NCBI RefSeq assembly: GCF_000344155.1
Contig: NZ_BAOQ01000002.1
Location: 62,001-126,000, forward strand
DNA from: Gordonia paraffinivorans NBRC 108238
GTDB lineage: Bacteria; Actinomycetota; Actinomycetes; Mycobacteriales; Mycobacteriaceae
Direction of reading: 5' to 3'
Length of the DNA: 64,000 nucleotides
Part shown: positions 1 to 64,000 of the stretch, piece after piece
Layout: each line of letters opens with the position of its first letter
How positions within the stretch are numbered: position 1 is the stretch's first letter
Program-made: the position numbers and the translations under genes
The notes under the pieces: generated by a model
What the model was told of the DNA's origin: nothing
What the model saw: the letters and a program-made list of their open reading frames with translations, nothing else
Database searches by the model: none

Positions 1-1259
1 TCCGTCAGGCGGCCGTCGGCGCCGCGCTTGGGATTGCCCTCCTCGTCGTACTCGACGATCTTGTACGGCAGCGGACAGAAACCGGCCGTCTTGTCGACGG
101 TGAACGCGTTGACGAAGGCGAGGTTGAGCTCGCTGGCGCCGTAGAACTCGACCACGCGGTCGATGCCGAAGCGCTCGCGGAACTCGTCCCAGATCTCCGG
201 CCGCATGCCGTTGCCGACCACGGTGTGGACCGAGTGCCGGCGATCGGTGGGCTTGGGCGGCTGGGCCAGCAGGTAGCGGCCCAGCTCGCCGATGTAGCAG
301 AACGCGGTGGCGCGGTTGAGGATCACGTCGTCCCAGAACTTCGACGCCGAGAACGACCTGCCGATCGCGATGCAGGCGCCGGAGGCCAGCACCGACGCGA
401 GCGAGACCGACAGCGCGTTGTTGTGGTACAGCGGCAGCGGCACGTACATGGTGTCGCTGGGACGCAGCCGCACCGCCAGCCCGCCGATGCCCGAGTAGCT
501 GGCGAGCCACCGGTTGTGGCTCATCACGCTGGCCTTGGGCTTGCCGGTCGTGCCGGACGTGAAGATGTAGAAGGCCTTGGTCGACGCCGGCAGCTGCGCG
601 GTGATCTCCGGGTCGGTGTCCGGCTTGCCCTCGGCGGCCTCGTCGAACGCGGCGAAGTCGTAGACGTGTTCGGGCAGAATCGATTCCGACACCGACTCGA
701 GCGCCTCGCCGCACTCCGGGTCGTAGACGAGCACGGTGGCGTCGAGCAGCTTCATCGAGTGTTCGAGCACCTCGCCGCGCTGGTTGTAGTTCAGCATCCC
801 CGCGACCGCGCCGAGTTTGACCGTCGCGAGCATCAGCAGGAGATCGGTCGCGTTGTTCTTGCTCAGGATCGCGACGACGTCACCCTTGCCCACCCCCGCC
901 TCGGAAAGGACTGCGGCGTAACGGTTCACCCGTCGGTTGGCCTCGCCGTAGGTGGTGGTGCGACCCTCGAACCGGACGAACGGCCGGTCCGGATGGGCGT
1001 GGGCGAGCTTCTGGAAGACCGAGCCGATGGTCTTCTTCGCCTCCGGGGGACGCCGGATCAGTCCCGGCGCGTGCTTGAGCATCCCGGCCGCCTGCGGCGC
1101 CATCTTCACCACGCCGCGCAGCAGGTCGCGCACCCCTACGGTCTTCACCGCGTCCTTGGTGGTCTTCGTGTTCCCGGCGTCCTCCGGGGTCGACGAGCTC
1201 GCGCTCGAGTCTGCAGACGTGTCCGTCTGGACGTCCTTGCGCTGGATGTCTGGGGACAT
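1..1259 (-). CDS. fadD6: Long-chain fatty-acid CoA ligase (FadD6-type), 3' end outside window
   Basis: ANL-superfamily acyl-CoA synthetase that activates fatty acids to acyl-CoA with ATP. The 419 visible residues hold the N-terminal AMP-binding domain, with P-loop YIFTSGTTGKPK near residue 230, the motif PLPLYHNNA and the A5-type motif EFYGASE. The C-terminal lid lies beyond base 1. The ATG at 1259 is the first start after the upstream stop. A hydrophilic tail of about 35 residues precedes the conserved region. The gene is downstream of, and codirectional with, the two LOG genes. The same neighbourhood (LOG next to fadD6, near dapD/dapE) occurs in M. tuberculosis (Rv1205-Rv1206), which supports FadD6 over other FadD paralogs. 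Confidence 0.85.
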   Translation of the reverse strand, partial: MSPDIQRKDVQTDTSADSSASSSTPEDAGNTKTTKDAVKTVGVRDLLRGVVKMAPQAAGMLKHAPGLIRRPPEAKKTIGSVFQKLAHAHPDRPFVRFEGRTTTYGEANRRVNRYAAVLSEAGVGKGDVVAILSKNNATDLLLMLATVKLGAVAGMLNYNQRGEVLEHSMKLLDATVLVYDPECGEALESVSESILPEHVYDFAAFDEAAEGKPDTDPEITAQLPASTKAFYIFTSGTTGKPKASVMSHNRWLASYSGIGGLAVRLRPSDTMYVPLPLYHNNALSVSLASVLASGACIAIGRSFSASKFWDDVILNRATAFCYIGELGRYLLAQPPKPTDRRHSVHTVVGNGMRPEIWDEFRERFGIDRVVEFYGASELNLAFVNAFTVDKTAGFCPLPYKIVEYDEEGNPKRGADGRLT

Positions 1260-1339
1260 GTGGCCTCCGCTCTCCGCTGGGCGTCATTGAGTGCCCCGCG
1301 CACTCACGCGCGATACCTTACCGGCCGGTAAGAAAACTT

Positions 1340-1876
1340 CTACCCCCGAGTCGCCAACTCCAGCGCCTCGTCGACCGACGACGTGACGAGCAGCCGATCC
1401 AACGAGCGCTGGGAGACGAAACCGGTTGTCGACAACTCTCGCAGCCAGGTCAGCAGCGGCGCGTAGAAATCGAAAGGATCGAGCAGCACCACGGGCTTGT
1501 CGTGCATCCCGAGGTAGCCGCCGGTCCAGGTCTCGAACAGCTCCTCGAGGGTTCCGATACCCCCCGGGAGCGTGATGAAACCGTCGGCGCGCTCGTCCAT
1601 GAGCCGCTTGCGCTCGCGCATGGTCTCGGTGACGACGAGTTCGTCGGACCCGAGGTCGGCGACCTCGCGGTCCATGAGGGACCGCGGGATGATCCCGACG
1701 GTGTGGCCGCCGGCCGCTCGCGCCGCGGTGACCAGCGCACCCATCATGGAGATGTTGCCGCCGCCGGAGACGATCGTGTGGCCGGCCTCCGCCAGAGCGG
1801 TACCCACCTCCGCGGCGAGATCGATGAAACGCTGTTCGACGGTGCCCGACGAACAGTAGACGCAGACGGCACTCAC
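1340..1876 (-). CDS. LOG-family (TIGR00730) nucleotide phosphoribohydrolase
   Basis: A 178-residue Rossmann-fold protein of the lysine-decarboxylase-like LOG family. Characterised members cleave cytokinin riboside 5'-monophosphate or AMP to free base and ribose 5-phosphate. The signature PGGIGTLEE is at about residue 107, preceded by the conserved ERKRLMDERAD segment. The GTG start at 1876 overlaps the stop of the upstream gene as GTGA, so the two are translationally coupled; a longer upstream reading in this frame only shadows that gene. By position this is the orthologue of M. tuberculosis Rv1205, a reported LOG enzyme. Function is inferred from family and synteny. Confidence 0.85.
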   Translation of the reverse strand: MSAVCVYCSSGTVEQRFIDLAAEVGTALAEAGHTIVSGGGNISMMGALVTAARAAGGHTVGIIPRSLMDREVADLGSDELVVTETMRERKRLMDERADGFITLPGGIGTLEELFETWTGGYLGMHDKPVVLLDPFDFYAPLLTWLRELSTTGFVSQRSLDRLLVTSSVDEALELATRG

Positions 1877-2697
1877 CGCGTCATCGTGCCATCTGCGGCC
1901 GACGGCCGGTCCGAGGGCCGCGCCACCGCGGTCGCGTGGATCGCGGCGACCACGTCCTCCGGCTCGTCGACGACGGTCAGCAGATCGAGATCCTCGGCGG
2001 CGATCATGCCGCGGGCGACCAGCACGTCGCGCATCCAGTCGAGCAGGCCTGCCCAGAACTCGGTGCCCACAAGCACGATCGGGAAGCGCACGACCTTCTT
2101 GGTCTGGACCAGGGTCAGCGCCTCGAACAGCTCGTCGAGCGTTCCCAGGCCGCCGGGCAGGCAGACGAAGCCGACCGCGTACTTGACGAACATCGTCTTG
2201 CGGACGAAGAAGTAGCGGAAGTTCATGCCGAGGTCGACCCACGGGTTCAGCGTCTGCTCGAAGGGCAGCTCGATGTTGAGGCCGATCGACTGGGCGCCCG
2301 CCTGGTGCGCGCCCTGGTTGGCCGCCTGCATCGCGCCGGGACCGCCGCCGGTGATGACGGCGTAGCCCGCCTCGCCGAGCGCGCGACCGACCTCCACGCC
2401 GAGCGCGTACTCCGGGGAGTCCGGCTTCATCCGGGCCGATCCGAAGACCGTGACCGCCTCGGCCACCTCGCTCATCGCGTCGAAGCCGGCGACGAACTCC
2501 GACTGGATGCGCAGGACCCGCCACGAGTCGCGCATCGTGCGCTCGGCACGACGCTCGGCGTCGCGCGGGTCCACCCACTCGAGGAGGCGACGGTCGGTGG
2601 TCTTGCCCAGACGTTGCTGCGGACGGACGCGGATCGGCCCGATGTACAAGGCGTCGTCGGCCTCGGGATCGTTCGTGGGAGGTTCCGGATTCGACAT
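1873..2697 (-). CDS. Second LOG-family (TIGR00730) Rossmann-fold protein
   Basis: A 274-residue paralogue of the next gene. It has about 60 extra N-terminal residues (a hydrophilic stretch, then QQRLGKTTDRRLLEW) before the Rossmann core. The motif PGGLGTLDELFE and the upstream SIGLNIELPFEQ segment place it in the longer LOG subgroup. Members have been called lysine decarboxylases, but the fold lacks a PLP site, so nucleotide monophosphate phosphoribohydrolase is the better guess. It starts at ATG 2697, lies 86 bp downstream of dapE, and its stop overlaps the start of the shorter LOG gene. Two tandem LOG enzymes suggest non-identical substrates. Confidence 0.8.
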   Translation of the reverse strand: MSNPEPPTNDPEADDALYIGPIRVRPQQRLGKTTDRRLLEWVDPRDAERRAERTMRDSWRVLRIQSEFVAGFDAMSEVAEAVTVFGSARMKPDSPEYALGVEVGRALGEAGYAVITGGGPGAMQAANQGAHQAGAQSIGLNIELPFEQTLNPWVDLGMNFRYFFVRKTMFVKYAVGFVCLPGGLGTLDELFEALTLVQTKKVVRFPIVLVGTEFWAGLLDWMRDVLVARGMIAAEDLDLLTVVDEPEDVVAAIHATAVARPSDRPSAADGTMTR

Positions 2698-2783
2698 GCG
2701 ATCGACGCTAGCAGCGCGTGACGAAGAGCCCGGTCAACGACGAGCCCGCGTCACGGTCTCGCGCCCGGGGCGCCGACCGCAGC

Positions 2784-3878
2784 TCAGGACAGGTAGGCGC
2801 GCAGCAGCTCGGTGACCTCGCGGATCTGCGCCACCGGAACGCGCTCGTCGCGGCGATGGGCGAGGTTCGGGTCGCCCGGGCCGAGATTGACCGCCGGGAT
2901 GCCGAGCGCGGAGAACCGCGAGACGTCGGTCCAGCCGTACTTCGCGCGGAAGCGCCCCTGCGCCGCCTCGACGAGCGCGGCCGCCGCGGGACGGTCGAGT
3001 CCGGGCAGGGCCCCGGCCGCGGCGTCGGTCACCTCGAGCGTGACCGTGCCGTCGGCGAGGTCGGCCGCGAAGACCTCCCGCACGTGGTCGAGGGCCTGCT
3101 CCACCGAGCGATCGGGTGCGAAGCGGAAGTTGACGTCGACGTGCGCGGCGTCGGGGATGACGTTGCCTGCCACGCCGCCGGCGACCGCGACCGCCGAGAG
3201 CCCCTCGCGGTACTCGCAGCCGTCGATGTCGACGCGGCGCGGCTCGTAGGCGGCGAGGGTGGTGAGCACCCCGCCGAGCTTGTGGATCGCGTTGTCGCCC
3301 ATCCACGAACGCGCCGAATGAGCACGGGTGCCGGAGGTCGACAGCCGCACCCGCAGGGTCCCCTGGCATCCGGCCTCGATGAGCCCGCCGGTCGGCTCGC
3401 CCAGGATCGCGACGTCGCCGGCGAGCCACTCCGGCAACTCCCGCTCGACGTCGTTGAGGCCGTTGAACTCGGCGGCGATCTCCTCGCAGTCGTAGAAGAT
3501 CAGGGTCAGGTCGTGTGCGGGTTCGGCGATGGTCGCCGCGAGATGGAGGAAGACCGCGTCACCGGACTTCATGTCGACGGTGCCGCAGCCGTGGAGGATG
3601 TCGCCCTCGGTGGGGTGGTTCTCGCGGCGCGAGGGCAGGTTGCCGGCCACCGGAACGGTGTCGAGGTGACCGGCGAGGATGACCCGCTGGGCACGACCGA
3701 GGTTCGTCCGGGCGAGCACGCGGTTGCCGTGGCGCAGGACCTCGAATCCCGTCGTCTGCTCCCGCAGGGCGGCCTCGACCGCGTCGGCGATCGCGGACTC
3801 GTTGCGCGATTCGCTCTCGATGTCGACGAGGGCGGCGGTCAGTTCGACGGGATCGGCGGCGAGGTCGAGTGTGCTCAC
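2784..3878 (-). CDS. dapE: Succinyl-diaminopimelate desuccinylase
   Basis: M20-family metallopeptidase of 364 residues. It hydrolyses N-succinyl-LL-diaminopimelate to LL-diaminopimelate and succinate in lysine and peptidoglycan synthesis. Zinc-site motifs are visible: AGHLDTVP near residue 71, [18 protein letters not shown] and a C-terminal [15 protein letters not shown]. The dimerisation domain lies between them. The start is GTG at 3878, 25 bp after the DM13 gene ends, so both may share a transcript. dapD is close by on the opposite strand and dapC lies just beyond, so three genes of the succinylase branch are grouped here. Confidence 0.93.
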
Positions 3879-3903
3879 GTGGTCAACGGTATCCCCCGGC
3901 GTC

Positions 3904-4527
3904 TCACCCGGAGGCCCCGGAGGTCGGGGTCAGCTCGGCCGCGCCGAAGGACACGCTGAACCGCACGCACCACAGGAACACCGACGGGTAGGCGTCGAGG
4001 TCGACCCAGGCGGGGATCTCGTAGACCTGGTCGCCCTTGTTGCCCTTGATCATCCCGAGGTCGACGTGAGGCGGCCCGGCCGCGGTGCGCCATCCGGACA
4101 AGCCCTCCACCACCTCGGCCTGCGACAGCCAGACATGGACGTCGGGGCCGGTGGTGGTGTCGAGGTCCTCGATCGCGAGAATCCTCGACCCGTCGGGCTT
4201 CTCGATGACCGACACCGCGCCCGAGGTGGAGTGCTCGTGACCGATGAGGCGCCCCTGCGCGAGGACCACCGGGCCCGCCGGCGGCGCCTGGCCGCCATCC
4301 GGCGTGTGGTCCCCCGGCGTCGTCGGTGTGGCCGCGACGGGGATCTCGTCGTCGATCTCGGTGTCGACGAAGACCAGCCAGGGCTGGAAGAGCACCGCGG
4401 CGGCCGCCAGGCCGACGGCGACCACGACCCCCGCGCCGCCGAGCACCCAGGGCCACCGGCGCCGCCGGACGGGCCGGGGCGGGGTCGGTCCGGGTGGCGC
4501 CGAGGGCGGTGGGACAGGACCGGTCAT
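3904..4527 (-). CDS. Membrane-anchored DM13-domain protein
   Basis: About 207 residues from the ATG at 4527; an earlier ATG at 4551 adds eight residues and is less likely. The N-terminus is Pro/Arg-rich, followed by one membrane helix (residues about 26-48) that anchors the protein with its C-terminus outside. After a Pro/Thr linker comes a DM13 domain with characteristic segments: [41 protein letters not shown] and [15 protein letters not shown]13 domains are thought to bind redox cofactors through a conserved Cys, which is present. The actual role is unknown. The gene sits just upstream of dapE and diverges from dapD. Confidence 0.75.
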
Positions 4528-4655
4528 GGCAGCGACGTTACGAGTCGGCACCCCGTGCCACCAGGTCTTTGTGCCGTTCGGATGACCCGTCCCGGCGCGG
4601 CGTCGACCGTCCGCGGGCGAGTGGAGGCCGGGCGGGCGGCAGCCGGTCGATCACC

Positions 4656-4661
4656 TAGACT
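4656..4661 (+). promoter_or_regulatory. -10 element of leaderless dapD promoter
   Basis: TAGACT fits the actinobacterial TANNNT -10 consensus and ends 8 nt before the dapD GTG, so transcription would begin at or one base from the start codon. No Shine-Dalgarno sequence is present, consistent with a leaderless mRNA. Confidence 0.6.
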
Positions 4662-4669
4662 GACGTCTC

Positions 4670-5635
4670 GTGACAACTACTGGCGCACACGCAACAGGCA
4701 TCGCAACCGTGACCGACGGGGGCGCGAACCCCGGGGTCGTGCTCGACGTCTGGTTCCCCAAGCCCGAGCTCGACGGCGTCGAGACCGCCGAGACCGTCGT
4801 CCTCGACGCCGAGAACACCCCGGCCGAGCTGCGCGAACTCGTCGGCACCGACGAGGCCCGCGGCGTGAAGACGGTGGCCGTCCACACCGGCATCGCCGAC
4901 CTGTCGGCCGCCCCGGTCGACGCCTATGACGTCTACCTCCGGCTGCACCTGCTCTCCCACCGGCTGATCAAGCCGCACGGCGCCAACCTCGAGGGCATCT
5001 TCGGGTTGCTGACGAACGTCGTGTGGACCAACCACGGCCCCTGCCAGATCGAGGACTTCGAGACCGTGCGCGCCAAGCTGCGCGCACGCGGCCCGGTCAC
5101 CGTGTACTCGATCGACAAGTTCCCGCGCATGGTCGACTACGTGGTCCCCGGCGGCGTCCGCATCGGCGACGCCGACCGCATCCGGCTCGGCGCGCACCTC
5201 GCCTCCGGCACCACCGTCATGCACGAGGGCTTCGTGAACTTCAACGCCGGCACCCTCGGCTCGTCGATGGTCGAGGGTCGCATCTCGGCCGGCGTCGTGG
5301 TCGGCGACGGCTCCGACATCGGCGGCGGCGCGTCGACGATGGGCACCCTGTCCGGTGGCGGCAAGGAGATCATCTCGCTCGGCAAGCGCTGCCTGCTCGG
5401 TGCGAACTCCGGCTGCGGCATTCCGCTCGGCGACGACTGCGTGATCGAGGCCGGCCTCTACGTGACCGCCGGCACCAAGGTCACCGGCCCGGACGGCACC
5501 CAGGTCAAGGCGCGCGAGCTCGCGGGTCAGTCGAACCTGCTGTTCCGCCGCAACAGCCTCACCGGCGCGGTCGAGGTCGTGCCGTGGAAGGGCGACGGCA
5601 TCGCGCTCAACGAGGCGCTGCACAAGAACGACTGA
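4670..5635 (+). CDS. dapD: Tetrahydrodipicolinate N-succinyltransferase
   Basis: 321 residues. It transfers succinyl from succinyl-CoA to tetrahydrodipicolinate, the first committed step of the succinylase branch to diaminopimelate. The C-terminal half is a left-handed beta-helix of hexapeptide repeats (from about [16 protein letters not shown] to [17 protein letters not shown]). The segment [14 protein letters not shown] matches the actinobacterial DapD active site. The length is close to the 317 residues of the mycobacterial enzyme. The start is GTG 4670, with a -10 box 8 nt upstream. A strong bidirectional terminator follows, facing dapC. Confidence 0.94.
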
Positions 5636-5655
5636 GGTCGTCGACCTCGCCTGAC

Positions 5656-5696
5656 GCGAAGAAACCCACGACCCCCGGGGTCGTGGGTTTCTTCGC
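5656..5696. terminator. Bidirectional terminator between dapD and dapC
   Basis: A 20-bp perfect stem (5656-5675 with 5677-5696) around one central base. It carries AAA on the 5' side and TTT on the 3' side of the GC core, so it ends transcripts from both directions. It lies between the convergent stops of dapD and dapC. Confidence 0.85.
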
Positions 5697-5713
5697 GGGT
5701 GGAGGGTTAGTGT

Positions 5714-6856
5714 TCAGGCGGTGAGTCGCGCGGCGGCCGCGGCGATGCGCTCATCGGTCGCGGTGAGCGCCATGCGGACGTGCCTCTCCCCCGCCGGGCC
5801 GTAGAAATCGCCGGGCGCGCAGAGGATTCCGCGCTCTGCCAGCCAGGCGACGGTGTCCCGGCACGGTTCGTCGCGGGTCGCCCACAGGTACAGGCCGGCC
5901 TCGGAGTGGTCGACGCGGAAGCCGGCGGCCTCGACCGCGGCGAGCAACGTCGCGCGCCGGGCCGCGTACCGCTCGCGCTGTTCGTCGACGTGCGCGTCGT
6001 CGCGGAGGGCGGCGGTCATCGCGCCCTGGATCGGGAACGGCAGCATCAGACCGGCGTGCTTGCGCACCGCGAGCAGTTCGGCGATCAGCTCGGTGTCGCC
6101 GGCCAAGAAGCCCGCCCGGTACGAGGCGAGGTTGGAGATCTTCGACAGCGAGTGCACCGCGATGAGTCCGGTGTGGTCGCCGTCGCACACCCGCGGGTCG
6201 AGGATCGAGACCGGCTCGCCCTCCCAGTTCAGCCCCAGGTAGCACTCGTCGGAGACCACGACGGTCCCCCGCTCGCGCGCCCACGCGACGACCTTGCGCA
6301 GGTGGTCGACGGGCAGCACCTTGCCGGTGGGGTTCGACGGCGAGTTCACGAACATGAGCGCCGGCGTCATCGGACCGAGGGCGACCGTCGAATCCGCCCG
6401 GACCGGCCGGGCACCGGCCAGCAGGGCGCTCACCTCGTAGGTCGGGTAGGCGACCTCGGGAATGACGACGTCGTCGCCCGGACCGAGGCCGAAGGTCGAG
6501 GCCAGGCCGGCGATCGCCTCCTTGGTGCCGATGACCGGCAGGATGCCCGACGCGTCGAGGTTGGTGACGCCGTGGCGCCGGGTCAGCGACTCGGCGGCGG
6601 CCTCGCGCAGTTCGGTGGTGCCGATCGTGGTCGGATATCCCGGGAACCCCGACGCGTCGGCGAGTGCGTCGCGGATCAGCTGCGGCACCGGGTCGACGGG
6701 TGTGCCGACCGAGAGGTCGACGATGCCGTCCGGATGGGCCGCGGCCGTGGCCTTCGCGCCGGCGAGGGTGTCCCACGGGAAGTCGGGCAGCCGACCGCTC
6801 ACGCGGGTCGCCGACACCCGAAGCGGTGCCGCTGCACGGGAGGCGGGTGTGCTCAC
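5714..6856 (-). CDS. dapC: N-succinyldiaminopimelate aminotransferase
   Basis: Class I/II PLP aminotransferase of 380 residues. It makes N-succinyl-LL-diaminopimelate from N-succinyl-2-amino-6-ketopimelate with glutamate. Visible motifs are SPSNPTGK, VSDECYLGLNW, the PLP lysine in HSLSKISN (about residue 235) and a following SYRAGFLAG arginine. The start is GTG 6856. The gene lies 124 bp downstream of fdxC, as in M. tuberculosis (Rv1177-Rv1178), and converges on dapD across a shared terminator. Context and family both support DapC rather than a generic aspartate aminotransferase. Confidence 0.9.
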   Translation of the reverse strand: MSTPASRAAAPLRVSATRVSGRLPDFPWDTLAGAKATAAAHPDGIVDLSVGTPVDPVPQLIRDALADASGFPGYPTTIGTTELREAAAESLTRRHGVTNLDASGILPVIGTKEAIAGLASTFGLGPGDDVVIPEVAYPTYEVSALLAGARPVRADSTVALGPMTPALMFVNSPSNPTGKVLPVDHLRKVVAWARERGTVVVSDECYLGLNWEGEPVSILDPRVCDGDHTGLIAVHSLSKISNLASYRAGFLAGDTELIAELLAVRKHAGLMLPFPIQGAMTAALRDDAHVDEQRERYAARRATLLAAVEAAGFRVDHSEAGLYLWATRDEPCRDTVAWLAERGILCAPGDFYGPAGERHVRMALTATDERIAAAAARLTA

Positions 6857-6925
6857 GTCAGGCCAGTCCTATCCGTCCGGTCGATGCCGACGCGGCCGGG
6901 TGTTCCGGCGGCGTCGGCTCTCCCA

Positions 6926-6996
6926 CCGTCAGTCGTCTCGTACTGTCAGTCGTCTCGTGCTGTCCGTCGTCTTCGTACTGTCAGTCGTCTTCGTTC
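6926..6996. repeat. Four tandem 17-19 bp repeats across the fdxC stop codon
   Basis: Four degenerate copies of CTGTCAGTCGTCTCGTA (6926-6942, 6943-6959, 6960-6977, 6978-6996). On the minus strand the first copy encodes the last fdxC codons and its TGA; the other three lie directly downstream. This looks like slipped-strand duplication of the gene end. Confidence 0.8.
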
Positions 6997-7307
6997 ATGG
7001 GCGGCAGACCCTTGATGAACGCCGGATCGGCGTCGGTCTTGCCGACCTTGCTCGCGCCGCCCGGCGAACCGAGGTCGTCGAAGAAGTCCGCGTTGGCGCT
7101 GACGTAGGGCTCCCACTCATCCGGGACGTCGTCCTCGTAGAAGATGGCCTCGACCGGGCACACCGGCTCGCACGCACCGCAGTCCACGCACTCATCCGGC
7201 TGGATGTAGAGCATGCGCCCACCCTCGTAGATGCAGTCGACGGGGCATTCCTCCACGCAAGCCTTGTCCATGACGTCGACGCAAGGCTCCGCGATGATGT
7301 AGGTCAC
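6981..7307 (-). CDS. fdxC: 7Fe ferredoxin
   Basis: A 108-residue soluble electron carrier with two cluster motifs. C-x7-C-x3-C-P and its partner cysteine serve a [3Fe-4S] centre; C-x2-C-x2-C-x3-C-P (CVDCGACEPVCP) serves a [4Fe-4S] centre. The C-terminal extension ADFFDDLGSPGGASKVG is typical of mycobacterial FdxC/FdxA. The GTG at 7307 is preferred over the adjacent GTG at 7310: it gives the family N-terminus Met-Thr-Tyr and sits 6 nt after GGAG. It is upstream of dapC. The final codons NEDD-stop are part of a tandem repeat array. Confidence 0.92.
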   Translation of the reverse strand: MTYIIAEPCVDVMDKACVEECPVDCIYEGGRMLYIQPDECVDCGACEPVCPVEAIFYEDDVPDEWEPYVSANADFFDDLGSPGGASKVGKTDADPAFIKGLPPMNEDD

Positions 7308-7624
7308 CACTCACTCCTTCGCTAGGAAGATCGTTGCCGGCGCGACGGGTTGAGCGCTCCGGCGTCGAACACTCTCCGGCGTCGGCGCCGGTTCGGCCCG
7401 GGGCTGATCGGACCGCAACCCACAGTATCCGCCGAGCGTGCACCCGCCGCGAAATCGGCCCCCGCCTCCCGGCCACATGCGGGCGCTTCAGTGGCCGGGA
7501 TCACACGGCTCCCGCGGGGGCGGAACACGGTGCCAGGGGGTCTTCCGCGGACCGGCGCACCACGGATCGGGGGTTTCGCTCAGCGTGCCGACAACTCTCG
7601 ACCTGCGCCGGACGAACAGGCATC
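7308..7624. other. Divergent intergenic region, fdxC / cysteine leader
   Basis: About 317 bp with no convincing gene. It holds the fdxC ribosome-binding site (GAAGGAG on the minus strand near 7314-7320). Presumably it also holds the promoters of fdxC and of the cysteine-dioxygenase leader. I find no clear TANNNT box at the leader start, so that transcription start is undefined. Confidence 0.5.
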
Positions 7625-7741
7625 ATGGCGCCCATGATCGTCGTGTCGAAGCCGGTCGCCGTGGACCGTCCCCGTACCGGCCTGTGGGTCGTGCGCGGGC
7701 TCGAGCCGGCCTCGCGGGCGATGTGTATGTGTTGTCGCTGA
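7625..7741 (+). CDS. Polycysteine leader peptide upstream of cysteine dioxygenase
   Basis: A 38-codon ORF ending ASRAMCMCCR-stop, with three Cys codons (TGT, TGT, TGT) among the last five sense codons. The stop is 44 bp before the cysteine dioxygenase start. Short upstream ORFs with terminal Cys clusters are known attenuators of sulfur genes in mycobacteria and streptomycetes: ribosome stalling at Cys codons reports cysteinyl-tRNA supply. I infer the same here. The true start is uncertain: ATG 7625, ATG 7634 or an internal GTG are all possible, and only the C-terminal cluster is likely to matter. Confidence 0.65.
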   Translation: MAPMIVVSKPVAVDRPRTGLWVVRGLEPASRAMCMCCR

Positions 7742-7785
7742 TGCGCAGATCTCCCGACCCACATCCACTCCCCCGAGGATTCGCC

Positions 7786-8376
7786 ATGACCTCCACCCTC
7801 TCGCGCCCGAGCGCGGCCACACTTCGTTCACAGCCGAACCCGACGACCCGGCGGCGGTTCGTCGCCGAGACCCCGCGGTCACGGACCCATCTGCCCACCC
7901 GGCTTCGCCCGGCCGACCTGCTGCGGATCACCGACCAGGGCGTCGCCGACGTCCTCGACGGGCGGCACGACCATCTGCTCCCCGCGGAGTGGGACCCGGT
8001 CCAGCGCTGGTCGACGCGGATCCACGCCGACGACGACGTCGATGTCTGGCTGATCAGCTGGACGCCCGGCGAGGCCACGGAACTGCACGACCACGCCGGT
8101 TCGCTCGGCGCACTGACCGTGCTGTCCGGATCGTTGCGGGAATACCACTGGACCGGCGAGAAGCTCGACGTCCGGGTTCTCGACGCCGGCGACCAAGCCG
8201 CCTTCCCGCTCGGCTGGGTGCACGACGTCGTGCAGAACCCCTCGATCACCGTGACCGGCCCGACGCTGAGCGTGCACGCCTACTCGCCGCCGCTGACGGC
8301 GATGTCGTACTACGAGGTGGCCGAGGGCAGCCACCTGCGGCGGACCCGCACCGCGCTCACCGACGAACCCGAATGA
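7786..8376 (+). CDS. Cysteine dioxygenase family protein
   Basis: A 196-residue cupin that would oxidise L-cysteine to cysteine sulfinate with O2 and a non-haem iron. Cupin motif 1 is PGEATELHDHAGS with the HDH iron ligands, followed by LTVLSGSLREY. Motif 2 is FPLGWVHDVVQNPS, giving the third His. The Glu of a classical cupin is absent, as expected for this family. ATG 7786 follows GAGGA by 6 nt. It is preceded by a polycysteine leader ORF and overlaps a rhodanese gene by ATGA, so the operon likely disposes of excess cysteine sulfur under cysteine control. Confidence 0.88.
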   Translation: MTSTLSRPSAATLRSQPNPTTRRRFVAETPRSRTHLPTRLRPADLLRITDQGVADVLDGRHDHLLPAEWDPVQRWSTRIHADDDVDVWLISWTPGEATELHDHAGSLGALTVLSGSLREYHWTGEKLDVRVLDAGDQAAFPLGWVHDVVQNPSITVTGPTLSVHAYSPPLTAMSYYEVAEGSHLRRTRTALTDEPE

Positions 8377-8789
8377 GCCCGGACCCGAGCGAGCGCCGAA
8401 CCCTGATGAGCAACAGACCCGCTCCCCGCACCATCGACGACGTACTCGCCGAGGCCCGCGCACGCCTCGACCGGCTCGAGGCGGCAGATGTCCCCGGCGA
8501 ACTCGCGAACGGGGCGGTCCTCGTCGACATCAGGCCCGCCGCCCAGCGCGCGCAGGAGGGTGAGATCGGGCAGGCGTTGATCATCGAGCGCAACGTCCTG
8601 GAATGGCGCTGCGACCCGTCCTCCGACGCCCGCATCCCCGAGGCCGCCGACCATGACGTCCGGTGGATCATCCTCTGCCAGCAGGGCTACACGTCGAGCC
8701 TGGCCGCGGCGGCGCTGCAGGATCTCGGACTCCACCGCGCGACCGACGTGATCGGCGGGTACGAGGCGCTCGCGCCGCTGCTCGGTTGA
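8373..8789 (+). CDS. Rhodanese-like sulfurtransferase
   Basis: A 138-residue single rhodanese domain. VLVDIRPAAQRAQEGEIGQAL is the N-terminal CH2A-like region, and the active-site loop CQQGYTSS has the persulfide-forming Cys. ATG 8373 overlaps the cysteine dioxygenase stop (ATGA), indicating coupling. A second ATG at 8406 would give a shorter product. It probably handles sulfane sulfur released during cysteine breakdown. The stop codon lies inside the first unit of a 20-bp tandem repeat. Confidence 0.85.
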   Translation: MSPDPSERRTLMSNRPAPRTIDDVLAEARARLDRLEAADVPGELANGAVLVDIRPAAQRAQEGEIGQALIIERNVLEWRCDPSSDARIPEAADHDVRWIILCQQGYTSSLAAAALQDLGLHRATDVIGGYEALAPLLG

Positions 8790-8843
8790 GGCGCCGCCGA
8801 GCCGGTTGAGCCGCCGCCGAGCCGGTCGAGCCGCCGTCGAGCC
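8784..8843. repeat. Three tandem 20-bp repeats at the rhodanese stop
   Basis: Three copies of GGTTGAGCCGCCGCCGAGCC with one to two changes each (8784-8803, 8804-8823, 8824-8843). The first copy contains the Gly-stop codons of the rhodanese gene; the others follow immediately. The remaining 90 bp to the convergent cofG stop shows nothing recognisable. Confidence 0.8.
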
Positions 8844-8932
8844 GAGCTCGATCGCGGCGCATCAGGATCGCGCGCAGCCGCAGATTCGCGGTCGCCGGTG
8901 TTCGTGCGGTCAGCCCGCGACCCCGTGGAGCC

Positions 8933-10234
8933 TCAGGCGACCGCGGGCCACGGCAGCGGGACCGGCCGGGTGTCGAGGGCGAGACCGGTCTCGGGGTCCG
9001 AGAGCGCGCCCACGTGGTCGGCGAGCGCCGGGTCGATCCACTCCGACGCGGCGAGCACGTACGACGGCTGTGCCGTGATCCGTTCGGTCAGGACGAAATC
9101 CGACTCCGCGGTGCGTGCGGCGAGGGCGTCGAGGTTGGGCCACGGACGCTCCGGGTTGACGTGGTCCGGGGTCAGCGGCGAGACCCCGCCCCAGTCGTCG
9201 ATGCCCGAGGCGATCAGCGCGGCGCATTCGGCCGGCGACACCAGGTTCGGCGGCGCCTGCACCCGCATGTGGGGTCCGAGGACGATACGCGCGACGGCGA
9301 CCGCGGCGAGGAACTCGGTCATCTCCGCGTCCGGCGTGGAGCGCATCGCGGTGTCGGGCTTGGCCCGGAAGTTCTGGACGATGACCTCTTGGATGTGTCC
9401 GGATCCGGCGTGCGCGTCGGCGATCGCGAAGAACGACTCGGCGCGCTCCCGCATGGATTCCCCGATGCCGACGAGAATCCCGGTGGTGAACGGCACCCGG
9501 GCCGCTCCCGCGTCGCGCAGGACCTGCATCCTCACCAGCGGGTCCTTGTCCGGGCTGCCGTAGTGCGGCTGCCCCTTCTCGGTGAACAGCCGACGCGAGG
9601 TGGTCTCGAGCATCATGCCCATCGACGGGGCCACCGGCCGCAGCCGCCGCAGCTCCTCGAGGCTCATCACGCCGGGATTCAGGTGCGGCAGCAGGCCGGT
9701 CTCGTTCAGGACGGCCACCGCGGCGGCGCGCACGTAGTCCAGCGTCGAGGAGTATCCGCGCTCGGTCAGCCATTCCCGGGCCTGCGGCCAGCGGTCCTCG
9801 GGGCGGTCGCCGAGGGTGAACAACGCCTCCTTGCAGCCGAGTTCGGCTCCACGCCGTGCGAGATCCACGACCTCGTCGAGTTCGAGGTAGAGCCCCTCTC
9901 CGGCGCGCGCGAGCTTGCCCGGCACGGTGACGAAGGTGCAGTAGTGGCACCGGTCCCGGCACAGGCGCGTCAGCGGGATGAACACCTTGCGCGAATACGT
10001 CACCTGGCGCGGCCGGCCGATCGCGGCGAGCCCTTCGTCGCGGATCGCGCCGGCGACCGACTGCAGCCGGGTGAGATCGTCGCCCGCACAATGCAGCAGC
10101 GCGACGGCCTGGTCGACGTCGATGGGCTCCCGGTTCTCGGCCGCCGCGAGTGCGGCGGCGACGGCACTCGGGTCCGGTCGCGGATCCTCGTGCGGCGAGG
10201 CGTTTCTCACGGTCGGGATGCTCAGGTCGGTCAT
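8933..10234 (-). CDS. cofG: CofG-type radical SAM FO synthase subunit
   Basis: 433 residues matching the N-terminal (CofG) half of mycobacterial FbiC, which closes the deazaflavin ring of FO, the F420 precursor. The radical SAM motif CRDRCHYC is at about residue 101, followed by [36 protein letters not shown] and VQAPPNLVS. It ends after LPWPAVA, where FbiC would continue into the CofH half, so this is a stand-alone CofG. The ATG at 10234 overlaps the preceding flavoprotein stop (ATGA). It is the third gene of a coupled unit with a monooxygenase and a Cys-less CofH-like protein. Confidence 0.88.
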
Positions 10235-11754
10235 CGGCGGACCTTGTCGGGTTCGGTCAGGAAGGGCGCGGGATCGAAGGTGCCGTTGCGCTCTCGGAAC
10301 GACGCCGCGGTCCCCGGCCACAGCAGGGTGAGACGACGGCTCTCCGGATCGACATACCAACTGTCGCAACCGGTCAACCACACGGTGGAGGCACTGCGCT
10401 CGTCGATCTCGCGGGTGTAGGCTTCCTCGGCCTCGGCCGAGACCTCGAGCACCCGGACACCGCGCTCGGCGGTGTAGTCGAGCGCGCCGAGCACGTAGTC
10501 GAGCTGCGTCTCGATCATGTAGATGGCGGAGTTGTGGCCGAGCGCGGCGTTCGGCCCGTCGAGGACGAACATGTTGGGAAAGCCGCTCACCACGGTCGAG
10601 GCGTAGGAGGTCATCCCCGACGACCAGTGCTCGGACAGTCGGCGTCCGCCCCGCCCGGCGACCCGCACGGCCGCCGGCGGGCGCGCCGCCTCGAATCCCG
10701 TCGCCATGACGAGCACGTCGAGGTCGTAGGTGCGGCCGCTGCGGGCGGTGGCCTTGGACTCGATCACCGACTCCAGCGCGCTCGGCTCGAAGACCACGTT
10801 GGGACGCTGCAGCGCCGGATAGAAGTCGTCGCTGAGAAGGATTCGCTTGCAACCGATCTCGTAGTCGGGGGTGAGCTGTTCGCGCAGCACCGGGTCGGCG
10901 ACCTGGGCCAGCAGGTGGTCGCGCGCGCGTGCCCGGATCTCGTCGATGTCCGGGTGCAGGCCGAGACGCTGGCGGAAGGCGGCGTCGGCCTCGGTGAGGA
11001 GGCGATCCCGGACCTCGGCCGCGACCTCGGGATCGCGCAGCGCCGCCCGCTCCTGCTCGGTGTACCGACGGTCCTCCCTGGGCACCACATACGGTGGCGT
11101 CCGGCAGAAGACGACGAGTTCTTCGGCCGTCTCGGCGAGGTGCGGGATGACCTGCACCGCCGACGCGCCGGTGCCGACGACACCGATCCGCGCGCCGTCG
11201 ACCGCCACGGCGTCGTGCCAGGCCGCGGTGTGTACGACCTGCCCGGGGAATCCGTCGAGTCCGTCGATCCGGGGGATCTTCGGCTCGGACAGCCGGCCCA
11301 CCGCCAGCACGAGGTTGCGGGCGAGGACGGTGCGCTCGGAACCGTCGGCGCCACCCGCGGCGATCACCCAGCGGGCCTCGGCGTCGTCCCAATGCGCTTG
11401 CCGCAGTTCGGTTCTCAGCCAGATGCGATCCGCGAAGCCCTCGTCGGCGACGGTCTGCTCGAGGTAGTCGCGGATCTCGGCTCCGCTCGGGTACCGCGAC
11501 GCCCAGTCGGCCGGTGGCCGGAAGGAGAACGAGTACAGGTGCGCGGGGATGTCGCAGGCGATGCCGGGGTAGACGTTGTCGCGCCACGTGCCGCCCACTG
11601 CGTCGGCGCGCTCGAGGACGACGAAGGACTCGCGGCCGCGCCGGGCCAGCTGCGTGGCCATGCCCAGGCCGGCGAAACCGGCGCCGACGATCGCCACGTC
11701 GACCTCGACCGCCGACGCGCGGTCCCGGGCTGCTCCCTGCGAGGTCACCGTCAC
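10231..11754 (-). CDS. FAD-dependent Baeyer-Villiger-type monooxygenase
   Basis: 507 residues. There are two Rossmann motifs: VGAGFAGLG near the N-terminus for FAD and VGTGASAVQ for NADPH. The Baeyer-Villiger fingerprint [13 protein letters not shown] lies between them and [11 protein letters not shown] follows the first. Such enzymes insert oxygen next to ketones or N-hydroxylate amines. The GTG at 11754 overlaps the CofH-like stop (GTGA), and its own stop overlaps cofG, so it is translated in lockstep with two FO-synthase-like genes. The substrate is unknown. The context is unusual, because M. tuberculosis has only the fused fbiC at this position. Confidence 0.85.
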
Positions 11755-12908
11755 GGATGCACCTGCGGGATCGGGAGGAGACGGGCGGGGTCGGGAGCGC
11801 CGTAGCGGGTGGTGCGCTGGCGCGGGACGCGACCGATCCGGTGGGCGGTGTCGGCGATGGTCTCGACATCGAGCACGCGCCCCGCCTCGGGCCCGGCCTC
11901 GGGCATCAGGCGACCGTCGAGCAGCACTCCCCCGATGTCGTCGACGCCGCCGCGGAGCACCTTCTCGACGGTCTCGGCGTCGAGCTTGGTCCACGCGACC
12001 TGCAGATGGTCGATGAGTCCGGCCGACATGAGGCGGGCCACCGCGTGCAGCGCGCGGGTCTCCCGCTGCGAGGCGGTGGCGGTCGCGGCATCGCGAAGGT
12101 GCGGCGGGGTGTTCGTGTCGACCATCGGCATCAGGATCAGCTCGCTGAAGCCACCGGTGCGGGCCTGGATGCCGAGGAGCGTGCGCAGGTGGGCGACCTG
12201 CTGCTCCGGGGACTCCACGTGGCCGTAGACGATGGTGGCCGTGGAGAACAGGCCGGTCCGATGGGCGGTCTCGATGACCTCGACCCACTCGCTCACCGGC
12301 ATCGCCGTACCCGTCGGCGACAGATACGCCCGCACGGCGTCGTCGAGGATCTGCGCCGCGGTGCCCGGAACCGAGCCGAGACCGGCGTCGCGCAGCCGCT
12401 GCAGGTGCTCGGCGACGCCGACCCCCGAGCGGCGGGCGCCGTCGGCGATCTCCGCGGCGCGGTAGGCGTGCAGGTGCAGGCCCTCGGCCGCGCCGGTGAT
12501 CTCCGCGACGAGTCGCACGTAGTCCTCCGCCGGACGGTCGGCGGGCAACGGCCCCTGCATGCAGATCTCGGTGGCCCCGAGCTCGACGGCCTCGGCCACC
12601 AGGTCGGTGAGCGACGGATCGGCGCCGCGGGTGTCGGCCGAACCCAGCCGCGCCGCGACCGCGGTGTCCAGGTTGCGGTTGACGACGAAGGTCAGCGCCT
12701 CCGGATCGGTGACGCGACGACGGACCGCATCGGCGAGCTCGCAGAGCTCTTCGAGCCCGCTGCCCGAGGCCCCGAGCAGCGCGACCCAGCCCTCGGTGTC
12801 GAGGGCATCCGGGCCGAGGGCTGTCGGGTCGTCACGGAGTTGCCGCAGGGCGGCCGCGACGCGCTCGGTCGGGGCCGTGATGTCGTCGGCCCACGCGCGC
12901 AGAACCAT
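11751..12908 (-). CDS. CofH-like (FbiC C-terminal half) protein lacking radical SAM cysteines
   Basis: 385 residues colinear with the CofH half of Fbi[67 protein letters not shown] and PRQRTTRYG. Where FbiC has the cluster-binding C-x3-C-x2-C just after VVNRN, this protein reads [16 protein letters not shown] with no cysteine. Only two cysteines occur in the whole protein. It therefore cannot bind the radical SAM cluster in the normal way. The ATG at 12908 is preferred over GTG 12914 because TAGAGT lies 6 nt upstream (leaderless). It is first in a three-gene coupled unit. Confidence 0.8.
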
Positions 12909-12914
12909 GCTCAC

Positions 12915-12920
12915 ACTCTA
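12915..12920 (-). promoter_or_regulatory. -10 element of the CofH-like operon
   Basis: On the minus strand TAGAGT ends 6 nt before the ATG at 12908. This suggests a leaderless transcript and an independent promoter for the three-gene unit. Confidence 0.5.
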
Positions 12921-12985
12921 ACGTCCGACCCGGACCGCCTTGTGTCGCGCGTCTCTTGTGCCGCAGGCGATTCACTGTCGTGAAC

Positions 12986-13519
12986 TCAGGCCTCGGGGTC
13001 GGGCAACCGGCCGGTGCGGCTGAGCACGACGGCCGGCGCGACGCCGAGCACCAGGAGCAGCAGTGTCTGGACCAGGTAGTTCGGCGATGTCGACAGCACG
13101 ACGTTGCCGCCCGGCCCCGGCACGGCGCCGGCCACGAGGACGACGAGACCCCACGCGCCCAGCGGAGCCCACCGCCATCCGGACGACGTGTGGCCCGCGG
13201 CCAGCCACAGCAGCGCCGCGTTCGCGAGGCCGGCGAGGAGCGCGGCCACGGGTATCGCGACGCCGCCGAACCGCTGGTAGGTGAAGGCCACGCCGAGCAG
13301 GCCGACGACGAGGCCGTCGAGCGTCAGCAGGGCGAGCAGGAGGCGATTGCGCAGTTCCGGGTCGAGGGCCGGCAGCCGCTCCGACACCGAGGGCCGCGCA
13401 TCGCGGTCCCGGGTGGCCGCGGTTGTCGACGCGGCGGCGGCCCGGTTCGCCGGGGCCATTGAGGCGGGCGTCGCGCGACCCCGGTTCTTCTTCCGACTCC
13501 GGCCCTTCTTGGCTGCCAT
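12986..13519 (-). CDS. Rv1171-like integral membrane protein
   Basis: 177 residues: a basic N-terminus (MAAKKGRSRKKNRGR), an Ala-rich linker, then four predicted membrane helices from about residue 62 to 168. It ends in a short polar tail. No enzymatic motif is visible. It starts at ATG 13519, 14 bp after mshB, in the same order as Rv1170-Rv1171 of M. tuberculosis. Family and context support a conserved mycobacterial-type membrane protein. The function is unknown. Confidence 0.75.
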   Translation of the reverse strand: MAAKKGRSRKKNRGRATPASMAPANRAAAASTTAATRDRDARPSVSERLPALDPELRNRLLLALLTLDGLVVGLLGVAFTYQRFGGVAIPVAALLAGLANAALLWLAAGHTSSGWRWAPLGAWGLVVLVAGAVPGPGGNVVLSTSPNYLVQTLLLLVLGVAPAVVLSRTGRLPDPEA

Positions 13520-13533
13520 CGTCTCGGCCGTCC

Positions 13534-14430
13534 TCACTCGATCCCGGTGAACAGATCCGTCTCCCGGGCCCCGCCGAGAGTCTCCCGCGGATCGTAGTCG
13601 GTGAGGATGAAGTGCTCGTGGTCGGCGATCGGCTGCAGGATGTTGTTGCTCAACGCGTATTCGGTGCCCGACGGCGCGACGGTCACCTGGGTGGCGTGGG
13701 CCCGCAGGGCCGCGACCTTGTTCGCGTAGTACCCGCGCACGTCGATCTCGGTGGTGATCGCGTCGTCGGGATAACTCGGCAGCTCGCCGGGGTGCGGCAT
13801 CCGCCAGCCCTCGGGCACCTCCGACGCCGCGGCGAGCCCGGACTCCAACGTGCCGTGTTCGGTCACCGACTCGTACAGCTTCGCCGGACCCCGGCCGAGC
13901 CCGCGGGCACGTGCGACCGCCTCGGCGGTGACCGAGTGCACGAGCTTGTGGTCGGGGTGTCCGTAGGTGCCCGACTCGTCGTAGCTGACGATCACCTGCG
14001 GACCGAAGTCGAGCAGGATGTCGAGCAGTGTCGTGACGACCTCGTCGAACGGGGCCTGCACCAGGGCGCGCGGGTTCTCCGCCGAGGGCGATCCGGCCAT
14101 GCCGGAGTCCCGCCACCGGCCCGCGCCGCCGAGGAAGCGCGGCCGCAGCACGGGGCCGCCCTCGGGGCTGAGCGCGGCGAGCGCACGGGTCAGCTCCGCG
14201 ATGCGGTATCCGCCGAGCTGGTCGGCGCCGCCGTCGGCGACGAGTTGCGCGTACTCGTCGCCGATAACCTCCCCCTCCTCGCCGAGGGTGAAGGTGACGA
14301 CGCGGACGTCGGCGCCTTCGGCGAGGTAGCGGGCGATGGTGCCGCCGGTCTGGATCGTCTCGTCGTCGGGATGGGCGTGCACGAGCAGCAGCCGACGCGC
14401 CGCGGTCGCGGCGGGGGCGGAGTCGGTCAC
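13534..14430 (-). CDS. mshB: N-acetyl-1-D-myo-inositol-2-amino-2-deoxy-alpha-D-glucopyranoside deacetylase
   Basis: 298 residues. This zinc deacetylase of the LmbE/PIG-L family catalyses the second step (GlcNAc-Ins to GlcN-Ins) of mycothiol synthesis. Zinc ligands are visible in AHPDDE (about residues 19-24) and YGHPDHKLVH (about 150); TGGTIARYLAEGADV follows the first motif. The GTG at 14430 overlaps the lpqW stop (GTGA). Mycothiol genes confirm an actinobacterial host. It is followed by the Rv1171-like gene. Confidence 0.92.
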   Translation of the reverse strand: MTDSAPAATAARRLLLVHAHPDDETIQTGGTIARYLAEGADVRVVTFTLGEEGEVIGDEYAQLVADGGADQLGGYRIAELTRALAALSPEGGPVLRPRFLGGAGRWRDSGMAGSPSAENPRALVQAPFDEVVTTLLDILLDFGPQVIVSYDESGTYGHPDHKLVHSVTAEAVARARGLGRGPAKLYESVTEHGTLESGLAAASEVPEGWRMPHPGELPSYPDDAITTEIDVRGYYANKVAALRAHATQVTVAPSGTEYALSNNILQPIADHEHFILTDYDPRETLGGARETDLFTGIE

Positions 14431-16367
14431 GACAGTTCCCAGTCGACGGCGGTGCCGAAGATCGACTCCTGGATCGGGCCGGTCAGCGGGACGTCGCGCA
14501 CGAGCGGCGTGACGCCGACGACCATCGAGTCCTGGTACAGCGGCATGTAGATCGCCTGCGCGGCGAGCAGCGGCTCCGCCTCGTCGAGGGTCTCGATCGG
14601 GTCCTCCTCGCTCAGCGCGGTCCGCGCGAGATCGATCAACCTCGGGTCGCACAGGCCCGAGATGTTGCTGGCATAGCTGTCGCCGGCATCTCCGCCGCTC
14701 GGCGCGAGACTGGTCGGGGTCGGCGGGGTGATCGGCGACGGTTCGGTACTCGCCTTCGGCTGATCGCAGTCCACCTGCGAGGCCAGCGACGCCGCGGGCG
14801 GCACACCGAGGCCGGTCCAGCCGACGACGAGGTCCACCCGGCCCTTGGTGAGGGCCGAGCCGTAGAGCTCGCTGTTGGGCAGGGTGACGACCTGCGACCG
14901 CACTCCCGCGTTGCGCAGCTGGTCGACGATGCTCGCCGCCGCCGAGGTGGCACGCGGGTCGCCCGCGACCGCGCCCACCCGCACGATCAGGTCCCGGCCG
15001 TCCTTCTGCAGGGGCGCGATGCCCTCCGGCAGCTCGGGCACCTGCGCCTCGCCCGGCGCGGGGGCCGGCGTCGACGACGAACCCGATTGCCCGGGGGACG
15101 CCGACCCGGACTGCTCGGACGACGCCGGCGAGCCGGACTCGGATGACCCGGACCCGGATGCTTCCGACGGCACCGGGGTCGGTGACTCCGGCGCGGCGCG
15201 CCGGTATCCGGCCTCGGCCAGCATCGCGTCGATCTGCTCCGGGTTCGGGCGCGGCCTCGTCACGGGCTTGTAGCCGGGATCCGAGGGAGCGAACACCGTG
15301 TTCGCGTACGGTTCGACGATCCAGTCGCCCGCACCGGCGAACCGGGTCAGCTGCGGGTCGATCATCCCGAGGACCGCGCGACGCAACGGCAGGGACCGCA
15401 TCGCGTCGGTACGGGCGTTGACTGTGACGCCGAGCGAACGCGACGTGAGGCTGCGCTGGGTCTCGAGACCGGGCAGGGCGGCGAGTTCGGCCTGGGTCGC
15501 CGGGGACGCGCCGAGCGCGACGATCGCCGAGTCGCCCGAGCGCACCGAGTCGAGCATCTGGGCGTTGTTGCCGGCCCGGCGGAGCACGACCTGGTCCAGA
15601 CGCGGCGGCCTGACCCAGTAGCGGTCGTTGCGGGCCAGCCGCACCTCGTCGCGGGTCTTGTCGATCCCGACGATGGCGTACGGGCCGGCCGACACCGGCT
15701 TGCCCGTGTCCATACCGGTCTGGAAACCGGCCGGGGCGCCCTTGAAGACGTGACTCGGCAGCAGGTTGGTGAACAGCTCACGCCACGCCGGGTAGGGCCG
15801 CTCGAACTTCACCTCGACGACCTTGCCGCCCTCACGCGACTGCACCGAGTCGATGAGCCGATAGCCGGCGGGCGCGACGACGTTGGGCTGTCGCGACATC
15901 TGCTGCCACAGGTAGCTGAAGTCGTCGCCGGTCACCGGCAGCCCGTCCGACCACTGCGCGTCGGTGTGGATGCGGTAGGTGACGGTGAACGGCTCGGTCG
16001 AGCTGACCTCGGCCGAGGTCACGAAGTGCTTCTGCAGCTCCCAGACGGTCCCGGCGGGCGTCTGCACGGGCGCGAATGCGCTCGGCAGCGTCATCGCCGC
16101 CACCGCGGTGGTCACCGGGTTGAGGTCGGAGGCGATATGCGGGTTGAACCCCGCCCCCACCGAGTCGGTGGCGATGAAGATCGTCTTCTCCACCGGGTAC
16201 TCGCTCGGGGTGGGCGGCGGCCCGGTGTCGCGCACCGGCGGCGGCGGATCCGCCGCGCACGCCGTCAGGGCGACGAGCAGCGCGGCGCCGCACGAGAGCA
16301 ACCCGAGCACACGGCGTCGGGTCCGATTCGAGGCGTCGCGACCCCGCTGTGGTCTCGCGCGATTCAC
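14427..16367 (-). CDS. lpqW: Lipoprotein LpqW, family 5 solute-binding fold
   Basis: 646 residues with a basic N-terminus, a hydrophobic segment and lipobox LTAC (Cys37), so it is exported and lipid-anchored. The body is a family 5 (oligopeptide-type) extracellular solute-binding fold. In mycobacteria LpqW does not import a solute but controls flux between phosphatidylinositol mannosides and lipoarabinomannan. A Ser/Pro/Gly-rich low-complexity insert lies around residues 395-435. It is 84 bp downstream of typA and coupled to mshB, matching Rv1165-Rv1166-Rv1170. Confidence 0.88.
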   Translation of the reverse strand: MNRARPQRGRDASNRTRRRVLGLLSCGAALLVALTACAADPPPPVRDTGPPPTPSEYPVEKTIFIATDSVGAGFNPHIASDLNPVTTAVAAMTLPSAFAPVQTPAGTVWELQKHFVTSAEVSSTEPFTVTYRIHTDAQWSDGLPVTGDDFSYLWQQMSRQPNVVAPAGYRLIDSVQSREGGKVVEVKFERPYPAWRELFTNLLPSHVFKGAPAGFQTGMDTGKPVSAGPYAIVGIDKTRDEVRLARNDRYWVRPPRLDQVVLRRAGNNAQMLDSVRSGDSAIVALGASPATQAELAALPGLETQRSLTSRSLGVTVNARTDAMRSLPLRRAVLGMIDPQLTRFAGAGDWIVEPYANTVFAPSDPGYKPVTRPRPNPEQIDAMLAEAGYRRAAPESPTPVPSEASGSGSSESGSPASSEQSGSASPGQSGSSSTPAPAPGEAQVPELPEGIAPLQKDGRDLIVRVGAVAGDPRATSAAASIVDQLRNAGVRSQVVTLPNSELYGSALTKGRVDLVVGWTGLGVPPAASLASQVDCDQPKASTEPSPITPPTPTSLAPSGGDAGDSYASNISGLCDPRLIDLARTALSEEDPIETLDEAEPLLAAQAIYMPLYQDSMVVGVTPLVRDVPLTGPIQESIFGTAVDWELS

Positions 16368-16451
16368 TCGGATACCCCCATGGAAGAGCTTCTCGGTCGG
16401 TCGGTCGCCCCGGCCTCCCCGCAGTGGACGGCAGGAAGGCCGGTGTGGCGG

Positions 16452-18362
<1,911 letters not shown>

Positions 18363-18541
18363 AGATTCTCTTTCGTAAGTTGGGGACCGCCATCGCGGCC
18401 GGGCGCCCGGTTCGCGGGCATGTCTGCTTCCCCGACGGTCGTCGTTGACCGGCGTCGAGCGCAGAACACCTAGGGATTCAACGTCACAGACTATCGGTTA
18501 GAGGCCTGAGACCGCGATCACAGCGCCGAAAAACGCTGTAG

Positions 18542-18560
18542 TTAGGTTCTGCTAACCTCT
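18542..18560 (+). promoter_or_regulatory. IdeR/DtxR-like iron box over a leaderless -10
   Basis: TTAGGTTCTGCTAACCTCT matches the 19-bp iron-box consensus TTAGGTTAGGCTAACCTAA at 15 positions. It contains TAACCT (18553-18558), a TANNNT -10 ending 7 nt before the ATG at 18566. Iron-loaded IdeR bound here would block RNA polymerase. Confidence 0.6.
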
Positions 18561-18565
18561 GATCC

Positions 18566-18742
18566 ATGGGCAAGGTCGACCCGGCCAAGGTGTGCTCGCT
18601 GAAGCCGAAGAAGAAGTGCTGCAAGAGCTCCAAGCGCTGTGTGCGCTGCCCCGTGGTGATCCACCGGATGCGCAAGCTCGACACCTCGGAGATGTCGAAG
18701 AAAGAGCTGGACAAGGCACTGAAGAAGGCCCGCGCCGCCTGA
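18566..18742 (+). CDS. Small Cys- and Lys-rich protein, 58 residues
   Basis: A 58-residue basic protein: MGKVDPAKVCSLKPKKKCC, then SSKRCVRCPVVIHRMR and a Lys/Ala-rich helix LSKKELDKALKKARAA-like tail. Five cysteines, including CC and C-x2-C, suggest metal or zinc-ribbon binding. I recognise it only as a conserved actinobacterial hypothetical. It appears leaderless, with no Shine-Dalgarno and TAACCT 7 nt upstream. An IdeR-like box overlaps the promoter, so it is probably made when iron is scarce. It lies divergent from typA and convergent with the EamA gene. Confidence 0.75.
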   Translation: MGKVDPAKVCSLKPKKKCCKSSKRCVRCPVVIHRMRKLDTSEMSKKELDKALKKARAA

Positions 18743-18767
18743 CCCGGGGTGTTCGCGGAAGAGCCTC

Positions 18768-19634
18768 TCAGCCCGGCGGGATGTCGTCGTCGACGGTCCT
18801 CAACGCCACCGCGAGCGCGACCGCCGCGATCCCCACGGCCTCGAGGGGGCGCGGCACCTGCGCCAGCACCACCAGTCCGATGACCGCGGCCGTGACCGGC
18901 AGCAGGGCGAGCAGGATCGCGAACCTGGCCTGCCCCACACGACGCAACACCACCTGATCGAGCAGATACGGCACCGCCGTCGACGCGACCCCCAGCACGA
19001 GGCCCTGTCCGACGAGCGCCATCGGCGCGACGCCGTCGGCCGCGGCCCGCACGACCCACCAGGCCAGCGGCGACGTGACGAGCGCCGCGACGGCGAACCC
19101 GGTCGCGAGGTCCTCGATGCCGGCGTCCCGGGCGGCGACTCGCTTGCCCAGGACGATGTAGCCGGCCCAGCAGGCGGCGGCCCCCAGCGCGAACAGCACC
19201 CCGGCGCCGGTCCCCTGCCACCGGACGTCGGCGATGAGGACCACGCCCACGGCGGCGAGCAGCAGCGCCGCGACGTCACGCGGTCGCCGGGACCCGAGCG
19301 CGGCCACCGCGATCGGGCCCAGGAACTCCAGCGCCACCGTCGTGCCCATCGGCAACCGCGCGAGCGCCTCGTAGAAGCTGATGTTCATCCCGGCCGTGAT
19401 CAGGCCGAAGCACGCGGCCAGCCGGAGGCGGCCGGGACGCCACGCGGCGCGCGGGGGCCGAATCCACAACAGCAGGACCACCGCGGCACCGGCGATCCGG
19501 AGCCAGGCGACCGCGGCGGGCGCGAGGTCGTCGAACAATCCGACGGCCACCGCCGCGCCGAGGTACATCGACGTCGCCCCGATGACCATCAGACCCGGCG
19601 GGAGGAGCAGGTCGCCTCGCGTGGTCCCGGTCAT
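18768..19634 (-). CDS. EamA/DMT-family metabolite exporter
   Basis: 288 residues with about ten membrane helices in two EamA repeats, resembling RhtA-type threonine/homoserine exporters (LARLPMGTTVALEFLGPIAVAALGSRR). It starts at ATG 19634, 10 bp after the thiamine-type ATPase gene, and so forms the last gene of the thiBPQ-like operon. The family exports amino acids, nucleosides or drugs. Operon position hints at a link to thiamine or its precursors, but nothing in the protein proves that. Confidence 0.8.
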   Translation of the reverse strand: MTGTTRGDLLLPPGLMVIGATSMYLGAAVAVGLFDDLAPAAVAWLRIAGAAVVLLLWIRPPRAAWRPGRLRLAACFGLITAGMNISFYEALARLPMGTTVALEFLGPIAVAALGSRRPRDVAALLLAAVGVVLIADVRWQGTGAGVLFALGAAACWAGYIVLGKRVAARDAGIEDLATGFAVAALVTSPLAWWVVRAAADGVAPMALVGQGLVLGVASTAVPYLLDQVVLRRVGQARFAILLALLPVTAAVIGLVVLAQVPRPLEAVGIAAVALAVALRTVDDDIPPG

Positions 19635-19644
19635 CGGCGTGCCG

Positions 19645-20715
19645 TCATCCGATGACCGCAACCCGATCGGGCACGAGGCGCAGCCGCACCCGATCCCCGA
19701 TGGAGACGGATTCGGTTGCGATGGCGTCGATCTCGCCGACGACCGTCTCGATCCGCACCCGCGGCCCGGAGGGCAGCTCGGCGACGAGGACCACGGTGGC
19801 GAGCGAGCGGACGTCGACGGCGTCGGGGGTCCGGGCCACCTCCACCGACTCCGGACGCAACCCCAGGCGGCGGGACCCGTCGGGGAGGTCGAGGCGCAGG
19901 TCGCCGAGCACCGTCTCGGCGACGCCGTCGTGCAGGGTCGCGTCGACGACGGTCGTCGCGCCGAGGAAACGCGCGGTCCACTCGTCGACGGGCCGCGTCC
20001 ACAGGGTCGACGGCTGCGCGACCTGCACCATCGCCCCGTCGCGCATGACGGCGATGACGTCGGCCATGGTCGCCGCCTCCGCATGGTCGTGGGTGACGAC
20101 GACCGTCGGCACCCCGGCCGCCCGCACGATCTCCGAGATCTCCACCGCCAGTTCGTCTCTCAGGCGACGGTCGAGTGCTGCGAGCGGCTCGTCGAGCAGC
20201 AGCAGCCGCGGATGCGGGGCAAGTGCCCGGGCGAGCGCGACGCGCTGCGCCTGTCCGCCGGAGAGCGTGTCGACCGAACGTTTCTCGTAGCCGGGCAGGC
20301 CGACGACGTCGAGGAGCTCCGACACGCGGTCGGCGATGCGCCGCCGGGGCCAGCGACGCATCTTGAGGCCGTAGGCGATGTTGGCCGCGACGCTGCGGCC
20401 GCCGAAGAGCTGCCCGTCCTGGAAGACGACGCCGAAGTCGCGGCGGTGCACCTCGATCCCGGCGAGGTCCTCGCCGTCGAAGCGCACCGTGCCGGCGGCC
20501 GGGCGCTCGAGGCCCGCGACCGCGCGGATCAGCGTCGACTTGCCGCATCCCGACGGGCCGAGCACCGCGGTGATCAGCGCCCCCGCTCCCCCGGTCCGCC
20601 ACGAGAGGCCGTCGATCACGGTGTGGTCGCCGTAGGCGATGGTGAGGTCGTCGATCTCGAGCACACCCTGGCCGTGGGGGCCACCGACGCCCGGGTTCCG
20701 GTCCGGTCCGGTCAC
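19645..20715 (-). CDS. thiQ: Thiamine-type ABC transporter ATP-binding protein
   Basis: 356 residues. Walker A is GPSGCGKST, Q-loop VVFQDGQLF, signature LSGGQAQRVALARAL, Walker B LLLLDEPLAALD and the H-loop His is in VVTHDHAEA. A C-terminal TOBE-like regulatory domain (LGLRPESVEV) makes it longer than enteric ThiQ. GTG 20715 overlaps the permease stop (GTGA). It energises the permease and ThiB-like receptor encoded upstream. An iron or other ABC of the same subfamily is possible; the receptor decides for thiamine. Confidence 0.85.
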   Translation of the reverse strand: MTGPDRNPGVGGPHGQGVLEIDDLTIAYGDHTVIDGLSWRTGGAGALITAVLGPSGCGKSTLIRAVAGLERPAAGTVRFDGEDLAGIEVHRRDFGVVFQDGQLFGGRSVAANIAYGLKMRRWPRRRIADRVSELLDVVGLPGYEKRSVDTLSGGQAQRVALARALAPHPRLLLLDEPLAALDRRLRDELAVEISEIVRAAGVPTVVVTHDHAEAATMADVIAVMRDGAMVQVAQPSTLWTRPVDEWTARFLGATTVVDATLHDGVAETVLGDLRLDLPDGSRRLGLRPESVEVARTPDAVDVRSLATVVLVAELPSGPRVRIETVVGEIDAIATESVSIGDRVRLRLVPDRVAVIG

Positions 20716-22403
20716 AGCAGCGGCACCTCCGTTCGCGGGCGCAACGCCTCGACGAGGAGGACGGCGAGGGTCGTCGCGGCCACGAGGACCACCGAGGCGG
20801 CCATCGCCGTCGCGAGGTTCTCGGCGCCGGGCCGGTTGAGCGCCGACCCGATCAGCACCGGCAGCGTCGTGGTGTCGGCCCGGGCGAGGAAGCTCGTCGC
20901 ACCGAACTCGCCGAGTGCCATGACGAATGCGAAACCCGCTGCGGCGCCGAGTGATCGGCCCACGATCGGCAGGTCGACGGTGGTGAACACGCGTAGCGGC
21001 GGCGCCCCCAGCGTGGCGGCCGCCTGCCGCAACCGGACGGGCACCGACTCGAGTGCCGGGACCATGATCCGGATGACGAGCGGGATCGCGATCAGCGCCT
21101 GCACGCACGGGATCACCGCCGGGGACGCGGCGATCGCGTACGGCATCGAGGCCAGCACGATCAGGTAGCCGAATCCCAGTGTCACGGCGCTGATCCCGAG
21201 TGGGATCAGCGAGATCGTCGAGGCGATGGCACCCAGGACGCCCCGCGCCCGGAACAGCGACACCGCAGCGAGGGTCCCGACGACGAGGGCGATCAGCGTC
21301 GCCGAGCCCGCGGAGACCAGCGAGTACCGCAGACTCTCCAGCGGTGTCACGCCGTTGACCGGCTCGGCCAACGCGCGGTAGCCGGCGAACGTCCAGTCGC
21401 CGCCGGCCGACGGACGCAGGGATCGCACGATCAGGACGGCGACCGGCCCGACGAGCAGGACCACGGTCCACGTCGCCGCCGCTGCCATCGCGAGGCGCGC
21501 CGGCCACCCGGCCACGACCGCCGCAGCGCCCCGACGGCCGCCACCGCCGGCCGAACCCGCCCCCGCGGGGTCGGAGAAGACGCGGGTGAGCAGGAGTGCG
21601 GCGAACACCACCACGATCTGCAGCATCGACAGGACCACCGCCTCGGGGAGCCGGAAGTAACCGATGGCCTGGGTGTAGATCTCGGTCTCCAGGGTGCGCA
21701 GCTCCCCGGCGCCGAGGATGAGGACGACGCCGAAGCTGGTGGAGCAGAACAGGAAGATCAGGGTCGCGGCGCCGGCGATCGCGGGCAGCAGCCGGGGCAC
21801 GACGACGGTCATCGTCGCCTTCACGCGTCCCGCGCCGAGGGTGCGCGCCGCCTCCAGAAGCCTCGGGTCGAGGTTGCGCCACGCCGCGCCGACGACCCGG
21901 ACCACGACGGCGACGTTGAGGAACACGTGGGCGGCGAGCACCGCGCCGAGCCCCGACTCGATGTGCAGGAAGGACAGCGGACCGGTCAGCAGGGAGCGGA
22001 AGGCGACGCCGACGACCACCGTCGGCAGGACGAACGGGACGGTCACCACGACCGCGAGGATCACCGCGACCCGTCCGCCGATGTGGGCGTAGAGCCAGGC
22101 GATGGGCGCGGCCGCGAGGAGCGCGAGAACCATGGAGGCCGCGGCCTGCCCTACGGTGATCCCGAGCAGGGACCACGCGTCGGTGCGGGCGAGGAGGTCC
22201 TCGAGCCGCGCCCCCGACTCCGACGCGATGCGGTAGGCGCGACGGATCAGTGCGATCAGCGGCCACGCGAACAGGATCGTGATGAACAGCGCCGGGACGA
22301 GTCGGACGGCGATCCGCCCCGCCAGGGTCCCGCCGCGCCGCGCCGGACCCCAGTTGTCCCCCCGGGCCGTCGCGCCCGGGCCCGTGTTCGTCGCCCGGGT
22401 CAC
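20712..22403 (-). CDS. thiP: Thiamine-type ABC transporter permease, two fused domains
   Basis: 563 residues with about twelve membrane helices in two homologous halves. Each half carries an EAA-type loop (LLEAARTLGAG and VRLRQAAATLGAP). This fused architecture is that of ThiP/FbpB permeases. GTG 22403 is chosen because AGGTGAT, fully complementary to the 16S 3' end, lies 6 nt upstream and contains the ThiB stop. The alternative GTG at 22430 would add nine residues. The two halves are joined by a Gly/Ala-rich linker near residue 280. Confidence 0.85.
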   Translation of the reverse strand: MTRATNTGPGATARGDNWGPARRGGTLAGRIAVRLVPALFITILFAWPLIALIRRAYRIASESGARLEDLLARTDAWSLLGITVGQAAASMVLALLAAAPIAWLYAHIGGRVAVILAVVVTVPFVLPTVVVGVAFRSLLTGPLSFLHIESGLGAVLAAHVFLNVAVVVRVVGAAWRNLDPRLLEAARTLGAGRVKATMTVVVPRLLPAIAGAATLIFLFCSTSFGVVLILGAGELRTLETEIYTQAIGYFRLPEAVVLSMLQIVVVFAALLLTRVFSDPAGAGSAGGGGRRGAAAVVAGWPARLAMAAAATWTVVLLVGPVAVLIVRSLRPSAGGDWTFAGYRALAEPVNGVTPLESLRYSLVSAGSATLIALVVGTLAAVSLFRARGVLGAIASTISLIPLGISAVTLGFGYLIVLASMPYAIAASPAVIPCVQALIAIPLVIRIMVPALESVPVRLRQAAATLGAPPLRVFTTVDLPIVGRSLGAAAGFAFVMALGEFGATSFLARADTTTLPVLIGSALNRPGAENLATAMAASVVLVAATTLAVLLVEALRPRTEVPLL

Positions 22404-22410
22404 CGGGGCA

Positions 22411-23502
22411 TCACCTGCCGACGACGGCACGCCACTGGTCGAGCCACTTCTCGCGGTTGTCCGCGATCGTGGCGGGCGGCAGCGAGGAGATCCACTCCGG
22501 GACCTCGGCGCGCGCCGGCCAGCCCTCGGGCAGCGGAACGTCGCGCTGCACCGGGTAGACGTACATCGACTCCGGCAACGCGGCCTGGACCTCGGGGCTC
22601 AGCATGTAGTCGACGAGCTGGCGCGCGCCGCTGGAGTTGCGCGTGCCCTTGAGGATTCCGACGTACTCGACCTGCGGGAAGCAGCTGTCGAGAAGCGCGC
22701 TGGTGTTCGGGGTGGCCGCCGGCGACGATGCGTAGGACAGCACGATCGGACGGTCGCCCTTGCCCTCGCCCGCGCTGAAGACCTGGTTGTAGGCGACCTC
22801 CCAGCCGGAGACGATCTCCGCGCCGCCGTCGACCACCCGCTTCCAGTAGTCCTGCCAGCCGTCGCCGAGCGCGCCCACCGTGGTGAGCAGGAACGCGGTG
22901 CCCGGAGACGACGTGGCGGGGTCGGTCAGCACGGTCTGCGCGGCGTACTCGGGCCGGGCGAGATCGCGGAAGCTCTGCGGCGGGGTGATCCCGCGCGATT
23001 CGTACCAGGCGTCGTCGATGTTGAGGCACACGTCTCCGCGGTCGACCGCGGTCAGCAGGTCGGTCGCGCCGGGCACCGCATACTCCGCGGCGCCGTTCGC
23101 GGCCGCGGGGGGTGCATAGGCCTCCAGGGCCCCGGCCTCGATGGGGCGGGAGGCGAAGGTGTTGTCGATGCCGAAGACGACGTCGCCCTTCGGCGCGCCC
23201 GGGGTCAGCGAGACCGTCGACGCCAGCTGACCGGCGTCGCCGGACTTGACGATCTTGAGGGTGAGACCGGTCTCCCGGCGGAATCCGTCGATCACGGACT
23301 CGGGCAGTTCGAACGAGTCGTGGGTCAGAAGGGTGACCTCTCCGCCCGTCGTCGACTCGTCGGCGCACGCGACCGCCGCACCGGCGACCATCAGCACTCC
23401 CGCGGCCAGTGCCAGCGTCCTGCGCGCAGCCCTTCCGAGGACGTTGCCCCGCCGGCCGCCGCACCGACGACCGGGCACGTCGGTGCCCTGCTGCTGTTCC
23501 AC
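22411..23502 (-). CDS. thiB: Thiamine-binding lipoprotein, ABC receptor
   Basis: 363 residues. An Arg-rich start, a hydrophobic helix and a lipoprotein-like Cys at about 46 (GAAVACAD) indicate an exported, anchored receptor. The mature part opens LLTHDSFELPESVIDGF and contains VKSGDAGQLASTV and GDVVFGIDNTFASR, hallmarks of ThiB, which binds thiamine and its phosphates. GTG 23502 has GAGGAG 8 nt upstream. It is first in an operon with permease, ATPase and an EamA exporter. No TPP riboswitch is recognisable upstream. Confidence 0.87.
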   Translation of the reverse strand: MEQQQGTDVPGRRCGGRRGNVLGRAARRTLALAAGVLMVAGAAVACADESTTGGEVTLLTHDSFELPESVIDGFRRETGLTLKIVKSGDAGQLASTVSLTPGAPKGDVVFGIDNTFASRPIEAGALEAYAPPAAANGAAEYAVPGATDLLTAVDRGDVCLNIDDAWYESRGITPPQSFRDLARPEYAAQTVLTDPATSSPGTAFLLTTVGALGDGWQDYWKRVVDGGAEIVSGWEVAYNQVFSAGEGKGDRPIVLSYASSPAATPNTSALLDSCFPQVEYVGILKGTRNSSGARQLVDYMLSPEVQAALPESMYVYPVQRDVPLPEGWPARAEVPEWISSLPPATIADNREKWLDQWRAVVGR

Positions 23503-23814
23503 GTCAGGTCTCCTCGTCGACTGGCGGCGAATGGGTGTCCCCCATATCCAACCAGGTGTCGAAATGCGACACGATTCGACGGTCCGGCGAGTCACTTCAG
23601 TAACAATTGCATCAATAACCACACACATCACAGTCGCATCGCCGTTGACTGCCTGGACACGAGAGGAACCGGGGGGCTTAGAATGACCGGACGTCCGGGG
23701 TGGGAAGATCGCGATGAACTGTCCACCCTCCGGACAGCCACGAGAACGATCCATACGACCACGAGGCGCCCGAGGCCCGAGCCGGCCGGCGCCACGACCG
23801 ATAGGACACACCCA
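23503..23814. other. Divergent regulatory region thiB / secreted protein
   Basis: 312 bp between divergent genes. An inverted repeat GTGTCG-N5-CGACAC at 23556-23572 lies 54 bp upstream of the thiB start and could be an operator. The AT-richest stretch (23590-23630) probably holds promoters. An ATG at 23683 opens the secreted-protein frame, but the residues before 23815 look non-coding. Confidence 0.5.
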
Positions 23815-24642
23815 GTGCGATTCACACGGCCGTCGAGGTTGCGTTCCACCGCCTCCCGCCCGCACCGGACCCGCCGCATGCTGGTCAGCGCTTCGGCCAT
23901 CGTCGCCGCCGCCGGCCTCGCATTCCCCGCGGTGGCCCAGGCCGAGCCCGCACCCAAGGTCGACCAGCGTGTGCTGGATTCGCTGGGCGCCTTCGCCCCG
24001 GCGATCATCGGATCGGTGGCCACCCCCGGTCCGGACGGCAAGGTCAACGCGCAGCTGCTGAATCAGGCCGAGAAGTTCGCCAACACCCCGGGGATGCCCG
24101 CCGAGGTCAGCAAGATCTGGCGTTCGGTCGCCGACTTCCTGGGCGAGCCCGGCCGCCGGCAGGCCGCCAAGCAGCTGGCCGCGGAGCAGAAGAAGGGCGA
24201 TCCGGAGATCCCGACGGGCCCCAACGCCCCGAAGATCCAGGAGTTCCTCTACCCGACCTTCGGCCTCGGGTGCATCCCCGGCGGCGGTTCGCTGGGTCGC
24301 GCGCTCGTGACCGCCGGCCCACAGGAGGCCCCCTGGCCCGGCCCGCAGCGCGGCGAGGGCGGCTACGTCTACACCGCACTCGGCACCGGCCCGGCCGTCG
24401 ACAACAAGGCGCAGCCCCTCGTGGTGAGCTGGCTCAACGTCGACACCGGCCGTTCCGGCGAACTGACACTCAAGAAGAACGAGCGGATCAACGCCCAGGA
24501 CGGGCCGGGCACCTTCACCGGCATCGCCCGGACCGGCAAGGGACGCGTGATCTCGGCGATCCACGGCAACGTGACCACCAAGACCAAGGGCAAGGTCGTG
24601 TCCTGCACGATCGTCCCGGTGATCGGTCTCGCGATCATCTGA
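23815..24642 (+). CDS. Secreted protein of unknown function, paralogue of next gene
   Basis: 275 residues. GTG 23815 follows AGGA by 8 nt and gives a signal peptide with a twin Arg, ending AVAQA before EPAPKVD. The mature protein has a helical part (QLLNQAEKFANTPGMPAEV) and a C-terminal part with TFGLGCIPGG, VVSWLNVDTGRSGELTL and a final VSCTIVPVIGLAII. The next gene has the same layout (CTEP, QVAWFNTSTLQGGFADL, NCWFLPAVGIVEV), so the two are distant tandem paralogues, each with two matching cysteines. I do not recognise a catalytic site. A strong terminator follows. Confidence 0.75.
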   Translation: MRFTRPSRLRSTASRPHRTRRMLVSASAIVAAAGLAFPAVAQAEPAPKVDQRVLDSLGAFAPAIIGSVATPGPDGKVNAQLLNQAEKFANTPGMPAEVSKIWRSVADFLGEPGRRQAAKQLAAEQKKGDPEIPTGPNAPKIQEFLYPTFGLGCIPGGGSLGRALVTAGPQEAPWPGPQRGEGGYVYTALGTGPAVDNKAQPLVVSWLNVDTGRSGELTLKKNERINAQDGPGTFTGIARTGKGRVISAIHGNVTTKTKGKVVSCTIVPVIGLAII

Positions 24643-24659
24643 CGCCAGACACTCTCGAG

Positions 24660-24693
24660 GACGAAAACCCCGGCTGCGGCCGGGGTTTTCGTC
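24660..24693. terminator. Rho-independent terminator after secreted-protein gene
   Basis: A 15-bp perfect stem (24660-24674 with 24679-24693) and a TGCG loop. The GC core is flanked by AAAA and TTTT. It separates the two secreted paralogues into different transcripts. Confidence 0.85.
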
Positions 24694-24845
24694 GTTTCAC
24701 AGGTCGGCGAGACCCGCCGACCCGCCGACCCCAAAGGACCGCGTGATGTGCACCACATCCCGCGCGGACACGTATCCGCAGGTCGGCCCCGGTTCGGTAT
24801 CTCACCGGTCGCGCGGATGTCACGAGTCGGACTCGCGGCTTGCTC

Positions 24846-24859
24846 GGTCGAGCTCGACC
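24846..24859. repeat. 14-bp perfect palindrome upstream of second secreted gene
   Basis: GGTCGAGCTCGACC lies 79 bp before the ATG at 24938. It could be an operator, but it is short and GC-rich. Confidence 0.35.
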
Positions 24860-24937
24860 ATGCTCTTGTTTAACTCAAGTCTCACCTGTCACACCCGCCA
24901 CACGATGGCGGGGTGTCGGCCTGTTCGAAGGAGTGCC

Positions 24938-25813
24938 ATGTCCATCAGGTCTCGGTTCACACGTCCGCTCTTCGGACGACGCGGACTCCGACGCTGCGGT
25001 GTGGGGCTCGCCGGGGTCGCCGTGGCCGCCGCCGCGGTCACCTCGACCGCCTCTCCTGCTGCGGCAGCACCGTCGCTCCCGCTGCTGGAGCCGAACATGC
25101 TCAGCCAGTACGCGATCCCGTTCGACACCGAGCTCGCCGCCGGTATCCGCATGCTGAAGGCGGCCGGCGTGGACCAGATGGCCCTGCAGGCCGCGCAGGC
25201 GATCCTGAGCAGCTCCGGCCAGCTGTCCGTGGAGGACGTCGTCGGCCGCGCGGGTGCGCTCCCCTACAACGCGGCGTCCCCGCAGAAGGTCGCCGACACC
25301 GATCCGATGTCGATCCTGAAGAAGCTCGGCATCCAGGCGCTGACGCCGTCGGTCGCGCCGTTCTGCACCGAACCGACCCCGGACAACCCGCTCGGCCTGG
25401 TCACCGCGGGGGCGGGTGCCGTCGCGGGCCCGTGGCCGATGGCGAACGACCCGGCGGCCGAGCTCAAGCCGCTGCTCGACCTGATCCCCATCGCGAACGT
25501 CCCGAAGAAGCTGAACCTCGTCGAGAAGGGCGAGACCGCCTACGCCTTCGTCCCCGCCTCGGCCAAGTCGGGCGCCGGCGGTCAGATGCAGGTCGCCTGG
25601 TTCAACACGAGCACCCTGCAGGGCGGCTTCGCCGATCTGAAGCCGGTCAGCGACCAGGCTCCCGTCGCCGCCGCACTCCCGCTGCTCAACGGCGTGCGCC
25701 TCGCCCCGGTCAAGACCGGAGAGGGCACCGTCCTGTCGGCCGTCTTCGGCAGCGCCCAGAACGGCGCCCAGAACTGCTGGTTCCTGCCCGCGGTCGGCAT
25801 CGTCGAGGTGTGA
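24938..25813 (+). CDS. Secreted protein of unknown function, second paralogue
   Basis: 291 residues. AAGGAG lies 4 nt before ATG 24938. The signal peptide starts MSIRSRFTRPLFGRRGLRR and ends in TASPAAAA, before PSLPLLEPN. The mature part is helical at first (AAGIRMLKAAGVDQMAL), then has a beta-rich segment with MQVAWFNTSTLQGGFADL and a single C-terminal Cys. Overall plan and spacing match the upstream gene. No enzyme motif is visible. It is probably cotranscribed with the lipase-like gene 57 bp downstream. Likely a cell-envelope or exported protein specific to mycolate-containing actinobacteria. Confidence 0.75.
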   Translation: MSIRSRFTRPLFGRRGLRRCGVGLAGVAVAAAAVTSTASPAAAAPSLPLLEPNMLSQYAIPFDTELAAGIRMLKAAGVDQMALQAAQAILSSSGQLSVEDVVGRAGALPYNAASPQKVADTDPMSILKKLGIQALTPSVAPFCTEPTPDNPLGLVTAGAGAVAGPWPMANDPAAELKPLLDLIPIANVPKKLNLVEKGETAYAFVPASAKSGAGGQMQVAWFNTSTLQGGFADLKPVSDQAPVAAALPLLNGVRLAPVKTGEGTVLSAVFGSAQNGAQNCWFLPAVGIVEV

Positions 25814-25870
25814 CCGCCTCCCCGCCCGTCCACGACACCACCCCATCTCACGGAACGAACTGAACGAGAC

Positions 25871-27130
25871 ATGATCACGCACGGCTCCCGACGGACCACC
25901 CCCATCGCCCGCACCGTCGCCCTCGCCGCCGCCCTCACGATGGGCCTGACCGGCTTCGGCCTGACCTCGGAGGCGGTCGCCGAACCACTGACGACCTCGC
26001 CGTCGACGACCACCCCGGCACCGGAGTCCGGAGACGCCGGGGCAGGCGCGCCGGCCGACGAGAACGCGGGCACCGTCGACGCCAGGGGACCCGGTCAGAC
26101 GCCGGGAGCGGTGTTCGCCAACCGTGATCTGCCGCGCGCCCGGATGGTCGCCGGCGCGGCGAGCGGCAACGACTACACCTATTGGAGCACCGGCGCCGAC
26201 GGGAAGGCCCACCTGTCCTCGGCCCTCGTGATGGTGCCGCGCGGCCAGGCTCCCGCGGGCGGCTGGCCCATCGTCGCCTGGGCCCACGGGTCGCGGGGCA
26301 TCGCCGACAAGTGCGCCCCGTCGGAACGCCCCACCAAGGAGGACACCACCGAGCTGAGCACGTGGCTGTCGCGGGGATACGCCGTGGTCAGCACCGACTA
26401 CGCCGGGGTCGGCACCCCGGGCACGCCGCAGTACTACGACCTCGAGGCGACCGCGCGCAACATCGTCGACGCGGTCAGCGCGGCACGCGACGTCTCCGAC
26501 AAGCTGTCCACCTCGTGGGCCGTCGTCGGCGAGGGACAGGGTGCCGCCGCCGCCATCACCCTGGCCAAACTCGGTCCGCAACTGCAGCGCAACGCCCTCG
26601 ATTTCAAGGGGGCGGCCGCGACGTCGATCCCCGCCGAGTTCGGCGCGCTGCTCGCCAACGTCGGCCCGTCGACGGCGACCATGCCCTCGGGTATCGCCGC
26701 CGACGCGCTGTACACGCTGAGCGCGATCCGCAACGCCCGCCCGAACCTCGACGTCGATGCGCTGCTGACCGACACCGGCAAGCGCTGGATGGCCAAGGCC
26801 GCCAACGAGTGCATCACCTCGTTCCGCAAGGAGGTCGACGGACTCAAGATCGGCTCGCTCTTCGCCAAGCCGGTGTCGTCGAACACCGAGCTGACCAATC
26901 TGCTCATGAAGGCGACCGAACTGCCCTCCCGCGGCTTCGCGGCCCCCGTCATGATGACCCAGTCGCTGCAGGACACCTCGGTGGTCGTGCCGCTCACGCT
27001 CAAGTACCTGAACGAGGCCCGCGCCGACCGCAAGGCCACTCCGCGCACCTACCTGGTGCTCGACGCGGCACAGTCGAAGAAGCTGTCGGACGACGACATC
27101 CGCGGTTTCATCGCCAAGGTCCTCAAGTAG
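25871..27130 (+). CDS. Secreted lipase-fold protein with nucleophile serine missing
   Basis: 419 residues with a signal peptide ending AVAEP (about residue 38), a Thr/Pro-rich linker and an alpha/beta-hydrolase domain of the secretory lipase (LIP) family: WPIVAWAHGSRGIADKCAPSE, VVSTDYAGVGTPG, then the nucleophile elbow. In active members the elbow reads G-x-S-x-G; here residues 220-224 are GEGQG, with Gly for Ser. The later segment MMTQSLQDTSVVVP holds the expected Asp. It is probably not a conventional esterase; a binding role is possible. It lies between a secreted paralogue and a YhhN gene. Confidence 0.78.
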   Translation: MITHGSRRTTPIARTVALAAALTMGLTGFGLTSEAVAEPLTTSPSTTTPAPESGDAGAGAPADENAGTVDARGPGQTPGAVFANRDLPRARMVAGAASGNDYTYWSTGADGKAHLSSALVMVPRGQAPAGGWPIVAWAHGSRGIADKCAPSERPTKEDTTELSTWLSRGYAVVSTDYAGVGTPGTPQYYDLEATARNIVDAVSAARDVSDKLSTSWAVVGEGQGAAAAITLAKLGPQLQRNALDFKGAAATSIPAEFGALLANVGPSTATMPSGIAADALYTLSAIRNARPNLDVDALLTDTGKRWMAKAANECITSFRKEVDGLKIGSLFAKPVSSNTELTNLLMKATELPSRGFAAPVMMTQSLQDTSVVVPLTLKYLNEARADRKATPRTYLVLDAAQSKKLSDDDIRGFIAKVLK

Positions 27131-27135
27131 GCGTC

Positions 27136-27825
27136 ATGGGCCTCCGACTGCCGAGCCGGCGCACCCGCGATCTCGCCTTCGCGGCGACGGTGGCCGCAGC
27201 CACGGTCTCCGGCGCCCTCGGGCACCGGAAGGCCGCGGGCCTGACCAAGCCGCTGCCGATGCTGCTCCTGGCGGCCGAGACGGCAGCCGGGGCACGCGGG
27301 CGCGGTGGCGCCGACAACGCGGGCCTGGCCGGGGCACTCGCCTTCTCGATGGCCGGTGACGTGGCGATGTTCCTCGAGGAGTTCGAGACCGAACCGGCGG
27401 CCAGGGACCGGTGGCTGCAACGCGGGGCGAGCCTGTTCGCCGGCGCCCAACTCTGCTACATCGCCACGATGTGGCGGGCGGGCGCCCGGCCGTCGGCGAG
27501 GCAACTGCTTCCCCGCGTCGGGCTGCTCGCCGAGTCGGCGGCGGTCCTCGCACGTCACCGTCCGGCGCTGCTCCCGGTTCTCGGGACCTACGGCAACACC
27601 CTGGCGACGATGTCGGCGATGGCGAGCGCCATGCCCGACCCCCAGCCGCGGCTGCGCATCGGCGGGCTCGCGTTCCTGCTGTCGGACCTGGCGATCATCA
27701 ACCGCCGGCACCTGGTAACCGACCGCCGACTGCGGATCGCGGGCGAGGCCTGGGTCCTGGCGAGCTATTTCACCGCTCAGTACCTGCTGATCGGCGGGCT
27801 CGCCGAGCGGTCACGCCACAGCTGA
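27136..27825 (+). CDS. YhhN/TMEM86-family membrane protein
   Basis: 229 residues with seven to eight predicted helices. Segments AFSMAGDVAMFLEE, GAQLCYIATMW and LAFLLSDLAIINRR contain the conserved acidic and Asp residues of the YhhN family. The animal homologue TMEM86B is a lysoplasmalogenase; the bacterial activity is mostly untested. ATG 27136 is 5 bp after the lipase-like gene, so the two are cotranscribed, which would fit a lipid-related role. The start is the only ATG near the upstream stop. Confidence 0.8.
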   Translation: MGLRLPSRRTRDLAFAATVAAATVSGALGHRKAAGLTKPLPMLLLAAETAAGARGRGGADNAGLAGALAFSMAGDVAMFLEEFETEPAARDRWLQRGASLFAGAQLCYIATMWRAGARPSARQLLPRVGLLAESAAVLARHRPALLPVLGTYGNTLATMSAMASAMPDPQPRLRIGGLAFLLSDLAIINRRHLVTDRRLRIAGEAWVLASYFTAQYLLIGGLAERSRHS

Positions 27826-27866
27826 CCGCCCGTCGAGCAAACGCGTCGGTCGACGATGGTCTGCGC

Positions 27867-28394
27867 TCAGGCGGTGGCCCGGCCGCTGCACGACGAGTAC
27901 TGCGGGTTGACCATCGGGTTGAACGCGAGGGCGCCGAGCTTCTGGTGGATGGTGAACGCGACCGGGCCGTGACCGGGATGGATGTCGACCTGCCACTTGA
28001 CGGTGAATCCGCGGCCGGGGACGAAGACCTTGCCGGTCCGGCCCGTCCGCAGGTTCTTCCAGCGCACCGTGACGTCGTAGGTGTACTCCAGCGCAACCGG
28101 TTTCGCCCGATCCGAGCCGATGAGGGCGATGACCGGGCCGGGTAGGCCGTCGGCCGGGAAGCGGATGTTGTTGAACACGTCGACGCGCACCTTCACCGGA
28201 CCGGCGGGCCACGGGTTGGCCGAGGTGCAGTTCAGAGTGGTCACATAGTTCGCCTCGGTGTTCGCGGGGATCGCCGTGGCGCTCCCCTGCCCCGCGACCC
28301 CTTGCCCCACCAAGCCGAGCAGCGTCGCGACCAGGCCGGTGACGACCCCGATCACCACCCGCGACATCGTGCGTGAGACCTTCCGCCCCGACAT
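27867..28394 (-). CDS. Secreted protein of unknown function
   Basis: 175 residues from ATG 28394, which has GGGAG just upstream. An ATG at 28412 is possible and adds six residues. The signal segment is VVIGVVTGLVATLLGLVGQGVAGQ. The mature part looks beta-rich, with KVRVDVFNNIRFPADG, YTYDVTVRWKNLRTGRTG and WQVDIHPGHGPVAF, and has two cysteines (LNCTSAN and SSCSGRATA at the end). It may be an immunoglobulin-like fold. The family is not recognised. It diverges from the HhH-GPD gene. Confidence 0.7.
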   Translation of the reverse strand: MSGRKVSRTMSRVVIGVVTGLVATLLGLVGQGVAGQGSATAIPANTEANYVTTLNCTSANPWPAGPVKVRVDVFNNIRFPADGLPGPVIALIGSDRAKPVALEYTYDVTVRWKNLRTGRTGKVFVPGRGFTVKWQVDIHPGHGPVAFTIHQKLGALAFNPMVNPQYSSCSGRATA

Positions 28395-28461
28395 GTTCTC
28401 CCCGCTGACCATGGGGGCAGTCTAGAGCGGCGCATCGGCCGCGTCTGCCAGAATCGGACCC

Positions 28462-29034
28462 ATGCCGAAGATCCAGATCGCCCAGGACCCCGCGGCCGAC
28501 GAGCTCCTCTCGACCGACTCGTTCGCGCTCCTCGTCGGGATGCTGCTCGATCAGCAGTTCCCGATGGAGCGCGCCTTTGCCGGCCCGGCCAAGATCAAGG
28601 ACCGCTTCGGCACGATGGACCCGGTCGAGATCGCCCACGCCGATCCGGAGGCGTTCGCCGACCTGTGCTCGACTCCCCCGGCGATCCACCGCTACGGACG
28701 GTCGATGGCCGGCCGCATCCAGGACCTCGCCAAGGTGGTGGCCGCGGAGTACGGCGGCGACGCCTCCCGCATCTGGACCGAGGCGACCAGCGGGGCCGAC
28801 CTGATGAAGCGGCTGCGCGCACTGCCCGGCTTCGGCGAGCAGAAGGCGAAGATCTTCATCGCGCTCGTCGCCAAGCAGCTCGGCGTGGCCCCCGACGGGT
28901 GGGAGAAGGCCGCGGGCGACTACGGCAAGGAGGGGTTCCGGTCGGTCGCCGACGTCGTCGACCCCGATTCCCTGCAGAAGGTCCGCGACTTCAAGAAGGC
29001 CGCCAAGGCCGCCGCGAAGGCCGCCAAGGGCTGA
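28462..29034 (+). CDS. HhH-GPD-type base-excision repair protein
   Basis: 190 residues. A helix-hairpin-helix LRALPGFGEQKAKIFIALV lies near residue 116, after a helical N-terminal part with GMLLDQQFPMERAFAGP. The overall fold is the HhH-GPD DNA-glycosylase superfamily. The catalytic Asp usually found after the hairpin is not obvious, so glycosylase activity is unproven. The C-terminus is a Lys/Ala-rich tail (FKKAAKAAAKAAKG). It starts at ATG 28462 with no clear Shine-Dalgarno. Probably a single-gene transcript. Confidence 0.8.
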   Translation: MPKIQIAQDPAADELLSTDSFALLVGMLLDQQFPMERAFAGPAKIKDRFGTMDPVEIAHADPEAFADLCSTPPAIHRYGRSMAGRIQDLAKVVAAEYGGDASRIWTEATSGADLMKRLRALPGFGEQKAKIFIALVAKQLGVAPDGWEKAAGDYGKEGFRSVADVVDPDSLQKVRDFKKAAKAAAKAAKG

Positions 29035-29118
29035 CCGCGGCCCGGGCCCACCCGGCCTGATCGCGACGCAGTCCCGCGCGAATCACCGAGCCTGGTGCCG
29101 AATCGAGTCGCGGTGGCC

Positions 29119-29124
29119 TAGTGT
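29119..29124 (+). promoter_or_regulatory. -10 element of leaderless repeat-protein gene
   Basis: TAGTGT ends 7 nt before the ATG at 29132. There is no Shine-Dalgarno, so the transcript probably starts at the ATG. Confidence 0.55.
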
Positions 29125-29131
29125 CGGGTTC

Positions 29132-30088
29132 ATGGAGTCAGTTCCCGAACGAGGAGCTTCCCGCGGGACCGACCCGACACGTGCGCTCGTGGAGATGCCG
29201 TTCCGGGTCGGATTCGCAGTCACGGGGGTCGTACTGGCCGCGGCGGAATCCGCGGTCACCATCGCGCGCGCCACCGCGGGCAGCGTCCAGCACGAGATCG
29301 CCCAGGCCATGGGCCTCGACGACGACAGCGTCGGCACGGCACGCACGCCGCTGGCGCTGCTGGGCCAGTTGTCGGACCTGCTCGGTCCCGACCGCCCGTT
29401 CGGGCGGATTCTCGCCACCGGCGGTCCACTCGACCGCCTCCTGACGCCGGGCGGCGTCATCGACCGGCTCACCGCGCCCGACGGCCCCTTGGAGAAGCTC
29501 ACCGCAAAGGGCGGCCTCCTCGACCAGATGGCCGACGAACGCGGCATCCTCATGCGTCTGACCGCCGAGGACGGCCCGCTCGACCGCCTCACCCGCCCGG
29601 GCGGCGTCGTCGACCAGTTCACCGAGAACGAGGGCATCCTCGAACGCCTCACCTCCGAGGGCGGCATCGTCGACAAGCTCACCGCACCCGACGGCGTCCT
29701 GGAACGGGCCACCCAGCCCGGCGGCTTCCTCGACCGCCTGGCCGAGGAAGAGGGGATCCTCGATCAGCTCCTGGGTGAGGGCGGCGCCATCGAGCGCGCG
29801 ATCGCCCCGGGCGGTCCCCTCGACCGCATCGCCGAGCTCGCCGAGACGATCAGCGAACTCGCACCCAATCTGCTCACCATCCAGGACACCGTGCACGAGC
29901 TCGCCGAGACCGTGGACGTGCTCAACCAGTCCGTGGCGCCGCTCGGCGGACTCGCGGACAAGCTCCCGAAGCGGCTGACCCGGGGCTCCAAGAACTCCGG
30001 CGGCAACGGCACCCCGAACCCGGCCCCGGCCGACGCCAACGGTTACTCGCGTCCCCGCCCGAGTGCCCCGTCCAGCAGCGCCACGTAG
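29132..30088 (+). CDS. Decapeptide-repeat protein with N-terminal hydrophobic segment
   Basis: 318 residues. After a hydrophobic helix (about 24-49), residues 98-237 form fourteen tandem ten-residue units of pattern G-x-[LIV]-[DE]-[RKQ]-[LMF]-x-x-x-[GDE], for example GPLDRLTRPG, GVVDQFTENE, GILERLTSEG. The period is exactly ten residues (30 bp). An amphipathic tail (IQDTVHELAETVDVLNQSV) and a Pro/Ser-rich end follow. The regular Gly with alternating hydrophobic and charged residues suggests a solenoid or a surface-lying amphipathic array. I recognise no named family. It overlaps the convergent acyltransferase gene by 46 bp. Confidence 0.75.
   Translation: MESVPERGASRGTDPTRALVEMPFRVGFAVTGVVLAAAESAVTIARATAGSVQHEIAQAMGLDDDSVGTARTPLALLGQLSDLLGPDRPFGRILATGGPLDRLLTPGGVIDRLTAPDGPLEKLTAKGGLLDQMADERGILMRLTAEDGPLDRLTRPGGVVDQFTENEGILERLTSEGGIVDKLTAPDGVLERATQPGGFLDRLAEEEGILDQLLGEGGAIERAIAPGGPLDRIAELAETISELAPNLLTIQDTVHELAETVDVLNQSVAPLGGLADKLPKRLTRGSKNSGGNGTPNPAPADANGYSRPRPSAPSSSAT
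29423..29842 (+). repeat. Fourteen in-frame 30-bp repeats
   Basis: Coding repeat array of the decapeptide protein, 140 codons. Units are degenerate, with the GGC/GAC and CTC/ATC positions best kept. All fourteen keep the 30-bp length with no frame disruption, which points to selection on the protein. Confidence 0.8.
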
Positions 30089-31344
30089 CGGTCCACGTCG
30101 GGCATCACCTTGGGACTCGTGGTCACCGACACCGCGACGCGGTCACCGAGGCCGTGAACCCCGTGCGTGAGTCCCTGTACGGGTGAGAGCGCGGGGAACC
30201 CGGTGGTGAACAGCACCTTCCCGCCGTCGAGCTCGAGGTCGGCGGCGCCCCGGTGAACCGACGACACCACGGTGACGCCGGTGACCGTCGCGGGTCTGGC
30301 CTGCAGGTCGAATCCCCGTACGCCCCACCGGGCCAGGATCGCCGGGGTGGCCTGCGTCGCGCGGCGCTGGGCCACACGCGCGGGATCGGTGTCTGCGTCC
30401 CGGGCCGCGACGATCTCCTCGCGGATGAGACGCGCGCGTTCGTCGAGGTCGTCGACGTCGAGGTGCAGGTCGATGCCGACGCTCCGGAAGTGGTTGCGCG
30501 CGTCGGGTTCTCCCGTTCTCCCTACGGTGAGTTCGACGCCGAGCCGGTCGGCGTGTTCGCCGAGGTACTCGGGCAGCGCACGCGAGATCGCCGTCAGCAC
30601 CGCGGTGGTCACCGGGTGTCCGGCGGCGGTGAGACGATGCCGGTCGAGCACCAGGACCCGTAACGCCCGTTTCGGCCCGGGGTCGGTGTTCAGGCGGGTG
30701 AGCGGGTATCCGGGTCCCGGAGTCGCCCGTCCGGCGAGGCGGGCCGCCTCGAATCCGCGGCGCATCGTGTCGAGGAACTCGACGGGCAGCCGCGCGAGGC
30801 CGAGCGCGACGGTCGCCGCGTCGCGGATCGGGCCCGGCACCGGGTCATCCCGCCGGCCGTCACGCTGCGCCGGCGGGGCGTCGAACAGGTCGCGCGCCGC
30901 CTGCGACACCCGGCGCCCGTCGCCCAGCGCGTGTGAGATCTGCAGCACCACAACGGTCTTCACCTCGTCGGCACCGGCCGTCGGCACCCCGGTCACCGAT
31001 CCGAAGAGGTGGAGTCGCCATGCGGCGTCGGTCGGCACGAGCGGGTCGCCGACGAGTCCGGCGACCGTCTCCAGCAACGACGACCAGGTCCGCGTCGTGG
31101 TGTCGACGCGGACCTGGTCCTCGGTGGGTGCAGCCCTCACCCAGTACGGGCGATCGGCGCCCGCCGGGACGTCGTGGACGCGAAGGCAGAGGTCCTCGAC
31201 GCCGCCGGCACGGGCGACCAGTCGCCGCGCGGTCTCTTCCGTCGGAATCGACGGCGCCGCAAAGCAGTACAGGAGGAACTGGTCGTTCGGGATGCGCTCG
31301 GACATCCAGTACGACGCGGCGTCGGCCGCCGCCATGCGCTGCAT
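30043..31344 (-). CDS. WS/DGAT-like acyltransferase domain protein
   Basis: 433 residues. The motif ISHALGDGRRVSQ (H-x3-DG, near residue 140) is the catalytic motif of the condensation/WS-DGAT superfamily, which makes wax esters and triacylglycerol from acyl-CoA. The N-terminal MQRMAAADAASYWMSE and C-terminal TGVTVVSSVHRG with TTGFPALSPVQGLTHGVHG match that family. The first His of the usual HH pair is Ser, which occurs in some members. It starts at ATG 31344. Its end overlaps the decapeptide gene. The role is probably in neutral-lipid storage, but substrates are not predictable. Confidence 0.8.
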   Translation of the reverse strand: MQRMAAADAASYWMSERIPNDQFLLYCFAAPSIPTEETARRLVARAGGVEDLCLRVHDVPAGADRPYWVRAAPTEDQVRVDTTTRTWSSLLETVAGLVGDPLVPTDAAWRLHLFGSVTGVPTAGADEVKTVVVLQISHALGDGRRVSQAARDLFDAPPAQRDGRRDDPVPGPIRDAATVALGLARLPVEFLDTMRRGFEAARLAGRATPGPGYPLTRLNTDPGPKRALRVLVLDRHRLTAAGHPVTTAVLTAISRALPEYLGEHADRLGVELTVGRTGEPDARNHFRSVGIDLHLDVDDLDERARLIREEIVAARDADTDPARVAQRRATQATPAILARWGVRGFDLQARPATVTGVTVVSSVHRGAADLELDGGKVLFTTGFPALSPVQGLTHGVHGLGDRVAVSVTTSPKVMPDVDRYVALLDGALGRGRE

Positions 31345-31384
31345 GGGGCGAGCCTAGCCGTACCGCCTGCAGGCGGCCGCTCCC

Positions 31385-32599
31385 CTACTTCTGGCCGGCG
31401 CTCCAGGCGTAGGGCAGGTCGGTGCCGTTGAGCACGTGGTCGCCGAGTGCCTGCAGCTTGAAGATGAGCGGGTTGTGCGCCGAGATCACCCGGGCGTTGC
31501 GCCAGTGGCGGTCGAGGCGCAGGTGCTCGGAGGTGATCGACGCCCCGCCGACCTCGAACAGCTGCGTGGTGGCGTCGAGGACGAGCGGGATCAGCGTCGC
31601 CTGGGCGCGCGCGACGTCGAACTCGACCTTGTCGAGCAGTTGCTCGTCCTGCCAGCCGGTCTCGGCGAGGCGGTCGAGCTGATCGGCGATGTCGAGGACG
31701 AGGGTCCGCGCCGTGTAGGCGGCCGAGGTGAGCCGGCCGATGACCTGCTGCACCAGCGGATCGTGCCGCGGCAGGTCGGCGGCCGAGTGGGTGAACGTGC
31801 GCTTGCGCTCCCGGACCCACTCGGAGACGTCCTCGGTGGCGCGCTGGGCGATGCCCGCGAGCACCGACAGCTGCACGAGCTGCAGGTACGAGGTGGCGTA
31901 GGTGCGTCCGGCGGTCCCGTAGCCGGGGCCGAGGATGCGGTCCTCGGTGACCTTGACGCCGTTGAACTCGGTGGTGCCGCTGGCGGTCAGGCGCTGTCCG
32001 AAGCCGTCCCAGTCGTCGTGCTGGGTGACCCCCTCGGCTGTGGCGTCGACGAGCACCGACACGCGCTCGCCGTCCTTGTCTGCGGCGACGAGGATGTGGT
32101 CGGAGTACAGGCTGCCGGTGCTGTAGTACTTGGTGCCGTCGAGGCGATAGCCGTCGCCCTCGGCGGTGACGCGGGTCTGGTAGCGGTCGATCGCGCCGAC
32201 GTCCGGCTCGGTGATCGCGTTGCCCACCAGCGTGCCCTCGGCGATCTTGCGGAGCCAGTCCTGCGCCTCGGGGGCGGGCAGGGCGGAGATCTGGTCCTCG
32301 ACGAACGACCAGTGCACGCGCAGGGCCTGCGGCAGGTTCGACTCGGCGGTGGCCAGGTCGATGAGCAGACGGAACAGCTGGCGGACGGTCGCACCGTAGC
32401 CGCCGTACTCCACGGGGACGCGCAGCGCGCCGAACCTCGCCTCGCGCAGCCACGACACCTCGTCGTATGCGAGACGGCGGTCCTCCTCGCGCGCCACCGC
32501 GCCCTCGGCGATACGCGCGAAGATCGGGGCGAAGATCTCGTCGAGCCGCTCGTCGGTGGTACCGGCGGAGGTGGTGCCTGCGGGCACGGTTGCGGTCAT
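31385..32599 (-). CDS. Acyl-CoA dehydrogenase-fold flavin monooxygenase, DszC/SfnB-like
   Basis: 404 residues with acyl-CoA dehydrogenase architecture: helical N-terminus (VPVEYGGYGATVRQLFRLL), middle beta domain (LDGTKYYSTGSLYSDHILV) and C-terminal helices ending RHWRNARVISAHNPLIFKLQALGDHVLNG as two adjacent segments. That ending closely resembles DszC and SfnB, FMNH2-dependent monooxygenases of sulfur compounds, rather than true dehydrogenases. The His of AHNP is kept. ATG 32599 diverges from the thiolase-crotonase fusion. The substrate is unknown; sulfone or sulfur scavenging is the family-based guess. Confidence 0.78.
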   Translation of the reverse strand: MTATVPAGTTSAGTTDERLDEIFAPIFARIAEGAVAREEDRRLAYDEVSWLREARFGALRVPVEYGGYGATVRQLFRLLIDLATAESNLPQALRVHWSFVEDQISALPAPEAQDWLRKIAEGTLVGNAITEPDVGAIDRYQTRVTAEGDGYRLDGTKYYSTGSLYSDHILVAADKDGERVSVLVDATAEGVTQHDDWDGFGQRLTASGTTEFNGVKVTEDRILGPGYGTAGRTYATSYLQLVQLSVLAGIAQRATEDVSEWVRERKRTFTHSAADLPRHDPLVQQVIGRLTSAAYTARTLVLDIADQLDRLAETGWQDEQLLDKVEFDVARAQATLIPLVLDATTQLFEVGGASITSEHLRLDRHWRNARVISAHNPLIFKLQALGDHVLNGTDLPYAWSAGQK

Positions 32600-32796
32600 C
32601 AATGGTCCTTTCCTACGAACTTGTCGGCCGACAGTGTCGTCGGCACCCACCGGCGAGGGCCACGATTGAAACCGCACTGAACGCAACGTTCGCAAACTGC
32701 GCGGATTCACGTCAGACTCCGTGCGGGGACCGCCATCGCGTGCCGAGACCGGACCGCAATGAGATGTCGGTACACGTTTGTGTCAATCTATGGGGC

Positions 32797-35196
32797 ATGT
32801 CTCTCTCGATCGCTGATCTCGATCCGAACACCCCCGTCATCGTCGGCGTGGGTCAGGCGTCCGAGCGCCTGACCGATCCGGGCTACGAAGCGCTCGGCGA
32901 GGCCGACCTCGCGGCCCGCGCCGTCACCGCAGCCCTCGCCGACGCCGACGGCGCCGACCTGCCCTCCGCGGTCGACACCATCGCCGCAATCCGGTCGTTC
33001 GAGATCTCGACCCCCCTGTCCGCCGCTCCCCTCGGCCGCCCCGACAACATGCCGCGCGCCATCGGCAAGCGCGTCGGGATCGACCCCCGCCGCGCCATCC
33101 AGCCGGGCACCGGCGGCCAGACCCCGCAGACGGTGCTGTCCGAGCTGGCCGATGACATCGCGGCCGGCCGGTCGGCGGCCGCCATCATCACCGGTGCCGA
33201 GGCCATCTCGACCGTGCGTCACCTGCGGTCCAAGCCCGACGGCGAGCGCCCGAGCTTCGCCGAGGAGGTCGGCGGCCAGCTCGATGACCGCGGCTACGAC
33301 CTGAAGGGCATCGTCACCGTCGCCGAGATGCGGCACGGCCTCACCACGGTGATCCCGCAGTACGCACTGCTGGAGAACGCGCGCCGCCACAACACCGGCC
33401 TGTCGCGCGCCGACTACGCCAAGGCGATGGGCGAGCTGTTCGCCCCGTTCACCAAGGTCGCCGCCGCCAACCCGCACTCGGCCGCCCCCACCGAGCGCAC
33501 CGCCGAGGAGCTGGTGACGGTCACCCCCGAGAACCGTCTCATCGCCGACCCGTTCACCCGCTACATCGTCGCCCGCGACCAGGTGAACCAGGCCGCGGCC
33601 GTTCTGGTGATGTCGGTCCGCGCCGCGCAGGCCGCCGGCATCGACCCGTCGAAGTGGGTGTTCCTGCACGGCCACGCCAAGACCGTCGAGCGCACCGCGC
33701 TCGCGCGCCCCGACCTCGGCTCCGCGCCCGCCGCCCCGGCCGCGGTCCGTCACGCCCTCGAGGTCGCCGGCATCGGCCTCGACGACGTGGCGTTCATGGA
33801 CATCTACAGCTGCTTCCCGATCGCCGTCTTCAACATCCTCGACGCCCTGGGCATCGCCCCCGACGACCCGCGCGGCCTGACCCTGACCGGCGGCCTGCCG
33901 TTCTTCGGCGGCCCCGGCAACAACTACTCGCTGCACGCGATCGCCGAGGTGGTCGATCGCGCCCGTAGGTCGCCGGGCGAGTTCGGCCTGGTCATCGCCA
34001 ACGGCGGTGTGCTCAGCAAGCATGCGGCCGGCGTCTACTCGACGACCCCCGCCCCGTGGCGCCCCGACACCAGCGAGCCGGTGCAGGCCGCCCTCGACGC
34101 GGTGCCGACGGTCCCCACGATCGGCGACGCCGACGGTCCGGCGATCCTCGAGTCCTACACGGTGGTCCCGTCCAAGAGCGGCAAGCGGACCGGCGTCGTG
34201 GTCGGCCGCCTCGTCGACGACTCCGCCCCGAACGGTCTCGGCGCGCGGTTCCTGGCGAACCTGGACTCCGACGACGACGAGTTCTTCGACCTGCTGCTGA
34301 ACTCCGACGACCCGGTGGGCACGAAGATCTTCGTGCGCTCGTTCGACAAGGGCAACCGCGTCAAGCTCAGCGAGGAGGCGATGCGCGCGAAGTACCCGGC
34401 CGTCGCCCCGGCGTTCAAGGACAGCTACGAGCACGTCGAGATCCGCCGCGACGGCCACCTGCTCGAGGTGATCATCAACCGGCCCGACGCGCGCAACGCG
34501 CTCAACCCGGCCGCGAACGCCGAGCTCGACTCGATCTTCGACGCCTATTTCGCCGACGACGACCTGTGGGTTGCGATCCTGACCGGTGCGGGCGACAAGG
34601 CCTTCTCCGCCGGCAACGACCTCGCCGCGACCACCAGCCCGGCCGCGCTGTCGGTGCCGAAGAACGGTTTCGCCGGTCTCACCGCGCGTGAGCACCTGCC
34701 CAAGCCGGTCATCGCCGCGGTCAACGGCTTTGCGCTCGGCGGCGGCTGCGAGATCGCCATGGCCTGCCACATCATCGTCGCCGACGAGAACGCCTCGTTC
34801 GGCCTGCCCGAGGTGAAGGTCGGATTGGCCGCCGCCGCAGGCGGTCTCGTGCGGCTGCCGCGCATGATCCCGCCGGCGCTGGCCCGCGACCTGATCCTGA
34901 CCGGCCGCCGCATCTCGGCCTCCGAGGCCGCCGCCGCGGGCCTGGTCAGCCGAGTCGCCCCGGCCGGCAAGGTGATGGACCTCGCGCGCGAGGTCGCCGA
35001 GGAGATCCTGTCCGCCTCGCCCACCGCGGTGCGGGCGTCGATCGCGACGATGGAGCAGTCCGACGGCATCACCGACACCATCGAGGCCGTCCGCGCGAGC
35101 ACCAACGTGCTCGACTCGCTGATCGTCAGCGGCGACACCCTCGAGGGCATCATGGCCTTCGTGATGAAGCGCAAGCCGGAGTGGAAGGGCCGCTGA
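32797..35196 (+). CDS. Thiolase-like acetyl-CoA acetyltransferase fused to enoyl-CoA hydratase
   Basis: 799 residues. Residues 1 to about 400 are an SCP2-type thiolase fold (TPVIVGVGQASE, MDIYSCFPIAVFNILDALG with Cys, GGLPFFGGPGNNYSLHA, IANGGVLSKHAAGVYS with His). Residues about 430-530 form an OB-like extension usual for this thiolase subgroup. Residues about 545-799 are a complete crotonase domain with FALGGGCEIAMACH and FGLPEVKVGLAAAAGG, including the catalytic-type Glu. The two activities of one beta-oxidation turn are thus on one chain. ATG 32797 is the clear start. It lies ahead of two acyl-CoA dehydrogenase genes. Confidence 0.85.
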   Translation: MSLSIADLDPNTPVIVGVGQASERLTDPGYEALGEADLAARAVTAALADADGADLPSAVDTIAAIRSFEISTPLSAAPLGRPDNMPRAIGKRVGIDPRRAIQPGTGGQTPQTVLSELADDIAAGRSAAAIITGAEAISTVRHLRSKPDGERPSFAEEVGGQLDDRGYDLKGIVTVAEMRHGLTTVIPQYALLENARRHNTGLSRADYAKAMGELFAPFTKVAAANPHSAAPTERTAEELVTVTPENRLIADPFTRYIVARDQVNQAAAVLVMSVRAAQAAGIDPSKWVFLHGHAKTVERTALARPDLGSAPAAPAAVRHALEVAGIGLDDVAFMDIYSCFPIAVFNILDALGIAPDDPRGLTLTGGLPFFGGPGNNYSLHAIAEVVDRARRSPGEFGLVIANGGVLSKHAAGVYSTTPAPWRPDTSEPVQAALDAVPTVPTIGDADGPAILESYTVVPSKSGKRTGVVVGRLVDDSAPNGLGARFLANLDSDDDEFFDLLLNSDDPVGTKIFVRSFDKGNRVKLSEEAMRAKYPAVAPAFKDSYEHVEIRRDGHLLEVIINRPDARNALNPAANAELDSIFDAYFADDDLWVAILTGAGDKAFSAGNDLAATTSPAALSVPKNGFAGLTAREHLPKPVIAAVNGFALGGGCEIAMACHIIVADENASFGLPEVKVGLAAAAGGLVRLPRMIPPALARDLILTGRRISASEAAAAGLVSRVAPAGKVMDLAREVAEEILSASPTAVRASIATMEQSDGITDTIEAVRASTNVLDSLIVSGDTLEGIMAFVMKRKPEWKGR

Positions 35197-35434
35197 CGCT
35201 CTTCCCGCGCGTCGCAACGGGATTCAGTTGACACGACGCCCGACACGCTGGGCCGACACCCTGGTGTCGTCCCCTGCCCCGAAGACGCCGGCGACGGCGG
35301 ACTCCGACGAGCAGATCCCGCGGACGACCCGCCGCTCGTCACACCCGGGGCAGAATGGTGATCCGGGCTACGCTCCGGAGCGAACATTCGGTAGATTGCT
35401 AGCCGACCCAAATCTGACCACGACCGTTTACAGA

Positions 35435-35440
35435 TAGGTT
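35435..35440 (+). promoter_or_regulatory. -10 element upstream of acyl-CoA dehydrogenase pair
   Basis: TAGGTT lies 11 nt before the ATG at 35452, with CTGACC at 35414-35419 as a weak -35. The 255-bp gap after the fusion gene suggests that the dehydrogenase pair has its own promoter. The rest of the gap shows nothing I recognise. Confidence 0.45.
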
Positions 35441-35451
35441 GCGCACCGCTC

Positions 35452-36684
35452 ATGGACATGAACTGGTCCCCCGAGGACATCGCGTTCCGCGACGAGGTAC
35501 GGGCGTTCCTCGACGAGAAACTGACTCCCGACCTGCGCGCCGCGGGCACCCTGCGGACGTCGGTCTACGCCGATCACGAGGCCTCCATGAAGTGGCAGGC
35601 CATCCTCCACGAGCGCGGCTGGGCCGCGCCGGCGTGGCCGGTCGAGTACGGCGGTTGCGACTGGACCCTGACCCAGCACTACATCTTCAGCCGTGAGTCG
35701 ATCCTGGCCGGCGCACCCGCGCTGTCGCCGATGGGCATCCGCATGGTCTCGCACGCGATCATGGCCTTCGGCACCCAGGAACAAAAGGACTTCTTCCTCC
35801 CCGGCATCCTCGACGGCAGCGTGTTCTTCTGCCAGGGCTACTCCGAGCCGGAGGCCGGTTCCGACCTCGCATCGCTGTCGATGGCCGCGGTCGACGACGG
35901 CGACGACCTCGTCGTCACCGGTTCCAAGATCTGGACCACCCACGCGGCGGAGGCCAACTGGATCTTCTGCCTCGTCCGCACCTCGCGCCAGGACAAGAAG
36001 CAGAAGGGGATCACCTTCCTGCTGATCGACATGACCTCGCCGGGCATCGAGGTCCAGCCGCTGGTCTTCGCCTCGGGCGAGCAGGTCCAGGCACAGGTGT
36101 TCTTCGACGGCGTCCGCGTCCCCAAGAAGAACGTCCTCGGCAAGATCGACGACGGCTGGACCGTCGCGAAGTACCTCCTGGTGTTCGAGCGCGGCGGCGG
36201 CGCGGCCGCACCGGCCCTGCAGGTCATGGCCGAGAACCTCGGGCGCGACGCCGCCACGGTCACCGGCCCGGACGGCCGCCCGCTGTCGGAGGATCCGGCA
36301 TTCGCCCACAAGCTCAACGACATCCAGGTCCGCGCCAAGATCCTCGAGGTCCTCGAATACCGCGCCCTGGCCGCGATGAGCGCCGGCAAGGACCCCGGCT
36401 CGATCGCGTCGATGCTGAAGATCCTCGGCACCGAGCTCAGCCAGGAGATCACCACCCTGGCCCTGGAGGCGGCCGGACCGCACGGCCGCGTCTTCCAGCC
36501 GCACGCCACCCGCCCGGGCGGTCCGATCTTCCAGTACACGCCGCCCACCGACGGCTACGTCAGCGGCGCGGACTGGCAGGCCGTCGCCCCGCTGCACTAC
36601 TTCAACGACCGCGCCGGTTCGATCTACGCGGGCAGCAACGAAATCCAACGCAACATCCTGGCCAAAGCGGCTCTGGGTCTCTAA
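35452..36684 (+). CDS. Acyl-CoA dehydrogenase, first subunit of pair
   Basis: 410 residues. FAD-dependent desaturation of acyl-CoA is expected: MNWSPEDIAFRDEVRAFL, CQGYSEPEAGSDLASL (FAD and substrate region), TGSKIWTTHAAEANW, and the C-terminal IYAGSNEIQRNILAKAALG. It is followed 21 bp later by a second, shorter dehydrogenase, the arrangement of heterotetrameric FadE pairs used on steroid or other bulky acyl-CoAs in mycobacteria. In such pairs only one chain supplies the catalytic base. The substrate is unknown; the nearby thiolase-crotonase fusion suggests a dedicated degradation module. Confidence 0.85.
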   Translation: MDMNWSPEDIAFRDEVRAFLDEKLTPDLRAAGTLRTSVYADHEASMKWQAILHERGWAAPAWPVEYGGCDWTLTQHYIFSRESILAGAPALSPMGIRMVSHAIMAFGTQEQKDFFLPGILDGSVFFCQGYSEPEAGSDLASLSMAAVDDGDDLVVTGSKIWTTHAAEANWIFCLVRTSRQDKKQKGITFLLIDMTSPGIEVQPLVFASGEQVQAQVFFDGVRVPKKNVLGKIDDGWTVAKYLLVFERGGGAAAPALQVMAENLGRDAATVTGPDGRPLSEDPAFAHKLNDIQVRAKILEVLEYRALAAMSAGKDPGSIASMLKILGTELSQEITTLALEAAGPHGRVFQPHATRPGGPIFQYTPPTDGYVSGADWQAVAPLHYFNDRAGSIYAGSNEIQRNILAKAALGL

Positions 36685-36705
36685 GCGGGTCACAGGAGAA
36701 AACTG

Positions 36706-37869
36706 ATGGACTTCACACTCACCCCCGAACAGCAGCTGCTCGCCGACGGCCTCGCCAAGTTCCTCGAGGCGCGCTACGACCTGCAGACCAGCCGCGAGGC
36801 CGCGAAGGTCGGCGAGGGCTGGCAACCCGCGATCTGGAAGGCCTTCGTCGAGGACCTCGGCGTCGTCGGCGCCTGCCTGCCCGAGGAGGTCGGCGGATTC
36901 GGCGGTGGCGCAGAGGAATTGATGGTCGTCACCGAGGCCCTCGGGCACGCGCTGGTCATCGAGCCCTTCGTCGACACCGTCGTCCTCGGAGCCGGCCTGC
37001 TCGGTGCCACCGGCAACGACGCGGCACGCGCGGCCGCCACCCGGATCGCCGAGGGCGAGGCGCTCAGCGCGCTCGCCGCACTCGAGGACGGCTCGGGCGG
37101 AGTGCTCTCGCGCATCGAGACCACCGCCACCCGCGACGGCGACGTCTGGGTTCTCGACGGCGCGAAGATCGTGGTCACCACCGCGCCGCTGGCCGACTAT
37201 CTGCTCGTCACCGCCCGCACGTCCGGTGTCGCGAACGACCGCGCCGGGGTGTCGCTGTTCCTCATCGACCTCTCCGACGGCGCTCCGGCCGGCCTCGAGA
37301 TGCACCGCCTGCGCACCATCGACGACCGTCAGGCCGCCGACATCACCTTCGGCGACGTGCGCCTGCCGGCCGACGCCCTCATCGCCGAGGACGCCATCGA
37401 CATCCTCGAGAAGGCCTGGGACACCGCCACCGCCGCGGTCGTGTCCGAGGCCGTGGGCCTGATGCGCAAGGTGTTCACCGACACCGTCGAGTACTCCAAG
37501 CAGCGCGAGCAGTTCGGCGTGCCGATCGGCAGCTTCCAGGTCCTGCAGCACCGCATGGTGGACATGCACCTGCAGCTCGAGCAGTCGGTCGCCGCTCAGT
37601 ACCTGGCGATCCTCTCCCTCGACAAGTCCCCGGCCGAGCGTGCCGCCGCGGTCTCGGCTGCCAAGGCCACGATCAGCAAGGCCGCACGTTTCCTCGGCCA
37701 GAACGCCGTGCAGCTGCACGGCGGCATGGGCATGACCGAGGAACTGGCGATCGGCCACTACTTCAAGCGCCTGACCGCGATCGAGTACGAATTCGGCACC
37801 GCCGACGCACATCTCGCACGCTTTGCGAAGGCGACCGCGGAGGCCGCCACGGAGGCCGCCGGAGCCTGA
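36706..37869 (+). CDS. Acyl-CoA dehydrogenase, second subunit of pair
   Basis: 387 residues. MDFTLTPEQQLLADGLAKFL and PEEVGGFGGGAEELMVV open the N-terminal domain. Residues around KQREQFGVPIGSFQVLQHRMVDM form the C-terminal FAD-binding helix motif and NAVQLHGGMGMTEELAIGHYFKRL closes the active site. The start ATG 36706 has AGGAG upstream at good spacing. It is translated with the preceding dehydrogenase and likely forms a heteromer with it. The 3' side is marked by a long inverted repeat. Confidence 0.85.
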   Translation: MDFTLTPEQQLLADGLAKFLEARYDLQTSREAAKVGEGWQPAIWKAFVEDLGVVGACLPEEVGGFGGGAEELMVVTEALGHALVIEPFVDTVVLGAGLLGATGNDAARAAATRIAEGEALSALAALEDGSGGVLSRIETTATRDGDVWVLDGAKIVVTTAPLADYLLVTARTSGVANDRAGVSLFLIDLSDGAPAGLEMHRLRTIDDRQAADITFGDVRLPADALIAEDAIDILEKAWDTATAAVVSEAVGLMRKVFTDTVEYSKQREQFGVPIGSFQVLQHRMVDMHLQLEQSVAAQYLAILSLDKSPAERAAAVSAAKATISKAARFLGQNAVQLHGGMGMTEELAIGHYFKRLTAIEYEFGTADAHLARFAKATAEAATEAAGA

Positions 37870-37878
37870 GCCCGTCCC

Positions 37879-37924
37879 GACGCCACCGTCGGTCGTCCCG
37901 CCCGGGGTGACCGACGGTGGCGTC
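37879..37924. terminator. Inverted repeat between convergent fatty-acid genes
   Basis: Two perfect 16-bp arms (37879-37894 and 37909-37924) around a 14-nt loop. It sits just after the second dehydrogenase gene and before the convergent hydratase stop. There is no T-run, so it is termination-like by position but may need a factor. Confidence 0.6.
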
Positions 37925-38015
37925 TGGCATGTCGGTCCACGCAGATGCGGCCGCACACACGCCGCGACCGCCACCCCGGGTGCGCCCGAGGCCGCCGCTC
38001 AGGTCGTTGCGTTCC

Positions 38016-38807
38016 TCAGCTGTCGGTCCACACCGGTTCGCGCTTGGCGAGGAACGCCGAGATCCCCTCCTGCGCATCACAGGTCATCGCGTTGGCCGCC
38101 ATCGTCTCCGACATCTCCGCGTACGCCGACGCCTCGTCGAGCTCGATCTGGGTGTAGAAGGCCTGCTTGCCGATCGACACGGTCCGCGCGCTCGACCCGG
38201 CGATCTTGCGCGCCAGCTCGCGTACGGTGCTCTCGAGCTCGTCGTCGTCGACGACCCCGCTGAGCAACCCCCAGTCGAAGGCGGTCTCGGCGTCGATCGG
38301 GTCGCCGGTCAGCAGCATGTGCATCGCCCGCTTGCGACCCACGGCACGGCTCAGCGCGACCATCGGCGTCGAGCAGAACAGTCCGATCCGCACCCCCGGT
38401 GTCGAGAACGTCGCGCTGCGTCCGGCGACCGCGAGGTCGCACGTCGCGACGAGCTGGCACCCGGCGGCGAAGGCCATCCCGGCGACCTCGGCGATGACCG
38501 GCTGGCGGATCTCGTGGACCGTGCGCATCAACTCGGTGCAGGTCTCGAAGACGGCGCGCTCGTCGTCGAGGGTCCGGTCGACGAGTTCGCCCAGGTCGTG
38601 CCCCGCGGAGAACGCGGGTCCGAGCGCCCGGATCACCACGACACGCACCGCGGGATCGGCGTCGAAGCCGCGGAGGCCGGCGGTGATCGCCTGCATCGTG
38701 GTGGTGGACAGCGGATTCCGGCGGCGAGGGTTGCTCAGGGTGATGACCCCGAGCGGGGCCTGCACCTCCACGGTCACCGACTGCGTGCCTGTGGCGGTCT
38801 CGGTCAT
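38016..38807 (-). CDS. Enoyl-CoA hydratase/isomerase family protein
   Basis: 263 residues, crotonase fold: LGVITLSNPRRRNPLS, AFSAGHDLGEL (oxyanion-hole segment), AEVAGMAFAAGCQLVATCDLAVAG and the C-terminal FLAKREPVW. In standard hydratases a Glu follows the AGGG-like turn; here it is Cys-Gln (AAGCQLVATCD), so hydration is doubtful and another crotonase reaction is possible, as in ECHDC3-like proteins. ATG 38807 is followed 24 bp further downstream of the stop-side neighbour. It may be cotranscribed with the DUF1648 protein gene upstream. Confidence 0.8.
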   Translation of the reverse strand: MTETATGTQSVTVEVQAPLGVITLSNPRRRNPLSTTTMQAITAGLRGFDADPAVRVVVIRALGPAFSAGHDLGELVDRTLDDERAVFETCTELMRTVHEIRQPVIAEVAGMAFAAGCQLVATCDLAVAGRSATFSTPGVRIGLFCSTPMVALSRAVGRKRAMHMLLTGDPIDAETAFDWGLLSGVVDDDELESTVRELARKIAGSSARTVSIGKQAFYTQIELDEASAYAEMSETMAANAMTCDAQEGISAFLAKREPVWTDS

Positions 38808-38831
38808 CGATGGGTTCCTTTCTTCGGCGGG

Positions 38832-39365
38832 TCACTCCCCCGGGATCGCGTAGCGCGAGCCGACGGCGAGGTGGATGGTGTAGGCGATCACAGCCGCCAG
38901 AAAGACCAGTACCGGGACGAGCAGCGCCCAGGTGTCGGTTCGGTGGTCGCCGGCGCGGGTGAGGACGACGAGGAGCCAGGCCATCAACAGAAGGGTCGCC
39001 GCGCCGATCAGGCCCATGTCCTCCGACAGCATGCGGTTGAGCCGGTCGCGGTTCTCCGGTCGTGTCCAGTACTCCTTGCGCCGGCGGTTCGGCAGGTTCA
39101 CGGCGCTCGCCGGGATCCGGGCGAGCAGCCATCCCATGCCGCCGAAGGCGATCACGATCCCCGCCGCCGTCAGGCCGAACACCGTCAGCAGCTCCCGCTT
39201 GGAATCCCAGCGGGTGACCTCGCCGTCGGGCCCGACGTGACCGGCGACCGTCTCCGGCCCGGCCACCGCCACCGCGGCCCACACCAGAACGAACACGGCC
39301 GCCGACGGCCACAGGGCGAACCGGCGCCATCCGCCATCCTGCGGATTCGAGACGGGATGCGTCAT
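38832..39365 (-). CDS. DUF1648-type membrane protein
   Basis: 177 residues with four predicted helices. The N-terminal helix plus GHVGPDGEVTRWDSKRE corresponds to the DUF1648 segment found in SdpI-like immunity proteins; the C-terminal helices are less conserved. The polar loop PNRRRKEYWTRPENRDRL is cytosolic or external. It starts at ATG 39365 and lies 24 bp upstream of the hydratase gene. The function is unknown. Confidence 0.72.
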   Translation of the reverse strand: MTHPVSNPQDGGWRRFALWPSAAVFVLVWAAVAVAGPETVAGHVGPDGEVTRWDSKRELLTVFGLTAAGIVIAFGGMGWLLARIPASAVNLPNRRRKEYWTRPENRDRLNRMLSEDMGLIGAATLLLMAWLLVVLTRAGDHRTDTWALLVPVLVFLAAVIAYTIHLAVGSRYAIPGE

Positions 39366-39421
39366 GGATCACAACCTACCGCCCGGGAACAGCGCCGCCT
39401 CACCCCGTGTTGACGGTGTTC

Positions 39422-40507
39422 GTGACCAACACCGCTCTCTTCGAACCGATCACGCTCCGCGACGTCACCGTCCCCAACCGGGTCTGGCTGGCACCGATGT
39501 GCCAGTACAGCTGCTTCGCCGGTGACGGCATCCCCACCGACTGGCACCTCGTGCACCTCGGGGCGCGTGCGACGGGCGGCTTCGGACTGTTGCTCACCGA
39601 GGCCGTCGCCGTCGTCCCGGAGGGCCGCATCACTCCCCATGACGCCGGGCTGTGGAACGACGACCAGGCCCGCGCCTGGTCGCGCGTCGTCGACTTCGCG
39701 CATTCACAGGGCGCGGTCATCGGCACCCAGCTGGCCCATGCCGGCCGCAAGGCGTCGACCCACTCCCCGTTCGCGGACCGCTCCGGCACCATCGGGCCCG
39801 AGGACGGCGGCTGGGTCACCGTCGGGCCCTCCGAGGTGCCCTTCGAGGGGCTGGCCGCCCCGGCCGCCCTCACGACCGATCAGATCGCCGAGGTCGTCGA
39901 GGCGTTCGCGCAGGCAGCCCGCCGCGCCGACGCCGCGGGTTTCGACGTCGTGGAGATCCATGCGGCACACGGATACCTGCTGCACGAGTTCCTGTCGCCG
40001 TTCTCCAACACCCGAACCGACGAATACGGCGGCGATTTCGCCGGCCGCACCCGTCTGGTCATCGAGGTCGCCGAGGCGGTCCGTGCGGCATGGCCCGAGT
40101 CGAAGCCGCTGTTCGTCCGCTTGTCCGCCACCGAATGGCGCGACGGCGGCTGGGGCGTCGACGACACGGCCCGCTTGTCGGAGATACTCGGTGCCCGCGG
40201 TGTGGATCTGATCGACGTCTCCTCCGGCGGCAACGTGATCGCCGAGGTCCCGGTCGGCCCGGGGTACCAGGTCGACCTGGCACGCGCCGTCCACCGCGAG
40301 TCCGGGATGCCGACCGCGGCCGTCGGCCTCATCACCGAACCGGATCAGGCCGAGAAGATCGCCGGGGACGACGACGTGACCGCCGTCTTCTTCGGGAGGG
40401 TCGCGCTGCGCGAGCCGTCGTGGCCGCAGCGCGCCGCGCACGAGTTGGGCCTGAGCCGCGACGAGGCTCCGTACCCGCCGCAATACCTGCGGGGCGCCTG
40501 GCGCTGA
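39422..40507 (+). CDS. NADH:flavin oxidoreductase, old yellow enzyme (YqjM-type)
   Basis: About 361 residues. A TIM-barrel FMN enzyme reducing activated C=C bonds: APMCQYSCFAGDG (Cys in the YqjM position), QLAHAGRKAS, EIHAAHGYLLHEFLSP (His pair for substrate), NTRTDEYGGDFAGRTRL and the phosphate-binding C-terminus. The start is uncertain: GTG 39422 gives the family N-terminus (TNTALFEPITL), while GTG 39407 would add five residues. It converges on the TetR gene. It probably detoxifies electrophiles; the physiological substrate is unknown. Confidence 0.87.
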   Translation: MTNTALFEPITLRDVTVPNRVWLAPMCQYSCFAGDGIPTDWHLVHLGARATGGFGLLLTEAVAVVPEGRITPHDAGLWNDDQARAWSRVVDFAHSQGAVIGTQLAHAGRKASTHSPFADRSGTIGPEDGGWVTVGPSEVPFEGLAAPAALTTDQIAEVVEAFAQAARRADAAGFDVVEIHAAHGYLLHEFLSPFSNTRTDEYGGDFAGRTRLVIEVAEAVRAAWPESKPLFVRLSATEWRDGGWGVDDTARLSEILGARGVDLIDVSSGGNVIAEVPVGPGYQVDLARAVHRESGMPTAAVGLITEPDQAEKIAGDDDVTAVFFGRVALREPSWPQRAAHELGLSRDEAPYPPQYLRGAWR

Positions 40508-40591
40508 CCGCAGGCCCCTCGCACTCGGGTCCCGTCGATCGACCGTGACGGGGGCCGCCGGCACGCCGGTGACGCGTCCACGACCCACGAC

Positions 40592-41185
40592 TCAGTCGGC
40601 TCCCGGCCCCATCAGCGCCAGGCAGGCCGCGGTGGCGGGTTCGATGATCTCGGTGAGCGGCGATCCGGACTCGACCGCGCTCGCCGTCAGTTCGCGGACC
40701 CCGCCCCACAGGAACACCGCACGCTGCGGGCTCATCGGCTTCACCCCGGCGGCGGCGAGCGTCGGCGTCGAGGTCAGTCCGACGAACAGGTCGATCCAGT
40801 CCTGCATGGCCTCGTTCTTGACCCTCGCCGCGGCACCGCCGAGCGCGGGCAGCTCGCGGATCCACGAGAGCATCAGCCCCGGATACCGCTCGCTGGTCGC
40901 GACGTAGGCCGTCACCGCCTGGCGCACCTGCTCTTCCGGTGACGCCTCGCCGTCCACGCTCGCCGCGATCTCGGAGATCATGAACCTGTTGGTCTCGCGC
41001 AGCAGCGCGAAGAAGCAGTCCTGCTTGTCGGCGAATTCCTGATAGAAGGTACGGCGCGACATCTGTGCCACGCGCACGATGTCGGCGATCGTGGTCTCCC
41101 GGTATCCCGACTCGGTCACGCACCGCAGCATCGCGGCGAGGAGACGTCCCCTCGTCGACGACGCGTCGCTCGACCACAGTTCCAC
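40592..41185 (-). CDS. TetR-family repressor divergent from P450
   Basis: 197 residues. The N-terminal HTH is TTIADIVRVAQMSRRTFYQEFADKQDCF, seen in two adjoining blocks; the C-terminal ligand-binding domain has WIRELPALGGAAARVKNEA. GTG 41185 has TATCCT (minus strand, 41193-41198) 7 nt upstream, so it is leaderless. Two copies of a 16-bp palindrome lie between it and the divergent P450 gene. It therefore likely represses itself and the P450 until a ligand, perhaps the P450 substrate, binds. Confidence 0.85.
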   Translation of the reverse strand: MELWSSDASSTRGRLLAAMLRCVTESGYRETTIADIVRVAQMSRRTFYQEFADKQDCFFALLRETNRFMISEIAASVDGEASPEEQVRQAVTAYVATSERYPGLMLSWIRELPALGGAAARVKNEAMQDWIDLFVGLTSTPTLAAAGVKPMSPQRAVFLWGGVRELTASAVESGSPLTEIIEPATAACLALMGPGAD

Positions 41186-41216
41186 AGCAGTGAGGATATG
41201 CCCCTTGTGCTCGCGC

Positions 41217-41258
41217 GGTACGCATGAGTACCGTCGTGGTACGCACGCGTACCACGAC
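41217..41258. promoter_or_regulatory. Double TetR operator
   Basis: Two copies of GGTACGCAYGMGTACC (41217-41232 and 41238-41253) with centres 21 bp apart, two helical turns. The second is embedded in a longer perfect inverted repeat with 12-bp arms (41233-41244, 41247-41258). It lies between the TetR promoter and the P450 ribosome-binding site. Confidence 0.75.
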
Positions 41259-41276
41259 ATGGGAGGCGACGACGCG

Positions 41277-42587
41277 ATGAGTGCACCGGTCCTGGACGAC
41301 GAGACGGCCCTGCCACCCGCGACGCGCCTGCCGTCGCCGGTGCAGGGACTGGCCGCGGTGACCTCCCGCCGCCTGTTCTTCGGACGCCTCCACGACCGCT
41401 TCGGCTCGGCGTTCACCGTCGACCTGCCGGTCTTCGGACCGTCCGTGGTCATCTCCGACGCCACGCTGGCGCGCGAGCTGTTCACCGCCGGCGACAAGGT
41501 CATCAACGTCCAGCCGAACCTGGGCCGCATCCTCGGGGCCGGTTCGATCTTCTCGCTCGAGGGACGCGAGCACCGGGCGCGCCGCAAGCTGCTGACCCCG
41601 CCGCTGCACGGGAAACGGATGAAGACCTACGAGCAGATCGTGGAGGAAGAGGTCCGGGCCGAGACCTCCACCTGGCCGACGGAGACCGAGTTCGCCTCCA
41701 TGGAGCCGATGATGCGGATCACGCTCAACGTGATCCTGCGCGCCGTGTTCGGCGCCGTCGGCAAGGACCTCGACCACCTGCACCGCCTGATCCCGCCCAC
41801 CGTCGTCGCCGGCTCACGCGCGGCGACCGTCCCCGAACTCCCCCGCGTGCTGGGCAGGGTCGACCCCAACCGGCGATACGCACGCCTGCACGCCGAGTGC
41901 ATGGAGTACCTCGCCGACCTGATCACCAGGTCTCGCAACGATCCCGTGCTCGAGGAGCGCGACGACATCCTCGCACTGATGCTGCGCAGTCGCTACGACG
42001 ACGGAACCCCGATGAGCGACGCCGAGATCGCCGACGAGCTGGTGACCATGCTCGCCGCCGGGCACGAGACGACGGGGACAACCCTCGCGTGGGCGTTCGA
42101 GCGCATCCGTCGCCACCCCGACATCCTCGCCCGCCTGGTCGCCGAGGTCGACGAGGGCGGCAGCGAGTACCGGCACGCGACCATCCTGGAGACGCAGCGC
42201 AGCCGGCCGGTGATCGACTTCGCCGCGCGCCACGTGGTCGCCGAACACCTCGAGCTCGGCCCGTGGCGGATTCCGCGCGGATACAACGTCATGGTCTCGA
42301 TCGCGCTGCTCCATGACGACAGCCGCGAATTCGCCGACCCGGACCGCTTCGACCCGGGCCGGTTCCTCGGCACCACCCCGTCGCCGGCGTGGCTCCCCTT
42401 CGGCGGCGGCACCCGGCGCTGCATCGGGGCCGCGTTCGCGACGATGGAGATGGACGTGGTGCTGCGGACCGTGCTGAGCGAGTTCGAGGTGCTCCCTACC
42501 GACGCCCGCCCGGAGCGCTTCTTCTCCCGCGGGGTCGCCTACGCCCCGTCCCGCGGCGGGCGCCTCGCCGTGCGTCGGCGCGCCTAG
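41277..42587 (+). CDS. Cytochrome P450
   Basis: 436 residues. I-helix AAGHETTGTTLAW (near residue 262), K-helix ETQR, and haem loop FGGGTRRCIGAAFA with the thiolate ligand at Cys382. ATG 41277 has GGGAGG 11 nt upstream; ATG 41258 would start inside that site. The N-terminal GAGSIFSLEGREHRARRKLLTPPLHG is the C-helix region typical of CYP136/CYP138-like mycobacterial enzymes, but I do not assign a family. It is controlled by the divergent TetR. Redox partners are not encoded next to it; FdxC lies 34 kb away. Confidence 0.88.
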   Translation: MSAPVLDDETALPPATRLPSPVQGLAAVTSRRLFFGRLHDRFGSAFTVDLPVFGPSVVISDATLARELFTAGDKVINVQPNLGRILGAGSIFSLEGREHRARRKLLTPPLHGKRMKTYEQIVEEEVRAETSTWPTETEFASMEPMMRITLNVILRAVFGAVGKDLDHLHRLIPPTVVAGSRAATVPELPRVLGRVDPNRRYARLHAECMEYLADLITRSRNDPVLEERDDILALMLRSRYDDGTPMSDAEIADELVTMLAAGHETTGTTLAWAFERIRRHPDILARLVAEVDEGGSEYRHATILETQRSRPVIDFAARHVVAEHLELGPWRIPRGYNVMVSIALLHDDSREFADPDRFDPGRFLGTTPSPAWLPFGGGTRRCIGAAFATMEMDVVLRTVLSEFEVLPTDARPERFFSRGVAYAPSRGGRLAVRRRA

Positions 42588-42722
42588 CGCCTATCGCAAC
42601 CCGGAGAGCGTGATCCACCGCACTGCCTGCGTGTGACCTTGGTCATCGAACGCGCTCGAACATGCCGCGACGCCGGTTGTCCCGGAATTGCGCCATGCGC
42701 TGGGCATTCACCGCAAAGCTAA

Positions 42723-43194
<472 letters not shown>

Positions 43195-43233
43195 TCTTTC
43201 CGGCGCCCCGCGTGCCGTGAGCCAGATGCACAC

Positions 43234-43295
43234 GAGGCCGGTGAGTCCGTCGACGGACTCACCGGCCTCTGTCGTGTCCGGCCGTGTGGCCGGAC
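43234..43295. terminator. Back-to-back terminators, 36-bp perfect palindrome plus second hairpin
   Basis: 43234-43269 is a 36-bp perfect palindrome. 43276-43295 is a second hairpin (GTCCGGCC/GGCCGGAC, loop GTGT) abutting the stop of the convergent gene. Together they separate rpf from its convergent neighbour. Confidence 0.75.
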
Positions 43296-43733
43296 TCAGT
43301 CGCTCTTCTCCTCGGCACCCTTCTCCTCGGCGCCGGGATCGCCGTCGGAGGACTCGTCGAGTGCGCTGACCGCGATCCCGTAGGGCAGGAACCGGACCTT
43401 GCGCCGCGGGTCGGTGTTGTTCTTGTTGGCGCGCAGGGCGTCGAGCTCGGTCGCGAAGACCTGCTCCACGCGTGCACCGCCGTCGTCGTCGACGTAGAAG
43501 ACCGCCCACACGCCGGCACCCGCCTCGCCGGTGGTCTCCGGGCGCGGCTGGGTCCTGGTGCGGCCCCGCGCCGCGTCGTCGAAGAACATCGAGAAGGCCC
43601 CGGCGCCCGGCTGGCCCTCGAAGAGCTTGCCGAACACCTCGCGGAGTCCGTCTCCGGCCTCACGCGCGAATCGGTCGAAGTCCTCGGGGCCGAAGTTGAA
43701 GGCTCCGCCCCCGAATCCACTGTTGTCGGACAT
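43296..43733 (-). CDS. Hypothetical acidic protein
   Basis: 145 residues, soluble. A Gly/Phe-rich start (MSDNSGFGGGAFNFGPED) is followed by an amphipathic helix (RFAREAGDGLREVFGKLF), a compact domain GAGVWAVFYVDDDGGARVEQVFATELDALRANKNN in consecutive pieces, and an acidic Glu/Lys tail. The last part of the domain, RKVRFLPYGIAVSAL, resembles small conserved actinobacterial proteins, but I cannot name a family. It starts at ATG 43733 and is probably monocistronic. Confidence 0.7.
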   Translation of the reverse strand: MSDNSGFGGGAFNFGPEDFDRFAREAGDGLREVFGKLFEGQPGAGAFSMFFDDAARGRTRTQPRPETTGEAGAGVWAVFYVDDDGGARVEQVFATELDALRANKNNTDPRRKVRFLPYGIAVSALDESSDGDPGAEEKGAEEKSD

Positions 43734-43830
43734 GGCGTTCCCATCTGGCGAGCTGTGCGGCCGACCGTGCGGCCGGCGCCGCCTCCAGTCTCCTCAGATT
43801 CCGCGTGACGCGCCACCACGAGGTCGGGCG

Positions 43831-44010
43831 TCAGCCCGAAGCGCCGCTCGACTCCGACCTCTCGGCCTCCTCCAGCCGCCGATGCAGACGCTCGCGGACG
43901 TCGTCGGCGGTGTACGCCCTCCGCCGGCGCTGATCCCTCGCCACCAGCACGCCGCCGGTCGCGACGCCCACCGCACCCGCCAGACCGAACCACTTCCACA
44001 CACTCCCCAT
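43831..44010 (-). CDS. Small membrane-anchored protein, 59 residues
   Basis: 59 residues: one N-terminal helix (WKWFGLAGAVGVATGGVLVA), then a basic stretch (RDQRRRRAYTADD) and a charged helix (VRERLHRRLEEAERSES). It is membrane-anchored with a cytosolic tail by the positive-inside rule. No Shine-Dalgarno is visible, but TAAGCT on the minus strand ends 6 nt before the ATG, suggesting a leaderless transcript. It is divergent from the papain-fold gene. The function is unknown. Confidence 0.65.
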   Translation of the reverse strand: MGSVWKWFGLAGAVGVATGGVLVARDQRRRRAYTADDVRERLHRRLEEAERSESSGASG

Positions 44011-44063
44011 GCGGGCAGCTTAGGCCCGTCGGCGGCCCGGTGGCCGACGCCCGTCCCGGGCTC

Positions 44064-44069
44064 TAGTCT
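44064..44069 (+). promoter_or_regulatory. -10 element of leaderless papain-fold gene
   Basis: TAGTCT ends 6 nt before the ATG at 44076. No Shine-Dalgarno is present. Confidence 0.5.
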
Positions 44070-44075
44070 TCGGAC

Positions 44076-44819
44076 ATGCCCCGCAGCCACCGACGCCCGC
44101 CCACCGATTTCTCCGGGCGCCCGGGCGGGGTCTCTCTGACGTCCGCGCTCGACGCGACGAGAACCGGGGACATCTGGCTGTTCCGCGGACACTCCGGACC
44201 CGACCGCGCCATCCGCACCCTGACCAATGCGCCGGTGAACCACGTCGCCATGGCTGTCTGCATCGACGACCTGCCGCCCCTGCTCTGGCACGCCGAGCTC
44301 GGCGACACACTGGCCGACGTGTGGACCGGCTCGCGGCACCGCGGGGTCCAGCTGCACGACGCGCGCGAGGCCGTCGAACAGTGGATGGTGCGCTACGAGC
44401 AGGCGTGCTGGCTCCGCCAGCTCACCCCGGAGGTCACCCGTCCCCACGAGGACAGACTCCTGCAGGTGATCGCCCGGCTGGACGGCACGCCCTTCCCCAC
44501 CACCGCCCGCCTCGCCGGCCGGTGGTTCCGCGGACGCGTCCCGAACTCGGCCGACCTCGTCCGCGGAATCCCCTACCTCGAACGCAAGGTCGGCCGGCGG
44601 CGGTCCCGGCGGGATGGCGATCCCGCCGCCGAGCGGACCGGCCTGGAGACCGCCTACTGCGCCGAGGTCGTCGGTATCACCTACCGCGACATGGGGATTC
44701 TCGACACCACCAAGGATGCCAACTGGTTCGACCCGGGACGCTTCTGGAGCGGGGACCGGCTCCCGTTGCATCCGCCGTACTCGCTGGGCGAGGAGGTCGC
44801 CGTGCACCTCGATCGATGA
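44076..44819 (+). CDS. Permuted NlpC/P60-like (YiiX-type) protein
   Basis: 247 residues. The order of motifs is that of circularly permuted papain-fold enzymes. GDIWLFRGHSGPDRAIR and APVNHVAMAV (His) come first, then LLWHAELGD, and the Cys comes near the end in ETAYCAEVVGITYRDMGIL. Such proteins cleave amide or thioester bonds of peptidoglycan or lipids, or act as acyltransferases. It lacks a signal peptide. Arg-rich loops (KVGRRRSRRD) are notable. It lies 121 bp upstream of rtcB. The substrate is unknown. Confidence 0.68.
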   Translation: MPRSHRRPPTDFSGRPGGVSLTSALDATRTGDIWLFRGHSGPDRAIRTLTNAPVNHVAMAVCIDDLPPLLWHAELGDTLADVWTGSRHRGVQLHDAREAVEQWMVRYEQACWLRQLTPEVTRPHEDRLLQVIARLDGTPFPTTARLAGRWFRGRVPNSADLVRGIPYLERKVGRRRSRRDGDPAAERTGLETAYCAEVVGITYRDMGILDTTKDANWFDPGRFWSGDRLPLHPPYSLGEEVAVHLDR

Positions 44820-44940
44820 ACAGCCGAGATGCCGCTGCGCATAAAACGATTGACGCCGCCGCCGGCGGTGCGATGAACTGACCGGCCGGTGCGGGCCACG
44901 AACCGGCACCGATCAGATCCGTCATCCGAGGGGGAACACC

Positions 44941-46143
44941 ATGCCCGAGATGATCGCACCGAGGGTACTCAACTTCGCGTCGATCCTCGACGACACGACA
45001 AGGGCTCAGGCACAGGAGATCTCGTCGCTGCCGTTCATCCACCCGCACGTCGCGCTGATGCCCGACGCCCACGCCGGCAAGGGATCGGCGGTCGGCACGG
45101 TCATCCCGACCGTCGACGCCGTGATCCCGGCCGCGGTCGGCGTCGACATCGGTTGCGGGATGATCGGCGTGCAGACGTCTGTCGCCGCCGAGGACATCGC
45201 CGGCTTCGACCTCGCCGATCTGCGGCACCGGGTCGAGGCGACGATCCCGTTGTCACCGGGCAACTACAACACGACGCTGCGGTACTCGCACACGCGGGCC
45301 CGCATCGACTCGCTCGAGGAGATGGCGTCGGCCGAGGGCGTCGACCTGTCGCATTCGCCGAAGTGGCGAGAGCAGCTGGGTTCGCTCGGGGGCGGCAACC
45401 ACTTCATCGAGTTGTGCGAGCAGGTATCCGGCGACGGCACGGGCAGCGTCTGGCTGTTCCTCCACTCCGGCAGCCGCGGTGTGGGAAACAAGATCGCGCA
45501 GAAGCACATCCGGATCGCGCAGAAGCTGTGCCGCCGGTGGCACATCCCCCTGGCTCATCCCGATCTCGCGTACCTGGCCTCGGGCACGGACGAGTTCGGC
45601 GCCTATATCCGCGAGTTGCGCTGGGCGCAGGCCTTCGCCTACGAGAACCGCGCCGAGATGATGGACCGGTTCGTCACCGTGTTCGGCGAGTGGTTGGCCG
45701 ACAACTCGTTCCGGCCTCGAAAGAGGCTCGAGGAGCGCCGCATCAACTGCCACCACAACTACACCGAGAAGGTCGAGATCGCCGGCGCGAAGGTGTGGCT
45801 GACCCGCAAGGGCGCGATCGACGCGAGCGTCGGCACCCACGGTCTCATCCCGGGATCGATGGGCACGGCGTCCTACGTCGTGCGCGGCAAGGGCAACGAG
45901 TCGGGGCTGTTCTCCGCACCGCATGGTGCGGGCCGTGCCTTCTCGCGGTCCGCCGCGCGCAAGAGGTTCACGCTCGACGATCTCGCCGAGGCGATGACCG
46001 GCATCGAGTACCGGCACGGCGAGGAGTGGATCGACGAGATCCCGGCGGCCTACAAGCCGATCGACCAGATCATGGCCGACGCCGCCGAGCTCGTCGAGGT
46101 CGAGGCGGTGTTGCGTCAGCTGATGAACGTGAAGGGCGTGTGA
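44941..46143 (+). CDS. rtcB: RtcB-family RNA ligase
   Basis: 400 residues. The GTP- and Mn-dependent ligase joins 2',3'-cyclic phosphate (via 3'-phosphate) to 5'-OH RNA ends. Motifs are MPDAHAGKGSAVGTVIP, GVDIGCGMIGV (metal Cys), LGGGNHFIEL, HSGSRGVGNKIA and SAPHGAGRAFSRSAA, containing the His that is guanylylated. ATG 44941 follows GAGGGGG. No RtcA cyclase or archease is adjacent. It probably repairs RNA cut by toxins or stress; tRNA splicing is not needed in most bacteria. It converges on urtE with a 14-bp gap. Confidence 0.92.
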   Translation: MPEMIAPRVLNFASILDDTTRAQAQEISSLPFIHPHVALMPDAHAGKGSAVGTVIPTVDAVIPAAVGVDIGCGMIGVQTSVAAEDIAGFDLADLRHRVEATIPLSPGNYNTTLRYSHTRARIDSLEEMASAEGVDLSHSPKWREQLGSLGGGNHFIELCEQVSGDGTGSVWLFLHSGSRGVGNKIAQKHIRIAQKLCRRWHIPLAHPDLAYLASGTDEFGAYIRELRWAQAFAYENRAEMMDRFVTVFGEWLADNSFRPRKRLEERRINCHHNYTEKVEIAGAKVWLTRKGAIDASVGTHGLIPGSMGTASYVVRGKGNESGLFSAPHGAGRAFSRSAARKRFTLDDLAEAMTGIEYRHGEEWIDEIPAAYKPIDQIMADAAELVEVEAVLRQLMNVKGV

Positions 46144-46157
46144 GGCCGGCGGCGCGC

Positions 46158-46850
46158 CTAGATCGTCATCGTCTCCCGGACGGCGGCCTCGGCGCCGGCA
46201 CCACCGGCACCCGACGAGGTGACACGGCCGCTCTCGAGCACGTAATACTGTTGCGCCGCTTGGAGGGCGAAGCCGATGTGCTGCTCCACGAGCAGCACGC
46301 CGAGGCCTCCGCGCCGGGTGAGCGCGGTGATGGTCTGCTCGATCTCGGCGACCACCGAGGGCTGGATGCCCTCGGTGGGTTCGTCGAGGATCAGCATGCG
46401 CGGTTCGGTGATGAGCGCCCGCGCGATGGCGAGCTGCTGGCGCTGGCCGCCCGACAGCAGGCCGGCGCGTCGTCCCAGCAGCTCCTTCAGCGCCGGGAAC
46501 ATCTCCAGCATCTCCTCGATCAGTTCCTTGCCGCGCTTCCGGCCGTCCGCGACGACCTGCAGGTTCTCCGCGGTCGTGAGGTGCGGAAAGCTCTGTTGGC
46601 CCTGTGGGACATAGGCGATGCCCTGTTTCACCCGCGCGCTCGGCCGTGCCCTGGTGATGTCGACGCCGTCGAAGGTGACCGCGCCCCTGGTGGTCTTGAC
46701 GAGCCCGACCACCGCACGGAGCAGCGTGGTCTTGCCGGCGCCGTTGTGGCCCATGACCGCGACGACGCCGTCGGCCGGGACCTCGATGTCCACGCCGTGG
46801 ATGACCTCGGTCCGGCCGTACCCGGCGCAGACCCCCGACAGTTTCAGCAT
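46158..46850 (-). CDS. urtE: Urea ABC transporter ATP-binding protein UrtE
   Basis: 230 residues, LivF-like: Walker A GHNGAGKTTLL, signature LSGGQRQQLAIARAL, Walker B MLILDEPTEGIQ. It has the UrtE-typical QGQQSFPHLTTAENL. It is the last gene of urtABCDE and pairs with UrtD. The C-terminus carries a short Gly/Ala-rich tail (SGAGGAGAEAAVRETMTI) that is longer than usual. It starts at ATG 46850, 5 bp after urtD. Confidence 0.92.
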   Translation of the reverse strand: MLKLSGVCAGYGRTEVIHGVDIEVPADGVVAVMGHNGAGKTTLLRAVVGLVKTTRGAVTFDGVDITRARPSARVKQGIAYVPQGQQSFPHLTTAENLQVVADGRKRGKELIEEMLEMFPALKELLGRRAGLLSGGQRQQLAIARALITEPRMLILDEPTEGIQPSVVAEIEQTITALTRRGGLGVLLVEQHIGFALQAAQQYYVLESGRVTSSGAGGAGAEAAVRETMTI

Positions 46851-46855
46851 CGCCG

Positions 46856-47731
46856 TCAGCCCTTCTTCTCGATCGACGCCGATTCGACGCCCGCGGCGTC
46901 CTCGGTCTCGGCGGCGATCTCCTCGAGTTCCTCGCCGCCGGCGGCGGTTCCGAGGTAGACCTCCTGGACCTTCGGGTTGGCCTGCACCTGAGCGACCGTG
47001 CCCTCGGCGATCACCTGGCCGCGGGCGAGCACGGTCACCGACGTCGCGAACGCCCGCATGAAGTCCATGTCGTGTTCGACGACGACCACGGTCCGCTCAC
47101 CGCCGATGCGGCGCAGCAGGTTCCCGGTCTCCTCCCGCTCCTCGTGGCTCATGCCGGCGACCGGCTCGTCGAGCAGCAGCACCGAGGCGTTCTGCACGAG
47201 CAGCATGCCGATCTCCAGCCACTGCTTCTGTCCGTGCGCGAGGACGCCGGCCGGGGCGTCCCGCAGGTCCTGCAGGCCGATCGTCTCGAGCGCCTCGGCG
47301 ATGGAGTCCGGGATCTGCGACGGCCGTCGACGGAGCATGGTCCACACCGATCGCCCGGCGCCGGCGGCGATGTCGAGGTTCTGCAGGACGCTGAGCTCTT
47401 CGAAGACGCTGGCGGTCTGGAAGGTCCGGCCCACGCCGAGTCGGGCGATCTGGTGGACCTTCTTGCCGATGAGCTCGACACCGGACTTCTGGATCGAGCC
47501 GGTCGCCTTCACCAGACCGGTGATCGCGTCGATGATGGTGGTCTTGCCGGCGCCGTTCGGGCCGATCAGGAACCGCAGGTCGCCCTGCATCAGCGTCAGG
47601 TCCACCCCGGACACGGCCTTGAACCCGTCGAACTCGATGGTGAGATCACGCACCTGCAGGTAGTCGCTGTCCATTCCGGCATTTCCGCCGGCGACGGGTT
47701 CGACGACGCCGGTCGTCTCGGTTCCGCTCAC
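46856..47731 (-). CDS. urtD: Urea ABC transporter ATP-binding protein UrtD
   Basis: 291 residues, LivG-like: Walker A GPNGAGKTTIID, the degenerate signature LAHGQKQWLEIGMLL characteristic of UrtD, and Walker B VLLLDEPVAGMSHEE. An acidic Glu-rich C-terminal extension (GGEELEEIAAETEDAAG) is present. GTG 47731 overlaps the urtC stop (GTGA). It forms the ATPase pair with UrtE. Confidence 0.92.
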   Translation of the reverse strand: MSGTETTGVVEPVAGGNAGMDSDYLQVRDLTIEFDGFKAVSGVDLTLMQGDLRFLIGPNGAGKTTIIDAITGLVKATGSIQKSGVELIGKKVHQIARLGVGRTFQTASVFEELSVLQNLDIAAGAGRSVWTMLRRRPSQIPDSIAEALETIGLQDLRDAPAGVLAHGQKQWLEIGMLLVQNASVLLLDEPVAGMSHEEREETGNLLRRIGGERTVVVVEHDMDFMRAFATSVTVLARGQVIAEGTVAQVQANPKVQEVYLGTAAGGEELEEIAAETEDAAGVESASIEKKG

Positions 47732-48840
47732 GAGGACGCTCCTACCTTGGTCGTGGACACCTCGTCGATGTCACCCGTGGGTGCCGGATCGGACGGTTTC
47801 CGGCGGCGCCACCTGAACAGCGCCCCGAGTCCGGCAAGGCCGGCCGGGAAGAAGCCGACCACGACGATGAACAGGATGCCCTGCGCATAGGTCCATCCGG
47901 ACGGGAAGTTCTCCGACAGGCTCGTCTGCGCCCATGCGACCGCGATCGCGCCCAGCACCGGACCGAGCAGCGTGGTGCGACCGCCGATCGCGACGCCGAT
48001 CAGGAACGCGATCGACGGGACGATGCCGACGTCGGCGGGCGAGATGATGCCCACGATCGGCACGAACAGCGCGCCGGCGATGCTCGCGAAGAGGGCTGCG
48101 ACCGCGTAGGCGACGACCTTCACGTTGGCCGGGTCGTAGCCGAGGAAGCGGACCCGCTCCTCCTGGTCGCGGACGGCGACCAGGAGTTCGCCGTAACGGC
48201 TGTACATCAACTGCCGGGTGAGGGCGACCACGATCAGCAGCGTCGCGGCGGCGATGTAGAACAGCAGGTGCCGGTTCACCGGGTCGTTGAGCGCGAGCCC
48301 GAAGAAGCTGCGGAAACGGTTGAGCCCGTTGCTGCCGCCGGTGGTCTGCTGACCGATCAGCAGGATCGCGAAGGCGGCGGCCAGCGCCTGCGACAGGATC
48401 GCGAAGTAGGCGCCCTTGACCTTGCGCTTGAACACGCCGAAGCCGAGCAGGACCGCGATCAGGGTGGGCACGAACAGGATTCCGAGGATCGTCACCACCG
48501 GCGAGGCGAACGGCCTCCAGTAGCCCGGCAGTTCGCGGATGCCGGCGATCTGCATGAAGTCGGGGACGTCGTCGCCGCGGAGTTCGGCGTCGGAGATCTT
48601 CAGGTGCATCGCCATGATGTAGGCGCCGAGACCGAAGTAGACGCCCTGCCCGAGGGTGAGCATGCCGCCTCGGCCCCACGCCAGGCCGATGCCGACGGCG
48701 ACGATGCCGAAGCAGAGGAACTTGCCGAGCAGGTTGAGGCGGAAGTCCGAGAGCATCGCGGGCGCGACGCCGAACAGGAGTGCCGCCGCGACGGCGAAGC
48801 CGGCGTACACCTTCCAGTGGTCGGAGAGATGGTCCTTCAC
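47728..48840 (-). CDS. urtC: Urea ABC transporter permease UrtC
   Basis: 370 residues, LivM-like, with about nine to ten membrane helices. Conserved parts are LAWGRGGMLTLGQGVYFGLGAYIMAMHLK (in two pieces), FAILSQALAAAFAI and TTGGSNGLNRF, typical of UrtC. The Asp-Val-Pro-Asp-Phe-Met loop after helix 3 is also seen in urea-type members. GTG 48840 overlaps the urtB stop. It partners UrtB in the membrane. Confidence 0.92.
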   Translation of the reverse strand: MKDHLSDHWKVYAGFAVAAALLFGVAPAMLSDFRLNLLGKFLCFGIVAVGIGLAWGRGGMLTLGQGVYFGLGAYIMAMHLKISDAELRGDDVPDFMQIAGIRELPGYWRPFASPVVTILGILFVPTLIAVLLGFGVFKRKVKGAYFAILSQALAAAFAILLIGQQTTGGSNGLNRFRSFFGLALNDPVNRHLLFYIAAATLLIVVALTRQLMYSRYGELLVAVRDQEERVRFLGYDPANVKVVAYAVAALFASIAGALFVPIVGIISPADVGIVPSIAFLIGVAIGGRTTLLGPVLGAIAVAWAQTSLSENFPSGWTYAQGILFIVVVGFFPAGLAGLGALFRWRRRKPSDPAPTGDIDEVSTTKVGASS

Positions 48841-49724
48841 ACGAGACTCCTCGTCTGGACCGTGAACAGGCCCTGGGGGCGGATCTGCAGGAAGATCACG
48901 ATGATCACGAAGACGGCGACCTTCGCCACCGAAGCGGTCGTGCTGTATTCGATGAAGGAATTGAGGATGCCGAGGGCGATCGCGGCGATGACCGCACCCT
49001 TGATCTGACCGAGACCGCCGATGACGACGACCAGGAACGCGTCGATCAGGTAGGTCATGCCGGTGTTGGAGCTGGTCGAGCCGATGAGGGTCAACGCCAC
49101 GCCGGCGACGCCGGCGAGGCCGGACCCGATGAAGAAGGTCGTGATGTCGGTTGCCCGGCTGTCGATTCCGCTCGTCTCGGCAAGGTCGCGGTGCTGCACG
49201 ACGGCGCGGATGCGGCGGCCCATCGGGGTGTACCTCATGACCACCGAGATCGCCACGACCGCGATGACGGCCAGCAGCATGATGAACAGCCGGGTCTTGG
49301 GCACCACCGCGCCGAGGACGTCGACGCCGCCCGACAGCCACGACGGGGCGGTGACGTCGACGGCGGGCGCACCGAAGATGTCACGCGCGAGCTGCTGCAG
49401 GATGAGGCCGACGCCGAACGTCACCAGCAGGGTGTCGAGCGGACGGTCGTACATCCGTTTGATCAGGGCGACCTCGAGGATCACCCCCATCAGGCCGCCG
49501 ACGAGGAACCCGATGACCAGCGAGACGAGGAGGGACACATCGGCATTCGAGACCAGGTACTCCTGCACCGAGTACGCGGTGTAGGAGCCGGCCATGATGA
49601 ATGCGCCGTGGGCCATGTTGATCACGCCCATCTGACCGAAGGTCAACGACAGGCCGAGCGCTGCGAGCAACAGGATCGAGCCGAGACTCAATCCCGTGAA
49701 GAGCTGTCCGATAACGGTTTCCAC
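48837..49724 (-). CDS. urtB: Urea ABC transporter permease UrtB
   Basis: 295 residues, LivH-like, about eight helices: LGLSLTFGQMGVINMAHGAFIMAGSY (in consecutive pieces), YDRPLDTLLVTFGVGLILQQ and IDAFLVVVIGGLGQIKGAV. GTG 49724 gives the compact family N-terminus (ETVIGQLFTGLSLGSILLL); the Shine-Dalgarno is weak. It lies 98 bp downstream of urtA, with an intercistronic hairpin in between. Confidence 0.9.
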   Translation of the reverse strand: METVIGQLFTGLSLGSILLLAALGLSLTFGQMGVINMAHGAFIMAGSYTAYSVQEYLVSNADVSLLVSLVIGFLVGGLMGVILEVALIKRMYDRPLDTLLVTFGVGLILQQLARDIFGAPAVDVTAPSWLSGGVDVLGAVVPKTRLFIMLLAVIAVVAISVVMRYTPMGRRIRAVVQHRDLAETSGIDSRATDITTFFIGSGLAGVAGVALTLIGSTSSNTGMTYLIDAFLVVVIGGLGQIKGAVIAAIALGILNSFIEYSTTASVAKVAVFVIIVIFLQIRPQGLFTVQTRSLV

Positions 49725-49780
49725 GTCACCATCCGTTCGCTGTGGGTGTGCGTCGCCGGGCGCCGGCACCGGGACACGCA

Positions 49781-49816
49781 GGTGACCCGCCCCGCGCGAG
49801 CGCGAGACGGGTCACC
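49781..49816 (-). terminator. Intercistronic stem-loop urtA-urtB
   Basis: Perfect 9-bp arms GGTGACCCG/CGGGTCACC with an internally paired GC-rich loop, directly after the urtA stop. It probably stabilises the urtA mRNA end or partly terminates, so that the receptor is made in excess over the permease. Confidence 0.55.
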
Positions 49817-49822
49817 GGATGA

Positions 49823-51106
49823 TCAGTTGCCCAGGCCCTTCGCCCACGGGTAGTTCTCGAGGTACGGGTCCGGCTCGATCGGCTGGCCCGAATCCCACAC
49901 CGTGTAGATCAGGCCGTCGGGACGGATCTCGCCGATGCGTGCGGTCTTCGTGATGTGATGGTTGTCGCCGTCGAGGGTGACCGTGCCCTCAGGAGCGTCG
50001 AAAGTGACTCCGCCGGAAGCCTTCTTGACCTCTTCGACGTCGAACGACTTGGCCTTCTCCACGGTGTTCTTCCACAGGTACACCGACGTGTAGGCCGCCT
50101 CCATCGGGTCCGAGGTGGGCTTGTTGGCGCCGTAGGCGTCCTTGTAGTCCTGGACGAAGGACTTGTTCTGCGGGTTGTCGACGGTCTGGTAGTAGTTCCA
50201 CGCGACCAGCTGGCCGGCGATGTTCTCCACCCCGATGCCGCCGACCTCCTCCTCCGCGATCGACACCGACACGACCGGCATCTGCTGCGGGGTCAGGCCG
50301 ACGTTCTTGTACTCGCGGAAGAAGGCGACGTTGGAGTCGCCGTTGAGGGTGTTGAACACGGCGTCGGCGTCGGCGGCGCGGACCTTGTTGACGATGGTCG
50401 AGAAGTCCGTCGAGCCGAGCGGGGTGTAGTCTTCGCCCTTGATCTCGATGCCGTTGGCGTCCGCGTAGGCCCTGATGATGCGGTTGGCGGTCTGCGGGAA
50501 GACATAATCGCTGCCGACCAGGTAGAGGGACTTGACGCCCTTCTCCTTCAGGTACTCCAGGGCCGGGACGATCTGCTGGTTGGTGGTGGCGCCCGTGTAG
50601 AAGATGTTGGGCGAGGACTCGAGACCCTCGTACTGCACCGGGTAGTAGAGCAGGGCGTTGTTGTCCTCGAAGACCGGCAGCATCGCCTTGCGGCTCGACG
50701 ACGTCCAGCCGCCGAACACCGCGGCGACGCAGTCGCTGGAGATGAGCTTCTCGGCCTTCTCCGCGAACACCGTCGGCTCCGACGCGCCGTCCTCGCCGAT
50801 CAGCTGGATCTGCTTGCCGAGGACGCCGCCGTTGTCGTTGATCTGCTCGACCGCGAGTTTGATCGAGTCACGCACCGTGACCTCGGAGATCGCCATCGTG
50901 CCCGACAGCGAGTTCAGCGAACCGACCTTGATGGTGTCCCCGTCGGTCTTGACGCACGAGGTCCCGCCCGAGGCCGATTCGTCGCTCGCGGAACTGCCGC
51001 ACGCGCTCAGCGCGAGGGCCACTGCGGACAGTGCTGCGGGGATCATGATGCCGTACCGCCGACGGCGTGTGGGGGTGACGGCGGACGGCAAGGAACTGAA
51101 CGGCAT
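49823..51106 (-). CDS. urtA: Urea ABC transporter substrate-binding lipoprotein UrtA
   Basis: 427 residues. Arg-rich start, hydrophobic helix and lipobox LSAC (Cys36). The mature part has VGSLNSLSGTMAISE, FGGWTSSSRKAMLPVFED, LLYYPVQYEGLESSPN and YLVGSDYVFPQTANR, all diagnostic for urea or short-chain-amide receptors of the UrtA/FmdD type. It is first gene of urtABCDE. The operon is normally nitrogen-controlled; I could not find a convincing GlnR or AmtR site in the 292 bp upstream. Confidence 0.92.
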   Translation of the reverse strand: MPFSSLPSAVTPTRRRRYGIMIPAALSAVALALSACGSSASDESASGGTSCVKTDGDTIKVGSLNSLSGTMAISEVTVRDSIKLAVEQINDNGGVLGKQIQLIGEDGASEPTVFAEKAEKLISSDCVAAVFGGWTSSSRKAMLPVFEDNNALLYYPVQYEGLESSPNIFYTGATTNQQIVPALEYLKEKGVKSLYLVGSDYVFPQTANRIIRAYADANGIEIKGEDYTPLGSTDFSTIVNKVRAADADAVFNTLNGDSNVAFFREYKNVGLTPQQMPVVSVSIAEEEVGGIGVENIAGQLVAWNYYQTVDNPQNKSFVQDYKDAYGANKPTSDPMEAAYTSVYLWKNTVEKAKSFDVEEVKKASGGVTFDAPEGTVTLDGDNHHITKTARIGEIRPDGLIYTVWDSGQPIEPDPYLENYPWAKGLGN

Positions 51107-51398
51107 CCGGTGGCCTTTCTCAATACGTCTCGGAATCGGCTCGGTCGGGCCCAGAGAGACCGGTGCACCTTCGCACCGAACGACCCCCCGATCGGATACG
51201 CGATGCCACGAACCCGGCGAAGTCGCGTATGGGAGGTAAACGTATTGATGGTTTGTTACGCCGCGATGACCCGAGGTGAATTCCCCGTTTCCGCTTCACG
51301 GGGCCTCACGTCGGATTCACGCCATCGAATCTTGTTGTGGTCAGGGGCATTTCGGACAGATCTCCCACGGGACGATCAGGATGCCCCGCCGTGGACGC
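51107..51398. other. Region between urtA and the DUF2236 gene
   Basis: 292 bp upstream of urtA and downstream of the codirectional DUF2236 gene. A relatively AT-rich stretch (51235-51262) is the likely urtA promoter area. A weak 7-bp inverted repeat (51344-51350, 51381-51387) is the only other structure. No gene was found. Confidence 0.4.
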
Positions 51399-52472
51399 TC
51401 AGTGGGAGAAGGCCGCCTCGACCTCGTCGCGACTCATCTCGGGGTCGGTCCCGAGCTCGTATCGCGGAAGGGTGTGCGGCACATCGGTGCCGCCGGCGAC
51501 GCGGCGCTTCGCGGCCCGGAACTCCGGAACCTCCCCCATCGTCAGGTGGGCGGTGTTGATGATGCTCCAGACCAGAGCGCGTCGGGCCCGACGCTCCACC
51601 GGGTTCGGCGGCCGGTAGGAGATGAGCTGCTGCGCCCAGCGGGGCTGGATGTCGCGGATCGCCCAATCCACCGCCGCCTGCGCGCGGTTGCGCAGATTCA
51701 CCCCCGTCGCCATCGCGTTGCCGTGTGTCAACGCGAGGCGCGGGAGGTACGACCGGAGGCATTCGAGGGTCTCCGCCTTGGTCGCCGGCAGATCCGTTCC
51801 TCCGAGCGCATGCCCGACTCGCACGAATTCGCCGTAGTACCGGTCGATCTCGGCGCCGCGCAGGGGACGCGGATGGTAGATCTCGTGGGCCGTCGCGATG
51901 CCCCAGACGACCGTCGCGTAGTTCCACCGCAGCCACTCCGGGTCGTCGGCGTCGTAGACCGCGCCGTCGGGCCGCACCCCCTTGATGGTGTGGTGCATCG
52001 CCCGGACCGTTCGGGCGAGTCGTTCGGCGGTCTCGGTCGATCCGTATGCCGTGCCCATGAAGAAGGCCAGCGAGTGCCCGAGTCGGGTCGTCGCGCCGTC
52101 GGGGTCGATGGACGTCGTGGGCGTCCCGTCCTCCTTGCGCCGGACCAGGCGCGAATGATGCATGCCCATCCAGTAGATGGACGGGTCGAGTCGTTCGATG
52201 TATGACGCGGCCTGCAGGCCGAAGATCAGCGCCGGGGTGTGCGAGTGGACGTACCAGGTGGCGCTGTCGGGCCCGAACCATCCGGGGTCGCCCGTCGGAT
52301 TCTCGAAGTCCATGCCCCGGAAGAACTTCGCGCGGACGTTCTCGTCGAACTTCCCGTTCAGCCACGAACCGACGACCTCGTGCGGCAGCGCGAGCGGCAC
52401 CCGCCCGGGCGAGGGGAGCTTGACCGACGGGATTCTCACCTGCGGCAGATCTGCCGTCGCGGGCGCGTTCAT
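51399..52472 (-). CDS. DUF2236/MpaB-type oxygenase
   Basis: 357 residues of the latex-clearing-protein/MpaB-like superfamily, putative b-type haem oxygenases: GPDSATWYVHSHTPALIFGLQ, LGHSLAFFMGTAYGS, VRAMHHTIKGV (His), LRWNYATVVWGIATAHEIYH (His). Rubber oxygenase Lcp of Gordonia shares the domain, but this protein has no signal peptide and is shorter, so rubber cleavage should not be assumed. ATG 52472 diverges from a TetR gene, as lcp genes often do. The substrate is unknown. Confidence 0.78.
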   Translation of the reverse strand: MNAPATADLPQVRIPSVKLPSPGRVPLALPHEVVGSWLNGKFDENVRAKFFRGMDFENPTGDPGWFGPDSATWYVHSHTPALIFGLQAASYIERLDPSIYWMGMHHSRLVRRKEDGTPTTSIDPDGATTRLGHSLAFFMGTAYGSTETAERLARTVRAMHHTIKGVRPDGAVYDADDPEWLRWNYATVVWGIATAHEIYHPRPLRGAEIDRYYGEFVRVGHALGGTDLPATKAETLECLRSYLPRLALTHGNAMATGVNLRNRAQAAVDWAIRDIQPRWAQQLISYRPPNPVERRARRALVWSIINTAHLTMGEVPEFRAAKRRVAGGTDVPHTLPRYELGTDPEMSRDEVEAAFSH

Positions 52473-52548
52473 GGGTCGTCCTCTCCGTGTGCGCCGATCC
52501 CCGTCCGAGCACGTCCCGAACCTATCGGCGACACATTGTGGTCACGGC

Positions 52549-52575
52549 TGTACCCAGATTAACCCTTTGGGCACA
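52549..52575. promoter_or_regulatory. Candidate operator in the DUF2236/TetR gap
   Basis: Imperfect inverted repeat TGTACCCA-N11-TGGGCACA (7 of 8 positions) midway between the divergent genes. The TetR -10 TATGGT (52615-52620) follows, 6 nt before its ATG. A TetR autoregulatory site is plausible. Confidence 0.45.
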
Positions 52576-52626
52576 CCCGTGACCAGACCTTGCCGGCGAC
52601 GGCCTCCCGCCGTCTATGGTGGAACG

Positions 52627-53238
52627 ATGTCGAGTCCGACCCGATGGGCCGGCGTCCCGCTCGCGGATCGCCGCGCCGAGCGCCGTGCGAGCCTGATCTC
52701 CGCGGCCTTCGACATCTTCGGCGGAACCGGCCCCGAGGCGGAGCTCTCGGTGCGGTCCGTCTGCCGTCACTGCGGCTTCAACACGCGCTACTTCTACGAG
52801 AGCTTCACCGACACCGACGAACTCCTCGGCGCTGTCTACGACGCCACGGCCGCCGAGCTCGCCGAGGTGGTCGCGGACGCGATGGCGGCCGCCGGGCCGT
52901 CGGTGCGGGCACGCACGCGTGCCGGTATCCGGGCGGTCCTCGGGCACGCGTCGCAGGACCCACGACGCGGCCGCATCCTCTTCACCGAGGGCCGCAGCAA
53001 CCCGGTCCTCGTCGAGCGACGGGCCGCCACGCAGGACATGTTGTTCCAACTCGCGTTCGCCGAGTCGGATCCCCGAGAGCCCGATCCCCTGCCCGCCAAG
53101 GTCCGGGCGGCGATGTTCACCGGCGCGATGGCCGAACTGGCCCAGCAGTACCTGGCCGGCAACCTGGGCGACGACCTGGACCGGGTCGTCGACGAGGTGG
53201 TGGAGACGCTGCTTCCCTCGCGCCGCGCTTCTGCATGA
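52627..53238 (+). CDS. TetR-family regulator
   Basis: 203 residues. The N-terminal HTH region is ISAAFDIFGGTGPEAELSVRS followed by VCRHCGFNTRYFYESF; the C-terminal part is a helical ligand domain. It looks leaderless, with TATGGT 6 nt before ATG 52627. It is divergent from the DUF2236 oxygenase gene and convergent with the MFS gene (4-bp gap), so either could be its target, the oxygenase being the more likely. Confidence 0.83.
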   Translation: MSSPTRWAGVPLADRRAERRASLISAAFDIFGGTGPEAELSVRSVCRHCGFNTRYFYESFTDTDELLGAVYDATAAELAEVVADAMAAAGPSVRARTRAGIRAVLGHASQDPRRGRILFTEGRSNPVLVERRAATQDMLFQLAFAESDPREPDPLPAKVRAAMFTGAMAELAQQYLAGNLGDDLDRVVDEVVETLLPSRRASA

Positions 53239-53242
53239 GGCC

Positions 53243-54532
53243 TCACCCCGCCGGCCGCGACCCCGTCCGAGCCAGGGCCCGCACCGGCGCCGGCCCCATG
53301 CCCCGGTCGAGCGCCGCGATCATCATCACGACGCCGATCCCCGACAGGATCAACGACGTGCCGAAGAGGGTCGGGAACCCGAACAGGTCGCCGATGATGC
53401 CCGCGGAGAATCCGGCCGCCCCCTGGACGCCGACCACCGCGCATGCGTAGAGCGTGTAATCGCTTCCCTCGTGCCCCTTTTCGCAGGCGTCCATCATGAG
53501 CGTGAACACGGCCACCGTCGCGGCGCCGCCGAGGACGTGTTCGGCGAGACTCGCGGTCACCACGATCCAGAAGCCGCCGGCGCCGAGCGCGGCGACGAGG
53601 TAGAAGGCCAGGCTCAGGGTCTGGGTGACGCCGCCGAAGAGAAGCGCCGAGCGCCGCCCGAACCGGAACGCCAGCCAGCCGCCGAGCGCCGCACCGGCCA
53701 GCGCCCCCGCCGAGGACAGCGCCCCCTCGATGAGGGCGATCTGTCCGAGCGAGAGCCCGATGTCGGACATGAACGGCCCGACGAGCGCCGAGCCCATCGA
53801 GTTCCCGAACTTGTACGCCCCGACGACCACGATGAACACGATGACCCCGGGGCGCCGGAGCCGCTGGAGCCATCCGGTGACCAACAGCGCCGGTGACGGA
53901 CGGCGTTCGCGGGCGACGGCGTCGGCGTCTCGGCCGAGTCGCGAGCGTCCGACGAGGAACCAGACGGGCACGGTCACCGCGAACAACATGACCGACATGG
54001 CCACGAAGAGCGTGCGCCACCCCGCGATCGAGAAGAGCCAGAGCAACCCGCCGCCACCGACGATCATGCCGATCCGGTAGGCGCCGACCTGGATTCCGTT
54101 GCCGGGACCGCGTTGCCGCGGTCCGAGCGTCGCGACGGCGAGGCCGTCGGTCGCGATGTCCTGCGTCGCGGACGCCAGGTTGATCACCGCGATGCCGATG
54201 AGCATCCAGACGAGGGTTCCGGACAGGTCCAGACATGCGAGAACGAGCGCGACGGCAGCCGAGGTGAGCTGCGTCGCCAGTAGCCAGCGTCGTCGCGTGG
54301 CGTACCGGTCGACGTACGGCGCCCACAGGAACTTCAGTCCCCACGGAGCGAACAGGAGTCCGTACACGCTGATCTGGGTGAGCGAGTAGCCCTCCTCGCG
54401 GAGGATGACCGGGACGGCCTGGCTGAAGAATCCGTAGGGCAGACCCTGCGCGAAGTAGAGGGCGGTGAGCAGCAGCAAGGTGCTGCCGGCCAGCGCGCCC
54501 GTGCGCGACGGAGTCGACATGGCAGACATCAT
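53243..54532 (-). CDS. MFS transporter, AmpG/PAT-like
   Basis: 429 residues, twelve helices. FAQGLPYGFFSQAVPVILREEG and WGLKFLWAPYVDRYATRRRW match the AmpG/acetyl-CoA transporter (SLC33) group, and ASATQDIATDGLAV is the AmpG signature region. In enterobacteria AmpG imports muropeptides; in actinobacteria the substrate is untested. The start may be ATG 54532, 54529 or 54520; the longest is given. The C-terminal tail is Arg/Pro-rich. Confidence 0.8.
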   Translation of the reverse strand: MMSAMSTPSRTGALAGSTLLLLTALYFAQGLPYGFFSQAVPVILREEGYSLTQISVYGLLFAPWGLKFLWAPYVDRYATRRRWLLATQLTSAAVALVLACLDLSGTLVWMLIGIAVINLASATQDIATDGLAVATLGPRQRGPGNGIQVGAYRIGMIVGGGGLLWLFSIAGWRTLFVAMSVMLFAVTVPVWFLVGRSRLGRDADAVARERRPSPALLVTGWLQRLRRPGVIVFIVVVGAYKFGNSMGSALVGPFMSDIGLSLGQIALIEGALSSAGALAGAALGGWLAFRFGRRSALLFGGVTQTLSLAFYLVAALGAGGFWIVVTASLAEHVLGGAATVAVFTLMMDACEKGHEGSDYTLYACAVVGVQGAAGFSAGIIGDLFGFPTLFGTSLILSGIGVVMMIAALDRGMGPAPVRALARTGSRPAG

Positions 54533-54598
54533 GCCTCAGCCGGGGTGGGCGCTCAGCCGTCGAGTTCCGCGTGCGCGAACACATGCGGCACCGGGCGA

Positions 54599-54658
54599 GC
54601 CGCCATGGTGGGATCGGCGGTCAAGCCGCCATGGTGGGATCGGCGGTCAAGCCGCCAT
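54599..54658. repeat. Tandem 26-bp repeat across a stop codon
   Basis: Two identical 26-bp copies (54599-54624, 54625-54650) and an 8-bp partial third (54651-54658). The TGA of the minus-strand gene at 54647 lies in copy two and recurs in copy one, again a duplication of a gene end. Confidence 0.85.
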
Positions 54659-54979
54659 CGCCGGGAACGCCAGGGACACCAGCATGAGGGCGAGCAGGAA
54701 GATCCCCGCACCCTGCCACGTCGGCCAGGTACCGCCGCGGCGGTAGACCCGGTACCCGTTGACCAGCGCGCCGACGCCACCGAGGAAGAAGGCCGCCGGA
54801 ACCAGCGAACCGACGACCATGCTGTCACGCGCGGTCGCGAGGAAGATCGCGCACACGACGGCGGCCACGACGACGACCGCCAGCACGTAGAGCACCGCGG
54901 AGCGATACGCAGCCGGGTCCTGCCAGCGCTTCTCCACATCGGCACGTCCGCGATCGATGGGATTGTGTGCATCAGTCAT
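54647..54979 (-). CDS. Small membrane protein, three helices
   Basis: 110 residues from ATG 54979. A hydrophilic start (MTDAHNPIDRGRADVEKRW) is followed by three helices: SAVLYVLAVVVVAAVVCAIF, VGSLVPAAFFLGGVGALV and GAGIFLLALMLVSLAF. A short basic loop (YRVYRRGGTWPTW) lies between the second and third. No family recognised. Its 3' end lies in a tandem repeat. It diverges from the DUF2339 gene. Confidence 0.68.
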   Translation of the reverse strand: MTDAHNPIDRGRADVEKRWQDPAAYRSAVLYVLAVVVVAAVVCAIFLATARDSMVVGSLVPAAFFLGGVGALVNGYRVYRRGGTWPTWQGAGIFLLALMLVSLAFPAMAA

Positions 54980-55119
54980 GACCAGGGCGTACCCGCATGG
55001 GGCGACCCCTGAAACCATGACCGCGACCACCCCCGACAGCGGCACGGCCGGGAAGTCCCCACCCGCTCTGGGTAGGACTACTCATGACCCCGGCGCGCCC
55101 CGGGGACCATGGTCGGTAC

Positions 55120-57357
55120 ATGACCACACCCAGCAGCATGTACGGCGGTGCACCGGGCGCCGCGACGCTTGCCCGGATCTCCGCCGAGTTCGACGCCATC
55201 GCCCAGCAGATGTCCTCCGTGTCCGCCGACTTCGACGAGCTCAAGCGCCTGGTCGAACGCTCCGAGACCCCGGTCGCGGAACCCGGCGCGACGCCGGCCC
55301 CCTCGCTGACCGTCGAGCCCGGGGACGCCGCGTCGCCACCGATCGCCCAGCGGGCCGAGACCCCGGGCGTCGCGCCGGCGCCCGGGCACCAGCCGACGCC
55401 CCCGCTCATCCCGCCGACGACCGCCGCCCGCCCTGATCAAAGGCCTCCGATTCCCGCGGTTCCGCAGCCATCCCCACCGCAGCGACCGGCGTCGCCGCAA
55501 CCGTCGTCTCCGTCGCCCAAGGGCCCGTGGACGCCCGACTGGGCCGCCATCGGCCGACAGCAGCCGCCGCATCCGGCCTACGCGCCGCAGCCGCAGCGTC
55601 CGTTCACCCCGCAGGCACCGTTCAGCCCACAGCCTCCGTTCATCCCGCAGCACCCGTTCACCCCGCAACCCGGACGCCCGCCCGCTCCCCCGGTTTCCGA
55701 CCGCATCTCCGACGCCGTCGAGCGCGGCCTCATCGGCAAGGTCCTCGCGGTCGCCGGCGTCGGCGTGACCCTTGTCGGCGTCGTCCTGCTGCTGGTTCTG
55801 GCCGCGCAGGCGGGCATCCTGCGTCCCGAATTCCGGGTGGCCGGTGGCGCGGCCCTCTCCGCAGCGCTCGTCGGCGCGGGGATCTGGCTGCAGCGCAAGC
55901 GAGATGGCCGCATCGGGGCGATCGCCCTGGCCGCGACCGGGCTCGCCGCCGGCTACCTGGACGTCCTGGCCGCGACCAAGATCTACGAGTGGCTGCCGGT
56001 CGTCGCGGGACTGACCACCGCAGGCGTGATCGCCGCGGCCGGACTTGTCCTCGCATACCGGTGGGACAGTGAACATCTCGGGATTCTCGTGGTCGTTCCC
56101 CTCATCGCGCTGGCACCGGTGCTGACCGGCGGCCTCGACATGACGCTCATCGCGTTCATGGTGATGCTCGCGATCGCGTCGTCGTGGGTCCAGGTGGGCC
56201 ACGACTGGATCTGGCTGCACGCGCTGCGACTCGCCGCCCCGACGATCCCGCTGACCTTGGTGGGCGCGTCTGCCCTGAGCGGCCCGAGCGGCGACCTGGC
56301 CGGCCTCGGCCTCGAGTTCTCCGCCGCGACGCTGATCGTCGTCGTCCTCGGTCTGGCCGGTGCGCTGGTCGCCATGCCGACGACCCGGTTCCGCGAGGTC
56401 ACTGCCGGACTCGCGGCCGCGACGACGTTCCCGGTCCTGTTCGCCGGCGCGGTGATGGACACCGCGGGCGCGGTGTCGCTGCAGACGGCCACCGCAGTCC
56501 TCGTGATCGGCACGACCGTCGTCTGCTCGCTGGTCAGGTCCGCGCGGTTCGAGCCGCTGCCCGACGTGGTCGCCCAGATCTGGTCGGCGACCGCACTGGT
56601 CATCACGTTCGTCGCGCTCCTCATTTCCTTCGACGGCCGCGTCGCGGTGTCGGCGATCCTCGGCCTGGCCCTCGTCACGGCCCTTGTCGCCCGCGCCTGG
56701 TCGTCGACGTCGGTCGTCCTGCTGGTGGGCGGCACCATCGTCTGGACGATCGGCTTCGGGATGCTCCTCTCCGATCTGGCGCCCTACGTGCTGGCCGACG
56801 CCGCACGCATGGAGACCCACGCGTCGCTCGCGGTCGTGTTCGCCGCACTGCTGGCGGTGGCGGGCGCGATCATCCTCGCCGACAACTGGATTCGCCTGAC
56901 CGACCGCGACGTCGTCGGCCTCGCCTACACCGTGCTCGGCGTCGTCGCCGTGTACACGGCCACCGCGATCTGCGTGACCTCCGGCGTGCTGCTGGCCGGC
57001 GCGGACGGATTCCTCGGCGGTCACGTCGCCGCCACCACCTGCTGGGTCGTCATGGCCGGCGGGTTGCTCGCCCACGCGCGCCGACGCCGTGGCGGCCGGC
57101 GGACCGCAGCCGTCACCGGAGGGCTGGTGCTGGTGGCCGCGGCGATGGCCAAGCTGTTCCTCTTCGACCTCGCCACGCTCGACGGCATCTCCCGCGTGAT
57201 CGTGTTCATGGTGACCGGCCTGCTCCTGCTCGGGCTCGGCGCCTGGTACGCGCGGGCCCTGCACGACGACGGCACCCCGGGGCAGCAGCAGCCGAATCCC
57301 CCGGCGCCCATGCCCCCGGCCCCGATGCCCCAGCCGGGTACTCCGGCCGGCCACTGA
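55120..57357 (+). CDS. DUF2339 multi-spanning membrane protein
   Basis: 745 residues from ATG 55120; ATG 55084 would add twelve. A coiled-coil-like N-terminus (ARISAEFDAIAQQMSSVSAD) is followed by about 130 residues rich in Pro/Gln, with repeats of the type PFTPQ, PFSPQ, PFIPQ. Then come about eighteen membrane helices starting at GKVLAVAGVGVTLVGVVLLL. This is the DUF2339 architecture, of unknown function. The end is again Pro-rich (PPAPMPPAPMPQPG). The protein is probably an envelope component; no catalytic motif is visible. Confidence 0.8.
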   Translation: MTTPSSMYGGAPGAATLARISAEFDAIAQQMSSVSADFDELKRLVERSETPVAEPGATPAPSLTVEPGDAASPPIAQRAETPGVAPAPGHQPTPPLIPPTTAARPDQRPPIPAVPQPSPPQRPASPQPSSPSPKGPWTPDWAAIGRQQPPHPAYAPQPQRPFTPQAPFSPQPPFIPQHPFTPQPGRPPAPPVSDRISDAVERGLIGKVLAVAGVGVTLVGVVLLLVLAAQAGILRPEFRVAGGAALSAALVGAGIWLQRKRDGRIGAIALAATGLAAGYLDVLAATKIYEWLPVVAGLTTAGVIAAAGLVLAYRWDSEHLGILVVVPLIALAPVLTGGLDMTLIAFMVMLAIASSWVQVGHDWIWLHALRLAAPTIPLTLVGASALSGPSGDLAGLGLEFSAATLIVVVLGLAGALVAMPTTRFREVTAGLAAATTFPVLFAGAVMDTAGAVSLQTATAVLVIGTTVVCSLVRSARFEPLPDVVAQIWSATALVITFVALLISFDGRVAVSAILGLALVTALVARAWSSTSVVLLVGGTIVWTIGFGMLLSDLAPYVLADAARMETHASLAVVFAALLAVAGAIILADNWIRLTDRDVVGLAYTVLGVVAVYTATAICVTSGVLLAGADGFLGGHVAATTCWVVMAGGLLAHARRRRGGRRTAAVTGGLVLVAAAMAKLFLFDLATLDGISRVIVFMVTGLLLLGLGAWYARALHDDGTPGQQQPNPPAPMPPAPMPQPGTPAGH

Positions 57358-57485
57358 CGGTCTCGGAGAGTCGCCGCGACGCCGTTTCCCATCCGCCCCT
57401 CGGATCCCCTGAGCGCGTGGGAGACAGCGTCGCGCGATCAACTGTGACATTCGCCCGCCACCCTGCCGCGATCGTTCGCAGACCT

Positions 57486-57491
57486 TACTGT
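57486..57491 (+). promoter_or_regulatory. -10 element of leaderless MFS gene
   Basis: TACTGT ends 7 nt before the GTG at 57499; no Shine-Dalgarno is seen. Confidence 0.55.
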
Positions 57492-57498
57492 TCGTCGG

Positions 57499-58731
57499 GT
57501 GACCAGCGATCAACGTGCAGCGGAGCGGGTTCCGGCGGCCGTGTACATCATGGCGTGTTGCACGTTCCTGATGTCGACCAGCGAGTTCATCATCGCCGGG
57601 CTGCTCCCCGACCTGGCCGCCGACTTCGGGATCTCCGAGGCCCGCGCCGGGTTGACGGTCACGGTGTTCGCGTTCGGGATGATCGGCGGCGCACCGTTGA
57701 TGGCGCTGCTGACCGCACGCGTCCAGCGCAAGGTGACACTGGCGTCGTCGTTGGTGGTGTTCTCCGGCGGCATGCTGGTGTCAGTGCTCACCGACGACTT
57801 CTGGGTGCTGATCGCGGCAAGGTGCGTCGCCTCGGTGGCGACGAGTGGGTTCTGGACGGTCGGCGGCCTCGTCGCGGCCGATCTGGCCGGACCCGCGCGC
57901 CGGGCCGGCGCGATAGCGATCGTGCAGGGCGGCGGGATGATGGCCAACGTCGTCGGCGTCCCCCTCGGGTCGTTCGCCGGCCAGATGTTCGGTTGGCGCA
58001 CCGCGTTCTGGGCGCTCGCGGCCCTCGCCGTGGTCGCCGCGGCGGTCGTGGTCACGACGGTCCCGCGCGACCGCCACGAACGCCCGAGACTGTCGCTGCG
58101 ACAGGAGGTCTCGGGTGTGCGCTCACTGCGGCTGTGGCTGGTGCTGGCGACCTGCGTCGCGGTCGCGGGCGGGACGCTGTCGGTGTTCGCCTTCGCCTCG
58201 CCGATGCTGACCGGAGTCGCCGGGCTCGACGCGTCGCTCGTGCCGGTCGCGTTGGGCGTCTTCGGTGTCGGTGCCACCGTCGGCCAGATCACCGGCGGCC
58301 GGCTCGGCAACGCGCGCCCGCACCGCACCGCCGCGATCGCCATGGTCGCCACCGCGGTCGTCACCGGCTCGCTGCTCGCGTTCTGCGGTCACTCCTGGGC
58401 CGCGGTGGCGTTGCTCGGGCTGCTCGGGTTCACCGGCATGGCGGCCTTTCCCGTCCTGGTCTCGCTGTCGATGCATCACGGCAGCGAGGCGCCACTGCTC
58501 GCCGCGGCACTGCCGATCGCGTTCGTCAACGTCGGGATCACCGCGGGCAGCTTCCTCGCCGGTGTCGCCCTGGAGTCACAACTGGCCGCCCGCGGGCCTC
58601 TCGTCGTCGGTCTCGCCGCGAGCCTGCTCGCGCTGATCCCGTTCGCGGCGCTGCTGATCATGAACGCTCGCCATCGCCCCGACACCCGGATGGTCGACGC
58701 CACGCACACCCCCGGCACCATCGCCTCGTAG
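57499..58731 (+). CDS. MFS efflux transporter, Cmx/CmrA-like DHA1 family
   Basis: 410 residues, twelve helices. MSTSEFIIAGLLPDLAADFG and FGMIGGAPLMALLTARVQRK (motif A) are typical of the AraJ/Cmx group, and the motif-C-like GGGMMANVVGVPLGSFAG identifies a drug:H+ antiporter. Cmx/CmrA relatives export chloramphenicol, but drug range cannot be read from sequence. It starts at GTG 57499. It is followed 77 bp later by a deaminase gene. Confidence 0.83.
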   Translation: MTSDQRAAERVPAAVYIMACCTFLMSTSEFIIAGLLPDLAADFGISEARAGLTVTVFAFGMIGGAPLMALLTARVQRKVTLASSLVVFSGGMLVSVLTDDFWVLIAARCVASVATSGFWTVGGLVAADLAGPARRAGAIAIVQGGGMMANVVGVPLGSFAGQMFGWRTAFWALAALAVVAAAVVVTTVPRDRHERPRLSLRQEVSGVRSLRLWLVLATCVAVAGGTLSVFAFASPMLTGVAGLDASLVPVALGVFGVGATVGQITGGRLGNARPHRTAAIAMVATAVVTGSLLAFCGHSWAAVALLGLLGFTGMAAFPVLVSLSMHHGSEAPLLAAALPIAFVNVGITAGSFLAGVALESQLAARGPLVVGLAASLLALIPFAALLIMNARHRPDTRMVDATHTPGTIAS

Positions 58732-58808
58732 GGACATCGGCGCGCGCAGCCGGGCCGCCTCCCGGCCCGGCGGTTGTCGTCGGGACGATCCCGGGGCACC
58801 CTCGTCAC

Positions 58809-59303
58809 ATGACCCCGAAGCTGCACCCCCGCACCGGCCTCGACCTCCGCACGCTGCTCGACGTCGCCTACGAGCAGGCACGCATCGGACTCGATGAGGG
58901 CGGCATCCCGATCGGCGCCGCCCTGTTCGCCGCGGACGGCACGCTCCTCGGAGCCGGGCACAACCGCCGGATCCAGGACGACGATCCGTCCGCCCACGGG
59001 GAGACCGACGCCTTCCGGGCGGCCGGCCGCCAGCGCGACTACTCGTCGACGATCATGGTCACCACGCTCTCACCGTGCTGGTACTGCTCGGGGCTGATCA
59101 GGCAGTTCGGCATCGGGACCGTGGTGATCGGCGAGAACCGCACCTTCTACGGCGGCGAGGACTGGCTGCACGAGAACGGGATCGAGGTGATCGTGCTCGA
59201 CGACCAGCGCTGCGTCGAGATGATGTCGGACTACATCACCACCCATCCCCAGGTCTGGAACGAGGACATCGGCGTGGCCGACGACGCGGATTCTGCCGAA
59301 TAA
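58809..59303 (+). CDS. Nucleoside/cytosine deaminase family protein
   Basis: 164 residues of the CMP/dCMP-type zinc deaminase fold, closest in appearance to fungal cytosine deaminase. Zinc motifs are SAHGETDAFRAAGR (His and the proton-shuttling Glu) and TLSPCWYCSGLI (two Cys). The C-terminal VWNEDIG also resembles the cytosine deaminase lid. It would convert cytosine or a related base to the keto form in salvage. ATG 58809. It is convergent with the secreted-protein pseudogene. Confidence 0.84.
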   Translation: MTPKLHPRTGLDLRTLLDVAYEQARIGLDEGGIPIGAALFAADGTLLGAGHNRRIQDDDPSAHGETDAFRAAGRQRDYSSTIMVTTLSPCWYCSGLIRQFGIGTVVIGENRTFYGGEDWLHENGIEVIVLDDQRCVEMMSDYITTHPQVWNEDIGVADDADSAE

Positions 59304-59321
59304 CCGCAGCGCTACGGCGAT

Positions 59322-60717
59322 TCAGCTCACCTCGTAACTCAGTCGATAGACCGCCCTGCCCTCGGCGAACTCGAGGATTCCCTTCTTCGCTCCCGGGGTC
59401 AGCTTCTCGGTCCCGAGGTTGTCGTGGGGGTTGCCCGGCGGGTTGTCGCGCTCGGTGACGTTGACCAGCGCGTTGCCCGTGAACTGGACGGTGGCGTCGA
59501 TCGCGCGCTGCTTGCCCTGCGTGAGCTTCAGATGCTTCAGGCACTTGTCGTCGCTGCCCTTGACGCAGATCGGGGCGCCCTCGACGCTCACGACGATCTC
59601 GTCCTCCTTGTCGGTGTCGGTCAGCTTCTTCGCCTGCAGGGCGCCCAGTTTCAGCGTGCCGCCGGGAACGGAGGTCACATCCTCGAGCTTGGCGATGTGG
59701 GCGCCGCGGATGATGTTGCGCGCCGGGTCTCCTGCCCGATCGTCGAACTTGTGGGAGCCCGACTCGTAGTTGAGGAACAAGCGGTTTCGCGCGGCGTCGA
59801 TCGCGATGCCCTGGGACATGCTGGGACCGCGGAAGCAGCGTGGCCTCGCCTTGTCGAGGTTCGTCTCCCCTGCGTCGGTCGCATAGAAGTTGCTCCGCAC
59901 ATTGCGACCCAGCGAAGTGCTGAAGAACATCGTGTTCCCGGCCTTCGCGGCTCCCTGGGTTCCCTTCGGGACCTCGTACCGCATCTTGCCGTTGCCGCCG
60001 GGCTTCGGGTCGGTCTCCAGCCTCCCGTCGTCCTTGATCGTGTATCGGTACATCCAGTCCCGGGACCCGAGGTTGAACCTGCCCGCGTACAGCTTGTTGC
60101 CGTCGACCGTCATGAACGACTGGCCGTACACCTTGCGGTCGGCGCCCTTCGGGCTGATCGAGCCCTTCTGCTGCAAGGCGTTTCGGACGTCGGCGAGTGC
60201 GTAGTGGCGGATCGAGTCCGATTCCTGCGGCCCGCCCAGGAAGAGGTGCCCGCCGCCGATCGCCATTCCGCCCGCGTGCGTCGGCATTTCGCCGGCCGAG
60301 CGTTTGTCGACCATGACCCAGCCGAGGAGCCGGTGCGGGGTGTTCGCGTCGACGGCGATGATCTTCGCGCGGTCGTCGGCGCCGCCTGAGACGTAGGTGG
60401 CGATGAGGAGCGCGTCCCGGCCGCTGTCGTCCCAGTCCTTCCAGTACGCGATGGCCTGAGGGGTGTATCGGCCCAGCTGTTCCTTGGAGAGAATCGGTCC
60501 CTCACGGAACCGGCGGTCGTACAGGTACGACGCCGACTCTCCGTGATACCAGCCGCCCGGTGGCGGCTTTGCCGCTGCTGTCGGACTCGCAGCGGACGGT
60601 GGTGGTCGCGTTCGGCGGAGCCGCCGACGCGCTCGGCGCGCCCGGTGCCACCATGGCCCCCCCGACGAGGGCGGCGGCTCCGGTGGCGATGATCGAGCGA
60701 AAGCGGCGGCGGATCAC
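59322..60717 (-). pseudogene. Secreted beta-propeller-like protein, frameshifted after the signal peptide
   Basis: GTG 60717 opens a good signal peptide (FRSIIATGAAALVGGAMVAP, cleavage near SASA), but this frame stops at 60502. The rest lies in the +1 frame from about 60620 to 59322: a Pro/Ala linker, then GGWYHGESASYLYDRRF, DALLIATYVSGG and MAIGGGHLFLGGPQESDS with beta-propeller-like repeats. That frame has no start codon before ATG 60314. One base lost or gained between about 60582 and 60627 would explain it. It is divergent from a broken LuxR gene. The family is not recognised. Confidence 0.7.
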
Positions 60718-60737
60718 GTCGTCTCCTTCAACGGCTC

Positions 60738-60782
60738 GTCGGCGAATGGGGCGTCGGCGAAGGACTCGTCGGCGAATGGGGC
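60738..60782. repeat. Three tandem 15-bp repeats in the divergent gap
   Basis: GTCGGCGAATGGGGC, GTCGGCGAAGGACTC and GTCGGCGAATGGGGC in tandem, upstream of the secreted-protein gene and the LuxR gene. They could be regulator sites or replication slippage. Confidence 0.65.
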
Positions 60783-60821
60783 GATGGCCCGTCCACTCTT
60801 TCCAGGTCCCCGATCACGTTT

Positions 60822-60844
60822 CCATCCCCCAGATGAGGGGATGG
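60822..60844. promoter_or_regulatory. Inverted repeat covering the LuxR start
   Basis: CCATCCCC-N7-GGGGATGG with perfect 8-bp arms; the second arm includes the ATG at 60841. It could be an operator, or an RNA hairpin hiding the start. Confidence 0.45.
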
Positions 60845-61923
60845 CGGTTGACGGCACCTGGTTCGAGGGCGACGGTGGAGGCGTGGGCCCGGACAGATCG
60901 CCGGCGGTCGTACGACGGCGCAAGGACGAGTTGATGCGGCGCGCCGGGTCCGCCTCCACCGTGCGCGAGGTGTTCGACCTGCTGACGACCCGCCTGCCGG
61001 GAATCGTTCCGTACAGCAGTGCCGTGTGGACCGCCGCGGACCCGGATTCCGGCCTGCCCAGCTCGCCGACACTCTGGGAGGCCGGCACCTCGGGGAACCG
61101 CCGCAGGTGGCGGCAGGACGTCGCTCGCGTCGAGGTCGGCGATTACGTGGCCCTGGGCCGGATCGCCCGTTCCACCAGGGCGCGTCGTGCCCGGCCGCGA
61201 GAGCTGCGCGCAGTCCTGGCCTGCGAGAACTCGCCCTGGGCGCTGGTGTCGCTACGACGCGAAGCCGACGAACGCCCCTTCACGGCGGCCGACGAACAAC
61301 TCGTGGCGGGACTCAGCGAGCCGCTCGGACGACAGGTACGACGTCTCGTGCGCGCCGGTCTGCGCCGCGCACCGGACGGTCGGTTGCCGGCACATCCCGG
61401 GCTCCTCGTCTTCGACACGCGCCTGGACCTCGTGGCGACCGGCGACGACGTCGCTCCGTGGCTGTCGTCGCTCGGCGACGAAGCCCACGTGGCGAGCGCT
61501 TTCGGCCTGCCGGTCCCGATGTGGGTCGTCGCCGCGGCAGCACGGGCCCTGCAGTCGGCGCAGGAGGGCGGCCACGGTCGCGTCGGGGTGCGGGCGGCCA
61601 CGATGAGCGAGCAGTGGCTGTTCGCTTAGGCGTCGGTCACCCGCGGTCCCGACGGACGCCCGGACCGCGTCGTCGTGGCGCTCGACGCCGCCCGGCCGTC
61701 GGCGATTGCGCCGGTCATCGCTGCGGCACACGGGATCTCGGTCCGCGAACGAGAGGTCATCGGTCATCTCGTCACCGGAACCGGTACGTCCGCGATCGCC
61801 GATTCGCTGGGGATCTCCGCACACACCGTCCGCGACCACGTGAAATCGATCCTGCACAAGTTCGGCGCGTCGAGCCGGGCCGAACCGACGGCCCTGCTGC
61901 TCGGTACGCACCGGCCACTCTGA
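60841..61923 (+). pseudogene. LuxR-family regulator interrupted by in-frame amber codon
   Basis: Reading one frame from 60841 to 61923 gives about 360 residues: an N-terminal sensor part (STVREVFDLLTTRLPGIVPY), a GAF-like middle and a C-terminal LuxR HTH (ISVREREVIGHLV, then HTVRDHVKSILHKFG). A TAG at 61627-61629 splits it after SEQWLFA; the frame resumes at once with ASVTRGPDGRPDRVVV, so one substitution, for example CAG to TAG, explains it. The truncated product lacks the DNA-binding domain. The start could also be ATG 60784. It is divergent from a frameshifted secreted-protein gene. Confidence 0.75.
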
Positions 61924-61963
61924 CCGGACCACGTGCATCGGCGCCGCGGCCGGCAAAGGCCGC

Positions 61964-63391
61964 TCAGCTGCCCGGCGAACCCTGGTGGACCGGCTCGCGT
62001 GGATCGGCCGCGTCCGGTTGTCGTCGACGCCGGTGCACGACGATCCCGATCGACACGATGACCACCGCCGACAGCACGGACAGACCGATGGCCTCACGTT
62101 GCTCGTCGTCGAACGCCATCAGCACCAGGACGCCGACGATGAAGGCCATCACCACGACTGTCAGGTACGGGAACAGCCACATGCGCACGGGCGGCCGCTC
62201 GCCTCGCGCGCGCAGGGCACGGCCGAGCACGAGCTGGCTCGCGGACACGCTCAGGTACACGAACAGCGCGACGGCGCCGCTGGTGGCGAGGAGATAGCCG
62301 AAGATCTTGTCGGGCAACACGTAGTTGCCGATGACCGCGAGGAATCCGACGATCATCGACGCGAGCACCGCCACCCACGGCACCCCGTTGCCGGTGAGCG
62401 ACCTGACCGCCTGCGGCGCGTCGCGACGGCTCCCGAGCGAGTAGAGCATGCGGGAGGCCGTGTACAGGGCGGAGTTCAGGCACGACGCGACGGCCGTGAG
62501 GATGACGAGGTCCATGATGAGCGCCGACCCCGGCAGGCCGATCGCCTCGAGCACGGACTGGTACGAGCCGTCGTCGAGCCGGTCGTAGGGCATGAGCGCG
62601 ACCACCACGAAGATCGAGCCCAGATAGAACAAGGAGATCCGCCAGATGACGGAGTTCACGGCCTTGGTGATGCCGCGCTTCGGGTCCGGTGATTCGGCGG
62701 CCGCGATCGTCACGATCTCGGTCCCCATGAACGAGAACATCGTCACCAGGAGGCCGGCGATGACCGCGCCGAAACCATTGGGCATGAAGCCATCCGGCTC
62801 CCACAGATGGTGCAGACCGCTCACCCCGAATCCGGGATCAGCCCGCAGATGGCGAGGATTCCGACGATGATGAACGCCACGATGGCGAGGACCATGATTG
62901 AGCGCGAACCAGAACTCGGACTCGCCGTAGTTGCCGACGCTGACGAGGTTGGTGACCGTGAGTGCGATCGTCACGGCCAATGCCCAGATCCATTGGGCCC
63001 CACCGATCAGATCGGTGAGGATCGCGGCCGCCGCCGTCGCCTCCACCGGGATGACGAGCACCCAGAACCACCAGTACAACCAGCCGACGGAGAAGCCGGC
63101 CCACCGCCCGAGCGCGCGGTCGGCGTAGACGGAGAACGAGCCGGTGTCGGGGTCGGCGGTCGCCATCTCCCCCAACATCCGCATGACCAGCACCACGAGA
63201 GTGCCCGCCATCGCGTAGGAGATGAGGACGGCCGGACCGGCCTTCTCGATCGCGTTCGCCGATCCGACGAACAGGCCCGCGCCGATGACCCCGGCGATCG
63301 AGATCATGGTGATGTGCCGGGGCTTGAGGCTCGAACCGAGGCGATCCGCGGACTGCGCCGCATCGCCCCGTCGTGACGACGAGTTGCTCAC
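61964..63391 (-). CDS. APC-family amino-acid permease with scrambled helix (compensated frameshifts)
   Basis: 475 residues from GTG 63391; ATG 63451 is an alternative. GSSLKPRHITMISIAGVIGAGLFVGS (in two parts) and GEMATADPDTGSFSVYA identify the GABA/proline-type amino-acid transporter subfamily. Residues about 165-189 are wrong: a His/Arg-rich stretch (NHGPRHRGVHHRRNPRH) replaces a helix. Reading the neighbouring frame there restores MVLAIVAFIIVGILAICGLI. A loss of about five bases near 62899 and one G near 62825 would cancel in frame. The product is probably non-functional. Confidence 0.75.
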   Translation of the reverse strand: MSNSSSRRGDAAQSADRLGSSLKPRHITMISIAGVIGAGLFVGSANAIEKAGPAVLISYAMAGTLVVLVMRMLGEMATADPDTGSFSVYADRALGRWAGFSVGWLYWWFWVLVIPVEATAAAAILTDLIGGAQWIWALAVTIALTVTNLVSVGNYGESEFWFALNHGPRHRGVHHRRNPRHLRADPGFGVSGLHHLWEPDGFMPNGFGAVIAGLLVTMFSFMGTEIVTIAAAESPDPKRGITKAVNSVIWRISLFYLGSIFVVVALMPYDRLDDGSYQSVLEAIGLPGSALIMDLVILTAVASCLNSALYTASRMLYSLGSRRDAPQAVRSLTGNGVPWVAVLASMIVGFLAVIGNYVLPDKIFGYLLATSGAVALFVYLSVSASQLVLGRALRARGERPPVRMWLFPYLTVVVMAFIVGVLVLMAFDDEQREAIGLSVLSAVVIVSIGIVVHRRRRQPDAADPREPVHQGSPGS

Positions 63392-63482
63392 CGCGGATAG
63401 GTGCCCGGGCTGATGCCGGCCGAAACCTCCCCGACCCGGGCTCGATTCCATGACCCGAGATCGCGCCGAGCGCGGCCTCCGG

Positions 63483-63948
63483 CTATGGACTCGGCCGCTC
63501 GGCCACCAGGGCCAGGTGCAGAAGCGGGTATGGGCGCCCGGCCTCGTCGCGGTCACTGCGGCCGATCACCTCGAAGCCGCGTCGGAGATAGAACCGCACC
63601 GCCTGGTCGTTCTGCTCGTTCACGTCCACCGCGCGGATACCCGCGGCGTCCACGGCGTGCGCGAGCAGGGTGGTGCCGACGCCGGCCCCGCGGACGTCGG
63701 CCCGGACGAACAGCATCTCCAGTCGCGGCCCCGACACGCCTGCGAATCCGACCGGCGTGCCGTCGGCGTCGGCGACGGTCAGCTCGACCTGTGGGAGGTA
63801 CACCGTCGCCATCCGGCCCTCGATCTCGTCGCGGTCAGCCTCGGCGAGAAAGTCATGAGTGGCGTCGACCGCGCTGCGCCAGACCCCCACCAGCGTCGGG
63901 AAATTCAGCCGGTCCGAGACAAGGTCGAAGGCGGGTCGAGGTGTCCAT
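63483..63948 (-). pseudogene. GNAT-family N-acetyltransferase, frameshifted near the N-terminus
   Basis: The body (63483 to about 63899) is a GNAT domain of the YjaB-like type: GVWRSAVDATHDFLAEAD, MLFVRADVRGAGVGTTLLAHA (acetyl-CoA loop) and NDQAVRFYLRRGFEVIGRS. The natural N-terminus MDTSTRLRPCLGPAEF lies upstream from ATG 63948 but in another frame. Removing one T from the TTT at 63901-63903 (minus strand) joins both as AEFPTLVGVWRSAV. Without repair only a GTG-started 135-residue form could be made. Confidence 0.72.
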
Positions 63949-64000
63949 CGGTACGGTTCTACCAGGACTCAACGGCCCTGATGCGCCTGAGCGCGGCGAT

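Follow-up and report, generated by a model that had tools for sequence, protein, structure and literature searches.

A CofH homologue devoid of the radical-SAM cysteines (CofH*) and a type I Baeyer-Villiger-like flavin monooxygenase (BVMO), encoded together with an intact CofG in Gordonia paraffinivorans NBRC 108238, probably replace the CofH step of FO synthesis by an O2-dependent, non-radical reaction, a reading to which we assign a probability of about 0.7. Many Gordonia strains and some related actinobacteria seem to possess in this way an undescribed route to F420. According to the available part of PMC8498797, two radical-SAM domain enzymes represent the universal mechanism of FO formation in all F420 producers studied, with CofH generating a p-hydroxybenzyl radical from tyrosine which is added to diaminouracil, the adduct then being oxidised, and CofG catalyzing the cyclisation, while the two halves of FbiC appear to work independently, with the intermediate passing by diffusion. 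In the open-access literature, no publication on the combination of CofH*, BVMO and CofG was found; the accessible parts of PMC11852219, PMC3288000 and PMC6450877 have no bearing on a link between CofH* and BVMO, and a measurement of FO/F420 or BVMO activity in such Gordonia strains was not encountered in the open-access literature either, the available part of PMC11852219 included.

The window, i.e., the whole stretch of 64,000 nucleotides that was analysed, belongs to a 4.63-Mb genome with a completeness of 100% and a contamination of 0.07%. From position 8933 to 12920, the minus strand carries cofH*, the BVMO gene and cofG in this order behind one leaderless promoter (Table 1), and coordinates and sequence agree with the arrangement given in the initial annotation, namely three minus-strand genes connected by GTGA and ATGA overlaps of 4 bp. 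The leaderless promoter described there is likewise present, with the start being refined in that ATG at 12908 is most likely used rather than GTG at 12914. A TAnnnT element followed by 6–7 nt precedes the cofH* ATG in all 36 Gordonia loci.

Table 1. Features of the cofH*–BVMO–cofG unit (positions in the window).
Feature	Positions	Strand	Basis
−10-like hexamer TAGAGT, leaderless promoter	12915..12920	(-)	sequence; 6 nt upstream of ATG
cofH* (385 aa, starting with ATG), CofH homologue that lacks the radical-SAM cysteines	11751..12908	(-)	
NRN (12672-12680) plus short replacement of the CofH cluster loop (21 protein letters not shown)	12621..12680 (lower end approximate)	(-)	alignments
GTGA overlap, cofH* stop/BVMO start, 4 bp	11751..11754	(-)	sequence
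Type I Baeyer-Villiger-like flavin monooxygenase (BVMO), 507 aa	10231..11754	(-)	
ATGA overlap, BVMO stop/cofG start, 4 bp	10231..10234	(-)	sequence
cofG, intact radical-SAM CofG, 433 aa, CRDRCHYC	8933..10234	(-)	

Among 59 genomes of the genus, 36 possess the contiguous trio and 23 a fused fbiC, but never both. One CofH-like match per genome was obtained, the only exception being G009, where the fused copy appears on two contigs, and the homologue search in the window genome did not reveal a second CofH or FbiC. Trio and fused fbiC share one neighbourhood, with TypA, LpqW-like and Rv1171-like proteins encoded at all of 35 trio loci, besides MshB (28), FdxA (32) and DapC-like proteins (31), and the same set occurring at the 23 fused loci (TypA 20, LpqW-like 22, Rv1171-like 21, MshB 14, FdxA 22, DapC-like 22). 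In a search limited to the genus, FbiA was found in 59 of 59 genomes, the window genome included, and so were members of the F420-dependent reductase family PF04075, in trio and fused strains alike; therefore, trio strains apparently both synthesise and use F420. Judged from homology to CofH and FbiC, no FO synthase other than the trio can be recognised in these strains. The earlier suggestion that FO might be made elsewhere thus had to be abandoned, as the window genome lacks another CofH/FbiC homologue, yet has kept FbiA and the F420-dependent reductases. The BVMO orthologue is 72–85% identical across trio genomes, and in one of them (G056) it is found in two pieces (82 and 88%) lying in two frames, the result of either misassembly or gene disruption. 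In the 23 congeners with fused fbiC, the paired BVMO was not found, the best match reaching at most 41% identity in the 21 genomes listed and weaker E-values being obtained for the other two.

Following VVNRN, CofH* reads into a stretch (16 protein letters not shown) without C-x3-C-x2-C, and alignment revealed this motif in none of 55 CofH* versus 53 of 53 CofH sequences, corroborating the initial description of a CofH-like protein that has lost its radical-SAM cysteines. With 289.3 bits, CofH* of the window stays below the curated cut-off of the CofH model TIGR03551 (374.1), which is reached by none of the 18 other CofH* genomes either, and FO-synthase annotation by this model would consequently misname CofH* organisms. 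Scores for the models of MqnC (186.7 bits, cut-off 428) and MqnE (150, cut-off 435) are lower than the CofH value of 289. For the alignments, near-duplicate rows were dropped (leaving 32 of 36 in A1, and 35 in A2 and 33 in A3 of 41 each), and trees were calculated on subsets of 72 rows, 53 rows (BVMO) and 85 rows (CofH* with MqnE/MqnC-type sequences). In these trees, CofH* forms a single clade which groups with CofH against the MqnE/MqnC-type sequences (SH-aLRT 99), the 20 comparison sequences of the latter type bearing the cluster motif by selection criterion. Tree and family scores together rule out that CofH* is derived from MqnE or MqnC. The predicted structure is a confident barrel of the CofH/MqnE type. 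Values of dN/dS between 0.10 and 0.23 in 15 pairs demonstrate purifying selection on CofH*, being higher than for CofG in at least 14 of the 15, and many segments are invariant in the alignment. Conserved residues of CofH* differ from CofH, with Arg150, Glu232 and Thr307 being specific to CofH*; the near-invariant Arg150 is found where CofH has serine and could, as a speculation, bind a carboxylate. As many of the CofH residues kept in CofH* are also common to MqnE, they do not prove binding of diaminouracil.

CofG, on the other hand, has barely changed. The window protein scores 458 bits against TIGR03550 (cut-off 213) and possesses CRDRCHYC, in line with its initial assignment as an intact CofG, and the cluster motif is present in all 55 CofG rows from CofH* genomes (Williamsia sterculiae counted twice). 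At 171 positions conserved in CofG, 146 are kept, only 1 is lost and 24 are between, which argues for the usual substrate reaching CofG.

Pfam and PDB comparison places the BVMO among the type I enzymes, with cyclohexanone, steroid and phenylacetone monooxygenases being nearest, and its model (pLDDT 85.9) superimposes on type I BVMO structures with a TM of about 0.8 at about 30% identity. Both dinucleotide-binding sites, F-x-G-x3-H-x3-W, the BVMO fingerprint, and the arginine at the catalytic position are kept in 33 sequences (G171, H175, W179 and R304 invariant, F169 at least 90%). Family, structure and motifs accordingly specify the flavin monooxygenase noticed earlier between the CofH-like and CofG genes as a type I BVMO, for which Baeyer-Villiger oxidation of a carbonyl is the predicted class activity. 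In a tree for which 4 of 18 paralogue loci failed the motif filter and two further paralogues were omitted as repeats, the 32 rows of CofH*-paired BVMOs form a single clade (99), from which the 21 other BVMO sequences are separate. The BVMO profile matches in 55 of 401 family genomes. CofH* adjoins the BVMO in six of 13 profile-matching regions examined; it was not found in six others, one of these stretches being ended by the contig end, nor beside two extra BVMO copies of G041 (43–49% identity). Where tested, non-paired BVMOs fall outside the paired clade (G677 is absent from the tree). The fused-fbiC genomes and the BVMO tree rule out a general Gordonia enzyme.

The pairing extends beyond the genus. 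A pattern-based scan retrieved 40 CofH* loci, 22 of them from Gordonia other than G. jinhuaensis and largely from the same genomes as the genus set, and further ones from, among others, Williamsia, a Rhodococcus, Naasia, Herbiconiux, Quadrisphaera and Actinomycetales MAGs, and all 40 have a BVMO on the same strand. In 18 whole genomes of unstated completeness (17 with non-Gordonia titles plus G. jinhuaensis), CofG exceeds its cut-off in every case and CofH in none. Four arrangements are realized, i.e., CofH*-BVMO-CofG, CofH*-BVMO with CofG on the opposite strand, CofH*-BVMO with CofG elsewhere in the genome, and a fused CofG-CofH* followed by the BVMO. Three further fusions came from the family-wide BVMO-profile search; in G613, G636 and G490, C-x3-C-x2-C occurs just once, within the CofG half. 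In total, the BVMO is encoded 3' of CofH* on the same strand at 57 of 57 loci (the window plus 35 Gordonia loci, the 18 and the 3), a number slightly inflated by near-copies, with L120 probably being a mislabelled W. muralis. Both genes are directly adjacent at 55 loci, overlapping or separated by up to 129 nt according to match coordinates, and at the remaining two, in Naasia and MAG L127, where CofG is fused to CofH*, an alpha/beta-hydrolase gene is located between them. Such an enzyme would suit an ester as BVMO product, albeit this is only a hint. The trio is found at the fbiC locus also in W. sterculiae and G. jinhuaensis. An even sample of 394 genomes of the class gave two matches, both from Gordonia and one being the window genome, and the trait is thus rare outside this family, although divergent CofH* may escape both the strict threshold and a scan based on patterns. 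A close plasmid-borne copy was discarded as a candidate, as all of the 73 plasmid records matched are below 60% identity; six of the ten listed are annotated as CofGH or FO synthase and four are without annotation, and a more divergent CofH* may still occur on plasmids.

In Williamsia, CofG persists at the old fbiC locus, but the radical CofH half is lost or eroded. A lone CofG, located on a different contig from CofH* and BVMO, is encoded in five Williamsia and in Rhodococcus sp. HNM0569. Three W. muralis-type assemblies still possess a fused fbiC with an intact CofG half, but conserved segments are missing from its CofH half. Neighbours of the old fbiC locus are found in eight of these nine genomes (Rv1171-like in seven, FdxA/DapC-like in one); in W. 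faeni (L135), none of them was detected in the flank examined. The stem branch of the eroded CofH half amounts to 1.89, compared to at most 0.49 for terminal branches among the remaining FbiC rows, and its dN/dS of 0.28–0.36 contrasts with 0.04–0.07 for the CofG half fused to it, values for CofH* in these assemblies being 0.12–0.13. The simplest reading is that CofH* and BVMO make the radical CofH dispensable, whereas CofG stays necessary. The eroded half may not be dead, as it has kept C-x3-C-x2-C and dN/dS is below 1.

From these sequence data, the following course of FO synthesis can be proposed, in which the three genes would represent the FO synthase of G. paraffinivorans and CofG would catalyze the second, radical-SAM step as usual. 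In the first step, the 4-hydroxybenzyl part of tyrosine has to be joined to C5 of 5-amino-6-ribitylaminouracil, for which CofH* and BVMO would employ O2 and NADPH as oxidant in place of SAM. Phenylacetone monooxygenase converts phenylacetone to benzyl acetate; analogously, the BVMO might insert oxygen beside the carbonyl of 4-hydroxyphenylpyruvate or 4-hydroxyphenylacetaldehyde, and the resulting 4-hydroxybenzyl ester would shed its acid to yield a p-quinone methide. The CofH* barrel, lacking the cluster, could then hold diaminouracil and steer its C5 onto the quinone methide, and the usual CofH product would be handed to CofG. By electron count, this would be redox-equivalent to the radical route. 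That FO is formed, how the work is shared between the proteins and which donor is used are all inferences, and the specific combination of a BVMO-made 4-hydroxybenzyl ester or quinone methide, derived from a ketone or aldehyde, with CofH* as a polar carbon-alkylating enzyme is advanced tentatively, at less than even odds.

Genomic evidence for the CofH*-BVMO pair also fits a different division of labour, in which, instead of forming a benzyl ester, the BVMO acts on CofH* to oxidise either diaminouracil or the amino nitrogen of tyrosine. This variant, falling within the main reading and overlapping its probability, likewise has less than even odds, considering that the closest relatives of the BVMO are ketone monooxygenases, that the required cleavage of tyrosine between C-alpha and C-beta is directly achieved by oxygen insertion beside a carbonyl, and that the alpha/beta-hydrolase gene at two loci would suit an ester. 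It appears improbable that CofH* is a non-catalytic scaffold, with CofG performing both couplings or an unrelated enzyme the CofH reaction. The missing cluster motif and a radical enzyme, CofG, in every CofH* genome searched would agree with this, but CofG is hardly changed although a new reaction would be required, and many CofH* segments are invariant. Moreover, CofH* is sometimes far from CofG but always by the BVMO. Of the original proposal that a degraded CofH serves as scaffold for CofG, what survives as the best reading is that CofH* acts without radical chemistry in a common pathway with CofG, while the partner was misplaced in view of the invariable pairing with the BVMO and a CofG encoded elsewhere, on the opposite strand or fused. 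Still more doubtful is a unit devoted to a modified deazaflavin or some other metabolite derived from tyrosine, with the BVMO as tailoring enzyme. The gain of a monooxygenase by the cluster and the differences between CofH* and CofH at conserved residues would be consistent with this, whereas an almost unchanged CofG, the occurrence of FbiA and F420-dependent reductases in congeners of both types, and the loss of any separate FO synthase stand against it; tailoring would also leave unexplained why every CofH beside the BVMO is cluster-less and why the BVMO was not found in the 23 fused congeners. Nothing points to the new end product of a neofunctionalised pathway suggested initially, given the 146 of 171 positions kept in CofG and FbiA in all genus genomes. 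A decaying fbiC remnant or sequencing artefact, to which the missing cysteines and the frameshifted BVMO of one congener might be attributed, has a negligible probability in view of the dN/dS values, a motif lacking in 55 of 55 CofH*, the confident fold, conservation across genera and a promoter kept in 36 of 36 loci, so that the test for decay named in the initial annotation is negative.

If the O2-dependent replacement of the CofH step is true, a first half using O2 would break the universal two-radical-SAM rule for FO and represent a conversion of a radical enzyme to non-radical chemistry. It would also bring back 4-hydroxyphenylpyruvate, once considered an FO precursor according to the available part of PMC12855090. 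An O2-using half could matter for FO production in E. coli, where oxygen sensitivity of FO synthase is suspected to be limiting (accessible part of PMC11917521).

With FbiC and the separate CofG and CofH, the unit shares the locus in the genus, the intact CofG and a CofH-type barrel grouping with CofH, and differs by a CofH part without the [4Fe-4S] motif and by the BVMO as constant neighbour. MqnE (6xi9) from the futalosine pathway is the nearest solved fold to CofH*, but the MqnE/MqnC-type sequences form a separate clade and, having been selected for it, bear the cluster motif absent from CofH*. Cyclohexanone, phenylacetone and steroid monooxygenases have the whole fold, dinucleotide sites, F-x-G-x3-H-x3-W and arginine in common with the BVMO, which, in contrast, is shorter, only about 30% identical and belongs to its own clade tied to CofH*. 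HemF and HemN are an alternative pair of O2-dependent and radical-SAM enzymes, and one step would here likewise be solved either with O2 or with a radical-SAM enzyme. Unlike in such pairs, the O2 route in Gordonia seems to have recruited a copy of the radical enzyme itself that lacks the cluster.

An ester product of the Baeyer-Villiger-like monooxygenase (BVMO) would be compatible with an esterase, should the alpha/beta-hydrolase gene that intervenes in two of the compared loci (L126 and L127) encode one.

Genes neighboring cofG, fused CofG-CofH* and BVMO genes
Feature	Source	Coordinates	Strand	Location
alpha/beta-hydrolase gene	Naasia lichenicola	L126:7248-8111		between fused CofG-CofH* and BVMO
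alpha/beta-hydrolase gene	Actinomycetales MAG	L127:7158-8018		between fused CofG-CofH* and BVMO
cysteine dioxygenase-like and rhodanese-like genes	window	7666-8786	+ (opposite to cofG)	just past cofG

Among the 36 genomes with the cofH*-BVMO-cofG trio, only G056 (locus L038) has the BVMO gene split over two overlapping frames, reflecting either an assembly error or a broken gene. Genome G041 (L237) encodes two extra BVMO paralogues, about 10 kb apart and sharing 47-49% identity with the trio BVMO, neither of which has a CofH* gene next to it. In the trees of both CofH* and BVMO, contig L132, titled Streptomyces sp. NP160, clusters with Quadrisphaera; it may bear a wrong name or its genes may have been transferred.

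The locus of L120, titled Kitasatospora arboriphila NRRL B-24581, is near-identical to that of Williamsia muralis (tree end branches of 0.011), and this assembly is probably mislabelled or contaminated. In W. muralis-type assemblies (L141-L143), fbiC is still fused, combining an intact CofG half with an eroded CofH half in which the cysteines are retained while conserved segments are gone. Distinct dN/dS values were obtained for the two halves, with 0.28-0.36 for CofH versus 0.04-0.07 for CofG.
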